Shown in pieces: positions 1 to 64,000 of a stretch of DNA of 64,000 bases. Position numbers and translations under genes: made by a program. Below the pieces are notes generated by a model, which worked only from the letters and a program-made list of their open reading frames with translations, ran no database searches and was not told the origin of the DNA. Numbering within the stretch: the first letter of the stretch is position 1; each line of letters begins with the position of its first letter. The stretch is from Spirochaetales bacterium (lineage in GTDB: Bacteria; Spirochaetota; Spirochaetia; Sphaerochaetales; Sphaerochaetaceae): NCBI GenBank assembly GCA_022788185.1, contig JALEVV010000027.1, positions 1-64,000 on the forward strand, read 5' to 3'.

Positions 1-2
1 GC

Positions 3-176
3 GTGAACATACAGAAGAAGGGGTACGAAATGATGACAATACCCGTGGACGGCGGGAAATCAACGCCTGTGGAGACGAACATGGTGGACGACCGTGCGAA
101 CGCACCTAAGAAGCCCAACGTCGAGAAAGCAGGAATAGTTCCTGAGAATACGACTCAGGAAGCTCCCTGCCTTTAG
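3..176 (+). CDS. 3' end of an unidentified ORF (5' truncated by window)
   Basis: Frame 3 is open from the window edge for 57 codons to a TAG at 174-176. The peptide begins near NIQKKGYEMM and ends in a polar, proline-rich tail (ending EAPCL). No domain is recognisable and the true start lies outside the window. It abuts a decayed ATPase fragment, so it may itself be a remnant. Confidence 0.3.
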   Translation: MNIQKKGYEMMTIPVDGGKSTPVETNMVDDRANAPKKPNVEKAGIVPENTTQEAPCL

Positions 177-180
177 GCGG

Positions 181-372
181 GAAAGTTGTCACATCCAGAT
201 TGCACAACGGATCAGCAGTGAGGAAACGGAAAGACGGGAGTATGGAAATATGCTTTCTATCGCAGATAACTACCCGAAGTATGTACTGAGAACCGATGTT
301 TTTGAAGGATGTAATTACGAGGGGATCAGGACGATGCATGTGGCAGATTTTCTGCTCAGTGAAGAATACTGA
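181..372 (+). pseudogene. C-terminal remnant of a DUF4143-type AAA ATPase
   Basis: The plus frame starting at 181 encodes about 63 residues with the pattern ETERREYGNMLSIADNYPKY, then YEGIRTMHVADFLLSEEY and a TGA stop at 370-372. This matches from memory the end of the ATP-binding proteins carrying an AAA_14 domain followed by DUF4143 (REFGNLL, DNYPKYV, GI-HIADFLL). Nothing upstream supplies the P-loop part and no suitable start exists, so this is the tail of a deleted gene. These ATPases are abundant and often decayed in host-associated anaerobes. Confidence 0.65.
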
Positions 373-457
373 GATCTTACTTTTCGACCCGGATGCTCAG
401 ATAAGGAAGATATATACGTGTATCAGTAATCGGCAGAAAACCTGCTTTGGGTGGTTT

Positions 458-711
458 CATGGGGAATAGAAACATCGCAGTTCGTTTTCACTTGCGGTGC
501 AGCCTTTCAGGAGCGAAGAGATAGCCTTTACCGATAGATTGCCATCCCTGTAATCTTTTCCGAATTTCTTCTTTACAGCCTCTGTCTGAAATTCCGCTGT
601 TCAGTCAATTATCAAAAAGGCAGGATCAATCAGAAGATCCTTATAGTCAGATCCGGCGTGGTGCATATGGTGTGCATCTCTTGCCTTATCCGCTTCTCTT
701 ACTTGGTGCAC
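458..711 (-). pseudogene. Unassigned protein-coding remnant
   Basis: On the minus strand one reading frame is protein-like over about 84 codons with a single internal stop at 601-603. It shows a His-rich patch (ARDAHHMHHAGSDY) and, after the stop, a charged stretch (TEAVKKKFGKDYRDG). Composition and frame continuity suggest a decayed gene, but I cannot assign a family. A superficial likeness to a nuclease HH-A motif is too short to use. The rest of 373-769 shows nothing else. Confidence 0.25.
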
Positions 712-769
712 TCAGCCTAAATACTTTCCAAAGTCTGGGATTTTGTCCTCAGTTCCTTTGGGTTATTTT

Positions 770-910
770 CTCCCGACGCTAACAACGGCACCTGAAGGAA
801 GCATAAACGGGTGCAACTGCAGGATGCTCATCAATGAGCACGGAATAGAATACCCGTTCAATGAAGGGGAAAACACAATTGAATTTGTTCCCCTCAGTCA
901 AAAAGCCTGA
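770..910 (+). pseudogene. Cupredoxin-like domain remnant
   Basis: The plus frame ending in TGA at 908-910 reads APEGSINGCNCRM followed by GIEYPFNEGENTIEFVP. This pattern (INGCN, then an acidic loop and GENIIEFTP) is what I recall from the cupredoxin-like C-terminal domain of TauE/SafE-type heavy-metal membrane proteins. The final strand with its metal-binding Cys-Trp-Met-Gly-Met segment is missing and no start or transmembrane region is present upstream, so only a fragment survives. Confidence 0.45.
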
Positions 911-1429
911 AGGCTGATACCATAAGTAAGGCCATTACTTACGGATGATCAGTACTGGGGCCTGAGCTGAAACATAACAAATATCACTTTTTCCATCGGT
1001 CTGTTAATCAAACCTGTCAATGTAAGGAGGCTTAAGCGAATTACAATTCCAAAATGTTGATGTGACACGATTATCGTGTGTCGTTGCACAGGAGAAACAA
1101 AATATCAGAGCAAGCAGTGTAGAATTTTTATGTATATGCCGTAAACCGGACTATATATAATACATGACGGAACTGCAGTTGATAACAGAGGGACAGAAGT
1201 ATGAAATATCATGATATTTCCTTTAAATACTAGCAAATAACTTCAAACCTATTGACTTTTTCCTCAAAAAATGGTTATTATAGTTAGTTTTCTTTCGCAA
1301 AAAGCGGATGTCGCACCGATGGTTTTATCTGAAAAATCTCTTTACCGGATGTCCGGTCTTCTGATACCGGCAGTCATAATTATTGTTTATAGGCATTGAG
1401 TCGTCTTTCACAGATTAAGGAGAATTACC
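911..1429. other. Non-coding stretch upstream of the VirD4 operon
   Basis: About 520 bases with no supported gene. It becomes AT-rich towards 1130-1400 and holds one credible promoter (1252-1281, listed separately). The upstream part may be further decayed coding sequence, but no frame looks protein-like. Confidence 0.4.
1252..1281 (+). promoter_or_regulatory. Candidate sigma-70 promoter for the VirD4 operon
   Basis: TTGACT at 1252-1257 and TATTAT at 1276-1281 are separated by 18 bases. A transcript would start near 1288 and carry a leader of about 140 bases before the ATG at 1430. Confidence 0.5.
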
Positions 1430-2047
1430 ATGAAGGACTATCTGATTCTGAATCCCGCACTGGATTCGCTTTCCAATGAGCACACTCTCGCGCTTTTTGT
1501 GGGAAAGGGACAGGAGCATTTTGTGGATGGCTTTCTGTCCCATTTCACGGAGTGTGTGCTGAGGACCAAAGGGCTGGAAGGAAATATCCAGCCGCTGGCA
1601 CTTGAGTATCCTCCCCCGGGATCCACGCTCATTGACTTTGAGCTTTTCTTTGATTCGCCATTCTCAGCATCGCGACTGGCTGCATTTGAAGGGCTTTTCT
1701 TCATAGACCTCTCAGCCTATGCAGGCTATGAGAATTCCCGGGAACTGAGAATGCTTCGTGATTACATCGCAGCGGAAAAGGACATTACCTTCGTCATTGC
1801 CACGGCCGGTACCGAAAGGTCTGCGGCGTTAAAGGTCTTCGAAGCGGTTTCACGGGGGCAGACTGCGGAACTGGTAACGGTCGATACAGTGGCACTGAAG
1901 GCTGATCTCGGAATCAGGAAGGGGGTGCTCACCGCAGAGGATGAGGATCTTATCGACTCGCTTTCAGGCATGATAGCTGACAGGGGCGCGGTTGAAAGCA
2001 TTATCTCTGCCGTAATGGGCAGTGCCGGAAGAGAGGTGTCACGATGA
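1430..2047 (+). CDS. Hypothetical partner of the VirD4-like ATPase
   Basis: A 205-residue soluble protein whose ATG follows AAGGAG at a normal distance. I do not recognise a named family. Residues around 90-125 read like alternating strands and helices of an ATPase fold: a hydrophobic strand ending in Asp (EGLFFIDLSAYAGY) and a second strand FVIATAG. There is no Walker A motif. Its last codons overlap the start of the downstream coupling ATPase (ATGA), so the two are probably co-translated and may act together. Confidence 0.75.
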   Translation: MKDYLILNPALDSLSNEHTLALFVGKGQEHFVDGFLSHFTECVLRTKGLEGNIQPLALEYPPPGSTLIDFELFFDSPFSASRLAAFEGLFFIDLSAYAGYENSRELRMLRDYIAAEKDITFVIATAGTERSAALKVFEAVSRGQTAELVTVDTVALKADLGIRKGVLTAEDEDLIDSLSGMIADRGAVESIISAVMGSAGREVSR

Positions 2048-3882
2048 GTCTTGGTTTTCAGAGTCATGTAAGCCGGAAGAGTGCGGGCTTTCAGACCGTG
2101 AACGGTTTCAGGTCAAAGCTTACGCAGGTAGATTCCAGAGCGGAAGAGTGTGATAAGGCAGGTATCGTTCTTGATGTGGGAAGGGACGGAAAGGTGTGGT
2201 GCACGCCTCCTGAGGACCATGTGTTCATCACGGGTACAACCGGGACCGGTAAGACACGCCGCCTCATCGTCCCTTCAGTCCATATGATCGCATCTGCGGG
2301 AAACTCAATGGTCATCACCGATCCCAAGGGGGAAATATACGGCATGACTGCAGGAAACCTGAAAAAGAAGGGGTATGAGATATCGGTCCTGGACTTCCGG
2401 TCTCCTGCAACAAGCACCAGGTGGAATCCGCTCGCGATAGCGGAACTCTACTGGGAAAGAGGGGATGTGGCAGGCAGGGACAGGGCACTGCTGCTGATCA
2501 GGACGATTGCGGACATGCTCTCAGCCGGTGTCGCTTCAGATCGGGACAGGTTCTGGGAAGCGACCGCAAAGTCACTCTTCACGGGCTTTGCACAGTACCT
2601 GCTGCTCCACGGTGAAAAGGGCCAGCTTTCATTTGAAGCGATTTCGGACATTGCCTTCAGTGCCTTTGACTGCGTAAGTAGCTTAAGTGATGATAACCCT
2701 GATCAAAATAATGCATCAGAGGTGAAATCAAAGGCGGGCACGTTCTGGTACTACTACCACCACCTGAGAGATGATGATCCCATAAAGAAGGCGCTTGCAC
2801 CGATGATGATTTCATCCGCGCACCAGACCTTTGAGAGCATAAGAGTTACCTTTGAGTCCATGATGGCACCCTATGTGAACCAGAAGGGGCTCTGTGACAT
2901 GATGTGCGAATCCCAGATAAGTCTGGATTCTCTTGCCAGAGACAAAAGTGCGCTCTTCATCGTGATTCCCGATGACGAGAGCACGCTCTATCCCGTCATC
3001 GATATCATGATCGATGAGCTCTATACTGTGCTTATCGATGAGGCTGACAGAAACGGAGGAAAGCTGGAAAAGGAAGTCTTCTTCCTGCTTGATGAGTTCG
3101 GAACACTGGTATCGGAGACCAGGACCATAATTCCGGGCTTTGCCTCAATGATGTCCGCCTCAAGAAGCAGGGGAATCAGGTTTGCCATAGTGTGTCAGTC
3201 AGTCATGCAGCTGGTAAAGGCTTATGGCGACATGGCTGCCGTGATAATGGAAAACTGCCGCACCTGGGCAGTGCTTGCCAGCAGAAGCCATGAGCTCACG
3301 CTCATGCTTCAGAGGGCAGCAGGAGTGAGGGTGAGCGAGTTCTCGGGAAAGGAGATGCAGCTCTTTTCAGAAGCGGACTTAAGACAGCTTCAGCTGGGAG
3401 AAGTCCTTATCCTCAATGATAACGGCCCGTATCTCGGTCATATCATTGATATCTCCGAATACGGCTTTGATGAGGAAGCCTTTGAGAAGGTTCCTCAGAT
3501 TAACGTCGGCAGAAAGAAGCAGATGAAGAATAAGAAGTTCAGGTGGTATCCCGGACATGGGAATGTATCTGCTGAGAGAGAGGAATCGAACGAGAGTGTT
3601 CAGATAGCTGCGGATATATCATATGATTATCATCTTGGCTCCGCCCTCAGGGATGCCTTCATTGCAATCATGCTGTCTCAGGATGTGAATGAGAATAGGG
3701 ATGCACTCCTGAAGCGGACCCGGGATGCAGTCAATAAGTTCGCCATGCAGCCTGCGCTGAAGCCCTATATGGATACCTTCTACAGAGCATACAGGCACAT
3801 CGGTATGATGAGAGACGACGTCCTGGAAAAGTCGAGACTGCTGTACATTGATCCGATTGACGATGACTCAATTCCCTTCTGA
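2044..3882 (+). CDS. VirD4/TraG-family type IV coupling ATPase, soluble orphan
   Basis: A 612-residue ATPase of the kind that hands DNA or protein substrates to a type IV secretion channel. Walker A (GTTGTGKT) lies at about residues 62-70, preceded by the typical FITG strand and followed by VITDPKGEIY. Walker B (FFLLDEFG) lies near 345-353, followed by SASRSRGIRFAIVCQS, the conserved coupling-protein helix. Unlike conjugative VirD4 it has no N-terminal transmembrane segments. No relaxase, VirB4 or pilus genes are in view. It overlaps the 205-aa gene upstream by ATGA. It could be a relic of an integrative element or an ATPase recruited to another task. Confidence 0.85.
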   Translation: MSLGFQSHVSRKSAGFQTVNGFRSKLTQVDSRAEECDKAGIVLDVGRDGKVWCTPPEDHVFITGTTGTGKTRRLIVPSVHMIASAGNSMVITDPKGEIYGMTAGNLKKKGYEISVLDFRSPATSTRWNPLAIAELYWERGDVAGRDRALLLIRTIADMLSAGVASDRDRFWEATAKSLFTGFAQYLLLHGEKGQLSFEAISDIAFSAFDCVSSLSDDNPDQNNASEVKSKAGTFWYYYHHLRDDDPIKKALAPMMISSAHQTFESIRVTFESMMAPYVNQKGLCDMMCESQISLDSLARDKSALFIVIPDDESTLYPVIDIMIDELYTVLIDEADRNGGKLEKEVFFLLDEFGTLVSETRTIIPGFASMMSASRSRGIRFAIVCQSVMQLVKAYGDMAAVIMENCRTWAVLASRSHELTLMLQRAAGVRVSEFSGKEMQLFSEADLRQLQLGEVLILNDNGPYLGHIIDISEYGFDEEAFEKVPQINVGRKKQMKNKKFRWYPGHGNVSAEREESNESVQIAADISYDYHLGSALRDAFIAIMLSQDVNENRDALLKRTRDAVNKFAMQPALKPYMDTFYRAYRHIGMMRDDVLEKSRLLYIDPIDDDSIPF

Positions 3883-4034
3883 AGAAGGGTACATGTCCGC
3901 TCCGGAAAGGAGCGTGATGACCTTTGCCTTTGCGTCATCCGTGAAACCGCTGAAAGAGAAATAAACATCAGATGCATTAAGTATTAGAATGGAGGATATC
4001 GGAATATGGGAAATACAGGAAGCTGGATATCATT

Positions 4035-4477
4035 TTGACGGAAGAACAGAGGAGTTCCCTTGAAATGATAGTAAGAGAAGGCATGGGCTCCGCAATGGAG
4101 ATAAGGCGTGCCAACGTCATCCTCATGGTTGACGGATCACTTGACAAAGGGATGAAGGATGTCGATGTGGCCAAGGCCCTTGGCATCACCCCCAGGCAGT
4201 CCACAACATCAAGGCCAGATTCATTGACAGCACGGCAGGACATGGGGAAGAAGTGGCAGGAAAGGCTGGGAATGCAGTGAAAAGAAAGGAGAGGAATACT
4301 CCTCCTATTCCGCCGAAGTGTACAGGCGATGTGGAGGCGAGGATAATAGCGCTTGCCTGCTCTGAGCCCCCGGAAGGGAGATCGAAATGGACGCTGAGGC
4401 TTCTTTCCGAAAAGTCCGTGGAGCTGAAGATAATAGACTCCATATCCCATATGCAGGTGGGAAGGATACTAAAATAA
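4035..4477 (+). mobile_element. IS630-type transposase remnant, frameshifted and truncated
   Basis: The first frame (TTG at 4035) gives the IS630 helix-turn-helix start, with RRANVILMVDG and DVAKALGITPRQ. Near 4200 the reading shifts by one frame and continues VHNIKARFID, then DVEARIIALACSEPPEGRSK and WTLRLLSEK, up to a TAA at 4475-4477. That is the N-terminal DNA-binding half of an IS630 transposase; the DDE catalytic half is absent. A perfect 8-bp hairpin (AGCGGGTG-TCT-CACCCGCT, 4479-4497) follows directly and could be a terminator or an element-end relic. Confidence 0.75.
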
Positions 4478-4712
4478 TAGCGGGTGTCTCACCCGCTCTT
4501 GAGGGGGACCCGGGTCTACCGACCAGCCCCTAACTGGTTATCCAGCTATCTATAATATAGATGAACGAGATATAAAATCAATGTATATTAATTGGGATAA
4601 TTGAAAGTATTATAGCTTCTATTGTAGAAATAGTCGAATTATGGCTATATCAATCAAACCGACTCTCGAACACTTCTTTCTTCTTTAATAGTTCATTAAC
4701 TGGCATCTCAGC

Positions 4713-5682
4713 AGTTTCCGCATCATCGTGGAGTCCTGCGTAATAGATGCGGGATACGGCACCGGAAGCAACATAAACTTCTTCTATGACGGCTCCCACA
4801 ATCTTAAGGTAGGCTATATCACCAGGGTGAAGTCCTGTGACGCAAACCTCAAGTCCATGATAGAGAAAGAGTTGCCCACTCTTGACAGCAGGGAGAATTT
4901 CGTCAGGTACTGCGACAGGTACCTCTTCATAAAGAGGCAGAAGGTCTGTGTGGGGTCGAAAAAGGACCAGCCTGCATGGCTATACCTGGGAATGGATCTG
5001 GAGAGGCTCAACGACGAGCAGAGGAAACTCTTCAGGAAGGCATCGAAGGAGAAGCTTACCGATGACGAGGTGTTCGATGCAATGGAGGGCGAAGGGTTGT
5101 TTGCGGTACTGTCCGGCAATGAATACTCAATAGATGAAATCTTTCCGGCATACTACCAGAGGCAGGCCGCAGAGCAGGTGTTTGACTTCGCCAGGAACTA
5201 CACCTAGCTCGTTCCTCTGAGGATACACAACGAGAACACCTTCAGGGGGCATGTCCTTCTTTCATACAACGCCACCTGCGTCGTGAAGATGATCCACATG
5301 AAGATGGGAAAGGAGGGATATATTTTCGGTTCATCGCTTTCGGTACTCAGGAACCTCAAGTGCACAGCATACACCTCAAAGCTGATAACCGATGTGCCCC
5401 CAAATGCCATAAACGACATATACAGACTTTTCGGCATAGGCCATAGACTTCACCTCCGAAGGCGGTCTTATTCTTGAGTCTGAACGAAAGAAGGAAAAGG
5501 GACGTAAAGCAGCAGCCGGCAACAAGGATGTGCCCAAGAGGAAGCCAGGACGCCCCAAAGGAAGCCTCAACAGGAAGACGCTTGCAAGGATGAGACTGGA
5601 GGCGGAAAACGCTCCTGAAAAGAGGAGGCCGAGGAGACCGAAAGGGTCGAAGAACAAGAAAGCGCAGGATACTGGTAATTGA
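4713..5682 (+). mobile_element. IS1634/IS4-type transposase remnant with AT-hook tail
   Basis: The frame from about 4713 encodes the second half of a DDE transposase (VIDAGYGTG with the catalytic-type Asp, then YYQRQAAEQVFDFARN, the conserved Glu region). A TAG at 5205-5207 interrupts it; the same frame continues LVPLRIHNENTFRGHVLLSY through about 5430. A frameshift then leads into a basic tail with PGRPKGSLNRKT and RRPRRPKGSKNKK, two AT-hook-like motifs, ending at TGA 5680-5682. The N-terminal part is missing. Truncation, nonsense codon and frameshift make it non-functional. Confidence 0.75.
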
Positions 5683-5751
5683 TTCACATCATCCTCATTA
5701 TGCTTGAAGTTGTGTGCTTATAAAAAACGCTCGGGAATTAGAGATTATCGG

Positions 5752-5770
5752 AAAAGCCGTCGGGCTTTTT
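5752..5770 (+). terminator. Small hairpin with T tract
   Basis: AAAAGCC (5752-5758) pairs with GGCTTTT (5763-5769) around a GTCG loop and ends in T residues. It lies in the 329-base gap 5683-6011, which otherwise holds AT-rich sequence and no gene. Confidence 0.45.
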
Positions 5771-6011
5771 ACGATATGCCGAATAAGGTCACCGACAGTA
5801 ACGGGTGAATCAGCTCCGTTTATTATTTCTTTATCCGGACCTGATGTTATCAAAATACTGATAGTCTGATCGTAAGCAGTGAAATCATAATCAGATTATT
5901 CTGTCAGTGTGCAATTCCGGAGAAAATGGGTATTATGTTATCAGAAATATTTAATTGCCCATTATTCGGAAAAGATTGTATATATTCCGTATTTGGAGTA
6001 AAATTATTTTC

Positions 6012-6896
6012 ATGAAATATATCGGAGTCAAAGAAGCAGCTAAGAAATGGGGTATATCGGACAGAAGGGTCAGAATCCTCTGTGAGGATGGAAGAGTGGA
6101 GGGTGCGATCAAGCTTGAATGGTCGTGGACGATCCCGGCAGATGCACCCAAGCCGTTCGACGGCAGGGTCATGAGACCTTTCAAGAACTACAGCGTCAGA
6201 CTCGGTACGATCGACATCAATACGCTTGAGAGTCTGAAGGCATCAGAAGTGCCTGACAGGGAAAGTGAGCTGTACGGGCGTCTCATCGAGAACACGCTCT
6301 TCCTTGCGCTTTCACTCGGACATAGGAAATACGATGCAAAGGATGTGAGAACGATTCTGAGCGGCAGGGTGATCTCATCATACCCGCTCTCCGAACACCT
6401 GCTTTATTCCAACTTCCGCTCCCTTCTGAAAAGGGAGGAAGTGAACACGCTTCCCTGGGATTCGAAGAGGGTGCTTGCACTCAACAGGTCATTCCTGCAG
6501 GGTGTGGATGATGCTGGCGGCGGCATATACAGGGATGGCTTTGCGGAAGGCTGGACCGGGGAAGGGGAGAGACTGAAGGTGTCCCTTCAGATGGAAACTC
6601 TTTTCATGCAGTTCGAAAGGGACTGGAAGGCTGTCCATCCGGTTTTCAAGGCAGTGCTCATGTTCGGGGAAACGATGAAGATAAAGCCGTTTGAGGAATA
6701 CAACGAGGAGTTCGCACTCCTCCTGCTTTCAGCCATGATCGTGTCATACGGATACCTTCCTCCCGCCTTCGATCCCTCCATGGCCGATGAGATCAACGCG
6801 GCCCTCTCGCTGGCCCTGAGAAGGGGCTCCTATCAGGATCTTGCGAGAATCGTGGAAAGATCGATGATAACGGGTTATCATATGAGTCATGTATGA
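6012..6896 (+). CDS. HTH protein with a degenerate Fic domain
   Basis: A 294-residue protein starting at ATG 6012 (the ORF-track TTG at 5955 adds an unlikely 19 residues). Residues 1-50 form a MerR/excisionase-like helix-turn-helix (YIGVKEAAKKWGISDRRV, then WTIPADAPKP). The rest has the order of a Fic protein: an ENT segment near 85, LALNRSFLQGVDDAGG..YRDG near 155-180, and a C-terminal IKPFEEYNEEFALLLL-GYLPP segment. The last aligns with the Fic signature HPFxxGNGRxxRLL, but the catalytic His is Lys and the GNGR loop is lost. AMPylation is therefore unlikely and a DNA-binding or regulatory role is inferred. It overlaps the amidohydrolase gene by 8 bases. Confidence 0.7.
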   Translation: MKYIGVKEAAKKWGISDRRVRILCEDGRVEGAIKLEWSWTIPADAPKPFDGRVMRPFKNYSVRLGTIDINTLESLKASEVPDRESELYGRLIENTLFLALSLGHRKYDAKDVRTILSGRVISSYPLSEHLLYSNFRSLLKREEVNTLPWDSKRVLALNRSFLQGVDDAGGGIYRDGFAEGWTGEGERLKVSLQMETLFMQFERDWKAVHPVFKAVLMFGETMKIKPFEEYNEEFALLLLSAMIVSYGYLPPAFDPSMADEINAALSLALRRGSYQDLARIVERSMITGYHMSHV

Positions 6897-8436
6897 TATT
6901 GTCATAAAGGGCGGCATCATAACGGATGGAACAGGGGGTGAACCCTTCGTCTCTGATGTCGCCGTAAAGGATGGAAGGATTGTGAGTGTTTCCCGCTCAA
7001 TAGACGGAAAAGCACTTAATGCCATAGCTGCAGAAGGGCTTCATGTGACGCCCGGCTTTATAGACTTTCACTGCCACAGTGAGGTTTACGGTCTTAAGGA
7101 CCCTTACATGAAGCACCGCATAGGACAGGGAATTACCACCGACCTCTGCGGTAACTGCGGAATAGGGCTTTTCCCTGCAAATGAGTATAAGGATTGGCTC
7201 TATCCCCTGAACAACGATGTACTCGGTCACTATGATTCGTACACCTGGAGTGATTTCGCCTCCTACCGGAAGCTCCTTGAGGGCAGGATGGGAATAAACC
7301 AGGCCTATCTTGTTTCCCATGCACCGCTGCGCGTGGCCGTGCTTGGACCTGAGTGCGGACGGGCTGCGGATGAAAATGAGATAAAGGCAATGTGCGCCCT
7401 GCTGGAAACCGCCCTTGACCAGGGGTGTAAGGGACTTTCCTCAGGACTCTACTACTCACCGTGCTCATCTGCCCGCCGGGATGAGCTTCTTGCCCTGTTA
7501 AAGACAGTTGCTTCCAGGGATAAGCTATTCTGTGTCCACCACAGAATAGAAGGTCCCGGAATAATAGGTTCGATCAGGGAAGTGCTGGAGCTTGCCCTTG
7601 AAACGGGAGTGCGCCTTGAAATAAGCCATCTGAAGATAATCGGAAAGAAGTACGGCTATCTTCTTGATGACATATTTGCGCTCATTGATGAATACATCGG
7701 TAAAGGCGTAAGGGTAAAGTTTGACCAGTATCCCTACCACTATGGATCGACGTCGCTTTTCTCCCTGCTCCCGGCGCATGTGCTGGCCCTTTCAAGACGC
7801 GAACAGGAAAGAGTGCTTAAGGATGAAGCAAAGCGAAGGCTCATAAAGGATGAAATGCTCCATCCAGACGGATGGGAGAGTCTCTATCCCGTCGTCGGAC
7901 CCGACGACATCTCGATCCTTGCCCTGGACCATACGAAAGCCTATGACGGCATGTCACTTTCCGAAGTGGGCAGAATGCTGGGAAAGGATCCGCTGGATGC
8001 GATGCTGGACCTCCTTTCCGATGAGGACGGGGCAGCCGTGATGATCGACATAACTGAAAGCGAGGATACGCTGAGAAGGATACTCGCACACCCGTTAATG
8101 TGCTTCGGAACAGACTCACTCTATTCCACACCCGATCCCCATCCAAGGAGCTTCTCGGCATCAATTCACCTGCTTGAGGATTATGTGCTGAGGGATAATG
8201 TGATATCATTTCCTGAAGCGATCAGGAAGATGACACATGAATGCGCCTCGAGACTTGGCCTCGATGACCTGGGCCTCATTAAGGAAGGTTGCCGCGCAGA
8301 CATCTGCCTCCTTGATCTGAAGAACCTTCACGCGGATGTGAAGCGGAACCGCGGCCTTGAATACGTCATAGTGAACGGCAGTGTTGCATATGAAAAAGGA
8401 GTGTACAAAGACACTCTGACAGGAGAGATAAAATGA
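6889..8436 (+). CDS. N-acyl-D-amino-acid deacylase family amidohydrolase
   Basis: A 515-residue cytoplasmic metal-dependent hydrolase. Known members remove N-acyl groups from D-amino acids or open related cyclic amides. The N-terminal beta-sandwich strand is followed by VTPGFIDFHCHSE (metal His-x-His near residues 60-62), then RIGQGITTDLCGNCGIG, the hallmark of the D-aminoacylase branch. Later metal ligands appear as CVHHRIEG, LEISHLKI and CFGTDSLY. The C-terminus (GCRADICLLDLKN, YVIVNGSVAYEKG) is the usual closing sandwich. The start codon overlaps the upstream stop and the end overlaps the HAD gene by ATGA. The exact substrate cannot be read from sequence. Confidence 0.85.
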   Translation: MYDIVIKGGIITDGTGGEPFVSDVAVKDGRIVSVSRSIDGKALNAIAAEGLHVTPGFIDFHCHSEVYGLKDPYMKHRIGQGITTDLCGNCGIGLFPANEYKDWLYPLNNDVLGHYDSYTWSDFASYRKLLEGRMGINQAYLVSHAPLRVAVLGPECGRAADENEIKAMCALLETALDQGCKGLSSGLYYSPCSSARRDELLALLKTVASRDKLFCVHHRIEGPGIIGSIREVLELALETGVRLEISHLKIIGKKYGYLLDDIFALIDEYIGKGVRVKFDQYPYHYGSTSLFSLLPAHVLALSRREQERVLKDEAKRRLIKDEMLHPDGWESLYPVVGPDDISILALDHTKAYDGMSLSEVGRMLGKDPLDAMLDLLSDEDGAAVMIDITESEDTLRRILAHPLMCFGTDSLYSTPDPHPRSFSASIHLLEDYVLRDNVISFPEAIRKMTHECASRLGLDDLGLIKEGCRADICLLDLKNLHADVKRNRGLEYVIVNGSVAYEKGVYKDTLTGEIK

Positions 8437-9008
8437 GACTGTATATTTTTGACATGGGCGGAGTGCTCCTGAAGAACTTCCACACCCTTCCTGAGATGGC
8501 AGGCAAAATGGGAATAAGCATTGATGAAATGAATGCGGACTGGGAGCTCTATGCACGCCCGCTCATGGAAGGCTACATGAGCGTCTGGGATTACTACGAC
8601 CATCTCAGGACCCACTTCGGATATACTCCGGAAGGTGATTTCTTCAAAGACACCTTCCACCCTACCAGAAACGAAGTGATGATTGACATCGCTTCGCGCC
8701 TTAAGGCAAAGGGCAATAAGGTCGTCATCGGATCAAATACATTCGCACCCCACTGGCCCATCATCGATAAGCTCGGCTACAGGGATGCCTTTACCGGCTT
8801 CTATGCATCCCATGAGATACACTTGATCAAGCCCGATAAGGAGTTCTGGCAGTACATCATGGAAAAGGAAGGGGAAACACCTGAGAACACCACCTTCATC
8901 GATGACTACGTTGAGAACATCGAAGGGGCAAAAGCGCTGGGAATCGAGTGCTTCAACTACACAGGGGACGATAAGGCACTTCTTGAGTTCTTCTCCGGAA
9001 GGATATGA
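8433..9008 (+). CDS. HAD-superfamily hydrolase (YihX-like)
   Basis: A 191-residue phosphatase-type protein. Motif I is IFDMGGVLLKN at residues 4-14, with the nucleophile Asp but Gly in place of the second Asp, as in the YihX/epoxide-hydrolase-N branch. Motif II is VVIGSNT (IGSN), motif III is the Lys in LIKPDKEFW, and motif IV is TTFIDDYVENIEGA. A helical cap sits between motifs I and II. Substrate unknown; small sugar or nucleotide phosphates are typical. It overlaps both neighbours by ATGA and is part of the 6012-9646 operon. Confidence 0.8.
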   Translation: MRLYIFDMGGVLLKNFHTLPEMAGKMGISIDEMNADWELYARPLMEGYMSVWDYYDHLRTHFGYTPEGDFFKDTFHPTRNEVMIDIASRLKAKGNKVVIGSNTFAPHWPIIDKLGYRDAFTGFYASHEIHLIKPDKEFWQYIMEKEGETPENTTFIDDYVENIEGAKALGIECFNYTGDDKALLEFFSGRI

Positions 9009-9646
9009 TAAGGGACATCATAAACTTCGGCACTGAGGGTGGATTATCAGTCTTCCAGATCGCCGAAGTGCGTGACAGGGCCATGCTGGAGGAGGAAGTA
9101 AGACTCATAAAGACTCTTACGGACATCCCATTTTATCTCACTGCATTGCTGACTGACGACTGGAACAATGATCTCACTCCCTGGAAAGCCGAAGGTGTCC
9201 ATAACAGCGGCTCCTTCGGGGATAGGGCCCCTGATACCCTGTCCATCCTGCTTGAGCAAGCGGGAAAAAGGGAAGGAGAGAAGATCATTGCGGGCTACTC
9301 CCTCTCAGGGCTTTTCGCCCTCTGGACTTCCTTTCAGACCGATATCTTCAGACGTGCAGTGGCATGTTCCCCCTCCGTGTGGTACCCTGGCTTTCAGGAG
9401 TATGCCAAAAGCAGAAAACTGCTTGCTTCTCATGTATATCTCTCAATCGGGGACAGGGAAGGCTTTGCCAGAAACCCCATACTCAGGAACGTTGATGTCA
9501 GACTCAAGGAAATTGCGGAACACCTTGGTCCCGACAGGGCATTCTTCGAGTACAACAGCGGAAACCACTTTTCCGATGTGCCTCTGAGAGTCGCCAGGGG
9601 AATAGCGTGGGAAGCGGAAAGGGCTTGGAAAAACTTTCCTGAATAA
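9005..9646 (+). CDS. Alpha/beta-hydrolase esterase (COG2819/IroE-like)
   Basis: A 213-residue serine hydrolase without a signal peptide. The nucleophile elbow GYSLSG is near residues 97-102, followed by LFALWTSFQTDIFRRAVACSPS and W, typical of the enterochelin esterase-like group. The acid is probably the Asp in SIGDREG (about 147) and the His is in SGNHFSDV (about 187). It is the last gene of the four-gene operon and its start overlaps the HAD stop (ATGA). The true ester substrate is unknown. Confidence 0.8.
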   Translation: MIRDIINFGTEGGLSVFQIAEVRDRAMLEEEVRLIKTLTDIPFYLTALLTDDWNNDLTPWKAEGVHNSGSFGDRAPDTLSILLEQAGKREGEKIIAGYSLSGLFALWTSFQTDIFRRAVACSPSVWYPGFQEYAKSRKLLASHVYLSIGDREGFARNPILRNVDVRLKEIAEHLGPDRAFFEYNSGNHFSDVPLRVARGIAWEAERAWKNFPE

Positions 9647-10034
9647 TTGTCATTACAAATTTTAAGATATTTATATATTCCGGTTATAAATAGATATGAT
9701 ATCAATTGGTCCGGAGTCAATAAGATGAGTTCTCATGATGACTTATACCGTAACGCTAACGGTAGTGGGTGAGGATTTCACTGAAATGACTGATAAAACA
9801 GCTCCCTGGGAAATACTCAGGAGTAAGACCTTGAACACATCCCCAAAGTGCCCTCAGCATGAGTATGCTGCCCCGGAATGTCGTAAGTCATCTTTTTTCA
9901 TACCCCTGCTTTGTCCGTCCAGACAGGTAAGCCTGATGATCCTGATTCGTAACTTGTGATCTACTTAAATAGCAGCAGGATGCAATTGAACGCCTCCATG
10001 ACAGTAACCGTGAGAGATGGACCGTGCCGGGTGT
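9647..10034. other. Intergenic stretch without a supported gene
   Basis: The 74-codon ORF at 9735 has no family features, no ribosome site and an unlikely composition, so I do not call it. The only structure I see is a small inverted repeat TACCGT...ACGGTA near 9746-9764. The region separates two converging transcription units. Confidence 0.4.
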
Positions 10035-10424
10035 TTACTGAAGGATACCCTTCACAAGGTTCACTGCAGTGACATCGGCAGGAAGCCACTTCACATCATA
10101 TAGCTCTTCCGGGGTAAGCCATCTGGCATCCTCATGCTCCATGAGAGTGAGATTTCCTTCAAGCACAGTACATAGATAACAGTCCATTGAGAGATGAAAT
10201 GAGGGGTAATCATATTCAACAGTGCATAGAAGCTTATCAGCACTGATGAGAGTCCCCAGTTCTTCCTTTATTTCCCTGACGATGGTCTTATCCGAGGTCT
10301 CACCGGCTTCAACCTTTCCGCCCGGAAACTCCCACCAGTCCTTATACTCCCCGTATCCGCGCTGAACCGCGAATACCCTGCTATCCCTGATGATCACTGC
10401 CGCAGCAACCTTTATGGTTTTCAT
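10035..10424 (-). CDS. MutT-like Nudix hydrolase
   Basis: A 129-residue protein of the 8-oxo-dGTP diphosphatase type, which sanitises oxidised nucleotides to prevent mutation. The full Nudix box is visible at residues 35-57: GGKVEAGETSDKTIVREIKE followed by ELG, with the REXXEE metal-binding Glu residues. The strand before it, WWEFPGG, and the LTPEELYDVKWLPAD segment near the C-terminus are typical of MutT and its close relatives. It stands alone on the minus strand between convergent and divergent neighbours. Confidence 0.88.
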   Translation of the reverse strand: MKTIKVAAAVIIRDSRVFAVQRGYGEYKDWWEFPGGKVEAGETSDKTIVREIKEELGTLISADKLLCTVEYDYPSFHLSMDCYLCTVLEGNLTLMEHEDARWLTPEELYDVKWLPADVTAVNLVKGILQ

Positions 10425-10509
10425 GGATTGAAGGATAACACCAATGAATTGGAAAATACTACATACCCATGATAACCATCCATGATATACTCAGCCTTGG
10501 AGAGGACAG

Positions 10510-13320
10510 ATGATCTACAGAAAAACAGAAGCGAGGGTAATGGCATACCTTCCGGTTATAAAGAGCAGGATGTACAGGAGAGAAGGAACCTTCCCTCCTG
10601 TTTATGTAAAGAAATACAGGGAGTACACCGAAACAGAGACCGTCAATGTAACAAAAACAGATGGCTATCCGTACCGTTTCGGCTGTCAGGGAGAGGACAC
10701 GCTCTTTTCCTTCACCATGACAATTCCTGATGGGAATGAGGACTTTTATCTTCACTTCCCGCTGGAAACCGATGCGCTCTTAACCATAGACGGAAAGGCT
10801 GAGAGCAACATTAATCCAAGACACACTATGGTGTGCATGAATCCCTGGAAGGGGAAAACCATCGAGTGCGAAGTAAGGTGCTGGGATGGTTACATCTTCC
10901 CCGGCACCAGACCGCTTTTCGACACACACCTTCTTACCACTGTCGGCACACGGCAGGAGGATTATCCGATAATCCTCTCTGAGCCCGGGCTCCTTATAAA
11001 GAATCGGGAAAACTTTGCCCTTTACTACGATGTGCTGACACTTTCCGATCTGGCATCAAACCTTCCCGAGCACTCAATGGAAAGGGAAGTAATCTTTTCT
11101 TCATTAAGAAAGGCGCTTGCCTTCTACCCCATGTGCTCAGAAAACGATGAGGAGCAGAGTGCTTCTGAAGTAAGAAAGAAGATCGCACCGTTCTTTGAAG
11201 CAAAGAACGGCTTCTTTGCACCCTCATCATATTCAACAGGCATGTCCCATCTCGACCATGCCTGGCTCTGGCCGATCAGGGAAACGGAAAGAAAGGCGGT
11301 GAGGACCATCAGCGGCATGACTGCCCTGATGAGGGAGTATCCCGAGTTCATCTTCCTTTCAACCCAGCCAGTCCAGATGGAGTATGCCTTCAGGACAAGG
11401 CCTGAGCTCTATGAAAAGGTAAAAAACGCATTTGAAAAGTGACAGTGGGAACCCAACGGGGCAGGGCTTATCGAAGCTGACAATATGCTCTCATCGGGTG
11501 AAGGACTTATCAGGAACTTCCTTTACGGAAAGCAACTTACCGAGAAGCTCTTTCCGGGATACACCCCTGATACCTACGTCGTACCCGATTCCTTCGGCTA
11601 CAACGGAAACCTTCCGCAGATAATGAAGGGCTGCGGCATCGAATACTTCATCACAAGCAAGCTCAGCTGGAACGACACGAACCACTTCCCCTTTGAGAAG
11701 TTCATCTGGAGGGGAATAGACGGAAGTTCCGTGAAGGCCTACATGATACCGGGAACTTACAATGGTGAGATCACTCCCGGCTTTGTCATGTCGATGTGGG
11801 ATAAGATTACGAATAAGGATGTGCAGTCCGCCCAGATTCTCACAATAGGTGAGGGTGACGGAGGTGGCGGTACCACCCGGGATGACATTGAGGTCATGAG
11901 GCGCATTAAGGACATCCAGGGCTGTCCAAAGGCCTCCTGGTCAAAGGTCTCCGATTCCCTACGGAAGGTATTCTCAGAAATGGAAGATGTGCCTGTATAC
12001 GATGGGGAGCTGTACCTCGAGCTTCACCGTGGCACTTACACCTCCCAGGCCCGCACCAAGCAGGGCTACAGGAAGATTAACACCGCACTTCACAATGCGG
12101 AGTACCTCATCGCAGCTTCCTGGGCTGAAGGAAAGATCAGCGACAGTGAAGCTGAAAAGCTTAACGATGAAGTAAGGTCCCTCTGGAAGCAGACAGTTGT
12201 CTACCAGTTCCACGACATCCTTCCGGGCTCATCGGTTCATCAGGTGTATGAAGAGACTGAAGCATTCTTCTCCGCGGCCCTAAAGCGTCTAGATGAAATC
12301 ATAAGAAGCCTGGCCGGTGAGGGAGATGAAACACTCAATCTCTCACCTTTCATGCAGGAAGGCATAGCACCATACTCTTCTGGAAAAACAAAGACCGATT
12401 CCGTGAAGTGGGGCCAGGTCAGTTTATCACCTGACGGCAGGATCGAATCCCTGGTCTACAAAGGCCGTGAGGTTGTCTCTGATTCCTTCAACAGACTCAT
12501 GATAGGTGAGGATGTGCCATGCAGTTGGGATGCCTGGGATATCGAGAAGGATACAGTTGACAACTTAAGACCTGCACTCGCCAGGAACGGTAAGCTTGGT
12601 AAGGCTTCTTCCATAAACCAGCGGGCAGTGATCCACAGGGATAAGGCCCGTATCGATTTCGTTACCGACATCGACTGGCATGAGGACCATCAGCTCTTAA
12701 AGGCTTCCTTCGATACAAACATCAGAAGTCAGAATGCTGTCTTCGACATCCCGTTCGGTTTTGTATCAAGGAGCACGGGAAACAACAACTCCATTGAGGA
12801 AGCCCAGTTTGAGGTACCCGCACAGAAGTTCGTCGCCCTTTCGGATGAGAACGTGACGGTAGCCGTTCTTTCAGACAGTAAATATGGCTACAGTGCCAAG
12901 AACGGAACGCTCACTGTTTCGCTCCTCAAGAGCGCAAAGGCTCCCGATGCCACAGCCGATATGGGAAAACACTCCTTCACTTATTCCGTTTTCGTAACTG
13001 ACGAAGGAATAGGGGAGGTCATCAGGGAGGCTGAAGCCCTGAATAATCCATGTATCGTGAATACGGGAAAAGTAACTCCTCTAATTACGGTAAGCGATGG
13101 ACTTTCTCTTGAGACGGTAAAACTCTCAGAGCGCGGAGGCGACATCATCTTCCGTGTCAGGGAATACCTTGGCGTTCCCCGGAAAGGAACATACTCCTTT
13201 GCCGATTGCCTTGACATGTCAACTCTCACAGAGTGCATGATGACTGAGGAAAAAGACACAAATGTGACCTTCACCTTCCGTCCGTTTGAAGTAAAAACTT
13301 ACAGGATAAGAAGAAAGTAA
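10510..13320 (+). pseudogene. GH38 alpha-mannosidase interrupted by one in-frame TGA
   Basis: The ORFs at 10510-11442 and 11485-13320 are in the same frame and form a single gene of about 936 codons. Codon 311 (11440-11442) is TGA. The text runs across it as EKVKNAFEK, stop, QWEPNGAGLIEADN, where homologues have a Gly-Arg-Trp-Glu-Pro stretch; a GGA to TGA change would explain it. The family signatures are intact: zinc-site HLDHAWLW near 246-253, nucleophile Asp in VPDSFGYNGNLPQI near 360, then KLSWNDTNHFPF, VYQFHDILPGSSVHQVYEE and a beta-sandwich C-terminus. It would be a cytosolic mannosidase acting on alpha-mannosides. Either the gene is freshly inactivated, the base is a sequencing error, or the codon is read through. 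Confidence 0.85.
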
Positions 13321-13328
13321 TGGCAAAC

Positions 13329-13351
13329 AGTCCGGGGGATTTCCCCGGACT
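13329..13351 (+). terminator. Strong hairpin after the mannosidase gene
   Basis: AGTCCGGGG pairs with CCCCGGACT around a short GATTT-type loop. There is no long T tract (TTAAATC follows), so it may be a stability or imperfect intrinsic terminator. Confidence 0.55.
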
Positions 13352-13403
13352 TAAATCATTATCAGAAAAAATATCCGTTTCTTTTTCCCAGACCGGTAAA
13401 AAC

Positions 13404-13432
13404 CGTTCATTTTCCGTGTATTATTAGTATCA
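13404..13432 (+). promoter_or_regulatory. Candidate promoter of the restriction-modification genes
   Basis: The 15-mer TTTTCCGTGTATTAT at 13410-13424 is identical to one upstream of the Rpn nuclease gene (45834-45848). In both places a weak -35 precedes it and a TA-rich -10 follows, 17 bases apart (CGTTCA and GTATCA here). The methyltransferase ATG is at 13456 after a GGAG ribosome site. Confidence 0.4.
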
Positions 13433-13455
13433 GATACTTCTGAAGGAGTTCATGA

Positions 13456-14445
13456 ATGGGAATGCGGCCATACACATGTCTTGAGATCTGCGCAGGTGCC
13501 GGAGGCCAGGCCTCCGGTCTTGAAAGTGCGGGCTTTCATCATGTCGCACTGGTCGAATATGAGAAGGCGTACTGTGACGTTCTGAGGGCCAATAGGCCTG
13601 ACTGGAACGTCATCGAAAGTGACGTGAGGGATTTTGATGCCACCCCATATAAAGGAGTGGATCTATTTGCAGGAGGAGTTCCCTGTCCTCCGTTCTCAGT
13701 TGCGGGAAAGCAGCTGGGACGGGATGACGAAAGGGATCTTTTCCCTGAAGCCCTGCGTCTCATAGGAGAGTGCGGCCCCCGCCTCGTCATGCTTGAAAAC
13801 GTCAGAGGGTTCCTGGATCCGGCATTTGATGATTACAGACACTTCATAATGACCTCACTGGAAAACCTCGGATATGACGTAATGATCAAACTCCTTAATG
13901 CATCTGATTACAAAGTGCCGCAGCTGAGGCCGCGTGCAGTCATAATAGGGCTGAGGAAGGATCTTGCCATGACCTTCTCTTACCCCGAAGGAAGCACCGG
14001 AGAAGCACCCACTGTGGGAGAAGTCCTTTATGATCTTATGAGCGCAAACGGCTGGGAAGCTGCTGATGAGTGGGCCCATAAGGCCAACCGCATCGCACCT
14101 ACCCTTGTCGGAGGCTCAAAGAAACATGGAGGTCCCGATCTCGGTCCCGTAAGGGCCAGGAATGCCTGGGCCGCCCTTGGAGTGGACGGAAGAGGTGTCG
14201 CCAATGAGGCACCATACCCTGGCTTCACCGGGATGCCCCGCCTGACAGTGAGAATGCTTGCACGACTGCAGGGATTTCCCGATGACTGGACCTTCGGCAT
14301 CAGAAAGACAGCGGCATGCAGAATGATAGGAAATGCTTTTCCTCCTCCGGTTGCCAAAGCCATAGGGGAAAAGCTCATGGAGTGTCTTTCAAATGCAGAA
14401 AAAGATCAGGAATGCACGCAGGAAGTTTCACGCGGTATTGTGTGA
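13456..14445 (+). CDS. DNA (cytosine-5)-methyltransferase of a type II R-M system
   Basis: A 329-residue C5-cytosine methyltransferase. Motif I is LEICAGAGGQASGLESAGF (residues 7-25). The catalytic Cys is in GGVPCPPFS (about 77), the ENV motif VI is near 114, LRPRAVIIGLR is motif VIII, and IGNAFPPPVAKAIG closes the fold. The short target-recognition region contains GGSKKHGGPDLGP. It protects host DNA from the restriction enzyme encoded by the overlapping next gene. From the partner enzyme I infer a GCCGGC-type target, but the sequence alone does not prove this. Confidence 0.9.
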   Translation: MGMRPYTCLEICAGAGGQASGLESAGFHHVALVEYEKAYCDVLRANRPDWNVIESDVRDFDATPYKGVDLFAGGVPCPPFSVAGKQLGRDDERDLFPEALRLIGECGPRLVMLENVRGFLDPAFDDYRHFIMTSLENLGYDVMIKLLNASDYKVPQLRPRAVIIGLRKDLAMTFSYPEGSTGEAPTVGEVLYDLMSANGWEAADEWAHKANRIAPTLVGGSKKHGGPDLGPVRARNAWAALGVDGRGVANEAPYPGFTGMPRLTVRMLARLQGFPDDWTFGIRKTAACRMIGNAFPPPVAKAIGEKLMECLSNAEKDQECTQEVSRGIV

Positions 14446-15154
14446 ACACGGGATTATTGGAAAAACCGGAGACGGAGTACCGTTTATCGCAGACTCACAC
14501 AACAGGTCATCGATAGCCATTGCCTCAGATATGTTAAGGGGAATCGGTGGAACTGAAAACACCATTCCGGCAAGACTGCCTGGACAGAAGGCGGGTAATC
14601 TCTTTGAGGCCGCTGTTTCCGGTTTCCTTCAGGATACACTGCGCAATCAGAAGTGGAACATAAAGCATGATGGATCATCCATACTCAGCGACTTTGCCCA
14701 GTACGAGCATCTTGCAGAACTTCAGGCCCTGTCCTCAGAATTCCCAGACTTGGCTGCAGCTATAGGCTATGACTATATGATCAGACCGGACATCACGATA
14801 TCAGAGATAACACAAACCCACAATAAGCCGGTCCTTATCGCAAGCATCTCTGCAAAACTCACAATGAGAAGTGACCGTGCCCAGAACAGCAGGACTGAGG
14901 CACTGAACATGATCAGAAACAGGAAAGGCCATCTTCCCCACATAGTCGTCGTGACGGCAGAACCGCTTCCCGGAAGGATCGCATCCATCGCCCTCGGTAC
15001 CGGTGACATTGACTGTGTCTACCACACAGCACTTGGCGAACTTCAGGAAGCAGTCAAGCAATCAGGCACCGAAGAATCCATGAAACAGCTGGATATCATG
15101 ATAAAAGGAAAACGCCTCAAGGACATAGCAGAACTTCCGGTGGATCTTATTTAA
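14393..15154 (+). CDS. NgoMIV-like type II restriction endonuclease
   Basis: A 253-residue PD-(D/E)XK-fold nuclease. I can place the Cfr10I/NgoMIV-type active site: E72 (in NLFEAAV), D133 (in IRPDITIS), S153-x-K155 (in SISAKLTMRSDR) and E169 (in SRTEALN). The 14-residue gap between the Lys and the last Glu equals the one I recall for NgoMIV K187/E201. ALGTGDIDCVYH near the C-terminus also fits that family. NgoMIV cuts GCCGGC as a tetramer. The gene starts 53 bases inside the methyltransferase gene in another frame, giving tight coupling. It is shorter than NgoMIV, mainly between D133 and S153. Confidence 0.75.
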   Translation: MQKKIRNARRKFHAVLCEHGIIGKTGDGVPFIADSHNRSSIAIASDMLRGIGGTENTIPARLPGQKAGNLFEAAVSGFLQDTLRNQKWNIKHDGSSILSDFAQYEHLAELQALSSEFPDLAAAIGYDYMIRPDITISEITQTHNKPVLIASISAKLTMRSDRAQNSRTEALNMIRNRKGHLPHIVVVTAEPLPGRIASIALGTGDIDCVYHTALGELQEAVKQSGTEESMKQLDIMIKGKRLKDIAELPVDLI

Positions 15155-15225
15155 CTTTTTAAGTTTTCCTTTATCCGTACATGTTTTCGTGCATATGGTT
15201 GTGTATTAGGAAAACGGAGGTAAAT

Positions 15226-15477
15226 ATGGCCAGATACTTTTGCAGGAACTGCGGAAAGGACTACTCTTCAATAAGGGACCTGACATCGTTCAGATGTCCC
15301 CGAAGTCCGCTGGGAGCAGGTAAGGGCCCTCATGAGCTTTATGAGGGCAGTGAAAAGGACAGATACACATGTAAGTACTGTGGAAAAACCTATCGTACGA
15401 TCATGGACATGACACTGATGGACTGTCCGCGTCATCCTTCAGGACCGGGAAAAGGTAAACATTCCCCCGCACTTTGA
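15226..15477 (+). CDS. Duplicated zinc-ribbon protein
   Basis: The ATG at 15226 follows CGGAGG and is preferred over the ORF-track start at 15181. The 83-residue product consists of two tandem copies of a small zinc finger: YFCRNCGKDYSSIRDLTSF then CPRSPLGAGKG, and YTCKYCGKTYRTIMDMTLM then CPRHPSGPGKG. Each copy has CxxC plus a distal Cys and, in copy two, a His. I recall this repeated design from small proteins of treponemes and other gut anaerobes, with no known function. It is probably a cytoplasmic nucleic-acid or protein-binding adaptor. Confidence 0.75.
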   Translation: MARYFCRNCGKDYSSIRDLTSFRCPRSPLGAGKGPHELYEGSEKDRYTCKYCGKTYRTIMDMTLMDCPRHPSGPGKGKHSPAL

Positions 15478-15483
15478 AGGTTA

Positions 15484-15507
15484 AGGGCATTCTCTATAGG
15501 ATGCCCT
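15484..15507. terminator. Bidirectional terminator between convergent genes
   Basis: AGGGCAT (15484-15490) pairs with ATGCCCT (15501-15507), flanked by T on the plus side. It spans the stop of the minus-strand mini-FtsK gene and ends the plus-strand zinc-ribbon unit. Confidence 0.6.
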
Positions 15508-15991
15508 TTCTGACACGCCTCTTCTTCTTTATCATATACTCATCATCCGCCAGATTCTCTGCTCCTTTACGGCCGAAAAGAATTCTGCTCTGCATTTCAG
15601 AGTAAAGTCTGAATGATATTACAGGGGAACAGAGGTAAAGAAGGTCAGATGTAATGTATTCCGCAGATACACTGCCTGTTCCTATGATGAAATCAGCTCC
15701 CTTCATCATATACAGTTTGATGATCAGAGTCAGAAGATATCCTTCAGGTGTGTCGATCATCGGGACAATGTCATTGATGATAATCAGAAGTTTCCTGTCA
15801 TCAGAATTCCTGAATTCAGAAAGCAACCACCTCATCCCTTTTTCATAGGAGAACGCATAATCCCGTTTTTCATAGTTTCCAACGTTTACCCGAACCGTGT
15901 CATCATTGCATAGTTCATCAGCAAGTTTTTCCATGAGTGAAATCCTCCGGTTCTGATCCGCTCCCGCCACCAGTACAGCTTTCTTTTCCAT
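15494..15991 (-). CDS. Mini FtsK-like protein with a degenerate P-loop
   Basis: A 165-residue protein that reads as a condensed FtsK/SpoIIIE motor domain. The start VLVAGADQNRRISLMEKL aligns with the Walker A region (LVAGATGSGKS) but the GK[ST] is lost. KGMRWLLSEF matches the ALRWLVREM helix, LLIIINDIVPMI the Walker B strand (normally VIVDEL), and VISFRLYSEMQSRILFGRKG with AENLADDEYMI the RIAFRVSSKIDSRTILD...GAEKLLGRGDML segment. ATP hydrolysis looks unlikely. Its ATG directly abuts the ankyrin gene stop and has a GGAGG inside that gene's end, so the two are translationally coupled. Confidence 0.6.
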   Translation of the reverse strand: MEKKAVLVAGADQNRRISLMEKLADELCNDDTVRVNVGNYEKRDYAFSYEKGMRWLLSEFRNSDDRKLLIIINDIVPMIDTPEGYLLTLIIKLYMMKGADFIIGTGSVSAEYITSDLLYLCSPVISFRLYSEMQSRILFGRKGAENLADDEYMIKKKRRVRKGIL

Positions 15992-17248
15992 TCATCCTCC
16001 AATTATCCTGTTTCTGATCACATCCATCGGTGTCATCCCTGATTCGTTTCTGTCTTCCAGCAATGAGTGAGGAAGGAACCTTAATGCATTCACAATATTG
16101 CAGAACTCATTTTTCAATGCCATAAGGTGAAGTGCATTATTTCCTTTCATGTCCTTTGCGTATGGGGCAGCTCCGATGGAGATCAGTTCTGCAATGCCGT
16201 CAGGATTGTCGGTCGCTGCGATAAGCAGTGCCGTACTTCCTGATTTGTTCCTTATTTCTAGATCCGGGGTTTCCCCGATAAGAATATGGTAATCAGTGGG
16301 AGCAAAGTTATCATTTGCAACTGCATACATAAGCGCTGTCATTCCACATTCATTCTGCTTCCTGCAGTATGAAGGATGCATTACAGCCTTCAGAACTGCA
16401 GGATCGGTTTTTCTCAGCCATACATAATCCGTGAATGCCTTATAAGCCTCATCGGTTCCGGGAGTCAGCTGTTCAAGGCCGAAGATCTTTCTGAGAAGTT
16501 TCATGTTCTTTTCAGGATAAACCGACAACTCAAGACTGCTCCTGTCAGCAAATTCCATGATTGCATCAAATGCCGCTTCATTGTCACTTCGCACACATGC
16601 ATCCAGCAACCGGTTTATATCACGCTTCATCCATTTCCGCTTCAGCAGCGGGAGTGTCTTTTTAAGCAGCCGTTTCATATCAGGATCCGCAATGCTTCTG
16701 TAAAACAGACCTCTTCTTATTTTATTTACAGTATCAGGTGTTGCTTCTGCAGAAACCAGATCAAGGAAATCACAGCACCAGGAATCCATATAGGAAGCGA
16801 AAAATGTTCTGTACCCATCATCCTCATCAATATCAAAAGGCACTCTGAAGACTGACTCTCCGTTATTCCGTACTTTGTGATAATAACTTATGTGCGCAAA
16901 TACTTCTTCGTACGGGTCTCCAAGTTCCGCATAGTGCTTTCTGAAGAAAGAAACCATTTCTGAAGGTGTGAGGCTGAAAAGTGATATCCGGGGCGGATAC
17001 ATGCCGAAAGAGTATCCGTTTTCTTCCAGCAGACTGATGATTTTCCCTGATGCCATCTCATTGACGGCAAACTCATCAGCCTGAGGATGATGACCGTCAT
17101 CCCGGACGTGAATCATATTAAGGCATTTATTCACGAGTCCTGCATCATCGTTTTTTATACCTGCAAGAAGAGCATCGAAAACATCCTCTTCCGTTGCATT
17201 ACCGTTTTCAATAAGACCTGAGTAAAAAAATGATATGTTCGTGTTCAT
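15992..17248 (-). CDS. Ankyrin-repeat protein
   Basis: I prefer the Met at 17248 (MNTNISFFYSG), giving 418 residues; Met at 17269 is an alternative and neither has a clear ribosome site. The N-terminal two thirds is helical and unrecognised. The C-terminal third carries ankyrin repeats: CGMTALMYAVANDNF, LEIRNKSGSTALLIAATDN, PYAKDMKGNNALHLMALKN and ESGMTPMDVIRN. Ankyrin arrays bind other proteins, so it is likely an adaptor or sensor. It is cotranscribed with the mini FtsK-like gene and diverges from a WYL regulator across a palindromic site, which suggests joint control. Confidence 0.75.
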   Translation of the reverse strand: MNTNISFFYSGLIENGNATEEDVFDALLAGIKNDDAGLVNKCLNMIHVRDDGHHPQADEFAVNEMASGKIISLLEENGYSFGMYPPRISLFSLTPSEMVSFFRKHYAELGDPYEEVFAHISYYHKVRNNGESVFRVPFDIDEDDGYRTFFASYMDSWCCDFLDLVSAEATPDTVNKIRRGLFYRSIADPDMKRLLKKTLPLLKRKWMKRDINRLLDACVRSDNEAAFDAIMEFADRSSLELSVYPEKNMKLLRKIFGLEQLTPGTDEAYKAFTDYVWLRKTDPAVLKAVMHPSYCRKQNECGMTALMYAVANDNFAPTDYHILIGETPDLEIRNKSGSTALLIAATDNPDGIAELISIGAAPYAKDMKGNNALHLMALKNEFCNIVNALRFLPHSLLEDRNESGMTPMDVIRNRIIGG

Positions 17249-17279
17249 AACATGATGGTATAACTTCATGTGTATAATA

Positions 17280-17291
17280 ATCTGTACAGAT
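17280..17291. promoter_or_regulatory. 12-bp perfect palindrome in a divergent promoter region
   Basis: ATCTGTACAGAT is perfectly palindromic and is flanked by ATAAT on the left and ATTAT on the right, extending the symmetry with a one-base offset. It lies between the divergent ankyrin and WYL genes, near the start of the former. It is a good candidate operator for the WYL protein encoded next to it. Confidence 0.5.
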
Positions 17292-17340
17292 ATTATCATA
17301 CTATCAGGATTGAACCTGAGGGGTAATGGAGGAGGGAAAA

Positions 17341-18347
17341 TGGCTTATCTGAGAAAACTGGTTAAACTTGCAGCCCTGCTGGCATCCGGAAACGGGGTAA
17401 CGGTTAATGAACTCCTGAATAACAGTGAATTTGGATATCACAGCAGATCGAGCATCTATCAGGATTTCAGGAATCTTGAGAACAGCTTTGGGTTATTTCC
17501 TGAAAGATCGGATGAGTTAAGGGGAAAAAGCGGCAGGGAAGCAGTATACAGGATAGACGGTGAACAATGGAAAAACTTCCGTTCAGAGTTCATTACATGT
17601 ACATTCGATACCAAGGACAGACGGCGTCTTGCATTTCTTCTCGAAAGCATAGGAAGCACTTCCCCGTTATTCGATGTTTCCGCTGATGATGTCATTGTCA
17701 AACTGCAGGGCTTACTTGGTGACATTAATGTCAGACCATCACGATACGGAGGGTATTTCAGCCTTGATACTGCCATGATCCTGGATAAGCTTCTGGAAGC
17801 TCAGGACACGAAGAAACTGATCAACATCACATATGATGGGACAGAAAGGGAAGTATTCGTCATAAGATGCTTCGTCTTTTCCGGTGGTACATACTGCTAT
17901 GTGATGAAAAAAACAGGATGGGTGTACATGATGTCCATTCCACGGATTGAAAGGGTCGGGCCGGGACAGCTTCTGAATACCAGAAACATACCTTACCCTG
18001 AACCAAGTATCGATGTGGAAAAAGCCCTTGCCGATCCTTTCGGGATTGTCAGGGGAGAAACTGAGTTTGATGCAGTTGTCCGGCTGAGTGACACACAGGC
18101 ATTCTATGAAAAGGAAAAACTTTGGCCTGACAGCGTTTCAATTGAAAGGAAAGGGGACCACTGGCTTTTCAAAGTCCATACATGCGGAGTATACTGGCTT
18201 AAAAGATGGGTAATGTCCCTGGGGACTGAAGCGGAACTGCTGGAGCCCGGCTGGCTTAGGGATGAGATAAGGTCTGACATGGAAACAATGTCAGTTCTGT
18301 ATAATGGTCATGAAAAAGGAGAAAACTCATGGACTGTCAGCAATTGA
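17341..18347 (+). CDS. WYL-domain transcriptional regulator
   Basis: The ATG at 17341 follows GGAGG and is preferred over 17268. The 335-residue product has an N-terminal winged-helix (AYLRKLVKLAALLASGNGVT, then RSSIYQDFRNLE), a central WYL module (LINITYDGTEREVFVIRCFV, YMMSIPRIERV) and the C-terminal WCX extension (GVYWLKRWVMSLGTEAELLE). WYL proteins sense ligands or nucleic acids and commonly control phage-defence loci. Its 3' end overlaps the next gene by 19 bases. The adjacent palindrome is its probable binding site. Confidence 0.85.
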
Positions 18348-19099
18348 TAAGAGATCAGGAACTGGTTAACGATTACGTAAAGCGGATAGGGGAAAGCTTT
18401 ATTGCCGAATCCGGCAGTAAGGCATACCCGATATATGATGGTGTGATGAATCCGCAGCTTTATGCAGAAGCTAAACCGAGGATTTCATGGGTTCTGAAGG
18501 AGCCATACGATGTGATTGACGCTGATGGTACCCCGAAAGGAGGGGACTGGCCACTGAGTGCCATTTATGATACGGAAAATGTTTATGACAAAATAAAAGG
18601 AAACCGGACACTGAATACCATGTCGTATGTAACTTATGGAATCATGAACAACCTGGAATACGCTGATATGCCGTGGATATACGAAGACCCTGCTGTTGCC
18701 AACTCATTAAAATCAATAGTTCATATGAATATCAGCAAATTCCCCGCCAAAACATACACATCTATGGGAAATCTTGCTGCATATTATGAAACCTGGCGTC
18801 CGATCCTGCTTTTCCAACTGAAGGTATATAAACCTCAGGTCGTGATATTCGGTAACGTAATGCCATATTTTCAGAAAGATCTCGGACTGGAAGAAATCAT
18901 GAAATCTGATGATGATAGAATGGTTAATTATGCAGTGAAGGATAACTGCCTCTATATTGATGCATGGCATCCCTGTCTGCGGGGGAAGTCAGATGCCTAT
19001 AAAGAGAAATACGTGAATGGTATTGTAAAAACTGTAATGGAACACGCCTCAGAAATAAACCTTGATTTTCCTGCAAATCCGTTTAAGCCAGGCTTTTGA
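18329..19099 (+). CDS. Uracil-DNA-glycosylase-like protein of a defence locus
   Basis: A 256-residue protein with no annotated domain that I am sure of. Its order of motifs suggests the UDG superfamily fold: ISWVLKEPYD (first loop), NISKFPAKTYTS (the Asn-containing segment), KPQVVIFGNVMPYF (the central strand before the G loop) and YIDAWHPCLRGKS (the HPS-like motif with His). The catalytic loop is not canonical, so the enzyme may bind rather than excise bases. It overlaps the WYL gene and converges with the HNH gene, their 3' ends overlapping by 17 bases. Confidence 0.55.
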   Translation: MDCQQLIRDQELVNDYVKRIGESFIAESGSKAYPIYDGVMNPQLYAEAKPRISWVLKEPYDVIDADGTPKGGDWPLSAIYDTENVYDKIKGNRTLNTMSYVTYGIMNNLEYADMPWIYEDPAVANSLKSIVHMNISKFPAKTYTSMGNLAAYYETWRPILLFQLKVYKPQVVIFGNVMPYFQKDLGLEEIMKSDDDRMVNYAVKDNCLYIDAWHPCLRGKSDAYKEKYVNGIVKTVMEHASEINLDFPANPFKPGF

Positions 19100-20072
19100 T
19101 CAGCAGGCTTTCAACGATATCGTCATCTGAGAGACTGTCATTAGGCTTGAAGTTGTAAACATACTGATTATGATAGCTCAGGAAATCGCCGACACCGTCC
19201 GGAACTTCCCTGAGCTTAATTGTATCATCGATGTGGAGCCTGTTGAAATTGCTCCACATCTGCTTTGATTGCTGCTCTGGGAGAATGATGTTCCCGGTCT
19301 TTGGTGAGAAAGAGATGATGCCCCTGTCGAATAGCTTGTCAAAGTTAGGCGTCAGCAGGAGAGAGTTCCTGGGATCAACACGTTCCTCGTTCGTGGATTC
19401 TCTCCATGGTTTGATATGGCTGGCAATTAGCCAGTCCGTATCATCAACACCGGTAACCGCACACTGACTGTGCCAGAAGGAAATCACATCCTTCCTGTAC
19501 TGAGTCTGGGCAGTCCTGACATTCATCAGAAGCTTTGATTCCGTTTTTTCAGGGACCACGATCTTACCATATGAGGGACTGACTGTCTGGACTTCATCCG
19601 AGGTAATGATCTTCTTCTCTGCAAATGAGTGTATTGCAGCCCATTCAGGAAGATCAAAGATAACATGTGATGGTTTTCCCGGCTCCCAGTTGATCTGCAT
19701 TCTCAGAGGTACGGCCCTTCCATAGTAAATATATGGCTGTTTCCTTGCTTTCTGGATTAACACGAATGTGTCGTGGGTACCGTCCTGAAGCTTTTTCTCT
19801 GCTGCCTTCTGACTGTTCTGCCCGGACCAGACCAGCAGGGACCCATCAAGGTGATCCTCATAGTTCTGAACGGAGTATGTGTCTTTTTCAAGAGTGACAA
19901 GCAGGATCTGAAAATCTGAATTCCTGCGGGTAAGAACACCCTTGCGGGAGATTGCGGTAACATCACAGTCCATCAGTTTTGCAAGATCCATGAGGGTATA
20001 GCTTTCACCCAATATGAGGGCATCCCTCAGTTTTCTTGCATAGCCATCCTGTTTTTCCGCAACACCATTCAT
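19083..20072 (-). CDS. HNH endonuclease with DUF3427-like domain
   Basis: A 329-residue protein. The N-terminus has a short helix-turn-helix-like region (LMDLAKLMDCDVTAISRKG). The middle (LLVWSGQNSQKAAEK, then FVLIQKARKQPYIYYGRAVP) resembles DUF3427, a probable DNA-reading module also found at the end of some defence helicases. The C-terminus is an HNH_2 nuclease: CAVTGVDDTDWLIASHIKPW, DPRNSLLLTPNFDKLFDRG. Together these suggest a restriction-type nuclease that recognises a site or modification. It is transcribed towards the UDG-like gene. Confidence 0.75.
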   Translation of the reverse strand: MNGVAEKQDGYARKLRDALILGESYTLMDLAKLMDCDVTAISRKGVLTRRNSDFQILLVTLEKDTYSVQNYEDHLDGSLLVWSGQNSQKAAEKKLQDGTHDTFVLIQKARKQPYIYYGRAVPLRMQINWEPGKPSHVIFDLPEWAAIHSFAEKKIITSDEVQTVSPSYGKIVVPEKTESKLLMNVRTAQTQYRKDVISFWHSQCAVTGVDDTDWLIASHIKPWRESTNEERVDPRNSLLLTPNFDKLFDRGIISFSPKTGNIILPEQQSKQMWSNFNRLHIDDTIKLREVPDGVGDFLSYHNQYVYNFKPNDSLSDDDIVESLLIKSLA

Positions 20073-20139
20073 ACCTGCCAGGGTACCACAGAATCTGAAG
20101 CACTGCCAGATCTTTGCTGTAGGAATGTAAACAGCAATA

Positions 20140-20160
20140 ACATATAATATAGGTATATGT
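20140..20160. promoter_or_regulatory. Inverted repeat in the divergent HNH promoter region
   Basis: ACATATA (20140-20146) and TATATGT (20154-20160) form an inverted repeat with a TAATATAGG-type spacer. It sits in the 259-base gap between two divergent HNH genes, where promoters and an operator are expected. Confidence 0.3.
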
Positions 20161-20331
20161 AAGTATCGTTTGGATGCCTAAGTAAGTGATAGCTACTGCT
20201 TGTATGCTTTTTCTGTTTTGCGACTATTGAATTTGTATTAACATGTATGAAGTGGGAATGAATCTGAAAAGGAGACATTGCCACATTAATCCTATGAAGA
20301 TTATAGGACTGTCTGATAAAGAGGAATAATT

Positions 20332-21120
20332 ATGACTGAAGAACTGTACCTTGATTACCTGAGATATATTTATCGACAAAAAAATGGTTCATTCCTTGCT
20401 GACAGCTCTGTAAAAAAATATGGCAATGAAGCAATGCGACTCATTAATGGGTATATCGTGAAGCATTCATCTGCTATTGGTGTTTCATCCTTATATGAAG
20501 TAAATGATATTTTTCAATTACGGGCCATCAAAGATATGCTGATGAATGATCCTGGTTTTGTGAGGGTTGATACTGATGGACATCGTATGTATTCTGTTGG
20601 TTTGAAAAGATATACTGAATTTGCTGAAGGGGAATTGTTTAAAGGTCAGGAAAAGATTCTCTACAAATTGGATAAGCCTGAGCCTGTTATTCTGCAAGAT
20701 GCTGAAGCAATTGCTAAAGAGAGCGTTAAGAAAGTGATAACCACTCATGAACGGGATAGAATCAAGGTTATTCAGGTGGAGAAGGCCTGTAACTATACCT
20801 GTCAGATTGATCCTGAACACAAGACTTTCATCGTTGACAGAACCACCCATCAATATATGGAAGGACACCATATCATCCCGTTAAGTATGCAAGGAGAGTT
20901 TATGTACAGCCTTGATTGTTACGCAAACATTATTGTGCTTTGTCCTACCTGCCACAGGTTTTTTCATTATGCTGAAAAATCAAAAAGAACAGATAAACTT
21001 AAGATGCTTTACGATGAGCGAGCAGAGCGTTTGTGCAATTCAGGGATAAAACTTGACCGCCATGATTTCCTGGAACTCGTTGATCGAAGTTCTTCAGGCA
21101 TTGTCTATAGTTACAGTTAA
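20332..21120 (+). CDS. HNH endonuclease
   Basis: A 262-residue protein preceded by AGAGGAA. The N-terminal 130 residues start with a phage-integrase-like sequence (YLDYLRYIYRQKNGS) but carry no catalytic motif of that family. The C-terminal part is an HNH nuclease: CNYTCQIDPEHKTF, YMEGHHIIPLSMQG (His pair near 176-178), YANIIVLCPTCHRFFHYAE. The gene is clearly more AT-rich than its neighbours, which suggests recent transfer. A second, related HNH gene follows at once. Confidence 0.8.
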   Translation: MTEELYLDYLRYIYRQKNGSFLADSSVKKYGNEAMRLINGYIVKHSSAIGVSSLYEVNDIFQLRAIKDMLMNDPGFVRVDTDGHRMYSVGLKRYTEFAEGELFKGQEKILYKLDKPEPVILQDAEAIAKESVKKVITTHERDRIKVIQVEKACNYTCQIDPEHKTFIVDRTTHQYMEGHHIIPLSMQGEFMYSLDCYANIIVLCPTCHRFFHYAEKSKRTDKLKMLYDERAERLCNSGIKLDRHDFLELVDRSSSGIVYSYS

Positions 21121-21169
21121 AGCCAAATTTCTGATGGATGGTGAAATAGGAGGTTTGAGTCAAGTAATC

Positions 21170-22033
21170 ATGAAGCAGGTCGTCATACCACCTTTAAACT
21201 TTACCAACTCCCGTCCAATGGAGTTCAATACTTATTCTCCTGAGCAGCACGCATGTGTTGTTTATGGCTGGATGGTGGATGGAAAGACAAATCGTGAACT
21301 TGACAGTCAGTACCTGTGTCCGGGGCATAATTACCATGGGTATCAGTCGATGGGTATTCTTCATTACCTGGGACTGGTACGTGAGCATCAGGGGATTTTC
21401 AGGGGAATGACACCGTTTGAGATACTGGCAAGCCTTTCCGAATACGCTTCTGATCCGAACTACTGCATGATCTTCTATTACATCAGGGACTATATTGCTG
21501 CACATGGCTCCGTGGTGGATCTTGATTGCAGTGAAGTGGAAAAGAGTTTCCCGAAGGATTCCCTTCGTGAGCAGTCCTGGATTAAGAATACCTGGACCAG
21601 AAATGTAATGGATAATGATATCAACGGAAGGCTGATATCATTGTCTGATGAGGGTGGGGCAGACAAGACCATCATGTGCAGGGATGTTGTTTATCACTAC
21701 AGTTCACAGACCATTAAGGAATCCCTGAAATGTCTTTATGATTTTCACTGTCAGGTCTGCGGTGAAGTCATACTTCGGACAGGCTGGAGCGGTAAGTACT
21801 CCAGATCAGAGCAATGGGTATACCTGAATGCGGATGTGCATCACATCCTTCCATTGTCAAAGCATGGTCCCGATCTCAGGTCCAATATGCTTTGTCTCTG
21901 TCCCACATGTCACAGGAAATTCCATACAGGTGAGTTTGAACTCCGGAATAAAGGTAAGGATACCATCTGTGTTGATCAGCTGCTTGGAATGGAAAAGCAG
22001 ATAACCAAAAAACACGTAATTGAATTGTATTAA
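21170..22033 (+). CDS. HNH endonuclease, second copy type
   Basis: The ORF track opens at 21053 inside the previous gene; I prefer ATG 21170, though ATG 21134 is possible and GGAGG at 21149 fits neither spacing perfectly. The product is about 287 residues. The first half (MEFNTYSPEQHACVVYGWM, then YHGYQSMGILHYLGL) is unassigned. The second half ends in an HNH module like that of the preceding gene: CQVCGEVILRTG, ADVHHILPLSKHGPD, NMLCLCPTCHRKFHTGE. Thirteen bases separate it from the oxidoreductase gene. Confidence 0.75.
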   Translation: MKQVVIPPLNFTNSRPMEFNTYSPEQHACVVYGWMVDGKTNRELDSQYLCPGHNYHGYQSMGILHYLGLVREHQGIFRGMTPFEILASLSEYASDPNYCMIFYYIRDYIAAHGSVVDLDCSEVEKSFPKDSLREQSWIKNTWTRNVMDNDINGRLISLSDEGGADKTIMCRDVVYHYSSQTIKESLKCLYDFHCQVCGEVILRTGWSGKYSRSEQWVYLNADVHHILPLSKHGPDLRSNMLCLCPTCHRKFHTGEFELRNKGKDTICVDQLLGMEKQITKKHVIELY

Positions 22034-22046
22034 GAGGTAGTTATTT

Positions 22047-23048
22047 ATGAACGTATCATTCGAAGAACTCTTCTCCGTGATGAAGGAGAAGCTTGTAAAG
22101 CATGGATGCTCTGAGGAAATTGCTGAAAGATCGGCAAGGAATCTTGCTTCTTCCACCAGAGATGGTGTGATGTCCCATGGAGTCTACAGGTTTACACGTC
22201 TTGTTTCCATGATAGACAGGGGGATAGTGAAGGCTGATGAGAAGCCGGTATGTGTAAAGAGTCTCGGCGCCATTGAGGTATGGGACGGTAAGTACGGTGT
22301 TGGAAACACCAATGCAGAGGATGCCATGAACAGGGCCATTGAGCTTGCTAATAAGAATGGTATCGGATGCGTTGCCATGAAAAACACCAACCACTGGATG
22401 AGAGGCGGAGCCTTCGGTATTCAGGCAGCGGAGAAGGGCTTTGCATCAATCTGCTGGACCAATACGATTCCGAACCTTGTTCCCTGGGGAGCCAGAAGCA
22501 AGGAGGTCGGAAACAATCCTCTCGTGATGGGTGTACCTTATGGAGACAGGTTCGTCATTTTTGACGGTGCAATGTCCCAGTTCTCCTACGGAGCACTGGA
22601 CAAGGCAATCATGGCCGGTAAGAAGCTTCCCGTACCGGGTGGTTATGATAAGGATGGAAAGATTACCGATGATCCCAAGGCGATTGCCGAATCGGGAAGA
22701 ATGTTCCCCACCGGATACTGGAAGGGCTCCAGTATATCGATTCTGATGGACATGATGCTTGCCTGCCTTGCCGAGGGTGATACCGTAAAGGATATCGGTG
22801 ACAGGGGCAGATCTCCCATGGATGAGTGCGGGCTATCCCAGATCTTCATGGTTTTCAAAGTCAGTGACAGGGAATATGCCGATGCTGCAATTGCAAGAAT
22901 CTGTGAATCGGTCAAGGATGCGGTGCCTGCCGAAGGCGTAAAAGAAGTCTACTATCCCAGTGAAAGACTCTTTGCCACCAGAGAAAGAAGCCTGAAGGAA
23001 GGAATGGAAATTCAGGATAAGGTCTGGGAGGAGATAAAAGCACTCTGA
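22047..23048 (+). CDS. Ldh-family (malate/ureidoglycolate/diketogulonate type) NAD(P) oxidoreductase
   Basis: A 333-residue member of the Ldh_2 family, whose members reduce 2-keto acids such as 2,3-diketo-L-gulonate or oxidise malate, lactate or ureidoglycolate. Diagnostic stretches are SHGVYRFTRLVSMIDRG (the conserved substrate His-Gly near 52), NHWMRGGAFGIQAAEKGF, TNTIPNLVPWGARSKEVGNN and FPTGYWKGSSISILMD. Closest in feel to YiaK/DlgD. It is a metabolic gene inside a defence island, only 13 bases after an HNH gene, so it may have been carried along or cotranscribed by chance. Confidence 0.85.
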   Translation: MNVSFEELFSVMKEKLVKHGCSEEIAERSARNLASSTRDGVMSHGVYRFTRLVSMIDRGIVKADEKPVCVKSLGAIEVWDGKYGVGNTNAEDAMNRAIELANKNGIGCVAMKNTNHWMRGGAFGIQAAEKGFASICWTNTIPNLVPWGARSKEVGNNPLVMGVPYGDRFVIFDGAMSQFSYGALDKAIMAGKKLPVPGGYDKDGKITDDPKAIAESGRMFPTGYWKGSSISILMDMMLACLAEGDTVKDIGDRGRSPMDECGLSQIFMVFKVSDREYADAAIARICESVKDAVPAEGVKEVYYPSERLFATRERSLKEGMEIQDKVWEEIKAL

Positions 23049-23050
23049 TA

Positions 23051-23080
23051 TTGTTTTGCATCCGATAATGAAATTATAAT
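23051..23080 (+). promoter_or_regulatory. Candidate promoter of the Druantia-like operon
   Basis: TTGTTT (23051-23056) and a consensus TATAAT (23075-23080) are 18 bases apart. The downstream gene starts at 23122 after GGAGG. Confidence 0.5.
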
Positions 23081-23121
23081 ATCCTTGTTAGCACATCATT
23101 TAGAACTGTGTTGGAGGGGTA

Positions 23122-25950
23122 ATGTTATCAAAATATAGTGTGGAGAAAGCTTTCAGTGAACCGATAATTGGGACTGTGGCTTTCTCCGAAAATGAGATTG
23201 AGTATACCAAGGATAAGACCCGCAAATGTGTAGAAAAGTATTGTATTTCCAGTAAGGATGTTTCTCCTGACAATGACAGATTGGTTTTCCTTGGATGTGT
23301 GAATGCACTCAAGGAATGGGAAAAAGCTGATACTAAAAGCCTGTTTGCCTATTTGGCAAAAACTTTCGATACTGCTGAAGTAACTAAGTTCAGGAAATAT
23401 ATCTGTTCTGTCATAGACAGACTCTCCAATACAGATTTGTTTGTAGTAAAGGAAGGGAAGAATTACTACGCAACACTTCTGTTTCATTCCCTTGCCCCAA
23501 AGGAGTCGGCATACAGTTTTTTTGAACTTTGCTGGAATATTTTCTGCAATGAGCTGGGAGAGGTTTATGTTCCGGAGAATCTGATATATCAGAAAATGGC
23601 AGCCAAACTCAAGGAACTGTTTTCCGAAACAACTGAAAAAAGTGAAACTGAAATCTGTCAGATGAAACTAGGCTCCAATGTTTATTCCTTATTTTTGGGA
23701 ATGAAGGTGATGGCAAGGGAAAAACCGGAGCTGCTTGCGCGACTTATCGACAGAGTTATATGTCTTATTGATAAACTGTTCTATGGTCAGAAACTTGACC
23801 ATAACATTGATTATCTCTCTAAACTCGTTGCCTCATGGTGGAAATGCGAGAAGCAAAACACTCTGGGGGAAGAAGTTCGTACTGTACATGGCAGACAGGC
23901 CATTGTATCTGATGAAAGAAACATAATTCCTCATTTCAGATATAACGATGAAGATGAAGTAGTATTGGAGATACCTGCTTTTGCCATCGATGTTGATAGA
24001 AAATGTGATGTAATCCTTCGAATCCATAATGATGAGGATAGCAGTTATTGCGACCAGAAAATGCATGTCAGGACATCTGGATTATTATGTTCCGTTAAAG
24101 CATTTGAAGTGCCACTGGATAAATATCATTTTCCCATGCTTCGAGTTGAAATCTGGGCTGATAACAGATGCGTCCATAACTCAAAACATTCATTGTACAG
24201 GGATTTCATAGTATTCTCAGATAAGGGAAGAGAGATACGGCATCAGATCATTCAGCCAGGCAGATATTTCATGTACTGTCTGGCTTCCGGAGAGCTGAAG
24301 CAGAATCCGGATCTGGAGAAGTGCGCTAAGTATTTGTATGAATTTGAGGCAAAAGAAGGTGATGTACTCAGGAGTGGAAGTTATGCTGTATTTTTCAGTG
24401 ATGGGAAAAACAAAGCTGAGCTATGGATGGATTCTTCCATATGCAAGAATATCAGCTTCATTCTTAACGGTATCCCTTATTCTGTGGTTGATGGTGAAAT
24501 AAATATTGTACTTAACAGATTCGAAAACATAAATGATTATGGGATATCAATAAACAGCACAAATTTTCGTCTGGGGGAGTTTAACTTTACTGAAAGAGAG
24601 CAATGGTATTCATTTAACCTGACAGATTGCTGTATGCCAGGAGAACCAGTATATATTCGTGTGTTCAGGTTCTCTTCAAATAAAACCGTGTTTGAGCTTT
24701 ATCTGATACGGTTTGAAGATGTTAATCTAGAATTCAATCAAAAGTATTACTATGGTTCCTATTCAGGCAACGTAAAATTCAGGACGGCAAGATTTGATGA
24801 GTGCAGAAACTTCTGCTCCGTCGATGATCAGGTATTAATTCCTTTTGGAAAAGGAGAAATAGCCATTGACATACCTTCTGTATCCTGGAAAATGACAGGA
24901 TTTGGGCTTATGACTTCTGAGATTTCCCATCCTCTGTGGTATGAGAACATAAGTCCTGCTGCTGTAATGGAGTTTTCAGTTCCAGCCGGAATGGATAAAA
25001 CTCTGGTTCTGTCTGATCAGGGGAATGTACAAATTAATAAGAAAGGTGAGTATCTGATTGGTGCATATCTTCATGAGCTTCGGGCAAATGGACAGAAAGA
25101 ATCAGTGACAGCTTTTCTAAAACTGTCCGAAGGGAATATGCTTCCCATGTTTGAATGCTGCCTAAAGGAAAAATTCATTTCACCTCCTGTAATAATAGCC
25201 GGAAGTGATTGCAGAATTAGCTGGTATAACAAGGAGTATTTTGTCGGTCCTAAGGATTCCCGCTTCAGAGTTGATCTGGAGACTCCTACCGGAATACGTA
25301 AGGACATATTTCCCAATCCCGTTAATTTTCAGTCTTATTATTTTCCCGAAGTGGAAGGAAAGTGTTCCTGCAAGGTAATATATCTTAAGGAATATGGATT
25401 TGAAATCGAAGATCAGGTGGTTCTATGTCTTGATTTCTTCGCGGGTGATGAAAAATCTGTCAGGTTCAGGAATAAATCGTTTAAGCTCGACAGAGTAATC
25501 TTAAAAAACAGCTCTGAAATACGAAGCATTACATGGATTAATGTTGACCGTATTTCTTTTGATCAGGAGCTAAATAGATATACATGTACTTTGTACTTCA
25601 TGAATAAAGGAAACCGTATTGATTTCTACCGACATTATGATACTCAGACAAAGCTGACTCCTGTCGGATTTGATCTTCTTGAAGACGGAAGAATTAAACT
25701 GGTTCATGGATGTGATACAGGAATGGGAAAACCTTTCTATCTGGAGAATAATGGTCATTTGTCTCCTGTTGGAGATATGGAAATTGAATACTTCCTTCCT
25801 TATACATTTGTGATCCAGGAAAAGAAAGTAATCAAGCGGAATGCTGATTCAGATAATATTCATAGTTCAATCGAGCAAAAGAAAGACAGAGTTCCGAAGA
25901 CAATTTATGTTTCATCGGAGAAAATCAAAAAGTCAGGTTACAGGATATAA
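23122..25950 (+). CDS. Large protein upstream of DUF1998 helicase (DruH-like candidate)
   Basis: A 942-residue protein without recognisable catalytic motifs, transmembrane segments or signal peptide. The first 270 residues look helical; the remainder is rich in beta strands with repeated aromatic-charged patterns (VVLEIPAFAIDVDRKCDVIL, MLRVEIWADNRCVHNS), suggesting stacked beta-sandwich units. It is followed after 14 bases by a giant DUF1998 helicase. A big unknown protein plus such a helicase is the Druantia type III gene order (DruH, DruE); that assignment rests on size and context only. Base composition is lower in G+C than in the core genes. Confidence 0.55.
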   Translation: MLSKYSVEKAFSEPIIGTVAFSENEIEYTKDKTRKCVEKYCISSKDVSPDNDRLVFLGCVNALKEWEKADTKSLFAYLAKTFDTAEVTKFRKYICSVIDRLSNTDLFVVKEGKNYYATLLFHSLAPKESAYSFFELCWNIFCNELGEVYVPENLIYQKMAAKLKELFSETTEKSETEICQMKLGSNVYSLFLGMKVMAREKPELLARLIDRVICLIDKLFYGQKLDHNIDYLSKLVASWWKCEKQNTLGEEVRTVHGRQAIVSDERNIIPHFRYNDEDEVVLEIPAFAIDVDRKCDVILRIHNDEDSSYCDQKMHVRTSGLLCSVKAFEVPLDKYHFPMLRVEIWADNRCVHNSKHSLYRDFIVFSDKGREIRHQIIQPGRYFMYCLASGELKQNPDLEKCAKYLYEFEAKEGDVLRSGSYAVFFSDGKNKAELWMDSSICKNISFILNGIPYSVVDGEINIVLNRFENINDYGISINSTNFRLGEFNFTEREQWYSFNLTDCCMPGEPVYIRVFRFSSNKTVFELYLIRFEDVNLEFNQKYYYGSYSGNVKFRTARFDECRNFCSVDDQVLIPFGKGEIAIDIPSVSWKMTGFGLMTSEISHPLWYENISPAAVMEFSVPAGMDKTLVLSDQGNVQINKKGEYLIGAYLHELRANGQKESVTAFLKLSEGNMLPMFECCLKEKFISPPVIIAGSDCRISWYNKEYFVGPKDSRFRVDLETPTGIRKDIFPNPVNFQSYYFPEVEGKCSCKVIYLKEYGFEIEDQVVLCLDFFAGDEKSVRFRNKSFKLDRVILKNSSEIRSITWINVDRISFDQELNRYTCTLYFMNKGNRIDFYRHYDTQTKLTPVGFDLLEDGRIKLVHGCDTGMGKPFYLENNGHLSPVGDMEIEYFLPYTFVIQEKKVIKRNADSDNIHSSIEQKKDRVPKTIYVSSEKIKKSGYRI

Positions 25951-25964
25951 CCAGGGAGGAAAGG

Positions 25965-28900
25965 GTGTTTAATCCGGCAATCGCATCAAACAACATAAAG
26001 AATGAGTTTATCGATTACATAACCACAGTTTATGGGTTTGAGGATAAACAACTATTGGAAAACTTTCGATCTGAACTGAATACTACAATAGCTCAGGGGC
26101 CGTTTCTGCAGTTGAACTATAACTTCAGGACTGCGGAAAGTATTAATGAACTGATTGATCAGAATATTCTGTCTCCATTGTTTCGTGACCTGGAGGAAGG
26201 AAAACCTGATACTCCTCTGTATCGTCGTGTTCTGCCTTTGGACAGACCGCTATATCACCATCAGGTAAATGCGATCAAAAAGATATCGCAGGGCTGCAAT
26301 GCCGTAATTTCCACAGGTACCGGTTCCGGAAAGACAAACTGTTTTCTCATCCCCGTAATCAATGAACTTCTCAGAGAACAGGAAAAAGGAACTCTTGATG
26401 ATGGCGTAAGAGCAATCTTCATATATCCAATGAACGCTCTTGCCAATGATCAGATAAAAAACATCAGGACACTTCTGATGAAATATCCTGCTATCACATT
26501 TGGTGTTTACAACGGCGGTACATTGTATGATGATGACTCTGCAAATCTTTCCTATGAGAAGCTTCACAGCGATGATCCTGTTCCTGAGTTAAGGACGCCT
26601 TTGGATAACGAGAGAGTATCAAGAGACACACTAAAAAAGCGTCCTCCTCATATTCTTTTTACCAACTATTCTATGCTCGAGTATCTTCTGTTAAGGCCGA
26701 AGGATGATGTTCTGTTCAGTAACAGTAATTTCAGGTTTGTTGTTCTTGACGAAGCTCATGTTTATTCAGGTGCGACTGGTATAGAGACGTCTTTTCTTCT
26801 CAGAAGACTGAAAGCCCGTCTATCCGCTAACAAAAAGCCTCAGTTCATTCTTACCAGTGCCACATTGGGTGGAGAAAACAGTGAGGATGATATTGTAACC
26901 TTTGCGCAGAATCTGTCTGGCGAGGAATTCAGCAGGGACTGCATAATCAAATCGGAAAGGGAAGGGATTATTCTTCCAAAAAACAAAATATCTGTCCCTT
27001 ATAGTGCACTCAATGAGCTTTCAGACGAAAGGAATATAGCAGGAGACGTTCTGATTAAATATGGATTGCCTTTTAATACCAAAAGTGATGAGGCTGGCAT
27101 ATTATATGATCTCATGATCCATACGGCAGAATTCGATTGGATCTCTCATAAGGTAGGAACTGTAACGAGCATCAGAGAGCTATCAGAGGAGCTTCATATA
27201 TCTGAAAATGCTGTTATTGACATAATTTCACTGTGCACGAGAGCAGAAAGAAATGGTAAATGCCTATTGGATGCAAAATATCATTTCTTCCTGAGAGCAC
27301 TGGATGGCTGCTTTCTTTCATTGTCACCATCAAGAACGCTGTCACTTACACGAAAACAGACCTGCACTGAAAATGGGAAGCAGTATATTGTTTCGGAAAT
27401 AGCTGTATGTGAAAACTGCGGGAAGATTGCGTTTACTGGTATTCGGGATAAGAAAGGATTCCTGAAGAATGCACCGTCCTTTGCTGATTCAGAGTATTAC
27501 GTTCCGATTGATGATGGTTGGAATTCTAAACTGATAATTGATGATGAAGATGAATTGAATACTGATGATAATGATTCTATGTTCTATCTTTGTCCTCATT
27601 GTGGGATGATGTTACCTGCAGATGAGGATCTTCCTTCATCATGTGAGTGTGGGTCGGAAGAATTCATAAAGGTTGTCAAAGCCAAAGCAGGAAAACGTGG
27701 AACAAGCTGTGTTGATTGCAGTGTTGGACAATACAGAAGGTTTTATCTTGGTAATGATGCTGCAACATCAGTAATAGCAACTGCCTTATTTGGAGAGTTG
27801 CCTGAACATAAGGTCAGTATACAGAGTGATGAATATGTTCCAATAACATCAGATGATGACCCATTCATGATAGAAACAGATTCAGTAAGGAAAAAAGAAC
27901 CGATGAGTTCCGGACAGCAGTTTCTGGTGTTCTCCGACAGCAGACAGGAGGCCGCAAAATTTGCCTGTTATCTCAGAAGTTCATATACGGAATTCCTCAG
28001 GAGAAGAGGGATGTATCATGTCCTCGCAAACCTGGGTAATGCCGACTGGGCCATTACTGATTTCGTGAAGGAGCTTTCAAACTTCTTTGCTGACAATAAA
28101 ATGTTTGCCAAGAAGAAAAATGATGGGAGCAATCTGGATATGGAAAGCCGAAGACAGGCCTGGATTGCAGTACTAAATGAAATGAGCCGCTTCAATTCAT
28201 CTACATCACTGACCTCATTGGGTTTTATTCAATTTTATCTGAAAACTGCCGACCAATTGGCTAGGAATATCCACAACAGCCAAAAATATAATGTGAAAAA
28301 AGTCAGCGAGGAAAGTATCAGCACTTTGCTGAATCTGCTTGCTTTTCAGTTTATTAAGGCAGGTGTAATACAGCCTGATGAAAATGTAACGCTCAGTGAT
28401 GGAGACAGGGAATATATTTTCTATACTCCAAGGCAGCAAACCATCTCCCTTAATGCATCAGATGGAGTGTCTGCGCACTGGATGCCAAAAGATATTCTTT
28501 TGAAGGAAGGTGTCCGTACTGCACATTCCAGCAAGATAGAATATATAAAACGCGTTCTTGGCTGTGATGACAATACTGCAGGAGATTTCCTGGAGCAGTT
28601 TTTCCTATACCTTAGTAAAAAAAATAAAAATGAAAATGCTTTTCTTGTTCTAAAAGACAAAGGCTATGTTCTTCGTACGGCATCTTTCGGCATAAGAACA
28701 CCTAAATCAAAGGATGCCAAGTGGTATAAATGCCGGAAGTGTGGACACATTTCACAATTCCATTTGGATCATCATTGTGTACTCCTGAAATGTGAAGGGG
28801 ATGTGATGGAAGTTGATCCCATGGAACTCAGTAAGAATAATCATTATGCACATCTGTACCAGAGTGAGCAGCTGAATAATCTGTATATTGAGGAGCATAC

Positions 28901-30728
28901 TGCACAGCTGGGGAAAGAGAACAGTCTCCGGTATCAGGAAGAATTCGTTAAGAAGGAAATTAACGCTCTTTCATGCTCTACGACCTTTGAGATGGGCGTT
29001 GATGTAGGTGACCTGGAAACCGTATTCCTGAGAAATGTTCCTCCGATGCCTTCAAACTATGCTCAGCGTGCAGGCCGGGCTGGCCGTTCAAAAGATGCTT
29101 CCGCTTATGCAATCACATATGCCAAACAGAGTTCTCATGATCTAACATACTTCAATGATCCTAAAAAAATGATTGTTGGTACTATCAATCCTCCTCTGTT
29201 CAAAACAGAAAATGAAAAGGTGTTCCGCAGGCATATTTATGCTGTGGCCTTAAGTATGTTTTTTGCAGAATACGATGAAATGTATAATCATAATGACGCA
29301 GAAATTTTTCTGAATCAGAAGGGGTACGAGATATTTTCTGAATGGCTCAGATCAAAGCCTGAAAACCTTAAAAAGATGCTGTGGAGATCTTTTTCTGATA
29401 ATGAACTTTATTATACCCTGGACATAGATGGTTTTGGTTGGCTCGATGGCCTGATTGGACCTGAAGGTGTTCTTACAACACATATAGAGTATTATAATAA
29501 AGTAGTCCAGGAGCTCAGAAAACAGGAAAGGGCTGCCGCAGGTAATGGAAGTGAATTGAACCAGATTCAGAGAAGAATGAAGCTTTTCACAAGGAATGAA
29601 TTGGTGGATTTCCTTGCAAGGGGGAATATTCTTCCAAGGTATGGTTTCCCTGTCGATACTGTTGAACTGTATCAGAATTATTCTTCAGTAAATGGAGAAA
29701 AAGATCTCAGGCTTAATCGTGACCTGCTTATGGCGATTGCTGAATACGCACCTTCATCTGAGATCGTTGCTAACGGAAAGCTTTATACAAGCAGATATAT
29801 CAGGCCCGAAAAGACAGATTCTCAGACTGCAAATTTTCATGAATCATTCCTTGCAATCTGTGAAGAGTGCGGTTCGATGAATTGTTCTGAAGCTGTTGGT
29901 AAAGAAGGGCAGGAATGTATTGTATGTGGTAGGATTATCCCAAGGGATAGTTTTCATAAGAGCATTGAGCCAAGGGCCGGTTTCATTGCTGAACCTGATG
30001 TTAAGGATGTTCCGATGAAGAAACAGGAGAAGAACTATAAAAGTGATGTCTTCTATCTTCATAACAGTGAAGCCCGGTCGGTAGAGAAGCATTCATTTAT
30101 TTGCGGTGATGTTATTGTAGATATAGAGTCCACTGTAAATGATTCCCTTATGGTTCAATCTGAGTCATCATTTTATGTGTGCGGTAAGTGTGGATATGCA
30201 AAAGAAAGCAGTGAGGATTTTTCCGTTAAAGGTCCGGCCAGAAAAAGAAAAAGCTTCAATAGAGTTGATTATCCCCATAAGACACCAACCGGTGCTGAAT
30301 GCAGCATGGAACATCTTGAGCAAAGAAAAATACATCACACTTTTCATACAGATGTGGCCAGAATAGGATTCAGCTGTGATACAGGAAATTACAATACTAT
30401 GCTTTCCGTTATGTATGCGATTCTTTACTCAATAAGTGATGTACTGAATATTGAAAGAAAAGATATCAGTGCATGTTTGACGAGAACGAAGGGCCGGCAG
30501 AACGACTGGCAGATAATCATCTATGATGCAGTCCCCGGAGGTGCCGGTCATTCAAGACGAATTGTCAGTAATGATGGTGCTGTTTTGTCAAGGGTTTTTG
30601 AAGCAGCCTACTCTAGAGTAAGTGAATGTGAATGCGATCCTTCATGTTATAAATGTCTGAGGAGTTATGAGAACCAGAAGGTGCATGATAAGCTTAACAG
30701 GCAACTGGCTAAGGATTTTCTGGCTTGA
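25965..30728 (+). CDS. DEAD/DEAH helicase with DUF1998 domain (DruE-like)
   Basis: A 1587-residue superfamily 2 helicase starting at GTG after GGGAGGAAAG. Walker A (STGTGSGKTN) is near 115-124, DEAH (VVLDEAHVYSG) near 258, and LTSATLGG near 295. Motifs V and VI (CSTTFEMGVDVGDLE, QRAGRAGRSKDAS) lie near 1000-1040. Several CxxC zinc-binding clusters are inserted (CENCGKI, CPHCGMM, CRKCGHI, CEECGSM, CGKCGYA). The end has the DUF1998 signature YDAVPGGAGHSRRI and CECDPSCYKCLRSYENQ. Such helicases occur in Druantia (DruE), DISARM and related defence systems as well as in DNA repair. The partner upstream and the location favour a Druantia type III-like role. Confidence 0.85.
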   Translation: MFNPAIASNNIKNEFIDYITTVYGFEDKQLLENFRSELNTTIAQGPFLQLNYNFRTAESINELIDQNILSPLFRDLEEGKPDTPLYRRVLPLDRPLYHHQVNAIKKISQGCNAVISTGTGSGKTNCFLIPVINELLREQEKGTLDDGVRAIFIYPMNALANDQIKNIRTLLMKYPAITFGVYNGGTLYDDDSANLSYEKLHSDDPVPELRTPLDNERVSRDTLKKRPPHILFTNYSMLEYLLLRPKDDVLFSNSNFRFVVLDEAHVYSGATGIETSFLLRRLKARLSANKKPQFILTSATLGGENSEDDIVTFAQNLSGEEFSRDCIIKSEREGIILPKNKISVPYSALNELSDERNIAGDVLIKYGLPFNTKSDEAGILYDLMIHTAEFDWISHKVGTVTSIRELSEELHISENAVIDIISLCTRAERNGKCLLDAKYHFFLRALDGCFLSLSPSRTLSLTRKQTCTENGKQYIVSEIAVCENCGKIAFTGIRDKKGFLKNAPSFADSEYYVPIDDGWNSKLIIDDEDELNTDDNDSMFYLCPHCGMMLPADEDLPSSCECGSEEFIKVVKAKAGKRGTSCVDCSVGQYRRFYLGNDAATSVIATALFGELPEHKVSIQSDEYVPITSDDDPFMIETDSVRKKEPMSSGQQFLVFSDSRQEAAKFACYLRSSYTEFLRRRGMYHVLANLGNADWAITDFVKELSNFFADNKMFAKKKNDGSNLDMESRRQAWIAVLNEMSRFNSSTSLTSLGFIQFYLKTADQLARNIHNSQKYNVKKVSEESISTLLNLLAFQFIKAGVIQPDENVTLSDGDREYIFYTPRQQTISLNASDGVSAHWMPKDILLKEGVRTAHSSKIEYIKRVLGCDDNTAGDFLEQFFLYLSKKNKNENAFLVLKDKGYVLRTASFGIRTPKSKDAKWYKCRKCGHISQFHLDHHCVLLKCEGDVMEVDPMELSKNNHYAHLYQSEQLNNLYIEEHTAQLGKENSLRYQEEFVKKEINALSCSTTFEMGVDVGDLETVFLRNVPPMPSNYAQRAGRAGRSKDASAYAITYAKQSSHDLTYFNDPKKMIVGTINPPLFKTENEKVFRRHIYAVALSMFFAEYDEMYNHNDAEIFLNQKGYEIFSEWLRSKPENLKKMLWRSFSDNELYYTLDIDGFGWLDGLIGPEGVLTTHIEYYNKVVQELRKQERAAAGNGSELNQIQRRMKLFTRNELVDFLARGNILPRYGFPVDTVELYQNYSSVNGEKDLRLNRDLLMAIAEYAPSSEIVANGKLYTSRYIRPEKTDSQTANFHESFLAICEECGSMNCSEAVGKEGQECIVCGRIIPRDSFHKSIEPRAGFIAEPDVKDVPMKKQEKNYKSDVFYLHNSEARSVEKHSFICGDVIVDIESTVNDSLMVQSESSFYVCGKCGYAKESSEDFSVKGPARKRKSFNRVDYPHKTPTGAECSMEHLEQRKIHHTFHTDVARIGFSCDTGNYNTMLSVMYAILYSISDVLNIERKDISACLTRTKGRQNDWQIIIYDAVPGGAGHSRRIVSNDGAVLSRVFEAAYSRVSECECDPSCYKCLRSYENQKVHDKLNRQLAKDFLA

Positions 30729-30794
30729 TTAACAGGAGAATGTGTTCCTATAAGTGTTGATGAGCATTGTGCTGCTGAGAATTAATAAAACAAA

Positions 30795-30820
30795 GCCGGA
30801 GGTCAACTTGGGCCTCCGGC
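30795..30820 (+). terminator. Hairpin after the helicase gene
   Basis: GCCGGAGG (30795-30802) pairs perfectly with CCTCCGGC (30813-30820). A-rich sequence precedes it, so it could also serve the converging vsr transcript. Confidence 0.6.
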
Positions 30821-30929
30821 AGGCAGCTGAGTATAACTAACACGTAATTGGGATCCTTTGTGTGTTCATTGGGTAATGGGGGTTGCTGCCTGAGTGTAGT
30901 TTAATGTGGTGGAATCAATTATTCAATAG

Positions 30930-31616
30930 TCAGGTTTTCCGATTTCTGATTAATAATTCTTCTGTTTCCGTGAACCCCATCTGGAAAAACAGCTTGTCTT
31001 TTTCCGTATTTTCTTTCGATGCCTTGAGTTCGGTAATGTTTCTCCTATGTGCTTTAGTGATCATGAAGGAGAGGGCGGCCCGGGCAAGTTCCCTGTCGTT
31101 CAGGTCAGTCTCCAGCTGAGAGTCCTTAAGGGCCACATAACCCGCCTTGATCCCGTCAACAGAGACAGTGTAATTGTCTTCAGACGATTCAGTGATGGTG
31201 ATGTGCATTACCTTTCTTATTTCTTCCTCAATCCTTGCAATGCACTCCTCAGTATCCTTTTTGATGGACTTTCCCCAGAACCTGATCACGGTCCATCCAA
31301 GGGCGGCAAGATCGGTGTCGTTCTTCCTGTCCCGCTCCATGTTGCGGGCTATCTTGGCAATCCAGAAATCAGGGTTGTTTCCTTTGGCAAGTGTTTCCTT
31401 CAGACTGTCCCAGTCCTTTCCATGAAAGAATTCACCGTCACAGAATACCGCGATGCGGTACTTCGTGAGGGTAATGTCGGGTTTGCCCGGAAGATCCTTT
31501 TTGTTCTTGCGGTATCTTATGCCCCGTGCCCAGAGGGCATGGCGGAGGAGGACCTCTATGGATGTGTCCTTTGCCCTTATCCTGCTCATATTGTAGTGCC
31601 GTGCTTCAGATACCAT
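30930..31616 (-). CDS. vsr: Vsr-type mismatch endonuclease with GNAT-like C-terminal extension
   Basis: A 228-residue protein. Residues 10-140 are a very-short-patch repair nuclease: MSRIRAKDTSIEVLLRHAL, LPGKPDITLTKYRIAVFCDG, EFFHGKDW and TVIRFWGKSI. Vsr nicks next to T:G mismatches that arise when 5-methylcytosine deaminates. Residues from about 150 (YTVSVDGIKAGYVAL through ASKENTEKDKLFFQMGFTE) look like the last strands and helices of a GNAT acetyltransferase; classic Vsr lacks this part. No clear ribosome site precedes either Met1 or Met10. The C5 methyltransferase 17 kb away may create the lesions it repairs. Confidence 0.82.
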   Translation of the reverse strand: MVSEARHYNMSRIRAKDTSIEVLLRHALWARGIRYRKNKKDLPGKPDITLTKYRIAVFCDGEFFHGKDWDSLKETLAKGNNPDFWIAKIARNMERDRKNDTDLAALGWTVIRFWGKSIKKDTEECIARIEEEIRKVMHITITESSEDNYTVSVDGIKAGYVALKDSQLETDLNDRELARAALSFMITKAHRRNITELKASKENTEKDKLFFQMGFTETEELLIRNRKT

Positions 31617-31827
31617 GGAGTGATGATAGCACTTTTCTCATGTTAAGAGAAAACGGGATGAAACTGGATGAAAGCCGTTCCATGGGATTTACTTACAGAG
31701 CAGGTTGCTGAGCAGTGTTATCAGGTATGCCTTCTGATTAATAGAACAACATTAAACGAATACAGTGATTTTCTATTGTGTGTGGAAACACTATGCACCA
31801 TAATTGTGGCAGAAGGGGGAGATTGTT

Positions 31828-34176
31828 TTGAAAAGAAAAGCAATAGGTCTGTTCACAGTCATTCTTGTGTTACTCTGTTTTGTTTCATGCAGCAATAACA
31901 GCAGTGTCCCGGCAACGGGATCAGTCAGCATTGTCCTGAATAACAATGCAAGGGGAATAGAACCGAACATTTCCCTGGATACCGCAAAGTACAGTGTTGC
32001 GATATCAGGAACAGGGTATTCGAGCGTCGAAGATGTTGCCACTTCGGTTTCTGTTTATTCAAAGAAGGATATCCCGGAAGGTAACTATACTGTTACCGTC
32101 AGTGCCATTAACAGTGTCGGCATAGTAATCGGGGAAGGATCGAAAGAGTTCTCAATTACCCGGAATAATACCACCGAGGTGAGTGTGACAGTCGATGAGA
32201 TTGCCGGAAACGGTAAGCTGACCGTAACACTGTCAGGTACTGTTATCGAGGGTAAGACATACACGCTTAATGTGTATGACAGTAAGGATTCTCTGGTTAA
32301 GAGTACACTCTTTACCGATAATGTGGCAGAACTTGAGATCGGTAATGGTTACTACTACTTCATGGTAAGCGATGGAATCGGAACCGTATCGGACCCTGAA
32401 GCGTTCAGAATGCTTAAGGGTGACCATCTCCGTGCTGAGGCGAAAGTGTATTCAGGAGGCGATGGTTCCTTTCGTCTTGAGATAACCAATGTCATAAAAC
32501 CTACTCCTGAACTTAAGCTTGCATTTTCCTCACCGAATGTTCATGCAGGAGACGGTGTCACTGTTTCCGCTGTCGGGATGGAAGGGAGTACTCTGACTTA
32601 TTCCTGGTTCATAGATGGTGTGGAAGCTGAAGGTGAGAATGGTGCAGCCATCACTTTTTCGAAGAATGTTTCAGGGGAGTACAGTATCAAATGTCTTGTT
32701 AAGGACAGTGCTTCCAACCTGGTATGGTCCGCTGACAGGATGCTTACTGTCTATGATGTCGGATATAAGCCTCTGACATTATGCCTTCAGGGAAATGTGG
32801 AATTCTGGTGTGTGGGTGATGTCCTGATTCCTGCGGACCTTCAGGTTTCAGTAAATAAGGACAGCGCGGAGCTCTATTCATTCCAGTATGGACATGGGCA
32901 TCGTGCATTCACGTTTGATAAGGAATCAGTCATTACCTGTACGCTTTCAGGTGTTGATGGTTACTCCTACTATCTGGAAACAGAGGAAGATGGTGATTAC
33001 ACTGTCGTTTACATCGTGATTGACAGGGAAATTGAAGACCCTGCATTTGTGAAAGTAAATTTTGATTACGACTACAGATTCCATCGGGAAAGGAACGAGT
33101 ACAGAGGATTCTATCTTTGCCCTGAAGGTGCCTCATACCGCAGTGAGGGCAGTGGCATTGTTTCAATGACAAACAATACTGCTTCAAGGATAATTAAGGT
33201 AAATCCCGGTTATTACAGGCAGAATGGCATGACGGGAAATAATGGTACCCTGGATCCTTCTGTTTCACCTTCAAATTTCACTGTTGCATCAGGTGAGACA
33301 AAGGAAGTAACGGTCACTCTTCCTTATGCGACGGTTGTGCTTGAGGGTTTTGATGGGGATGCCGGATATTATGGTATTAAACTTGGGGACTATGATGTTG
33401 ACAGGGGTTATGTTGATGAAATGGATGGTAAGAAGGTTATTCTGCTGCCTTCAGGTAATGTTGGGTATAGCCATTATTCCTTATGGAAAGCCTTCAATCC
33501 TGATTACAGATATGATTTCTCAACAACGGCAGGTATTGGAGAGACCCAGAATGTAAGCACGATAAAAAATGAAATTGACTGGATTGATTCCGGTGTCACG
33601 ATTCCGGCAGGAAGAACTCTTATCAGAGTAACATCTGCAGTGGTTCTTGACAGGACATTTCAGGAATTGTACTGGAAAACAGTCACACCGGATGGCTCCT
33701 TGTATGACAGCGGTATTATGGATCTCAGTTGGCCATCCTGGATTAATTTGAATCAGAGTTTCCGTCTGTACTGTACTGACATCACAGGACAGAGTGGTTA
33801 CAAATACAAATGCTCAGTGGAAAAGCAGAGTGACGAATCCGGAGAATACAATCTGGTAACGATTAATATCGATAAGGATATGTCAGATTATGCGACTCTG
33901 AAGGTAAACCATTCATTTGATGAATCCCTGCTGGTAAACGGTACGTATATAACCGCAAGAAGGAACAGTGATAATAAATATATCCTTATTCCTGTATACT
34001 CCGGAGGTTCTTCGGAATACAAAACAGAGCCGGGAACTTACCGTTCCAATGGGTACTGGAACTCAATTCTGGATCCTCAGACAGGAAAAGAATATGCTCC
34101 CAGGATTCCTGAGAACTTCATATGTACTTCAGGTAAGACAACTGAGCTGAGTGTCAGACTGGAGGAAAGGAATTAG
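31828..34176 (+). CDS. Surface lipoprotein with PKD-like domain
   Basis: The start is most likely the TTG at 31828 after AAGGGGGAG, giving KRKAIGLFTVILVLL and a lipobox ending CFVSC; the ORF-track ATG would bury the signal peptide. The mature 770-residue protein is beta-rich. Near residues 225-310 a PKD-like Ig domain is visible (VHAGDGVTVSAVGME, LTYSWFIDGVEAEG, GEYSIKCLVKD). Two later sections share a pattern (FEFW or LYWK, DLQVS or GSLYD, then YKYKCSVE/YSYYLETEED and VVYIVIDREIEDPAFVKVNF/VTINIDKDMSDYATLKVNH), which indicates an internal duplication. Probably anchored in the outer leaflet and involved in adhesion or surface structure. Confidence 0.75.
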   Translation: MKRKAIGLFTVILVLLCFVSCSNNSSVPATGSVSIVLNNNARGIEPNISLDTAKYSVAISGTGYSSVEDVATSVSVYSKKDIPEGNYTVTVSAINSVGIVIGEGSKEFSITRNNTTEVSVTVDEIAGNGKLTVTLSGTVIEGKTYTLNVYDSKDSLVKSTLFTDNVAELEIGNGYYYFMVSDGIGTVSDPEAFRMLKGDHLRAEAKVYSGGDGSFRLEITNVIKPTPELKLAFSSPNVHAGDGVTVSAVGMEGSTLTYSWFIDGVEAEGENGAAITFSKNVSGEYSIKCLVKDSASNLVWSADRMLTVYDVGYKPLTLCLQGNVEFWCVGDVLIPADLQVSVNKDSAELYSFQYGHGHRAFTFDKESVITCTLSGVDGYSYYLETEEDGDYTVVYIVIDREIEDPAFVKVNFDYDYRFHRERNEYRGFYLCPEGASYRSEGSGIVSMTNNTASRIIKVNPGYYRQNGMTGNNGTLDPSVSPSNFTVASGETKEVTVTLPYATVVLEGFDGDAGYYGIKLGDYDVDRGYVDEMDGKKVILLPSGNVGYSHYSLWKAFNPDYRYDFSTTAGIGETQNVSTIKNEIDWIDSGVTIPAGRTLIRVTSAVVLDRTFQELYWKTVTPDGSLYDSGIMDLSWPSWINLNQSFRLYCTDITGQSGYKYKCSVEKQSDESGEYNLVTINIDKDMSDYATLKVNHSFDESLLVNGTYITARRNSDNKYILIPVYSGGSSEYKTEPGTYRSNGYWNSILDPQTGKEYAPRIPENFICTSGKTTELSVRLEERN

Positions 34177-34192
34177 AAAGCAATTCCTGATT

Positions 34193-34235
34193 GTCAGGGC
34201 GGAAAGACTGTTTCTTTCTGCCCTGATGTTCTTTT
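34193..34235 (+). terminator. Intrinsic terminator after the lipoprotein gene
   Basis: GTCAGGGCGGAAAGA (34193-34207) pairs with TCTTTCTGCCCTGAT (34213-34227), followed by GTTCTTTTAT. The remaining gap 34236-34532 shows no gene and no clear structure. Confidence 0.75.
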
Positions 34236-34532
34236 ATCCCTTCCTGATCGGTCAATGCAGGAAACAGATATGGTTAGAAGTATGTCTTCTTCCTGGCGGG
34301 GTAGTGGGACCTCATCGCTTTAGGTATTGTACCGCTTCGCGGATAGACTGCTGCTTTATTCAGTGGTGAAGTGAAGGAAAGTGCGGGGCCACGTAACCTG
34401 CTTTGATAATGCAGTTATCATCAGTGACAGTGCTGTTACTTGTCTCTCTCTGTTTTTATCTCATGTTTTGGTTTACCGCGACATCATGTGTCGTGGTAGG
34501 GATGAGAGAATGGGGATAAAGGAGAAACGATA

Positions 34533-34697
34533 ATGAACGAGATGAAGCTGGTTGAAAGCTGTTTCAGGAACATGGGACTCACGAGACGTCAGGTTAAGGC
34601 ACTCAGTGACAAGATTGCTGAGTACATTGCCTCGAACAGGGCAGCAGGCATTTCCGGTGATATGGATGATTCCCGACCGGAGCGTCACAGGTCCTGA
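34533..34697 (+). CDS. Small hypothetical protein (54 aa)
   Basis: ATG at 34533 follows AAAGGAG at good distance; the ORF is below the track cut-off. The product (MNEMKLVESCFRNMGLTRRQ onwards) has a basic helix then a polar tail ending PERHRS. No family recognised. Coding potential rests on the ribosome site and an amphipathic helix only. It may be a decayed fragment. Confidence 0.35.
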   Translation: MNEMKLVESCFRNMGLTRRQVKALSDKIAEYIASNRAAGISGDMDDSRPERHRS

Positions 34698-34811
34698 TAT
34701 TTTGTTGTTTTTCAAGATTTAATGCATGTTTTTGAATATTTGTCCTTGCCTGTGCCGGGAGGACTTGTTTGAATATTCTGTGAAAATAAATACATTTTTT
34801 TGCATAACACA

Positions 34812-34841
34812 TTGACTTTTTCGGGGGAAAAGAGGTAAAAG
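34812..34841 (+). promoter_or_regulatory. Candidate promoter of the ilv-leu operon
   Basis: TTGACT at 34812-34817 has a weak -10 (GTAAAA/TAAAAG) 17-18 bases downstream. Transcription from about 34848 would give a short leader before the leader-peptide ATG at 34878. Confidence 0.45.
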
Positions 34842-34877
34842 ACAAGCTATCGGATACGGTTCACAAGGAGGTCAAAG

Positions 34878-34964
34878 ATGACAGGTTCACAGTTAATTCA
34901 GAAAAAACACCTTCCTTTGATCGCTCTTATTTCCCTTATTCTCGTAGTACTACTTAGAAACTAA
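34878..34964 (+). CDS. Branched-chain amino acid leader peptide
   Basis: A 28-codon ORF with a strong AAGGAGG site. The peptide begins MTGSQLIQKKH and then reads LPLIALISLILVVLL before RN and TAA: 12 of 15 residues are Leu, Ile or Val. This is the hallmark of ribosome-mediated attenuation of ilv/leu operons. Scarce charged Leu-, Ile- or Val-tRNA would stall the ribosome in this run and alter folding of the RNA just downstream. Confidence 0.9.
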   Translation: MTGSQLIQKKHLPLIALISLILVVLLRN

Positions 34965-35027
34965 ACCACTGGCTTTAGTTCTTTTTTGTTGTAGCCCGTG
35001 GTAAAGAAAAAACCACGGGTTATTTTT
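34959..35027 (+). promoter_or_regulatory. Transcription attenuator of the ilv-leu operon
   Basis: Three alternative pairings can be drawn. Region 1:2 is AACTAAACC with GG-C-TTTAGTT (34959-34980), overlapping the leader stop codon and followed by six T residues. Region 2:3 is CCACTGGCT (34966-34974) with AGCCCGTGG (34993-35001), eight of nine pairs, the antiterminator. Region 3:4 is CCCGTGGT (34995-35002) with ACCACGGG (35012-35019) then TTATTTTTA, the terminator. A ribosome stalled in the Leu/Ile/Val run masks region 1, frees region 2 and lets transcription continue. Confidence 0.85.
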
Positions 35028-35040
35028 ATAGGAGGTCCTG

Positions 35041-36571
<1,531 letters not shown>

Positions 36572-36596
36572 TACTTAATATTACAGGGATGATAAG

Positions 36597-38195
36597 ATGG
36601 CAGACAGAGTCTATTTTTTTGATACAACGCTGAGGGATGGTGAGCAGGCTCCCGGTTACTCAATGAACCTGGAGGAAAAGATAAAGATCGCAAAACAGCT
36701 TGAAGCCCTTGGTGTGGATATAATCGAGGCAGGTTTTGCCATCTCATCTCCCGGAGACAAGGAGAGTGTGACGGCAATTGCGGGTGCGGTGAAAAACTGT
36801 ACCGTCGCATCCCTGGCGAGGGCACTGCGCAAGGACATCGATGCCGCGTATGAAGCGGTAAAGCATGCAGAGAGCCCCCGCATTCACCTCTTCCTTGCCA
36901 CCAGCGACCTCCATCTCGAGTACAAACTCAGGATGACCCGTGAGGAGGCCCTGGACAGGATCAGAGAGAACGTGCGCTACGCCGCTTCCCTCTGTTCCAA
37001 CATCGAGTTCTCACTGGAGGACGCAACCAGAACCGATCTTGACTACATGTGCCGTGTGGTCGAGCTTGCGATCAAGGAAGGTGCCACCACGGTCAACCTT
37101 CCCGATACGGTCGGTTATTCGACACCTCAGGAGATCGCCCACATGGTCTCCTACGTGAAAAATCACGTACCCAATGTCGACAAGGCAATTCTTTCCATGC
37201 ACTGTCACAACGACCTTGGCCTGGCAGTTGCCAACTCCATGGCAGGCGTAAACGCAGGTGCCCGCCAGATCGAGTGCACGCTCTGCGGTATCGGTGAGAG
37301 GGCAGGTAATGCGGCAATGGAAGAGCTTGCGATGCTCATGCATACCCGTCCCGACCTCTATCCCTATGAGAACAGGATCGTGACCACCGAGATCACGAGA
37401 GCTGCAAGGCTGCTTTCATCCACGACCGGCGTGAAGATCAACCCGTCGAAGGCAATTGTCGGTGCCAACGCCTTTGCCCATGAATCGGGCATTCACCAGC
37501 ACGGCGTTATGGCAAACAGCAAGACCTATGAGATCATGACGCCGGAAAGCGTCGGTCTTACCCAGACCAATCTCGTGCTTGGAAAGCACTCCGGTCAGCA
37601 TGCCTTCACAAAAAAGCTTGCCGAACTCGGTTATGAGCTGCCCAAGGAGGAAATCGACCGCCTCTTTGCAGAGTTCAAGAAGCTCACTGACAGGAAAAAG
37701 ACAGTTTCCGACAGGGACATCATCGCCCTGGTCGAGTCCACTGAGGACGTTAAGAGCCAGCTCTGGACGCTCGAGAACTTCGTCGTCAATAGCGGCAACC
37801 ACATGACGGCAACTGCATGCATGACCCTGAGAAAGGGCGAGAAGACCTATCAGGAGGTTGCTGCAGGCACAGGACCCGTCTATGCGGCGCTCAGAACCGT
37901 CGAAAAGATCATACGTCACCCGTTCAGCCTTGAGGATTATCAGCTTCAGGCCGTTACGGAGCACCGCGATGCGCTTGGCGAGGTGCTTGTCAAAATCAGT
38001 GACGGAACCGGCATATTCCGCGGACGCGGTGTTTCCACCGACGTCATCGAGGCAAGCATCCTGGCATGCCTTAATGCGGTCAATAAGATGCTCGATGAGA
38101 ACCAGAAGGGCATGAGGACCGGTGAATGCGCATCCAAAATGAGTTTTGAAAATGATATGCTCATGGGGCATACGGATAAAACGGAGGATAAGTGA
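36597..38195 (+). CDS. leuA: 2-isopropylmalate synthase
   Basis: A 532-residue enzyme that condenses acetyl-CoA with 2-ketoisovalerate, the committed step of leucine synthesis. The TIM barrel starts [38 protein letters not shown] carries metal-binding His residues, and HESGIHQHG is the usual later motif. The C-terminal leucine-binding regulatory domain is present ([37 protein letters not shown]), so feedback inhibition by leucine is expected. Length is standard. It follows ilvC after 25 bases. Confidence 0.95.
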
Positions 38196-38196
38196 T

Positions 38197-39456
38197 ATGG
38201 GAATGACCATCACTGAAAAGATACTGGCCAAGGCTGCCGGTGAGAAGTGCGTCCATCCCGGACAGCTCATCATGGCTGACCTTTCAATGGTGCTCGGCAA
38301 CGACATCACGAGCCCTGTCGCCATAAGGGAGTTCCCGAAGTTCGGCGCGGCGGATGTCTTCGACAGGGAAAAGATCGCGCTCGTTCCCGACCACTTCACC
38401 CCGAACAAGGACATAAAGGCAGCTGAGCAGGCAAAGTGCGTGCGCTGCTTTGCCCGTGAGCACGAAATAAAGAACTACTTCGAGGTAGGTGATGTGGGCA
38501 TCGAGCATGCCCTCCTGCCCGAGAAGGGACTTGTCACTGCCGGTGACGTCGTCATCGGTGCCGACAGCCACACATGCACATACGGTGCCCTCGGCGCCTT
38601 CTCAACCGGTGTCGGTTCCACCGACATGGCATGCGGCATGGCAACGGGAAAGGCCTGGTTCAAGGTACCTTCCTCCATCAGGTTCGTCCTGAAGGGCTCC
38701 CTGCAGAAATACGTTTCCGGTAAGGACCTCATCCTCCACATCATCGGCATGATCGGAGTGGACGGTGCCCTCTACAGGAGCATGGAGTTCACCGGGGAAG
38801 GCGTGAAGAACCTTTCAATGGATGACCGGTTCACCGTGTGCAACATGGCAATTGAAGCCGGTGCCAAGAACGGAATCTTCCCCGTTGACGAGAAGACAAT
38901 TGAGTATCTGAAGGCAGCAGGAGCAAAGGATCCCGTCATCTTCGAAAGCGATGAGGATGCTTCCTATGAGATGGAATATGAGATCGACCTTTCGGCTCTC
39001 ACTCCCACGGTTTCCTTCCCGCACCTTCCCTCAAATACAAAAACCTTTGACGACATGCCCGAAGTTAAGATTGATCAGGTAGTAATCGGTTCTTGCACCA
39101 ACGGCCGTTACTCCGACCTAGAGGCTGCGGCAGAGGTCCTTAAGGGACGCCACATCGCCCGTGACGTCAGGGCCATCGTCATTCCCGCAACCCAGAAGAT
39201 CTACAGGGAGGCCATGCACAACGGACTCTTTGACATCTTCCTTGATGCGGGCTGTGTCATCTCGACACCGACCTGCGGTCCCTGTCTCGGAGGTTACATG
39301 GGTATCCTGGCAGCAGGGGAGAGGGCCATTTCCACGACCAACAGGAACTTCGTCGGCAGAATGGGACATGTCGAGAGTGAAGTATACCTTGCTTCCCCCG
39401 CGGTAGCGGCGGCAAGCGCGGTGACGGGTTATATCACTGACCCGAGGAGGATATGA
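38197..39456 (+). CDS. leuC: 3-isopropylmalate dehydratase large subunit
   Basis: A 419-residue aconitase-type [4Fe-4S] enzyme subunit that, with LeuD, isomerises 2- to 3-isopropylmalate. ATG 38197 with an ACGGAGG site is chosen; the ORF-track start at 38146 lies inside leuA. Seen are [11 protein letters not shown]-type ([15 protein letters not shown]), [34 protein letters not shown] (first cluster Cys) and [14 protein letters not shown] (the other two). It matches the shorter archaeal/HacA-like LeuC type rather than the ~470-residue enterobacterial one. Confidence 0.94.
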
Positions 39457-39947
39457 TGGAAACCAGAGGAAAGGTCTTCAGATATAAGGACAATGTCGAT
39501 ACTGACGTTATCATCCCGGCACGCTATCTCAATACAAGTGCCCCCGCAGAGCTTGCGGCCCACTGCATGGAGGATATCGACACCTCCTTCGTGAAGAGGG
39601 TTGAGCAGGGTGATATCATCGTTGCGGACAGGAACTTCGGCTGCGGCTCATCCCGTGAGCACGCACCCCTTGCCATCAAGGCAAGCGGTATCGGCTGCGT
39701 CATCGCACGCTCCTTTGCCCGCATTTTCTACCGCAACGCCATAAACATCGGACTCCCGATTCTTGAGTGCGAGGCCGCATGTGACGGCATTAAGGAAGGA
39801 GACATCGTTTCCGTAAACTTTGATAACGGTGTCATAACCAACGAGACAAAGGGCGAGAGCTATCAGGCAGAGCCGTTTCCGCCCTTCATGCAGGCCCTCA
39901 TCAAGGCAGGCGGGCTTGCTTCATACATGGCAGGGGAGGGCAGATAA
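39453..39947 (+). CDS. leuD: 3-isopropylmalate dehydratase small subunit
   Basis: A 164-residue swivel domain partner of LeuC. Recognisable are [16 protein letters not shown] and the active-site loop [20 protein letters not shown], followed by [18 protein letters not shown]. The short length fits the same archaeal-like subclass as the LeuC here. Its start overlaps the leuC stop and its own stop overlaps the leuB start, indicating coupled translation. Confidence 0.94.
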
Positions 39948-41014
39948 TGGAACTCAGAATAGCAGTCGTACCCGGTGACGGAATCGGACCGGACATCGTT
40001 CGTGAAGCAGTCAGCGTACTGAAAAAGGTATGTGAGGTTTTCAACCACACCCTCGTGACCGAGACCGTCCTGGCTGGCGGTGCCGCCATCGATGAGTACG
40101 GAATCCCCCTTCCGGAGAGCACGCTTGATGCATGTAAGCGTGCCGATGCCGTTCTGCTCGGCGCAGTAGGCGGTCCCAAGTGGGATAACGTCGAGTCCTC
40201 AAAAAGACCCGAGAAGGCCCTGCTCGGACTCAGAAGCGCCCTCGGACTCTTCTGCAACCTCCGCCCGGCACTTCTCTATAAGCAGCTGAAGTCAGCCTGC
40301 CCCCTTAGGGCAGACATCATCGGGGAAGGCCTCGACATCATGGTGGTGCGTGAGCTCACCGGCGGCATCTACTTCGGCGAGAAGGGTAAAAGTGAGGATG
40401 GCGAGAGCGCATATGACATCATGGCCTACTCAAAGCCCGAGGTCGAGCGCATTGCCAGAAAGGCCTTTGAGATCGCAAGGAAGAGAAACGGCAAGGTAAC
40501 AAGCGTCGACAAGGCCAACGTCCTTGAGACCAGCAGGCTCTGGAGGGCTACGACCGAAGCAGTCCATAAGGAGTATGAGGATGTGGAGCTCAACCATCTC
40601 TACGTTGATAACGCATCGATGCAGCTTGTGAGAAATCCCCACCAGTTCGACGTCATCCTGACGGAGAACATGTTCGGGGACATCCTCTCCGATGAGGCCA
40701 GCATGATCACGGGTTCGATCGGAATGCTCCCGTCCGCTTCCCTCAGGGAGGACAGCTTCGGCATGTACGAGCCGATTCACGGATCCGCTCCCGACATTGC
40801 CGGAATGGACAAGGCCAACCCGATCGCAACGATTCTTTCAGTTGCCATGATGCTCCGCTACACGTTCGGCCTTTCCGATGAGGCTGCCTCCGTCGAGAAG
40901 GCAGTGTATGACGCCCTTGAGGACGGTCTCAGGTGCGCCGATATCTACTCGGAGGGTACGACCCTCCTCGGCACTGCCGCCATGGGCAGCGCAATTGCAG
41001 CAAGGATAAGATGA
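39947..41014 (+). CDS. leuB: 3-isopropylmalate dehydrogenase
   Basis: A 355-residue NAD-dependent decarboxylating dehydrogenase forming 2-ketoisocaproate. The start [17 protein letters not shown], the substrate-binding [18 protein letters not shown] and [16 protein letters not shown], and the metal/NAD segment [21 protein letters not shown] are all conserved. [16 protein letters not shown] follows near the C-terminus. ATG overlaps the leuD stop by one base and the stop overlaps the ilvD start. Confidence 0.96.
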
Positions 41015-42693
41015 TGAAAAGAAGTGATGTAATGACACAGGGCCCCGAAAGGGCACCGCACAGAAGCCTCATGAAGGCTCTCGGATGGACTGACAGGGAA
41101 ATCAACATGCCGATGATCGGCATTGTCTCAGGCTACAATGAGATCATCCCGGGCCATGTCCAGCTCAACAGGATCGTTGAGGCAGTCAAGGCCGGTGTAA
41201 GGGAAGCAGGCGGTAATCCCGTGACCTTCCCCGTCATCGGAGTGTGTGACGGTATCGCCATGGGACACACCGGAATGAAGTACTCCCTTGCATCGCGCGA
41301 GCTCATCGCTGATTCAATCGAGGTCATGGCAACTGCCCATCCCTTCGATGCACTGGTGCTGGTTCCCAACTGTGACAAGATCGTTCCCGGCATGCTGATG
41401 GCAGCCCTCCGCCTCAACCTCCCCACGATCGTGGTATCCGGAGGTGCGATGCTGGCAGGACACCTTCCCGGAGGCGATAAGAAGGGCATGAGCCTTTCAA
41501 GTATGTTCGAGGCAGTCGGTAAGCACGCTGCAGGAAAGATGAGCGATGAGGAGCTCCTGCAGTGGGAGAACAGCGTCTGTCCTTCCTGCGGTTCCTGCTC
41601 AGGCATGTACACCGCAAACAGCATGAACTGTCTCTGCGAGGCAATCGGTGCCGCCCTTCCCGGAAACGGAACCATTCCGTGCGTATATGCCGCGCGTGAA
41701 CGCCTTGCAAAGGAATCCGGATACAAGATCATGGAGCTTCTCGAGAAGAACATAAGGCTTCGTGACATAATGACACTCGATGCCTTCGAGAACGCACTCA
41801 AGGTCGACATGGCCCTCGGCTGTTCAACCAACACGATGCTCCATCTGCCCGCACTCGCCCACGAGGCAGGCGTTAAGATCGACATCTTCCGCGCAAACGA
41901 AATCTCTGCAGAGGTTCCCAACCTCTGTCACCTTGCACCTGCAGGTAAGGACCACATCGAGGACCTTAACCTGGCCGGCGGCGTAATGGCAGTCATGAAG
42001 GAGCTTGATAAGAAGGGTATTCTGAAGAGGGATCTCATGACAGTTACCTGTCACTCCATCTCCGATTCCTTCGATAAGGCAGTCAACTACGATCCTGAGG
42101 TCATCAGACCGATCGACAACCCGTATTCTGCCACAGGCGGAATCGCAGTGCTGAAGGGCAACCTGGCACCGGACGGAGCCGTCGTCAAGCGCTCCGCTGT
42201 CGCAGCCGAGATGCTCGAGCATACAGGTCCCGCAAAGGTCTATGAGAGTGAGGAAGAGGCTATTGCCGCAATCTTCTCCGGAAAGATCGTATCAGGCGAC
42301 GTGGTCGTCATCCGCTATGAAGGTCCCAAGGGCGGTCCCGGCATGAGGGAGATGCTTTCCCCGACTTCCGCAATTGCCGGAATGGGCCTGGATAAGGAAG
42401 TTGCCCTCATCACGGACGGAAGGTTCTCAGGTGCCACGAGAGGTGCTTCCATCGGACACGTCTCACCCGAGGCAGCCCTCGGCGGAACCATCGCCCTCGT
42501 GAAGGACGGAGACCTCATCCACATCGACATCAATAACGGAGTTCTCGAGCTCAAGGTAAGTGATGAGGAGCTTGAGGCGAGAAGGGCAGCTCTCGTGCCC
42601 CACCAGCCCAAGATCACGAAAGGCTACCTTGCCCGCTATGCCCAGCGCGTCACAAGCGCAAGTCAGGGCGCCATTTTCAGGGAGGATATCTAA
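41011..42693 (+). CDS. ilvD: Dihydroxy-acid dehydratase
   Basis: A 560-residue Fe-S dehydratase, third common step of Val/Ile synthesis. ATG 41011 overlaps the leuB stop (ATGA); the longer ORF-track start at 40933 lies inside leuB. Cluster Cys residues are in [15 protein letters not shown] and [27 protein letters not shown]-like [22 protein letters not shown], the IlvD/Edd signature, is near the C-terminus. Length is typical. Confidence 0.95.
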
Positions 42694-42694
42694 G

Positions 42695-44380
42695 TTGCAG
42701 ATAACAGGTGCACAGCTTATCATCGAGTGTCTCGTCGAACAGGGAGTTGACCGCGTCTTCGGCTACCCGGGCGGTCAGGTCATCCCCCTCTACGATGCGC
42801 TCTACATGAACAGGGACAGGGTGAAGCACATCCTGACAGCCCATGAGCAGGGCGCAAGCCATGCCGCTGACGGTTATGCCCGCTCCACCGGAAAGGTGGG
42901 CGTGTGCATCGCGACCTCGGGTCCCGGTGCGACCAACCTCGTCACCGGTCTTGCCACCGCCTACATGGACTCATCCCCGGTCGTTGCCATCACCGGTAAC
43001 GTGCCCATCTCACTGCTTGGACGCGACAGCTTCCAGGAAGTTGACATCACCGGCGTCACGATGCCGATAACGAAGCACAACTACATCGTAAAGGACAAGA
43101 ACGAACTGGCGTCCACGCTCCGCGAAGCGTTCCGTATCGCCCGTGAGGGACGTCCCGGTCCCGTTCTCGTGGATATTCCCAAGAACATTCAGGCCGACAT
43201 GATTGAGTATGAGAAGGCTGAGATCGAACCCGTGAAGCGCGATACTTCCCGCCTCCGCGATGAGGATGTGGAGAAGGCGATCAACCTGATCGGCACTTCC
43301 GAGCGCCCGATGTGCTACATCGGCGGCGGTGTCATAAGGTCAGATGCTTCAGCTGAGCTCCTTGAGTTCCTGGAGAAGATCGATGCACCCGTATGCTCAT
43401 CCCTGATGGGCCTCGGTGCCGTTCCCAGCGACAATCCCCGCTTCACGGGCATGGTCGGTATGCACGGAACTAAGGTCAGCAACCTTTCGATCAATGCATG
43501 TGACCTCCTGATCGTAATCGGTGCCCGCTTCTCCGACAGGGTAATAAGCAAGGGCTCAACGTTCGCAACCCAGGCAAACATCCTTCATCTCGACATCGAC
43601 CCGGCTGAGTTCGACAAGAACATCATTTCCGACAGCCACGTCATCGGAGACGTAAAGGAAATCCTTACCGTAATGAACAGCCGCCTTGAGAAGAGGGAGC
43701 ATAAGGATTGGATGGAGAAGGTAGAGAGCTACAAGAGACGTTTCCCCATGAAGGTCACTCTCGAGTCCAGACGTCCCCGTGAGATCCTGCGTGCCCTTGA
43801 CAGGGTGCTCTCCCGTGAGAAGGAGGCCTTCGTGGCCACTGAGGTCGGTCAGCACCAGATGTGGGCTGCCCAGTACCTTAAGCACCAGAAGCCGAGACAC
43901 TTCCTGACTTCCGGCGGACTGGGAACGATGGGCTTCGGAACAGGTGCCGCCATCGGTGCCCAGGTCGCAAATCCTGAGGCGAGGGTTTGTAACGTGGCAG
44001 GTGACGGATCCTTCAGGATGAACTGCAACGAGCTTGCGACAATCGCACGCTATCAGCTGCCTGTCGTCATCCTGGTCTTCAACAACCACTGCCTCGGCAT
44101 GGTACGCCAGTGGCAGAACCTCTTCTTCCAGAAGCACTACAGCGAGACCACGCTGGACACACCCCTTGACTGGGTGAAGCTGGCCGAGGCCTACGGTGTG
44201 AAGGGTATGAGGATGAGGGCCGATGACGATGCTGAAGCAATCCTTCAGTCAGCCTTTGACCTGAAGACGGGCGTGGTCATTGACTGCGAGATCCCCATCG
44301 ATGACAAGGTCCTGCCGATGGTTGCTCCCGGAGCTTCCATCAACGACATGATGGGCTTCATCGACAACGAAAACCCCTGA
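42695..44380 (+). CDS. ilvB: Acetolactate synthase large (catalytic) subunit
   Basis: A 561-residue thiamine-diphosphate enzyme making acetolactate and acetohydroxybutyrate. The start is TTG at 42695, nine bases after GGAGG; the ORF-track start at 42560 lies inside ilvD. ITGAQLIIECLVEQGVDRVF is the family beginning, followed by GYPGGQVIPLYDAL, AHEQGASHAADGYARSTGK (catalytic Glu), TSGPGATNLVTG and the ThDP motif GDGSFRMNCNELATI..NN. Its regulatory subunit gene ilvN is eight genes upstream, at the head of the same operon. Confidence 0.95.
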   Translation: MQITGAQLIIECLVEQGVDRVFGYPGGQVIPLYDALYMNRDRVKHILTAHEQGASHAADGYARSTGKVGVCIATSGPGATNLVTGLATAYMDSSPVVAITGNVPISLLGRDSFQEVDITGVTMPITKHNYIVKDKNELASTLREAFRIAREGRPGPVLVDIPKNIQADMIEYEKAEIEPVKRDTSRLRDEDVEKAINLIGTSERPMCYIGGGVIRSDASAELLEFLEKIDAPVCSSLMGLGAVPSDNPRFTGMVGMHGTKVSNLSINACDLLIVIGARFSDRVISKGSTFATQANILHLDIDPAEFDKNIISDSHVIGDVKEILTVMNSRLEKREHKDWMEKVESYKRRFPMKVTLESRRPREILRALDRVLSREKEAFVATEVGQHQMWAAQYLKHQKPRHFLTSGGLGTMGFGTGAAIGAQVANPEARVCNVAGDGSFRMNCNELATIARYQLPVVILVFNNHCLGMVRQWQNLFFQKHYSETTLDTPLDWVKLAEAYGVKGMRMRADDDAEAILQSAFDLKTGVVIDCEIPIDDKVLPMVAPGASINDMMGFIDNENP

Positions 44381-44387
44381 ATTATGT

Positions 44388-44416
44388 GTCCCGGATGGAT
44401 TAAACCCGTCCGGGAC
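44388..44416 (+). terminator. Hairpin ending the ilv-leu operon
   Basis: GTCCCGGA (44388-44395) pairs with TCCGGGAC (44409-44416) around a 13-base loop. The following sequence is A/T mixed rather than a T tract. Confidence 0.6.
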
Positions 44417-44446
44417 ATGAAATTATCACTGTTTTTCTGATTTTTC

Positions 44447-44474
44447 TTGACAATTTTCCAAGTTGTGTTAATAT
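44447..44474 (+). promoter_or_regulatory. Promoter P1 of rpmF-acpP-rnc
   Basis: Consensus TTGACA (44447-44452), 16-base spacer, TATAAT-like TAATAT (44469-44474). Confidence 0.75.
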
Positions 44475-44524
44475 TGGTGTCAGGTTAGCAGATTTTTTTC
44501 GGTTGAATAAGAAGTTGCACTGTA

Positions 44525-44553
44525 TTGACGAACGTGTCTGTTACTGTTAATAT
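44525..44553 (+). promoter_or_regulatory. Promoter P2 of rpmF-acpP-rnc
   Basis: TTGACG (44525-44530), 17-base spacer, TAATAT (44548-44553). It has the same -10 hexamer as P1, 79 bases upstream. The rpmF ATG is at 44601. Confidence 0.75.
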
Positions 44554-44600
44554 CGTGAAAGTGTCTTATCACGAGAATAAACTAGAGAGGTTAAAATAAA

Positions 44601-44786
44601 ATGGCAACTCCAAAGTATAAAACATCAAAATCTAAGGCAGCATCACGCAAGGCTGCTAACATGAAGCTTGCAGCTCCTACCCTTTCTCCTTGCCAGACAT
44701 GCGGTAACCTTGTACCCTCACATCAGGTATGCCCTAAGTGCGGTTACTACAACGGTAAGCAGGTCGTTGAGAAGGATGCTGAATAA
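44601..44786 (+). CDS. rpmF: 50S ribosomal protein L32
   Basis: A 61-residue zinc-type L32. The basic N-terminus ([19 protein letters not shown]) and four Cys in SPCQTCGNL and CPKCGYYNG are diagnostic. AGAGAGG precedes the ATG. The rpmF-acpP-rnc order, with strong tandem promoters, links ribosome and fatty-acid synthesis genes as in many bacteria. Confidence 0.95.
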
Positions 44787-44797
44787 GGAGAATTGAA

Positions 44798-45040
44798 ATG
44801 ACACAGGATCAGGTTCTTGCAAAAGTTAAAGATCTCGTCGCTGAAAAGCTTTCCGTCGATCCCGCCAAGGTAGTTCCTTCTGCATCTTTCAGAAAGGATC
44901 TCGGCGCTGACAGCCTTGACACATATGAGCTCGTCTATGCCATCGAAGAGGAACTCGGCGTTACCATTCCCGATGACATGGCTACAGAGTTCGAGACTGT
45001 AGGCGATGCAGTGAAGTTCCTTGCAGAGCAGCTCGGCTGA
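44798..45040 (+). CDS. acpP: Acyl carrier protein
   Basis: An 80-residue ACP. The phosphopantetheine attachment Ser is S39 in [19 protein letters not shown], followed by [19 protein letters not shown], the usual third and fourth helices. It carries growing acyl chains in type II fatty acid synthesis. AAGGAG precedes the ATG. It lies 11 bases after rpmF and 2 bases before rnc. Confidence 0.95.
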
Positions 45041-45042
45041 TC

Positions 45043-45786
45043 GTGGAAAAGTATTACTTAAAGGCTCCTCAGCTTACTCAGAAGCGTATTGAGGAGCTTT
45101 CCTGTTTTCAGGAGACGATAGGAATAAAGTTCAGTGAGCTGAGATTGCTGAATCTCGCTTTTACCCACACATCCTATGCCAATGAGGTTTTCGGTGATGT
45201 GGATAACAACGAGAGACTGGAATTTCTTGGTGACAGCATACTCGGTATGGTGACTGCCGAGTATCTCTTTGAGAATCTTCCCGATTTCAGGGAAGGGGAC
45301 TTTTCACGCATAAAGGCAACAGTGGTTTCCGAAGAGAGCCTCGCCGAGGTTGCGCTTAAGCTTCACATCTCCGATTACCTTCTCTTAAGCAAGGGTGAGG
45401 AGATGCATCAGGGAAGGTTCAAGAAGGCAATTCTTGCAGACTGCATGGAAGCGGTCATAGCCGCCATCTACCTGGATAAGGGCTTTGAAACTGCCAAGGC
45501 ATACGTACTTTCCTTCATAGCCGGACAGGTCGAGAAGGTCCTGGCGGGAAGGAACTCCAATAAGGATTACAAAAGCCTTCTTCAGGTTTACTTTCAGAAA
45601 AAGAAGAACAAGGTTCCCGAGTACTTCCTCGATCATGTGGAGGGCCCGAACCATGAACAGAAGTTCTTCGTCAAGGTCTTTCTCGGACAGAAGTGCTACG
45701 GTATGGCTGAAGGGACCAACAAGAAAAGTGCAGAGCAGAATGCAGCCCGGCTGGCACTTAAGGAGCTGGGATTAATCGAAGAATGA
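45043..45786 (+). CDS. rnc: Ribonuclease III
   Basis: A 247-residue double-strand RNA endonuclease that processes rRNA and regulatory RNAs. GTG start. The signature NERLEFLGDSILGMV lies near residues 56-70 with its metal-binding acidic residues, and a second acidic cluster is in ADCMEAVIAAIYLDKG. The C-terminal dsRNA-binding domain begins near 165 (DYKSLLQVYFQKKKN) and ends GTNKKSAEQNAARLALKELG. Length and order are standard. Confidence 0.95.
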   Translation: MEKYYLKAPQLTQKRIEELSCFQETIGIKFSELRLLNLAFTHTSYANEVFGDVDNNERLEFLGDSILGMVTAEYLFENLPDFREGDFSRIKATVVSEESLAEVALKLHISDYLLLSKGEEMHQGRFKKAILADCMEAVIAAIYLDKGFETAKAYVLSFIAGQVEKVLAGRNSNKDYKSLLQVYFQKKKNKVPEYFLDHVEGPNHEQKFFVKVFLGQKCYGMAEGTNKKSAEQNAARLALKELGLIEE

Positions 45787-45811
45787 CCTCCTGTACGGAG
45801 GCTTCTTTTTT
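45787..45811 (+). terminator. Intrinsic terminator after rnc
   Basis: CCTCC (45787-45791), loop TGTAC, GGAGG (45797-45801), then CTTCTTTTTT. It begins immediately behind the rnc stop codon. Confidence 0.8.
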
Positions 45812-45827
45812 CCCATGCAGGGAATTC

Positions 45828-45854
45828 CGACACTTTTCCGTGTATTATATATAG
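45828..45854 (+). promoter_or_regulatory. Candidate promoter of the Rpn nuclease gene
   Basis: Contains TTTTCCGTGTATTAT (45834-45848), identical to the element before the methyltransferase gene at 13410. With a 17-base spacer, CCGACA and TATAGA would be the -35 and -10. Confidence 0.4.
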
Positions 45855-45884
45855 AGGGTAGTGAATCCCTCTGAAGGATAGTAC

Positions 45885-46790
45885 ATGGAATACCTGGAAA
45901 TCATAAAGGGCAGTGCCGACGACAGGTTGGATGAGACATGCAAGACCATCCTGAGGATTCCGGAACTGACGGCAAGGACACTTGTCATCGCGCTACCTCA
46001 TTTCCGCAGCATCCCGCTTGCCGGGATAATATCATCACTTCCCGTTGAGGGAGATCTGGTGGTTCTGGGAGATGGAGACAAACGGAAGGTGCGTATGGAT
46101 ACCTATTACCGCTGCTTCCTTCCCGACGGAAGACAAATACGCATCAACACTGAAGTTCAGGGTAATGTGGGGCGGGACAACACACTCGTGAACAGAGGGC
46201 TTGCAACCATGTCCCTTATTCTGATCGATGAGTGCAGAAAGCACATCAGAAATCAGGAGTATGGGAAGCTGACTGACATGTGCTCGATCTGGATATGTCC
46301 TAATGCTGCCGAAGACAGAATAGAGCATGCCGTGATGGCGCCTTCGGACGGTAAGTCGTATTTCGCTGACGGATCCTATGACCTGATGCGGCTCTGCTTC
46401 ATTTTCATGAGTAAGGACGGAAGCGATGAGACCCTGGACAGATCAATAGCAGGGGGAGACAGGGTACTTGAAGAATCATTGTCTTGCCTTTGGGCAGTTT
46501 TTTCGACACAATATGATCAGGAAGAGAAGAAAAGAATTCTCAGGGACCGGTATGGTCTGTCACATTTTGCAGTAGAGGAGAGCATTAAGATGTGTACTTA
46601 TTCACAGATGATCCGCAGCAGCAGTTTTCAGGAAGGTGAAGTACTTGGTGAAAAACGCGGCGTACGTAAATCCTTTATCGAATTATACCTTGATGGAGAT
46701 TACCCTCTGGAAAAGGCGGCGGCAAAGTGTTCTCTTCCTGTTTCTGAGTTTCTAATACTTGTCGATAAATATAAGAACGGGCAGTTCTGA
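45885..46790 (+). CDS. Rpn-family PD-(D/E)XK nuclease (transposase_31-like)
   Basis: A 301-residue protein of the Rpn/PDDEXK group, DNases first seen as recombination-promoting or putative transposases and later linked to toxin-type phage defence. The nuclease core is in residues 45-95: MDTYYRCFLPDGRQIRINTE followed by VQGN, where the E-x-Q replaces E-x-K as usual in this family. The family's mobile-like spread fits its solitary position between core genes. An internal in-frame start for the C-terminal 66 residues and a downstream copy of that segment are listed separately. Confidence 0.8.
   Translation: MEYLEIIKGSADDRLDETCKTILRIPELTARTLVIALPHFRSIPLAGIISSLPVEGDLVVLGDGDKRKVRMDTYYRCFLPDGRQIRINTEVQGNVGRDNTLVNRGLATMSLILIDECRKHIRNQEYGKLTDMCSIWICPNAAEDRIEHAVMAPSDGKSYFADGSYDLMRLCFIFMSKDGSDETLDRSIAGGDRVLEESLSCLWAVFSTQYDQEEKKRILRDRYGLSHFAVEESIKMCTYSQMIRSSSFQEGEVLGEKRGVRKSFIELYLDGDYPLEKAAAKCSLPVSEFLILVDKYKNGQF
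46590..46790 (+). CDS. Probable internal small product of the Rpn gene (RpnS-like)
   Basis: Inside the nuclease gene and in its frame, an ATG at 46590 is preceded by GAGGAG at 46575-46580, a strong ribosome site with nine bases spacing. It would yield a 66-residue C-terminal product (MCTYSQMIRSSSFQEGE onwards). E. coli Rpn genes are known to make such an intragenic small protein that blocks the full-length nuclease. The free-standing copy downstream starts at exactly the same Met, which supports this start being real. Confidence 0.55.
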   Translation: MCTYSQMIRSSSFQEGEVLGEKRGVRKSFIELYLDGDYPLEKAAAKCSLPVSEFLILVDKYKNGQF

Positions 46791-46820
46791 GATTATATGG
46801 TTGAAGGTAAGGACTGAGCA

Positions 46821-47009
46821 ATGTGTACTTATTCACAGATGATCCGTAGCAGCAGTTTTCAGGAAGGTGAAGTATGTGGCGTACGTAAAGCCGCTATCGA
46901 AGTGTACCTTGATGGAGATGTCACGTTGGAAAAGGCGGCGGCAAAGTGTTCTCTTCCTGTTTCTGAGTTTCTCATGCTTGTTGATATATACAGGAAGGGG
47001 CTGTTCTGA
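46821..47009 (+). CDS. Free-standing copy of the Rpn C-terminal segment
   Basis: A 62-residue ORF that repeats the last 66 residues of the preceding nuclease with a four-residue deletion (GEVLGEKRGVRK becomes GEVCGVRK) and about a dozen substitutions. The first 17 residues and the AAAKCSLPVSEFL block are unchanged. No nuclease domain precedes it. It may be a decayed second gene or a separate antitoxin-like product. The upstream GGTAAGGAC is only a modest ribosome site. Confidence 0.55.
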   Translation: MCTYSQMIRSSSFQEGEVCGVRKAAIEVYLDGDVTLEKAAAKCSLPVSEFLMLVDIYRKGLF

Positions 47010-47012
47010 GCC

Positions 47013-47030
47013 TGCCTGATCATTCAGGCA
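47013..47030. terminator. Bidirectional hairpin between Rpn copy and cca
   Basis: TGCCTGA (47013-47019) pairs with TCAGGCA (47024-47030) around TCAT. It overlaps the stop codon of the minus-strand cca gene and separates converging units. No strong T tract. Confidence 0.5.
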
Positions 47031-48379
47031 AGCTTAGATGCATGGATTCTGGCAAGGTTAATGAGTTTATCCCTTTCATTGAGGGATGGATCCTCAATTA
47101 CTTCGTCCAGAAGGTAATTGAGTACCTGACCGAGCTTTTTGCCTTCCGCAATTTTTTCGTTTTTAAGGTCATTCCCGTTCACGGCAAGATCCCGGAGGGT
47201 CATGGCACTCTGTTTTTCAACTTCAGTCTCTATCCTTTGTTCAAAGGAGTTCAGGAGGGTGAAGTCCGCTTTCGGATCCATTGAAAGGGCATCTGAGCGC
47301 CGCACGTCGAAAAGCTCGGGAATGTCGTTAAGTCCCACCCTGATGATGAAGCGCCTGACTGCGCTGTCAGACCACTCGGGAGTGTAGGCGAACATGTGGT
47401 TTCTAACCAGTGAACACGTCTTTCTTATCTCCTCAGTCGAGCACTTCAGTGTCTTCAGTGTCCTTTCGGCAATTTTTTCAGAGATGTTCTCATGACCGTA
47501 GAAGGTATATCCTGACTCCCTGTCCCCGCGTCTTGCCTCAACCTTTCCAAGATCATGGAAGAGGACGGCCAGCTTCACGGAGAGGGGGTATCCGAGACGC
47601 TTTGCTTCCTCGAGAGCCTTAAGGGTATGGTGGTATACATCATCGCTGTGAAGGCCTAGCTGCTCAAAGCCGTATGCGGCCTCCAGTTCGGGAAGTATGT
47701 ATTTAAGAAGACCGGAGGTTCTTAAAAGCTCCAGCCCCCTTGCAGGCTCAGGACTGTCGATCAGGCGGAAGAACTCCTCCCTGATGCGCTCTTTTGATAT
47801 GAGTGTGATTCTCTCAGCATCCTTCTTTACTGCCTCAAAGGTTTTTTCCTCGATTTCAAAGCCGAGCTTTGCGGCAAAGCGCACTGCACGCAGCATCCTC
47901 AGCGCATCCTCGTCGAAGCGGTCCTTCGGCTCTCCGATCGCCCTTATCGTCTTATTCTTCAGGTCATCAAGACCTCCGTGGAGGTCTATGATGGTGCCGT
48001 CTTCGGTGGAGGCGGCAAATGCGTTTACCGTGAAGTCCCGTCTTGAAAGGTCCTCCGCGAGATCGCGGACGAAGGAGACACTGTCAGGGTGTCTTCCGTC
48101 GCTGTAGGCTCCTTCAGTCCTGAAGGTCGTTATCTCATAGGCTTCCTTTCTGTAGAGCACGGTCACGGTGCCGTGCTTTATCCCCGTGGGGATGGTGGAG
48201 GAGGGGAAGAGGGCTGTGACTTCCTCCGGAGTCGCATCGGTCGTGAAGTCATAGTCATGGTTCTCCCTGCCTAACAGGAAGTCCCTGACGGCGCCTCCCA
48301 CTATGTAGAGCTTATGACCGGAATCGGAGAATTTCCTTCCAAGGCTTAAGATGTCTCTGGTGAACACATATCTTTTCAT
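47024..48379 (-). CDS. cca: CCA-adding tRNA nucleotidyltransferase with HD domain
   Basis: A 451-residue class II nucleotidyltransferase that completes or repairs tRNA 3' CCA ends. The active site is YIVGGAVRDFLLGRENHDYD, with the paired metal Asp in DYDFTTDA. RRDFTVNAFA and the RFDEDALRMLRAVRFAAKLGF head domain follow. An HD phosphohydrolase domain is visible as LAVLFHDLGKVEAR, which trims 2',3'-cyclic ends in related enzymes. It diverges from ileS. Confidence 0.93.
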   Translation of the reverse strand: MKRYVFTRDILSLGRKFSDSGHKLYIVGGAVRDFLLGRENHDYDFTTDATPEEVTALFPSSTIPTGIKHGTVTVLYRKEAYEITTFRTEGAYSDGRHPDSVSFVRDLAEDLSRRDFTVNAFAASTEDGTIIDLHGGLDDLKNKTIRAIGEPKDRFDEDALRMLRAVRFAAKLGFEIEEKTFEAVKKDAERITLISKERIREEFFRLIDSPEPARGLELLRTSGLLKYILPELEAAYGFEQLGLHSDDVYHHTLKALEEAKRLGYPLSVKLAVLFHDLGKVEARRGDRESGYTFYGHENISEKIAERTLKTLKCSTEEIRKTCSLVRNHMFAYTPEWSDSAVRRFIIRVGLNDIPELFDVRRSDALSMDPKADFTLLNSFEQRIETEVEKQSAMTLRDLAVNGNDLKNEKIAEGKKLGQVLNYLLDEVIEDPSLNERDKLINLARIHASKLA

Positions 48380-48520
48380 CTTTATTGGATTTTATGTGAT
48401 AAATACATGTTTTTCAATTGTGAAGTCACCCTCCGTATCCGGATGCACACCTTTGGTTTATATTGAATAAAATCAGCGTATGGAATAACATGAGAGCAAT
48501 ATCTTTTAGGAGATCATACA

Positions 48521-51500
48521 ATGTTCAAGAGCGTAAACAATAAAGTTGATTTCGCGACAATGGAAGAAGGCGTTCTCAGTTTCTGGAAGGAGAACGACAT
48601 CTTCAGAAAGTCAGTCGATATGAGAAGCGCGGATAACGAATATGTCTTCTATGACGGACCTCCGTTCGCAACGGGACTCCCTCATTTCGGACACTTCGTT
48701 CCCGGCACGATCAAGGATGCCATCCCCCGTTACCAGACCATGAAGGGCAAGAAGGTCGTCAGGGGTTTCGGATGGGACTGCCACGGACTTCCCGTTGAGA
48801 GCCTCATTCAGAAGGAGCTGGGTATCTCCGGTCACCGCGCCATCGTAGAATATGGTGTTGACCGCTTCAACGAGAAGTGCCGCTCTTCCGTTTTAAAGTA
48901 TACAAAAGAGTGGGAAGAAGCCGTAAACAGAATGGGCCGCTGGGTCGATTTCGAGAACGGCTACAGAACGATGGACAAGGACTACATGGAGTCCATCTGG
49001 TGGGTCTTCAAGACACTCTACGACAAGGGCCTCATCTATGAGGGCTTCAACATCCTGCCTTATTCACCCGCACTGGCATGTCCTCTTTCCAACATGGAGG
49101 TCAACCTCGGCGGTTATAAGGATGTTACCGATCCTGCCGTAACGATCCGCTTTGCCGTTGACGGTGAGGAGAACTCATACTTCCTCGCCTGGACGACGAC
49201 CCCCTGGACGCTTCCCTCAAACCTCGCCCTCTGTGTCGGACCGGACATTGACTATGTCAAGGTCGAGGACCTGGAGAGCCATGACTTCTACTACCTGGCA
49301 AAGGCCCTCATCGGTAAGTACTACAAGGATGCGAAGGACTACAGGATCGTGCGTGAGGTCAAGGGCTCAGAGCTTAAGGGCATGACCTACGAGCCTCTCT
49401 TCCCGTACTTCGCCGACCTCAAGGCACAGGGTGCCTTCGTCGTCGTCTGCGGTGACCACGTCACCACTGAGGACGGCTGCGGTATCGTCCACACGGCTCC
49501 CGGCTTTGGTGAGGAGGACTATCAGGTACTCAAGGGTACCGGAATTCCCACAGTTTGTCCGATCGATGAGGAGTGTAAGTTCACATCCGAAGTTCCCGAC
49601 TGGGAAGGCGTCTTCGTAAAGGATGCCGACAAGCCCATCATCCAGTGGCTCAAGGACCATGGCAAGCTCGTGAAGAGGGAGAACTACCTCCACTCATATC
49701 CCTTCTGCTGGAGAACCGGTGCGCCCCTCATCTACAGGGCAATGAGCTGCTGGTTCGTTGACGTACCCAAGATCAAGGAGAGGATGCTTGCCGCCAATGA
49801 GCAGATCACATGGGTTCCTGATCACATCAAGCACGGCCGTTTCGGTAAGTGGCTTGAGGGTGCACGCGAGTGGGCCATCAGCCGCAACAGATTCTGGGGT
49901 AACCCGATCCCGGTTTGGAAGTGCGACGGCTCCGATTACATCGAGGTCATCGGTTCCTGCGAGGAGCTGGAGAAGAAGAGCGGCGTGAAGGTAACCGACC
50001 TTCATAAGCACTTTGTGGACAACATCACCTGGCCCAGCCCGGACGGAAAGGGTACGATGAGACGTATCCCCGACGTTCTCGACTGCTGGTTCGAGTCAGG
50101 TTCGATGCCCTATGCCCAGATGCACTATCCGTTTGAGAACAAGGAAAGGTTCGAGAAGAACTTCCCTGCCGACTTCATCAACGAGGGACTCGACCAGACC
50201 AGAGGCTGGTTCTACTCCCTTACCGTCATCGCTGCCGGTATCTTCGACAAGCCTGCATTCCTGAACTGTATCTGTTCCGGTATCGTGCTCACTGCAGACG
50301 GCAAGAAGATGAGTAAGAGCCTCCACAACTACACAGACCCGATGGAGATCGTTAAAAAGTACGGCGCCGATGCACTCCGCTTCGCACTTCTGAACTCAAC
50401 GGTTGTCAAGGCCGACGACCTCAAGTTCAGCGAGGACAGCGTAAGTGAGGTCATCAAGACCCTCCTCCTGCCGCTCTGGAACGCATATTCCTTCTTCGTG
50501 ACCTATGCGAACATCGATGGTTACGTGCCCTCCGAGACCTCCTACGACAGGCTGGAGAACCCGCTTGACAGATGGATCATCAGTGCCGCAAACCACCTTG
50601 TTGAGGATGTAACCAAGGCCTTCGATTCCTACGACGTGCAGGCAGTGTGCCAGGCAGTCGTTGCCTTCATCGATGACCTCAACAACTGGTACATCAGAAG
50701 ATCGAGAAGGAGATTCTGGAAGAGCGAGAGCGATCAGGACAAGAAGAGTGCATATGACACCCTCTACAAGGTGCTCATGACCTTCATCAAGGTCGCATGC
50801 CCCGTTATCCCGTTCGTGACCGAGGAGATCTATCAGAACCTCAGGACCGCCGACATGCCTGAGTCCATCCATCTCTGCGACTTCCCCGTCGCAGCCGAGA
50901 GCGAGCGCGACAGTGCGCTTGAGAAGGAAATGAGCCTCGTCATGAAGGCAGTGGCCATGGGCCGCTCCCTCAGGGCAAGCTCCAACCTCAAGGTCCGTCA
51001 GCCGCTGAAGTCCTACTTCATCGTCGACAGGGATGATGAGGACAGGGCCATCCTTTCCAAGGACAGTGAGATCATCAGGGAGGAACTCAACGTCAAGAAG
51101 GTTGTTCTTGAGAGCGATGAGTCAGCCCTCGTATCATACTCATGCAAGGCTAACTTCAAGGTGCTCGGTTCCAGACTCGGAAAGAGCATGAAGGAAGTTG
51201 CGGGCATGATCCAGGCATTCCCCACCGAAACCATCGCGGCAATCCTCGACGGTAAGGCTGAGAGTGTCACATACTCTGCCGGAACGATTGACATCACGAA
51301 GGATGACATCCTCGTGCAGAGAAGCGAAAAGGAAAACGTCAAGGTCGTAAACGACGGTGCGCTCACCGTAGGTTTCGATACCGAGATCACACCCGAGCTT
51401 CTCGAGGAAGGTCTTTCCAGGGATCTCGTCAGATCGGTCCAGACCAAGAGAAAGGAAATGAATCTTGCCGTATCAGACCATATCACGCTCACTGTCTTCG

Positions 51501-51649
51501 GCAGTGAAACGGCCAATAAGGCATTCGAGCACTTTGCCGCATACATCTCAAATGAGACGCTTGCGGACGAGATGACGATTGCCGACAATGACGGTGAAAC
51601 GGCTGAATGCGGAGAAGAAACGGTAAAGGTAAAGGTAGAAAAGAAATGA
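48521..51649 (+). CDS. ileS: Isoleucyl-tRNA synthetase (long, eukaryote-like type)
   Basis: A 1042-residue class I synthetase. The HIGH motif appears as GLPHFGH near residues 52-58 and KMSKS as KKMSKSLHNY near 594. The editing (CP1) domain contains TTPWTLPSNLAL and the CGIVHTAPGFGEEDY motif. The opening FATMEEGVLSFWKENDIF and the overall length match the IleS2 (eukaryotic-like) branch, which as a group is poorly inhibited by mupirocin. AGGAG precedes the ATG. The 140-base gap to cca must hold both divergent promoters. Confidence 0.95.
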   Translation: MFKSVNNKVDFATMEEGVLSFWKENDIFRKSVDMRSADNEYVFYDGPPFATGLPHFGHFVPGTIKDAIPRYQTMKGKKVVRGFGWDCHGLPVESLIQKELGISGHRAIVEYGVDRFNEKCRSSVLKYTKEWEEAVNRMGRWVDFENGYRTMDKDYMESIWWVFKTLYDKGLIYEGFNILPYSPALACPLSNMEVNLGGYKDVTDPAVTIRFAVDGEENSYFLAWTTTPWTLPSNLALCVGPDIDYVKVEDLESHDFYYLAKALIGKYYKDAKDYRIVREVKGSELKGMTYEPLFPYFADLKAQGAFVVVCGDHVTTEDGCGIVHTAPGFGEEDYQVLKGTGIPTVCPIDEECKFTSEVPDWEGVFVKDADKPIIQWLKDHGKLVKRENYLHSYPFCWRTGAPLIYRAMSCWFVDVPKIKERMLAANEQITWVPDHIKHGRFGKWLEGAREWAISRNRFWGNPIPVWKCDGSDYIEVIGSCEELEKKSGVKVTDLHKHFVDNITWPSPDGKGTMRRIPDVLDCWFESGSMPYAQMHYPFENKERFEKNFPADFINEGLDQTRGWFYSLTVIAAGIFDKPAFLNCICSGIVLTADGKKMSKSLHNYTDPMEIVKKYGADALRFALLNSTVVKADDLKFSEDSVSEVIKTLLLPLWNAYSFFVTYANIDGYVPSETSYDRLENPLDRWIISAANHLVEDVTKAFDSYDVQAVCQAVVAFIDDLNNWYIRRSRRRFWKSESDQDKKSAYDTLYKVLMTFIKVACPVIPFVTEEIYQNLRTADMPESIHLCDFPVAAESERDSALEKEMSLVMKAVAMGRSLRASSNLKVRQPLKSYFIVDRDDEDRAILSKDSEIIREELNVKKVVLESDESALVSYSCKANFKVLGSRLGKSMKEVAGMIQAFPTETIAAILDGKAESVTYSAGTIDITKDDILVQRSEKENVKVVNDGALTVGFDTEITPELLEEGLSRDLVRSVQTKRKEMNLAVSDHITLTVFGSETANKAFEHFAAYISNETLADEMTIADNDGETAECGEETVKVKVEKK

Positions 51650-52560
51650 AGAAGCACCACCTCTTTCTGGCCATCGCAGTGCTTTTGACGGCACTTCTCG
51701 CCTCATGTACGAACACGCACGTATTTGAGGATGGATACTATTTCCAGGCTATGGGAGAGGAGGCTGAAATCGTTGTTACTGTTGATACCCAGAAGGCGAG
51801 GGCTGCAAGGCCCTCCATTCTGGGTGTGGATGATTCCCTGCTTACATCACTCCTTGACAGGAGCACCCGCGTGTCGGTGTCTCTTTCAAAGGACGAGTAT
51901 TCAGAGGATGATCCCTATCCTGCAGACATCTCCTCGATGAACGTATCGGGAGCTGTCGAAGGGGATTACAGCAAGTTCATGATCAACACGGGACTTGGCT
52001 TTTCAAAGGAGTTTTCCAAGGTGAAGGAAGATGGGGTGAAGTTCTACACCGACAAGGAAAACTCAATCGAGGTGGCATCACCGACCAGCGGTGTCATCCT
52101 GTTCACGAACGACAGTTATCCTGAGCTCTATGACAGAACGATAAAAAACAGGGTAATCAACATAAGTGCCGAGAAGGCTGCCCTTATCGGGGAAAGCGTG
52201 ATGGGCCTTTATGTAAGGAGTCCGAGGACGATGATACAGCTCGGCTTCGAGATCCCGCTTACCGTAATCGTTCAGATGAGCGATGCGGTGATGTATGTGG
52301 TCGAGAAGGAAGGGGTGTTCTATCTCAATGCGGACATTACCATGAAGAGCGACAGTCTCGCAAAGACCCTTAACACACTGCTCCGCAACCAGGTTGTTGC
52401 CGAGATAAAGAGAAACGGCGGAAAGCCCGATTTCAAGGTCCTCGGACAGCAGTACATGGCGGACGGAGACAGAGTGCTCATCAGGGACCGGGAGATGAGT
52501 GAATCTGATCTTCAGGCCTTTGAGGCACAGATAAAACTGGCAAGCGGGAGTTTGATTTAA
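51646..52560 (+). CDS. Lipoprotein of unknown function
   Basis: ATG 51646 overlaps the ileS stop (ATGA) and is preferred over the ORF-track start at 51607. The 304-residue product starts MKKHHLFLAIAVLLTALLASC, a lipoprotein signal peptide with the Cys at 21. The mature part is mixed alpha/beta (DGYYFQAMGEEAEIVVTVDT, LGFSKEFSKVKEDG, SPRTMIQLGFEIPLTVIV) and carries no known domain. It appears to be an export-anchored protein cotranscribed with ileS, fmdB and trpS. Confidence 0.8.
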   Translation: MKKHHLFLAIAVLLTALLASCTNTHVFEDGYYFQAMGEEAEIVVTVDTQKARAARPSILGVDDSLLTSLLDRSTRVSVSLSKDEYSEDDPYPADISSMNVSGAVEGDYSKFMINTGLGFSKEFSKVKEDGVKFYTDKENSIEVASPTSGVILFTNDSYPELYDRTIKNRVINISAEKAALIGESVMGLYVRSPRTMIQLGFEIPLTVIVQMSDAVMYVVEKEGVFYLNADITMKSDSLAKTLNTLLRNQVVAEIKRNGGKPDFKVLGQQYMADGDRVLIRDREMSESDLQAFEAQIKLASGSLI

Positions 52561-52561
52561 A

Positions 52562-52789
52562 ATGCCGATCTATACTTACAGATGCAAAAGCTGTGAAAAA
52601 GTATTTGATATGGAGAGGAGCATCTCTGATGCTCCCCTCACTGACTGTCCCTACTGCGGGGCAAAGGATACACTTAAGAAGGTGTACTCCGACGTTGCTG
52701 TCGTCTACCATGGTTCGGGCTACTACTGCACCGACCACCCGCATGACGGCGGCTGCTGCGGAAACTGCAATTGCGGGGGTAATCATTGA
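52562..52789 (+). CDS. FmdB-type zinc-ribbon protein
   Basis: A 75-residue protein starting PIYTYRCKSCEKVFDMERSI with a second Cys pair DCPYCGAKDTLKKVYSDV, the complete FmdB/Zn-ribbon_8 pattern. The tail is a Cys/His/Gly-rich stretch (DGGCCGNCNCGG) that could bind additional metal. FmdB-like proteins are putative regulators of unknown target. One base separates it from the lipoprotein and its stop overlaps trpS. Confidence 0.85.
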   Translation: MPIYTYRCKSCEKVFDMERSISDAPLTDCPYCGAKDTLKKVYSDVAVVYHGSGYYCTDHPHDGGCCGNCNCGGNH

Positions 52790-53802
52790 TGAAAAGGATT
52801 CTGACCGGAGACAGACCGACCGGCAAACTTCATATCGGTCACTATGTGGGTTCCCTGAAGACCAGGGTCGAGCTTCAGGATCAGTATGAGACCTTCATCC
52901 TGATCGCGGATGTACAGGCACTGACAACGCACTTCAGCAAGCCTGAACTCATCAACGAGAGCATCTACAACGTGGCCATGGACAATATTGCCGCAGGACT
53001 CGATCCCGAGAAGGTTACCTTCATCCAGCAGTCCATGGTTCCCTCCATAGCGGAACTGACAATCTTCTATTCGATGCTCACGACCGTCAACCACCTCCTG
53101 ATCAATCCCACGATCAAGAGTGAGTCCAGGAACTACGGCTTCGGCGAAACCGATGGGGATTTCAGCTATGACTTCTCAAAGCTGACCTACGGCTTCCTCG
53201 GATACCCTGTTTCCCAGACTGCGGACATCACGTTCTGCAATGCGGATCTCGTACCGGTAGGTGAGGATCAGGTACCACATCTGGAGTTCTCCAGAAAGCT
53301 CGTGAGAAAGTTCAATGAGCTCTACGGAACCTCCATCACCGTTCCTGACTACAAGCTCTCATCGGTGCCCCGTCTGGCAGGCCTGGACGGAAATGCCAAG
53401 ATGGGTAAGTCCCTCGGCAATGCACTCTACCTTTCAGACACTCCCGAGGAGGTCTGGAACAAGGTAAGAAACGCAAAAACCGATACCAACAGGATAAGCG
53501 TTAAGATTCCGGGTAATCCCGATGTGTGCGCAGTCTATCACTACCATGAAGCATTCAATGCGGAAGAAAAGGACAATGTATGCTCAATGTGCAAGAATGC
53601 GGCAATGGGATGTGTGGCATGCAAGAAGCTGCTGAACGAGAAGCTCAACGCCCTCCTCGATCCCATGAGGGAGCGCAGGGCAAAGTATGAAGCAGATCCT
53701 TCCCTGGTAAAGGAAATCGTTGCGGAAGGCACGAAAAAGGCCAATGAGATCGGAAACGAGAACATCAGGCTGATAAAGGAAAAGATGCACGTCACGATGT
53801 GA
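52789..53802 (+). CDS. trpS: Tryptophanyl-tRNA synthetase
   Basis: A 337-residue class Ic synthetase starting at ATG 52789 (the ORF-track TTG adds one residue). GDRPTGKLHIGHYVGSLK holds the HIGH motif near residues 14-17; KMGKSLGNALYLS is the KMSKS loop near 205. DFSKLTYGFLGYPVSQTADI and VPVGEDQVPHLEFSRKL shape the Trp and ATP pockets. Extra Cys residues in NVCSMCKNAAMGCVACKKLL near 265-285 could bind zinc or iron-sulphur, as in some bacterial TrpS. Confidence 0.93.
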   Translation: MKRILTGDRPTGKLHIGHYVGSLKTRVELQDQYETFILIADVQALTTHFSKPELINESIYNVAMDNIAAGLDPEKVTFIQQSMVPSIAELTIFYSMLTTVNHLLINPTIKSESRNYGFGETDGDFSYDFSKLTYGFLGYPVSQTADITFCNADLVPVGEDQVPHLEFSRKLVRKFNELYGTSITVPDYKLSSVPRLAGLDGNAKMGKSLGNALYLSDTPEEVWNKVRNAKTDTNRISVKIPGNPDVCAVYHYHEAFNAEEKDNVCSMCKNAAMGCVACKKLLNEKLNALLDPMRERRAKYEADPSLVKEIVAEGTKKANEIGNENIRLIKEKMHVTM

Positions 53803-53812
53803 CAGCGGAAAT

Positions 53813-53848
53813 GCCCTCAGACATCAGAAACGGTCTGGGGGCTTCTTT
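53813..53848 (+). terminator. Intrinsic terminator after trpS
   Basis: GCCCTCAGAC (53813-53822) pairs with GTCTGGGGGC (53833-53842) with one wobble pair, then TTCTTTAT. Confidence 0.8.
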
Positions 53849-53878
53849 ATTGTACAAAGTTTGTTCATTAATTGTACA
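53849..53878. repeat. Two ATTGTACA repeats 22 bp apart
   Basis: ATTGTACA occurs at 53849-53856 and 53871-53878. The TGTACA core is itself a palindrome and the 22-base spacing is about two helical turns. They lie about 75 bases upstream of the promoter of the five-gene exported cassette and could bind a regulator. Confidence 0.35.
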
Positions 53879-53953
53879 TATGTCAGAAGAATCTCTCCTC
53901 AAATTGAAAATAGCTGATATATCTATAAAAATGGTGAAAAATCAAATTATCAT

Positions 53954-53982
53954 TTGACATAAGTTTTACATAAATTTATAAT
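53954..53982 (+). promoter_or_regulatory. Full-consensus promoter giving a leaderless mRNA
   Basis: TTGACA (53954-53959), exactly 17 bases, TATAAT (53977-53982). The ATG of the first gene is at 53989, seven bases after the -10, where transcription is expected to begin. No ribosome site exists between promoter and ATG. Confidence 0.75.
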
Positions 53983-53988
53983 TATCAC

Positions 53989-54525
53989 ATGAAACACAGG
54001 GGGCTTCTTATTCTGGCGGTATTACTTGCACTTTTACCGCATGTTTTATTTGCCGGAACTATTTCGGTATCAGGTTCACTTAACCAGACGGTGGAAATAG
54101 AACCGACTTTTGCCGTAGGTTTCACTTCTATGGAAATAACGAAAGTAACCGAACTGAATCAGAATAAATACAATGAAACCTATGAACATGTGCTCTCCAC
54201 TGTTCAGTCAGCTCCCGGTGACAGCACAAAGTCCATTATTACTAATATTGATAATCCTCTGTGGCTTTCTGTAGTAACCAATACCAAAGTTAACATAAAG
54301 GTCGAAGCATTAAATAATGCAAAACTGTCCAATGGAGGAAGCGGGGAGATACCCCTTTATTTCTATAGTGAGTCCATTAATGATCCGTTGAATGTTTCTG
54401 TTGAAGGTGGAAGCTATCGGGCAATCTCATACCCACTGATAGTTTATGTGTTTGAATCAGATGTGAAAGCAGCACCCGGCGGTGAATATCACGGTACCAT
54501 CGGGGTAAGTATTTCGGCAGTATGA
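53989..54525 (+). CDS. Exported beta-rich protein, cassette gene 1
   Basis: A 178-residue protein with a signal peptide (MKHRGLLILAVLLALLPHVL, then FAGTI). The mature part is predicted beta-rich: ISVSGSLNQTVEIEP, FAVGFTSMEIT, PLWLSVVTNTKVNIKVEAL. It ends in a Gly-x-Tyr-x-Gly-Thr-x-x-x-Ser pattern (GGEYHGTIGVSISAV) like the last strand of pilin or spore-coat-U-type domains. Function unknown. It is first of five coupled genes; its stop overlaps an ATG in the next ORF. Confidence 0.8.
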   Translation: MKHRGLLILAVLLALLPHVLFAGTISVSGSLNQTVEIEPTFAVGFTSMEITKVTELNQNKYNETYEHVLSTVQSAPGDSTKSIITNIDNPLWLSVVTNTKVNIKVEALNNAKLSNGGSGEIPLYFYSESINDPLNVSVEGGSYRAISYPLIVYVFESDVKAAPGGEYHGTIGVSISAV

Positions 54526-54536
54526 GAGGATGTGAG

Positions 54537-55073
54537 ATGAAGAAGACCATTACTTTGATTATCATGTTTTTCCTGATCACATTATCTGTATCGGCGGTTG
54601 TATCAGGTACCGGTCCCAGGAAGTTCACATTCACTGTTAAAAGAGACATCAAGGATCCTTTCAAGGTGATGTTCGTGGACAGGAATTCATCTGTCTCAAT
54701 GCTTTATCAGATTCAGGATCCCTCCATTTCACTTTCCACAACTCCTGAGCTTGCCTATTATCTGGTATTTGCAGTCAAGCAGCCATATTCCAGTTACAGC
54801 GTGAATGTGCATGTCACTGCATTTGCCGATGCAGCGAACATTCTGCCTGCAAGCCTGTATGTTTCCAATGAAAGGGGAACTTCACGTACCGTAGCGAATG
54901 ATATCACTGACGCTGGCTGTGATGTTAATCTCAGTGGGTTTTACGGCCCTGCAATGGAAGGAGATGGGGCCGAATACTATTTCTTCGGATTCTTCTATTC
55001 TTTTCCTGACATGTCCAGATATATTCCCGGAACTTATGTGTCCAATGTGACTGTGGAGGTTAGCGGTGAGTAA
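54537..55073 (+). CDS. Exported beta-rich protein, cassette gene 2
   Basis: I choose ATG 54537 (signal peptide MKKTITLIIMFFLITLSVSA, GAGAGG upstream) over 54522. The 178-residue product has a mature domain with FTFTVKRDIKDPFKV and YSSYSVNVHVTAFAD, and ends PGTYVSNVTVEVSGE. That C-terminal strand pattern recurs in genes 4 and, more loosely, 1, 3 and 5. No enzyme motif is seen. Probably secreted to the periplasm or surface. Confidence 0.8.
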   Translation: MKKTITLIIMFFLITLSVSAVVSGTGPRKFTFTVKRDIKDPFKVMFVDRNSSVSMLYQIQDPSISLSTTPELAYYLVFAVKQPYSSYSVNVHVTAFADAANILPASLYVSNERGTSRTVANDITDAGCDVNLSGFYGPAMEGDGAEYYFFGFFYSFPDMSRYIPGTYVSNVTVEVSGE

Positions 55074-55785
55074 GAAATACATACTGATACTATTGTGCAT
55101 TATCTTCTGCCTTCCCATATACTCCTCAGGAACGGATCAGGCAACTGTTGAAGTTATGGCATACAAATCACGTGAGTACGATACTGATGCAACTCTTAAT
55201 GTGTGGGTAAAAAACTGGGTTGACAATGGTATCAAAATTGAAGGTATGGGAACAGTAATACCAATACCGGAGAGCAAAATCGGGAACATGGAACTTGATC
55301 CGTTTTCCGTATACATAGTTTCCAATCTGAAGAACACTGTGACCATAACCGTTACCTGGAGTGATTTTGTGAATTCACGGCTTGAAACAAGTTTCAGCCC
55401 TCAATTCTGGACCTGGAGTAAGCTTGCGGGAGTTCAGTACTCATCACCTTATCAGGAATCGATAAAGGGTCCGTATTACAAATATCAGTTCACACCGACA
55501 TTTGAATGCAGTACTAAGGATAAGGTGACAACCATAAAGTACTACTACAGATACAGGAAAGCTGAGTGTGATCCTAACGGAAATGTGAAAGGACAGTTCA
55601 GTGGAGACTATTCCACATTCAGCGGGTACAGCGGACTTGAAGTTCTTCCCGGAATAGAAGCCAATAAGTCAATGGGCCAATCAGAAATGGTATTCAGAAG
55701 GCCGATAACCAAAGAGCAGTATGAAAGTCTGCCCGAAGGCATTGAGTTCGTCTCAACTGTCACCATCAGCATAGGAGTTGATTGA
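55066..55785 (+). CDS. Exported beta-rich protein, cassette gene 3
   Basis: GTG start at 55066 overlapping the previous gene, with TGGAGG upstream. The 239-residue product begins with a signal peptide (SKKYILILLCIIFCLPIYSS). The mature part has alternating Tyr/Thr-rich strands (NLKNTVTITVTWSDF, TTIKYYYRYRKAECD) and ends FVSTVTISIGVD. Not recognised by family. Coupled to gene 4 by overlapping stop and start. Confidence 0.78.
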   Translation: MSKKYILILLCIIFCLPIYSSGTDQATVEVMAYKSREYDTDATLNVWVKNWVDNGIKIEGMGTVIPIPESKIGNMELDPFSVYIVSNLKNTVTITVTWSDFVNSRLETSFSPQFWTWSKLAGVQYSSPYQESIKGPYYKYQFTPTFECSTKDKVTTIKYYYRYRKAECDPNGNVKGQFSGDYSTFSGYSGLEVLPGIEANKSMGQSEMVFRRPITKEQYESLPEGIEFVSTVTISIGVD

Positions 55786-56408
55786 TGAAAAAGTTACTGT
55801 TTTCCATCCTGATGGTATTATGTTTCACAGTGGGCATATTATCTGCCACCCAGCAGTATGTTCCCGGTCTTAAGCGCGGATTCATGATTGAAGGTGGTGT
55901 AGGCAAGTACAATCAGATTAATGTCAGTACTATCATCAATAATTCAAAGAATATGTCTGATCTGGACAAAATCAAAACAGGTGTTCCGTTCAATCTTTCC
56001 GATTCTTCCGTAGCCTATACGGAAATACAGGGTGGAGGTCGTCAGATCGGGACCTGGTCAGTGGCAACGAACTATTCGAATGTGAAGCTTACTATTTCAG
56101 CAACTGATCTGGTATGTTCTGCTGATGCCTCCTATCCGGTAAAGTACTGGATTGTCTTCCATATTATGTATGCTTCCTTCAATGAGGATGGCAGCTTCAA
56201 GGAAAACAAGCATGAGGATTTCAGGGTGCTTAGCGGAGAAACCGGAGTTTTTGAAATTGATAATAATCTCGGAGACGAGCCGTTCCCCGTTGTTTCCTAC
56301 AATCAGGACATAAGGGTCTTCCTTGCAAAGGATGTCAATCCCGGTGATGAGAAGTATCCTTATGGTATTTATGAAAGTACCGTGACGATACAGGTTTCAG
56401 GAGAATAG
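55785..56408 (+). CDS. Exported beta-rich protein, cassette gene 4
   Basis: ATG 55785 follows ATAGGAG and overlaps the previous stop. The 207-residue product has the signal peptide MKKLLFSILMVLCFTVGILS followed by AT. The mature protein contains WSVATNYSNVKLTISATDL and ends GIYESTVTIQVSGE, nearly the same closing strand as gene 2 (VSNVTVEVSGE). This suggests genes 2 and 4 are distant paralogues. Confidence 0.78.
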   Translation: MKKLLFSILMVLCFTVGILSATQQYVPGLKRGFMIEGGVGKYNQINVSTIINNSKNMSDLDKIKTGVPFNLSDSSVAYTEIQGGGRQIGTWSVATNYSNVKLTISATDLVCSADASYPVKYWIVFHIMYASFNEDGSFKENKHEDFRVLSGETGVFEIDNNLGDEPFPVVSYNQDIRVFLAKDVNPGDEKYPYGIYESTVTIQVSGE

Positions 56409-56410
56409 TG

Positions 56411-57685
56411 ATGAAGCATGCCATTTCCATTTTATTATTGATGCTTTTGTGCCTTCCGGCTTTTGCCGAGGCCTCATACTTCCTGGAACAGAAGGCAGAT
56501 TGCTTCAACGTTGACCTGGGCTCAGATAAATACATTCATCATACCGATAATGCCTCGTGGATTAGCGGAGGATCAGGAAATGCACCTACTGATTACAACA
56601 GGTATCATGATGATCAGATAATCTGCGTAGTGGGTGTTGAGGGATCTGAATCTGAAACTACACTGAATTTCGAATTTACAGGTCAGGACTGGTATTATAT
56701 TCTCAATGGAACCGATACCAGATATAAGCGTCCGTTCGGAGTTGATCTGGTAGTTCGCGGAAATGTCGGAGGCACTCATACAACCATCTCGGATGTCCAG
56801 CATCTTGGAAGGCAGTCATCCAGTCAGGGCGGTATATCAGCATCAGTCACCCTTCCCAAAACGGACGGGACTGTAACATATAACGGAAAAGCAATTACGT
56901 CTGCATGGCTTGATGTCGTTCTGGTCATGGATCCTTTTGTAAATCCCGACACAGGACTCATCACCCAGAACGGAAGTGATATCACTGATAAGAAGAACGA
57001 AAACTACGGCTTTATAATCGGAACTCAGGATATCTATACATCTTCTTTTATCGTGAAGGTGCAGGATACGAGTCAGAGCTATCTTTTCAATCTGAACGGT
57101 TATTATCAGAGGCGTGATCCGGATGTCAGCAATAATGGATATTCCTCAATCATCAGTGTGTTTCCAAATGCCAATGCCACAAGCTTTGATATTAAGACCC
57201 TCAAAGCCGATAACAGTTCAAAAAGCGTTGAAACAGTAATCGGAGGCTATAATTTCACAACTAACAGTAAAGTAGTATCAAACAAACCGACAGTGGATGT
57301 GGCAAAAGCTTATTTCTTTGTTTCATCAAGTCCGGACGGAAATGTCGAGGGCAAAGAGTTCACGCTGAAGTATGTGAGTCCGATATCAGGTGTAACGGTA
57401 GCTAATCTGAATCAATACAATTCCGTAACTTATGAGGTGGGACTGTCGGGAAAGTCAGGAACTGAAATATGGTTTGACGGGAAGGCTAAATACGGAACCC
57501 TTAATCTTCAGAAAAACGCCATTAAGGCTGTTACGACTGTAGAAAAAGCTTCAAAACAGAACAAGTACACTATAAGGGTATTTGATGAAGGTAACATACT
57601 CCTGCGCATTTCCGGTGATGTGGAAAATCTTTCCGCCGGACGATACCGGTCTGATATTTACTTCCACGTAGTCACCGACTGGTAG
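56411..57685 (+). CDS. Large exported beta-rich protein, cassette gene 5
   Basis: The largest member, 424 residues, with signal peptide MKHAISILLLMLLCLPAFAE. Several beta-rich sections follow (TTLNFEFTGQDWYYIL, GISASVTLPKTDGTVTYNGK, SSFIVKVQDTSQSYLFNLNG), and it closes ENLSAGRYRSDIYFHVVTDW, again a Gly-x-Tyr-x-Ser strand. In pilus-like systems the bigger last protein is often a tip or anchor component, but no chaperone, usher or sortase gene is nearby. Adhesion or surface assembly is only inferred. Confidence 0.78.
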   Translation: MKHAISILLLMLLCLPAFAEASYFLEQKADCFNVDLGSDKYIHHTDNASWISGGSGNAPTDYNRYHDDQIICVVGVEGSESETTLNFEFTGQDWYYILNGTDTRYKRPFGVDLVVRGNVGGTHTTISDVQHLGRQSSSQGGISASVTLPKTDGTVTYNGKAITSAWLDVVLVMDPFVNPDTGLITQNGSDITDKKNENYGFIIGTQDIYTSSFIVKVQDTSQSYLFNLNGYYQRRDPDVSNNGYSSIISVFPNANATSFDIKTLKADNSSKSVETVIGGYNFTTNSKVVSNKPTVDVAKAYFFVSSSPDGNVEGKEFTLKYVSPISGVTVANLNQYNSVTYEVGLSGKSGTEIWFDGKAKYGTLNLQKNAIKAVTTVEKASKQNKYTIRVFDEGNILLRISGDVENLSAGRYRSDIYFHVVTDW

Positions 57686-57693
57686 CTGTCTGG

Positions 57694-57720
57694 GCCTCTG
57701 AACTGTTCAGGGGCTTTTTT
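57694..57720 (+). terminator. Intrinsic terminator of the exported cassette
   Basis: GCCTCTGAA (57694-57702), loop CTG, TTCAGGGGC (57706-57714), then six T residues. Confidence 0.85.
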
Positions 57721-57740
57721 GATGTGCTTCCTTAATCAAA

Positions 57741-57769
57741 GAAAAAGGCTGGTATCTCATCCACCAGCC
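57741..57769 (-). terminator. Terminator for the minus-strand activase operon
   Basis: Read on the minus strand, GGCTGG (57769-57764) pairs with CCAGCC (57752-57747) and is followed by TTTTTC. It lies about 80 bases beyond the 3' end of the 416-residue protein gene. Confidence 0.7.
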
Positions 57770-57851
57770 AAAGGAGGTGCAAACCGATATGGTCTACAAA
57801 ACTACATATTTATTATGTATGTTACTTTGTCTCTTACGTCAAGAAAATATT

Positions 57852-59102
57852 TCACTCACTTTGCTTATCGAGGTTCTCACGGGCAACGGCCAGCATGAGC
57901 TTGATCCTGTTCTCCTGATTGACCTTCGTCGCTGACGGGTCATAGTCGATGGGGACGATGTTGCTCTCGGGATATCTTTCCTTCAATGGCCTTATCATTC
58001 CCTTGGCGACGATGTGGTTGGGCAGACAGCCGAAGGGCTGCGTGCATACTATGTTGGAGTATCCCTTTTCGATGAGCTCAACCATCTCAGCGGTTAATAG
58101 CCAGCCTTCACCCATCTTGCATCCCAGGTCTATGATGCCTTCAGTATTGCCCTGAAGCTCCTTTATTGATGCGGGAGCAAGGAAGCCGTTTCTGTGAAGT
58201 GCATCCTCAAGGGCCTTTTCAAAGGTGTGGAGGTAGGGAAGTGCGATGTGCTTCATGAAGAATGCATATCCGGCTTTCCTTCCATAGTACTCATGATCCT
58301 TTATGCCGTTGGAAAAACCGTAGAGGAAGAAGCCGAGCATCGGAGGAAGCATTACCTCACAGCCCTCGCTTTCCAGAAACTGTTCAAGACTGTTGTTCCC
58401 GAGCGGAGCATACTTCATGTAGATCTCTCCCACGACACCTACCTTTACTTTCTTTTCCTTCGTTACCTTTATGGCGGCAAAGTCATCGCTCATCCTGTTG
58501 AAGTTCTTCCTGAGGTTATGGCCGAAGTATCCCCTGTTCTTCCGGTACATCCTTGTGAGTTTCTGTGTCCACTCTTTTACCAGGGCATCGGTTTCACCCT
58601 TATTGACTTCATAGGGCCTGACCTGATGGGAGAGCATCATGAGCATGTCACCGTAGAGCAGACCGGAAAAGGCCTGCACCAGCATGGGTATTGTAATCTT
58701 GAAGCCGGGATTTTTGTTCATTCCCTGGAAGTTGAGGCTTATCACGGGAATCTGGGGGTATCCTGCCTTTTCAAGGGCCTTGATCAGTAGGAAGTAGTAG
58801 TTGCTTGCCCTGCAGCCGCCGCCTGTCTGCGTGATGACCACGGCACACCGGTCGGGATCGGCAACGTTGTTCTTAATTGCATCTATCATCTGTCCGATTA
58901 CGAGAAGTGCAGGGTAGCACATGTCGTTGTGGACGTACTTGAGACCTTCCTCAATGACGTGGTGTGAGGTGTTCTCAAGGAGAATGCATTTATAACCGTG
59001 AAGGGCAAAGGGTGCCTTCATGATTTCAAAGTGTATAGGGGACATGTTGGGAATGAGGATCGTGTAATCCTGCTTCATGTCCTTTGTGAACGGAGTGCTC
59101 AT
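57852..59102 (-). CDS. 2-hydroxyacyl-CoA dehydratase-like partner of the activase
   Basis: A 416-residue protein that corresponds to the C-terminal part of the ~1400-residue YjiL-type activase proteins. Conserved-looking stretches are EGLKYVHNDMCYPALLVIGQ, VITQTGGGCRASNYYFLL (Cys residues likely to hold an Fe-S cluster), GVVGEIYMKYAPLGNNSLEQ and NIVCTQPFGCLPNHIVAKGM. Here it is a separate gene whose start overlaps the activase stop by ATGA. The pair probably activates a radical-type dehydratase or acts as an ATP-driven reductase; no dehydratase gene is in view. Confidence 0.8.
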   Translation of the reverse strand: MSTPFTKDMKQDYTILIPNMSPIHFEIMKAPFALHGYKCILLENTSHHVIEEGLKYVHNDMCYPALLVIGQMIDAIKNNVADPDRCAVVITQTGGGCRASNYYFLLIKALEKAGYPQIPVISLNFQGMNKNPGFKITIPMLVQAFSGLLYGDMLMMLSHQVRPYEVNKGETDALVKEWTQKLTRMYRKNRGYFGHNLRKNFNRMSDDFAAIKVTKEKKVKVGVVGEIYMKYAPLGNNSLEQFLESEGCEVMLPPMLGFFLYGFSNGIKDHEYYGRKAGYAFFMKHIALPYLHTFEKALEDALHRNGFLAPASIKELQGNTEGIIDLGCKMGEGWLLTAEMVELIEKGYSNIVCTQPFGCLPNHIVAKGMIRPLKERYPESNIVPIDYDPSATKVNQENRIKLMLAVARENLDKQSE

Positions 59103-62002
59103 TTCCTGTCCTCCAGTGCTGCCAGCAGGGACCTCAGTCTTATCCTGACCGCTCCCACGTTGGTTATCTCATCGATTTTGATCTGGGTATATATCCTGTC
59201 CTTCTCCCTCAGGATGCTTCTGACCTCATCGGTCGTGACGGCATCGAGTCCGCAGCCGAAGGAGACGAACTGTACCAGATCCATGTCCTCCTGACCGGTG
59301 ATGTACCTGGCGGCATCGTAGAGCCTTGTATGGTATGTCCACTGGTTGAGGACGTTGACATCATGCCTTGGGGAAAGGGCACTGACGGAATCCTCCGTGA
59401 TCACGGAGCAGCCCAGGCTGGTCACCAGCCTGTCTATACCGTGGTTCGTTTCCTCATCGACATGGTATGGGCGTCCTGCAAGCACAAGGATGTGTCTTCC
59501 TTCCTCCCTGGATCTCTTTACGATCTCAGCGGCCTTACGGGACACCTTCTCATGGTAGCCTGCAAGTTCCTCATAGGCTTTTTCGGCTGCCTTTTTCACA
59601 TCCCTCTTCGGAAGGCCGAAGGTTTCGGCAATTCTCTTAATGAAGTGCTTCTCATTGTCCAGTGAAAGGTACGGGATCAGGAGACGGCTCTTTCCCGTAT
59701 CCTGATTTGCCCTTATCACTTCACCGTAGTAAGCTACGACGGGACAGTTGAAGTGGTTGTTTCCCTTCTCCTCGTCAACGTTGTACGTTGATGAGGGATA
59801 GAAGATGATGTCTGCACCCTTTTCCTTTAGCAGGGCGATGTGTCCGTGCATCAGCTTTGCAGGGAAACACACCGTATCACTGGGCATGCTGCCCTGACCG
59901 AGGGTGTAGACGTCCCTGTTAGACGTGCCGCTCACGATGACCTTATATCCCAGTTCGGAGAAGAGAGTGTGCCAGAAGGGCAGAAGCTCATACATTCCCA
60001 ATGCAAGGGGAAGTCCTACAGACTCCCTCGTGCTTCCTGTGGGCTTTGTCTCATACTCATGGATCAGCTTCTGCTTGTAGGTATAGAGGTTGTACTCATC
60101 GTTGCTGCCGCCGTTCTTCGATACCGGACGGTCACAGCGGTTTCCGCTGATGAGTCTTCTGTCCCTGAAACTGTTGATCGTGAGCAGACAGTGGTTCGTG
60201 CACCCTTTGCATGTGGTGTTCGTGACCTTGTGGCTGAATTCATCGAGCTCTTCCTTTGAAAGTATCGTGCTCTCTGTTTTTCCGTCCCTGTCCGCATGTT
60301 TCTTTGCGTGGAGGGCCGAGCCGAAGGCACCCATCAGACCTGCGATGTTGGGCCTGATGACATCGTGTCCCATCTCAAGCTCGAAGGCACGGAGCACTGC
60401 ATCGTTTAGGAACGTTCCGCCCTGGCAGACGATGTTCTGCCCGAGGGAATCGGCACTCGATGCCCTTATTACCTTATATATGGCGTTCTTGACGACTGAG
60501 ATGGCAAGACCTGCGGAGATGTCCTCGATTGACGCACCGTCCTTTTGGGCCTGCTTGACTGAGGAATTCATGAATACGGTACATCTTGAACCGAGTTCAA
60601 CGGGAGCCTTAGCGTCTATCGCACGGCGTGCGAAGTCGGAGACGCTGACGCCCATTGCCGCTGCAAAGGTCTGAAGGAATGAGCCGCAGCCCGATGAACA
60701 GGCTTCGTTGAGGAATATGTCATCGATTACCCCGTCCCTGATCCTGAAGCACTTGATGTCCTGTCCTCCGATGTCGATTATGAAGTCCACGTCGGGACGG
60801 AAGAACTTCGCACCCAGAAAGTGTGCCTGGGTTTCGACCAGAGAGTAGTCGAGACGGAAGGCGGTCTTCAGAAGGTCCTCACCGTATCCTGTCGATGCGG
60901 CTGCCCTGATCTTTATGTACGGGAACTCCTCATAGAATGTGTTGAGAAAGGAGCTTACTGCCTGTACGGGATTTCCGTTGTTCGGGGAGTATCTGGTGAG
61001 AAGGAGTTTTCCTTCCTCACTGATGAGGCACATCTTGATCGTGGTTGAGCCTGCATCGACACCAAGGTATGCATTTCCCTTGTATGCTCTCGGATCGGTG
61101 CTTTCCACCATTGCCCTGGCATGGCGCTCCTTAAAGGCATTGTATACATCCTTATTCTCAAAGAGCGGGGATAGCTGGTTGAAGTTTCCCTTGCCGCTGT
61201 ATGCGGTGATGAGGGAGATTATCTCATCGATCGTGAGCCTGGTCGTTGTAGGGGAAAGGGCTGCTCCCAGTGCCACGTAGTAGAGGGAGTTCTCAGGGCA
61301 TATTCCCTCAAGCTTCAGTTCCCTGTCAAAGAAGTATCTGAGGCGGGATAAGAAGGTGAGGGGACCTCCGAGGTACACGACCTTTCCCTCTATCTTCCTG
61401 CCCTGTGCCAGACCTGCTATGGTCTGGTTCACTACGGCAAGGAGGATTGAGGAAGCAATGTCCTCAACCTTCGCTCCCTGGTTGATGAGGGGCTGGATGT
61501 CCGACTTGGCGAATACTCCGCAGCGGGATGCGATCGTATAGGTCTGAGTTGATTTCTTCGAGTAGTAATCGACTTCGTCACGGCCGATTCCGAGCAGGGT
61601 TGCCATCTGGTCGATGAATGCACCGGTTCCGCCTGCGCAGGTACCGTTCATCCTTACCTCCAGACCGTTTTTCAGAAAGAGGATCTTGGCATCCTCGCCT
61701 CCGAGTTCTATGATCGTGTCGGTGTCGGGAATGTACTCCTTTGCCGCAACTCTTGTGGCATATACTTCCTGTACGAAGTTAATTCCGCACTCGGTTGCGA
61801 CTCCCATGCCTGCCGATCCTGAAATGGAAAGCGTGACGCTCTCGCCCTTGGCATATGGTCTTACCGACTCCAGCATCTCGGCACTCTTCTGTTTTATCTG
61901 AGAAAGGTGGCGCTGATAGTCAGTGAAAAGTATCTCTTTCTTATCATTCAGAAGGACAACCTTAATGGTGGTTGATCCCACATCAATCCCCAAATGTAGC
62001 AT
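59099..62002 (-). CDS. Acyl-CoA dehydratase activase with two ATPase domains and DUF2229
   Basis: A 967-residue BcrA/BadF/HgdC-type protein. Two ASKHA ATPase domains are present: LHLGIDVGSTTIKVVLLND at residue 2 with CAGGTGAFIDQMATLLG (cluster Cys), and AYLGVDAGSTTIKMCLISEE near 315 with CSSGCGSFLQTFAAAMG. From about 640 a Cys-rich linker (TTCKGCTNHCLLTI) leads into the DUF2229 domain (ALGMYELLPFWHTLFSELGY, GSMPSDTVCFPAKLMHGH). Such activases use ATP to push a low-potential electron into 2-hydroxyacyl-CoA dehydratases in amino-acid fermenters. The ATG lacks a clear ribosome site. Confidence 0.88.
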   Translation of the reverse strand: MLHLGIDVGSTTIKVVLLNDKKEILFTDYQRHLSQIKQKSAEMLESVRPYAKGESVTLSISGSAGMGVATECGINFVQEVYATRVAAKEYIPDTDTIIELGGEDAKILFLKNGLEVRMNGTCAGGTGAFIDQMATLLGIGRDEVDYYSKKSTQTYTIASRCGVFAKSDIQPLINQGAKVEDIASSILLAVVNQTIAGLAQGRKIEGKVVYLGGPLTFLSRLRYFFDRELKLEGICPENSLYYVALGAALSPTTTRLTIDEIISLITAYSGKGNFNQLSPLFENKDVYNAFKERHARAMVESTDPRAYKGNAYLGVDAGSTTIKMCLISEEGKLLLTRYSPNNGNPVQAVSSFLNTFYEEFPYIKIRAAASTGYGEDLLKTAFRLDYSLVETQAHFLGAKFFRPDVDFIIDIGGQDIKCFRIRDGVIDDIFLNEACSSGCGSFLQTFAAAMGVSVSDFARRAIDAKAPVELGSRCTVFMNSSVKQAQKDGASIEDISAGLAISVVKNAIYKVIRASSADSLGQNIVCQGGTFLNDAVLRAFELEMGHDVIRPNIAGLMGAFGSALHAKKHADRDGKTESTILSKEELDEFSHKVTNTTCKGCTNHCLLTINSFRDRRLISGNRCDRPVSKNGGSNDEYNLYTYKQKLIHEYETKPTGSTRESVGLPLALGMYELLPFWHTLFSELGYKVIVSGTSNRDVYTLGQGSMPSDTVCFPAKLMHGHIALLKEKGADIIFYPSSTYNVDEEKGNNHFNCPVVAYYGEVIRANQDTGKSRLLIPYLSLDNEKHFIKRIAETFGLPKRDVKKAAEKAYEELAGYHEKVSRKAAEIVKRSREEGRHILVLAGRPYHVDEETNHGIDRLVTSLGCSVITEDSVSALSPRHDVNVLNQWTYHTRLYDAARYITGQEDMDLVQFVSFGCGLDAVTTDEVRSILREKDRIYTQIKIDEITNVGAVRIRLRSLLAALEDRK

Positions 62003-62251
62003 AATATGAAAAATGGCGATTGTTTATCCTTTTGTCAACTGTCAGATTATGGTTTTTCCCTGTTAATTTTATTTATTAAAAAGAACTGAATGATACTATT
62101 TTATATTGACGTAAAAAATAATATCTGTCAGGAAAAGAATAGGACAAATCATGGCCGTTTTGTATCACAATACAGTCAGTCTGTTACCATGGCGGAAAAA
62201 AGCACGTCAATCGTAATAAACTTCTTTCTGGATTGACGGGGGCTTGCGAAC

Positions 62252-62527
62252 TTGTCCGAGCTTCAGAAATCAGTGTGTCACACTACGAAGAATGAGGCAG
62301 AGTGTGACTTTCAGACGTTAACGAAGGTGTTTCTGAGAGATTATCAGGATTATGATCAGCTGGAAAGAGGATTGCAGGAGTTTGTGGACTTCTTCAACCA
62401 TGAGAGGATTCATCATGGACTGGATTACCATACACCGGATGAGGTATATGAACAGGGAACTTTCCCTGATATTAAGGAGAATGAGGTAGCTAAACTGTTT
62501 CGGATAATTTTACTGATACTGTCCTGA
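62252..62527 (+). mobile_element. IS3-type transposase C-terminal remnant
   Basis: About 90 codons. FLRDYQDYDQLERGLQEFVDFFNHERIHHGLDYHTPDEVYEQG is the well-known end of an IS3-family OrfB integrase core, including the last catalytic-region Glu segment. The preceding DDE portion and OrfA are absent. The ORF-track N-terminus is not transposase-like. The 250 bases before it (62003-62251) contain no other gene I can support. Confidence 0.7.
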
Positions 62528-62686
62528 CGTGTCTCTTGGCTTTAATGTCTGCTGCGTCAGGATAAAAGGAAATGAGGAAAATAAGTGTAAAAATTTTACA
62601 ATATAATTGTTGATATGTGTAATAATATTGCATATATTATTGGTAAAAAGCTTAAGAATCCTTTCTGGCTTTTATCAGGAGTGAAT

Positions 62687-63826
62687 ATGCTGAAAAAGGT
62701 AAGGTTCAGGAACTACAGGTCATTTATTCGGGAGACAGTAATCTCTCTGGAGAAATCTAAACTATCGATTCTTGAGGGAGTCAATACTGAAACCGGTCTC
62801 CTGAAAGGCTGTGCTTTTTTTGGCTCCAATGCATCCGGTAAAACAAATGCCCTGTATTCGATTTCCCTGTTGCTTGAGCTTCTTTTCCTTAATGCACCTG
62901 TCGATCTGGCTTCCCAGATAACTGTTTTTAATGATGAACCTACGGCCTTTTTTGAGTATACCTTCTCTTTTGATGGCGATGAAGTTATTTATTATTTCGA
63001 AATTGACAGGAGCGGGAGGGTTGTCAAGGAAAGTCTGGTCCTGAATGGCGACCGACTGTTGCTCAGGCTTACCAATTCGGCTGAATCATCTCTTACTGAT
63101 AAAAGGTTCTATGATAAGGATGACATAGACGAATATACGCTGTTTATAAGGAATATCTATTTCAATACAAAATTCATGACATTTCCTGTTCTGAGGAAGT
63201 GGTTTGACAGTCTTTCCAAATCGATTTTCATTAATCTGGCTCAGAACAGGACAGTTTCTTTCGGTTTGAGGGCAGAAGAACTGAATCTTCCCACTTATCT
63301 TGATACCTACGGGGATGCGGAAATAAATGCATTCCTTAATTCATTTGGGTTTCCTTACACCATACGATATGATAAAGGTCAGGATAATTCTCCTGCCAAG
63401 CGTTCTTTCGAGGCAAGACTTTCTTTTGTCCGTAAGGATCTGCCACCTGTTCTGTATTCGATGGAGTCATATGGTAACCACATTCTGCTGACGCTTCTGC
63501 CTGCAGTCATTTCCGCAATGAGGAATGGTTCAATGCTGCTTATTGATGAATTCTCAAGTGGTCTCCACAACGAACTGGAAGAGTTGCTGATCAGATATAT
63601 CTACAGGAATTCCTCATGCCAGCTGTTTTTTGTGTCACATTCCACAAACCTGCTCAAAACCAGTCTTCTCAGACCGGATCAGCTATATTCCGTTGACTTT
63701 GATTCCTCCGGAAGTTTTATCAGAAAATTCTCAGAGGAGCATCCCAGGGAATCTCAGAATCTGGAGAAGATGTATCTGGCCGGAGTATTTGGGGGAATTC
63801 CGCTGTATGACAGATCTGATCTTTAA
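62687..63826 (+). CDS. AAA/SMC-like ATPase of a two-gene defence-type locus
   Basis: ATG 62687 follows CAGGAG; the ORF-track start at 62615 is upstream of it. The 379-residue product starts LKKVRFRNYRSFIRETVISL, the family's first strand. Walker A is FFGSNASGKTNAL near residues 45-55 and Walker B is SMLLIDEFSSGLHNELEE near 283. The D-loop/switch strand QLFFVSHSTNLLK follows. This is the AAA_21/AAA15 type found in OLD-, RloA- and PARIS-like defence ATPases. Its end overlaps the next gene by 20 bases. Confidence 0.8.
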   Translation: MLKKVRFRNYRSFIRETVISLEKSKLSILEGVNTETGLLKGCAFFGSNASGKTNALYSISLLLELLFLNAPVDLASQITVFNDEPTAFFEYTFSFDGDEVIYYFEIDRSGRVVKESLVLNGDRLLLRLTNSAESSLTDKRFYDKDDIDEYTLFIRNIYFNTKFMTFPVLRKWFDSLSKSIFINLAQNRTVSFGLRAEELNLPTYLDTYGDAEINAFLNSFGFPYTIRYDKGQDNSPAKRSFEARLSFVRKDLPPVLYSMESYGNHILLTLLPAVISAMRNGSMLLIDEFSSGLHNELEELLIRYIYRNSSCQLFFVSHSTNLLKTSLLRPDQLYSVDFDSSGSFIRKFSEEHPRESQNLEKMYLAGVFGGIPLYDRSDL

Positions 63827-64000
63827 CAGAGACAAATCAATTGGTCAGGTGATATATATTGTAGAAGGCGATAAGACGGAGCATTTGCTTCTTAGAAGAG
63901 TTTTTTCAATACTCGGCTATTCTGTTGTTTCTTACAATAAGAATAATGATTCAGGTATATATCTTCAGGGCCGGAATAAGTATTCCAGAGTATTTATTAT
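63807..64000 (+). CDS. TOPRIM-like partner of the ATPase (3' truncated by window)
   Basis: A 64-codon open frame from ATG 63807 to the window edge, overlapping the ATPase gene. It begins VIYIVEGDKTEHLLLRRVF and continues SILGYSVVSY, which resembles the first strand and Glu of a TOPRIM-type or RloB-like nuclease domain (VEGxxD/E pattern). As ATPase plus TOPRIM-like effector pairs are common in anti-phage systems, this is a reasonable guess, but the catalytic DxD lies beyond the window. Confidence 0.55.
   Translation, partial: MTDLIFNRDKSIGQVIYIVEGDKTEHLLLRRVFSILGYSVVSYNKNNDSGIYLQGRNKYSRVFI

Follow-up and report, generated by a model that had tools for sequence, protein, structure and literature searches.

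In the 64,000-nucleotide stretch of DNA from a Spirochaetales bacterium that was analysed (the window; assembly GCA_022788185.1, contig JALEVV010000027.1, positions 1 to 64,000), a gene coding for an Rpn-type nuclease is followed on the same strand by a separate open reading frame (ORF) that, as judged from its sequence, is derived from that rpn gene. This free copy is one four-residue repeat shorter than the C-terminal segment to which it corresponds. The shortness was absent from a preliminary description of the locus and turns out to be the point that matters most. Taken as a whole, the locus may be explained best by a non-cognate RpnS that is kept as a small protein of its own and as a possible donor for the C-terminus of the toxin, a reading for which belief and doubt are about evenly balanced.

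The background to this reading comes from E. coli, whose rpn genes, according to Zhong et al. 2023 (PMC10327210), possess an internal start. A small protein, RpnS, is made there from the C-terminal part alone and blocks its own full-length RpnL. Helix 1 of RpnS holds four-residue repeats, the number of which is variable, and the addition of one repeat to the RpnC small protein abolished neutralisation, this repeat rule having been tested for RpnC only. In the same paper, RpnAS (PDB 7TH0) is presented as a three-helix bundle forming a dimer through helix 1, and separate downstream rpnS genes are reported, namely ypaA behind rpnE and a copy behind rpnC, which are made at least in the case of rpnE (YpaA in E. 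coli) and probably arose independently at each locus; rpnE/ypaA fusions are mentioned as well. Because E. coli is already known to have both forms together (at rpnE-ypaA and rpnC), the window does not represent a newly seen intermediate. Its layout of an intragenic plus a free copy is of an already known kind, found here in an uncultured spirochaete. An intragenic RpnS, as predicted for the window, is also made in E. coli from an rpn gene of Clostridioides difficile, which indicates that the intragenic layout is not limited to Proteobacteria; for that gene, in contrast to the window, the accessible parts of the paper (PMC10327210) describe no free copy. In the literature searched, no paper later than 2023 on free RpnS copies was found.

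Composition of the rpn locus

The rpn gene and its free copy are flanked by rnc (45043-45786) and a convergent pcnB-like gene (47024-48379). The features of the locus, with their coordinates in the window, are as follows.

45787..45801, plus strand: terminator-like hairpin followed by a T run, 3' of rnc, parting rnc from rpn; found by a pattern scan only, which gave 2 such hits versus 1.2 expected
45885..46790, plus strand: RpnL-like full-length nuclease gene (301 aa), based on the ORF, BLAST and alignment with Rpn relatives that pass PF12784
45930..45932, plus strand: Asp16, aligned with RpnA Asp11, which is required for activity (alignment; mutant data of Kingston 2017, PMC5350276)
46098..46100, plus strand: Asp72, invariant, aligned with the catalytic Asp63 of RpnA (alignments)
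46152..46160, plus strand: Glu90-x-Gln92, an E-x-Q motif equivalent to Glu82/Gln84 of RpnA (alignment, with the equivalence read by eye, as the aligner was offset by one column there)
46575..46580, plus strand: GAGGAG, Shine-Dalgarno-like, 9 nt 5' of ATG 46590
46590..46790, plus strand: predicted intragenic RpnS (66 aa), with the internal ATG at 46590 corresponding to Met236 and positioned like the internal starts of Rpn proteins from E. coli
46644..46655, plus strand: 12 nt coding for about LGEK, a unit of the intragenic copy that has no counterpart in the free copy; its placement is ambiguous by a few bases
46809..46813, plus strand: AAGGA, Shine-Dalgarno-like, 7 nt 5' of ATG 46821
46821..47009, plus strand: free-standing RpnS paralogue (62 aa), a direct copy of 46590-46790 minus one four-residue unit

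The product of 45885-46790 is an Rpn-type PD-(D/E)XK nuclease with a predicted intact catalytic set, in line with the identity first proposed for it. Indeed, D16, D72, E90 and Q92 match D11, D63, E82 and Q84 of RpnA, residues whose mutation changes or abolishes activity (Kingston 2017, PMC5350276). Rpn relatives from genomes of the same family displayed 24-30% identity over the alignment to the 301-aa protein, with best BLAST E values of 1e-11 to 1e-12. Three relatives (L005, L010 and L013) pass PF12784 (PD-(D/E)XK nuclease family transposase) and could be aligned end to end with the window protein at 26-28% identity. As a single sequence, the window nuclease gave no match in Pfam or NCBIfam, and profile searches of PDB sequences, the RpnAS structure 7TH0 included, retrieved no relative. 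In addition, both window copies display the variation in four-residue repeats in helix 1 of the C-terminal domain that is a trait of Rpn proteins. A weak match of the free copy to UPF0175 (0.023, below the cut-off) was dismissed.

The preliminary description had placed the locus at 45885-47009, a GAGGAG 9 nt before the ATG at 46590 and a copy ORF at 46821, and every one of these coordinates is right. The internal start, with its predicted ribosome-binding site, lies at the boundary of the C-terminal domain and aligns with its counterpart in E. coli Rpn, and a start with a Shine-Dalgarno sequence was found at sites aligned with 46590 in rpn relatives too. Duplex energies with the anti-Shine-Dalgarno sequence were -8.4 kcal/mol for 46590, -5.3 kcal/mol for 46821 and -4.8 kcal/mol for the full-length start at 45885.

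The second ORF had been called a diverged direct copy of everything from the internal methionine onward, which is borne out by the comparison of both sequences. The free copy and the segment from Met236 to the stop are identical at 168 of 189 nt, apart from one 12-nt gap (four codons, LGEK or GEKR), and have the same methionine at the start and the same stop at the end. At the protein level, 77% identity over 66 aa was found (E of about 1e-31 versus the downstream region; 2.8e-24 in a whole-genome search), which is far above chance, and the only close relative of the free copy in its own genome is the rpn gene directly 5' of it. The first 18 residues are identical, with a single base change in the first 54 nt. 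The DNA homology starts exactly at the ATG, the 60 nt 5' of the two starts (46590 and 46821) displaying no relatedness (15-23 of 60 positions identical at any offset). The 21 substitutions between the window copies correspond to a dN/dS of about 0.5-0.7, a value from which, as it comes from a single pair, constraint is unproven. These differences are clustered (P of about 0.04 for the longest identical run and 0.006 for the three longest runs), which hints at gene conversion, a signal that is too weak on one pair.

The E. coli rpnE-ypaA locus resembles the window in that an rpn gene with an internal start is followed within 35 nt on its 3' side by a free copy on the same strand with the same methionine, and in that free and intragenic copies differ by four-residue units (one extra KLEG in strain K-12). 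However, RpnE of K-12 is annotated as inactive, whereas the catalytic residues are retained in the window protein; the Pfam family is PF04754 for E. coli Rpn and PF12784 for the relatives of the window protein; and the free copy is the longer one in K-12 but the shorter one in the window. Similarly, the rpnC locus combines a full-length rpn with a free C-terminal paralogue of different repeat number (in 7/7 strains), although its downstream ORF has a diverged N-terminus of its own (MEIKTRRETRQ...) and looks old, whereas the window copy keeps the same methionine.

Occurrence, repeat register and tails of free copies

The survey of related genomes suggested in the preliminary description, for rpn genes followed by C-terminal copies, yielded such copies in many genomes. 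The sample consisted of 245 non-redundant rpn ORFs, each followed by 500 nt of sequence or more, from the window's own genome (G000) and its relatives, GTDB contigs, 15 genomes reached via these contigs, E. coli, and a search for PF12784 across Spirochaetota; the taxa sampled were Spirochaetota, clostridia, E. coli and one archaeal MAG. When the last 100 residues of each rpn were compared with its own downstream 1.5 kb, standalone C-terminal copies were retrieved 3' of 38 of the 245 ORFs (32 when the E. coli rpnC strain set is left out), a frequency that is not an unbiased estimate, since about 13 of these 32 loci came from two related rabbit-gut MAGs (G144 and G147); moreover, the sampling was not independent, and relatives of the window protein had served as seeds of the search. 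Five more loci contained a second full-length rpn only. In total, 54 free copies were counted, one to four in tandem, all on the same strand as their rpn and none on the opposite strand. The same test applied upstream was positive in 4/128 cases, some of them short or distant, so that the downstream frequency was about fivefold higher. Among IMG/VR viral contigs, one weak relative only was found.

In the genome to which the window belongs, free copies are present at further rpn loci, namely two at L020 (G000:C15) and one at L019 (G000:C51). Arrays of three to four free copies behind one rpn occur at L145, L143 and L053, the longest (four) being that of L145, in which stops interrupt some of the copies. 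An rpn with two free copies (L081) comes from a MAG assigned to the archaeal Methanomethylophilaceae, for which a binning error is possible.

After trimming, 31 of the 45 intact copies differed in length from the adjoining RpnL C-terminus, and all 31 differences were multiples of four residues. The repeat number was equal to that of the neighbour in 14/45 copies, with at least one matched copy at 11 of 31 loci. In the two identity bands that contained nearly all copies, the mismatch amounted to 68-73%, compared with 66-78% when separate rpn genes of the same similarity were paired; as these rates are about the same, nothing seems to hold a copy in register with its neighbour. The repeat number also differed at 8/8 sampled rpnE-ypaA loci and 7/7 rpnC loci of E. 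coli, which are not counted as independent, since the sampled strains are related. If the RpnC result is general, free copies would mostly be non-cognate, the window copy, one unit short, included. Indeed, the lack of one four-residue unit, combined with the one-repeat assay of RpnC, makes the window copy unlikely to be the cognate antitoxin of the neighbouring RpnL; its probable status is that of a non-cognate paralogue, acting as a donor of C-termini rather than as a back-up antitoxin.

Besides repeat number, tails may differ. In E. coli, RpnE ends in EREIVLATTQLTDADIPN and YpaA in DRDQVLAATQLSEADLAANNH, and the rpnE locus occurs in two states, either as a pair with ypaA (L021 and L325-L331) or as a single gene with the YpaA tail (L321-L324). 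In all four single-gene strains sampled (NCTC9008, E. coli B, 25DN and O157:H7 F8798), RpnE carries the YpaA tail. This fused rpnE is the footprint expected of a recombination between the copies, which would have deleted the middle and given the toxin a new C-terminus. At four clostridial loci (L153, L178, L182 and L185), the free copies have the first part in common with RpnL and end in another tail type; the tail types at these loci are KMKAFGLSDDDIKKI versus LMAADGVPEEIIRKYM. A general gradient of copy-parent identity, high at the 5' end and low at the 3' end, as a possible trace of cassette swapping, was not found across the survey (P = 0.24).

The same data bear on the rather unlikely explanation that the ORF at 46821 supplies the cognate antitoxin as a back-up or for dosage, in a locus moving toward a classic two-gene operon. 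The shared start codon, the own Shine-Dalgarno sequence and intact ORF of the window copy, the identity of the first 18 residues and the production of YpaA in E. coli would all fit such a role. However, a four-residue unit is missing, whereas a change of one unit abolished neutralisation in the case of RpnC, and in the strains sampled the resolved rpnE of E. coli is one fused gene, in which the intragenic layout is restored and the toxin C-terminus is not lost. In addition, agreement in repeat number is no commoner between a copy and its neighbour than among separate rpn genes, an observation that speaks against any general trend to two-gene pairs. The step from intragenic to classic two-gene organisation that had been envisaged for this locus is not the preferred reading. 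Unlike in a classic type II operon, the toxin gene retains the whole antitoxin segment and the internal start, and the repeat numbers differ. Of the proposal that the locus carries both an intragenic and a free antitoxin copy, the plausible internal start and a probable translation of the free copy stand, whereas the free copy is unlikely to be cognate.

Coding status of the copies and a possible role as C-terminal donors

As a class, the free copies look like genes under purifying selection and resemble expressed small proteins. Outside the E. coli rpnC strain set, 45/48 copies were open across the match and three contained stops, with about 20 of 43 modelled copies expected to be open in a simple neutral simulation. 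Within arrays, the copy-versus-copy dN/dS, which excludes constraint on RpnL, was 0.42 when pooled, ranging from 0.04 to above 1. A start preceded by a Shine-Dalgarno sequence was present in 44/49 copies (at -4 kcal/mol or lower, an energy that is reached at 31% of random positions), and 23/49 copies start at a site aligned with the intragenic start and its Shine-Dalgarno sequence. The coding constraint, like the recurrence of the copies, extends over many genomes.

A functionless copy, left as a chance by-product of a partial tandem duplication and heading to decay or collapse, is unlikely in view of this pooled dN/dS, the excess of open frames, the starts preceded by Shine-Dalgarno sequences, the roughly fivefold excess downstream over upstream and the recurrence across phyla, although three surveyed copies contain stops, dN/dS is near 1 in a few array copies (L053, L119 and L093) and the window pair by itself leaves constraint unproven. 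It is highly improbable that the free copy is a mixed-dimer regulator that pairs with the intragenic RpnS, thereby titrating the antitoxin and tuning toxin release; RpnAS dimerises through helix 1 and copies are often the same at the start of helix 1 while differing in repeat number, but a mismatch that blocks pairing of RpnS with RpnL is expected to weaken pairing between two RpnS forms also.

With the free copy as a non-cognate RpnS and possible donor, the locus would be an Rpn toxin-antitoxin unit, in which RpnL is a putative PD-(D/E)XK DNA nuclease. Its C-terminal helical segment would also be made alone, from 46590, as RpnS, which, by extension from E. coli, may neutralise RpnL by pairing through helix 1. 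The ORF at 46821 would then be a partial tandem duplicate of the RpnS segment that turned into an independent gene. With a helix-1 region that is one four-residue unit shorter, its product would most likely pair poorly with RpnL, and it may be retained as an RpnS of other specificity that guards against, or pairs with, Rpn alleles of different repeat number. At the same time, the free copy could be a ready donor, whose recombination into the 3' end of rpnL would alter the toxin and the intragenic antitoxin together. A wider version, proposed only tentatively, is that alternative antitoxin modules, up to four consecutive ones, are stored 3' of the toxin gene at Rpn loci. These modules, varied in repeat number and sometimes in tail, would be functional, non-cognate and recombined into the toxin gene, allowing a change of specificity in one step during which a matching antitoxin is never absent.

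Orphan cdiA-CT/cdiI modules, reportedly treated by Poole et al. in 2011, are regarded as likely donors and as extra immunity. These modules and the C-terminal modules of Rhs proteins resemble the Rpn loci in that a variable C-terminal module is copied 3' of the main gene; they are not homologous, however, and toxin tip and immunity are separate genes there, whereas in Rpn the copied segment is the antitoxin itself. Published work explains the co-evolution of the toxin and its internal antitoxin, but not why so many loci retain free copies. As the copies are coding, constrained and mostly out of register, the choice between back-up, immunity to other alleles and donor becomes testable, and rpnE of E. 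coli, with thousands of genomes that contain either the pair or the fused form, is a ready system for this question; 80% or more of the rpnE-ypaA query was covered in 4,750 genomes, with fused forms counted in.

The gap between rnc and pcnB

The gap between rnc and pcnB is a recurrent site within one genus, filled with different rpn genes. No full-length match to the window rpn was found in 15 other genomes of the genus. In the sister genome G001, the gap contains a different rpn in convergent orientation. In the sister genome G006 (contig C88, JAQYFM010000088), a different rpn, of the G001 type, lies behind rnc and is accompanied by its own free copy, which is longer by one four-residue unit and ends in a different tail. 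In G004, the gap is empty, with rnc directly next to pcnB. The slot spans 45787-47023 in the window, 510-1497 in L333, 2242-3264 in L334 and 611-637 in L336. Elsewhere in the window's own genome, two tandem N-truncated rpn-like ORFs (L003, 1120-2364 of G000:C90) have a common body and different C-terminal tails.
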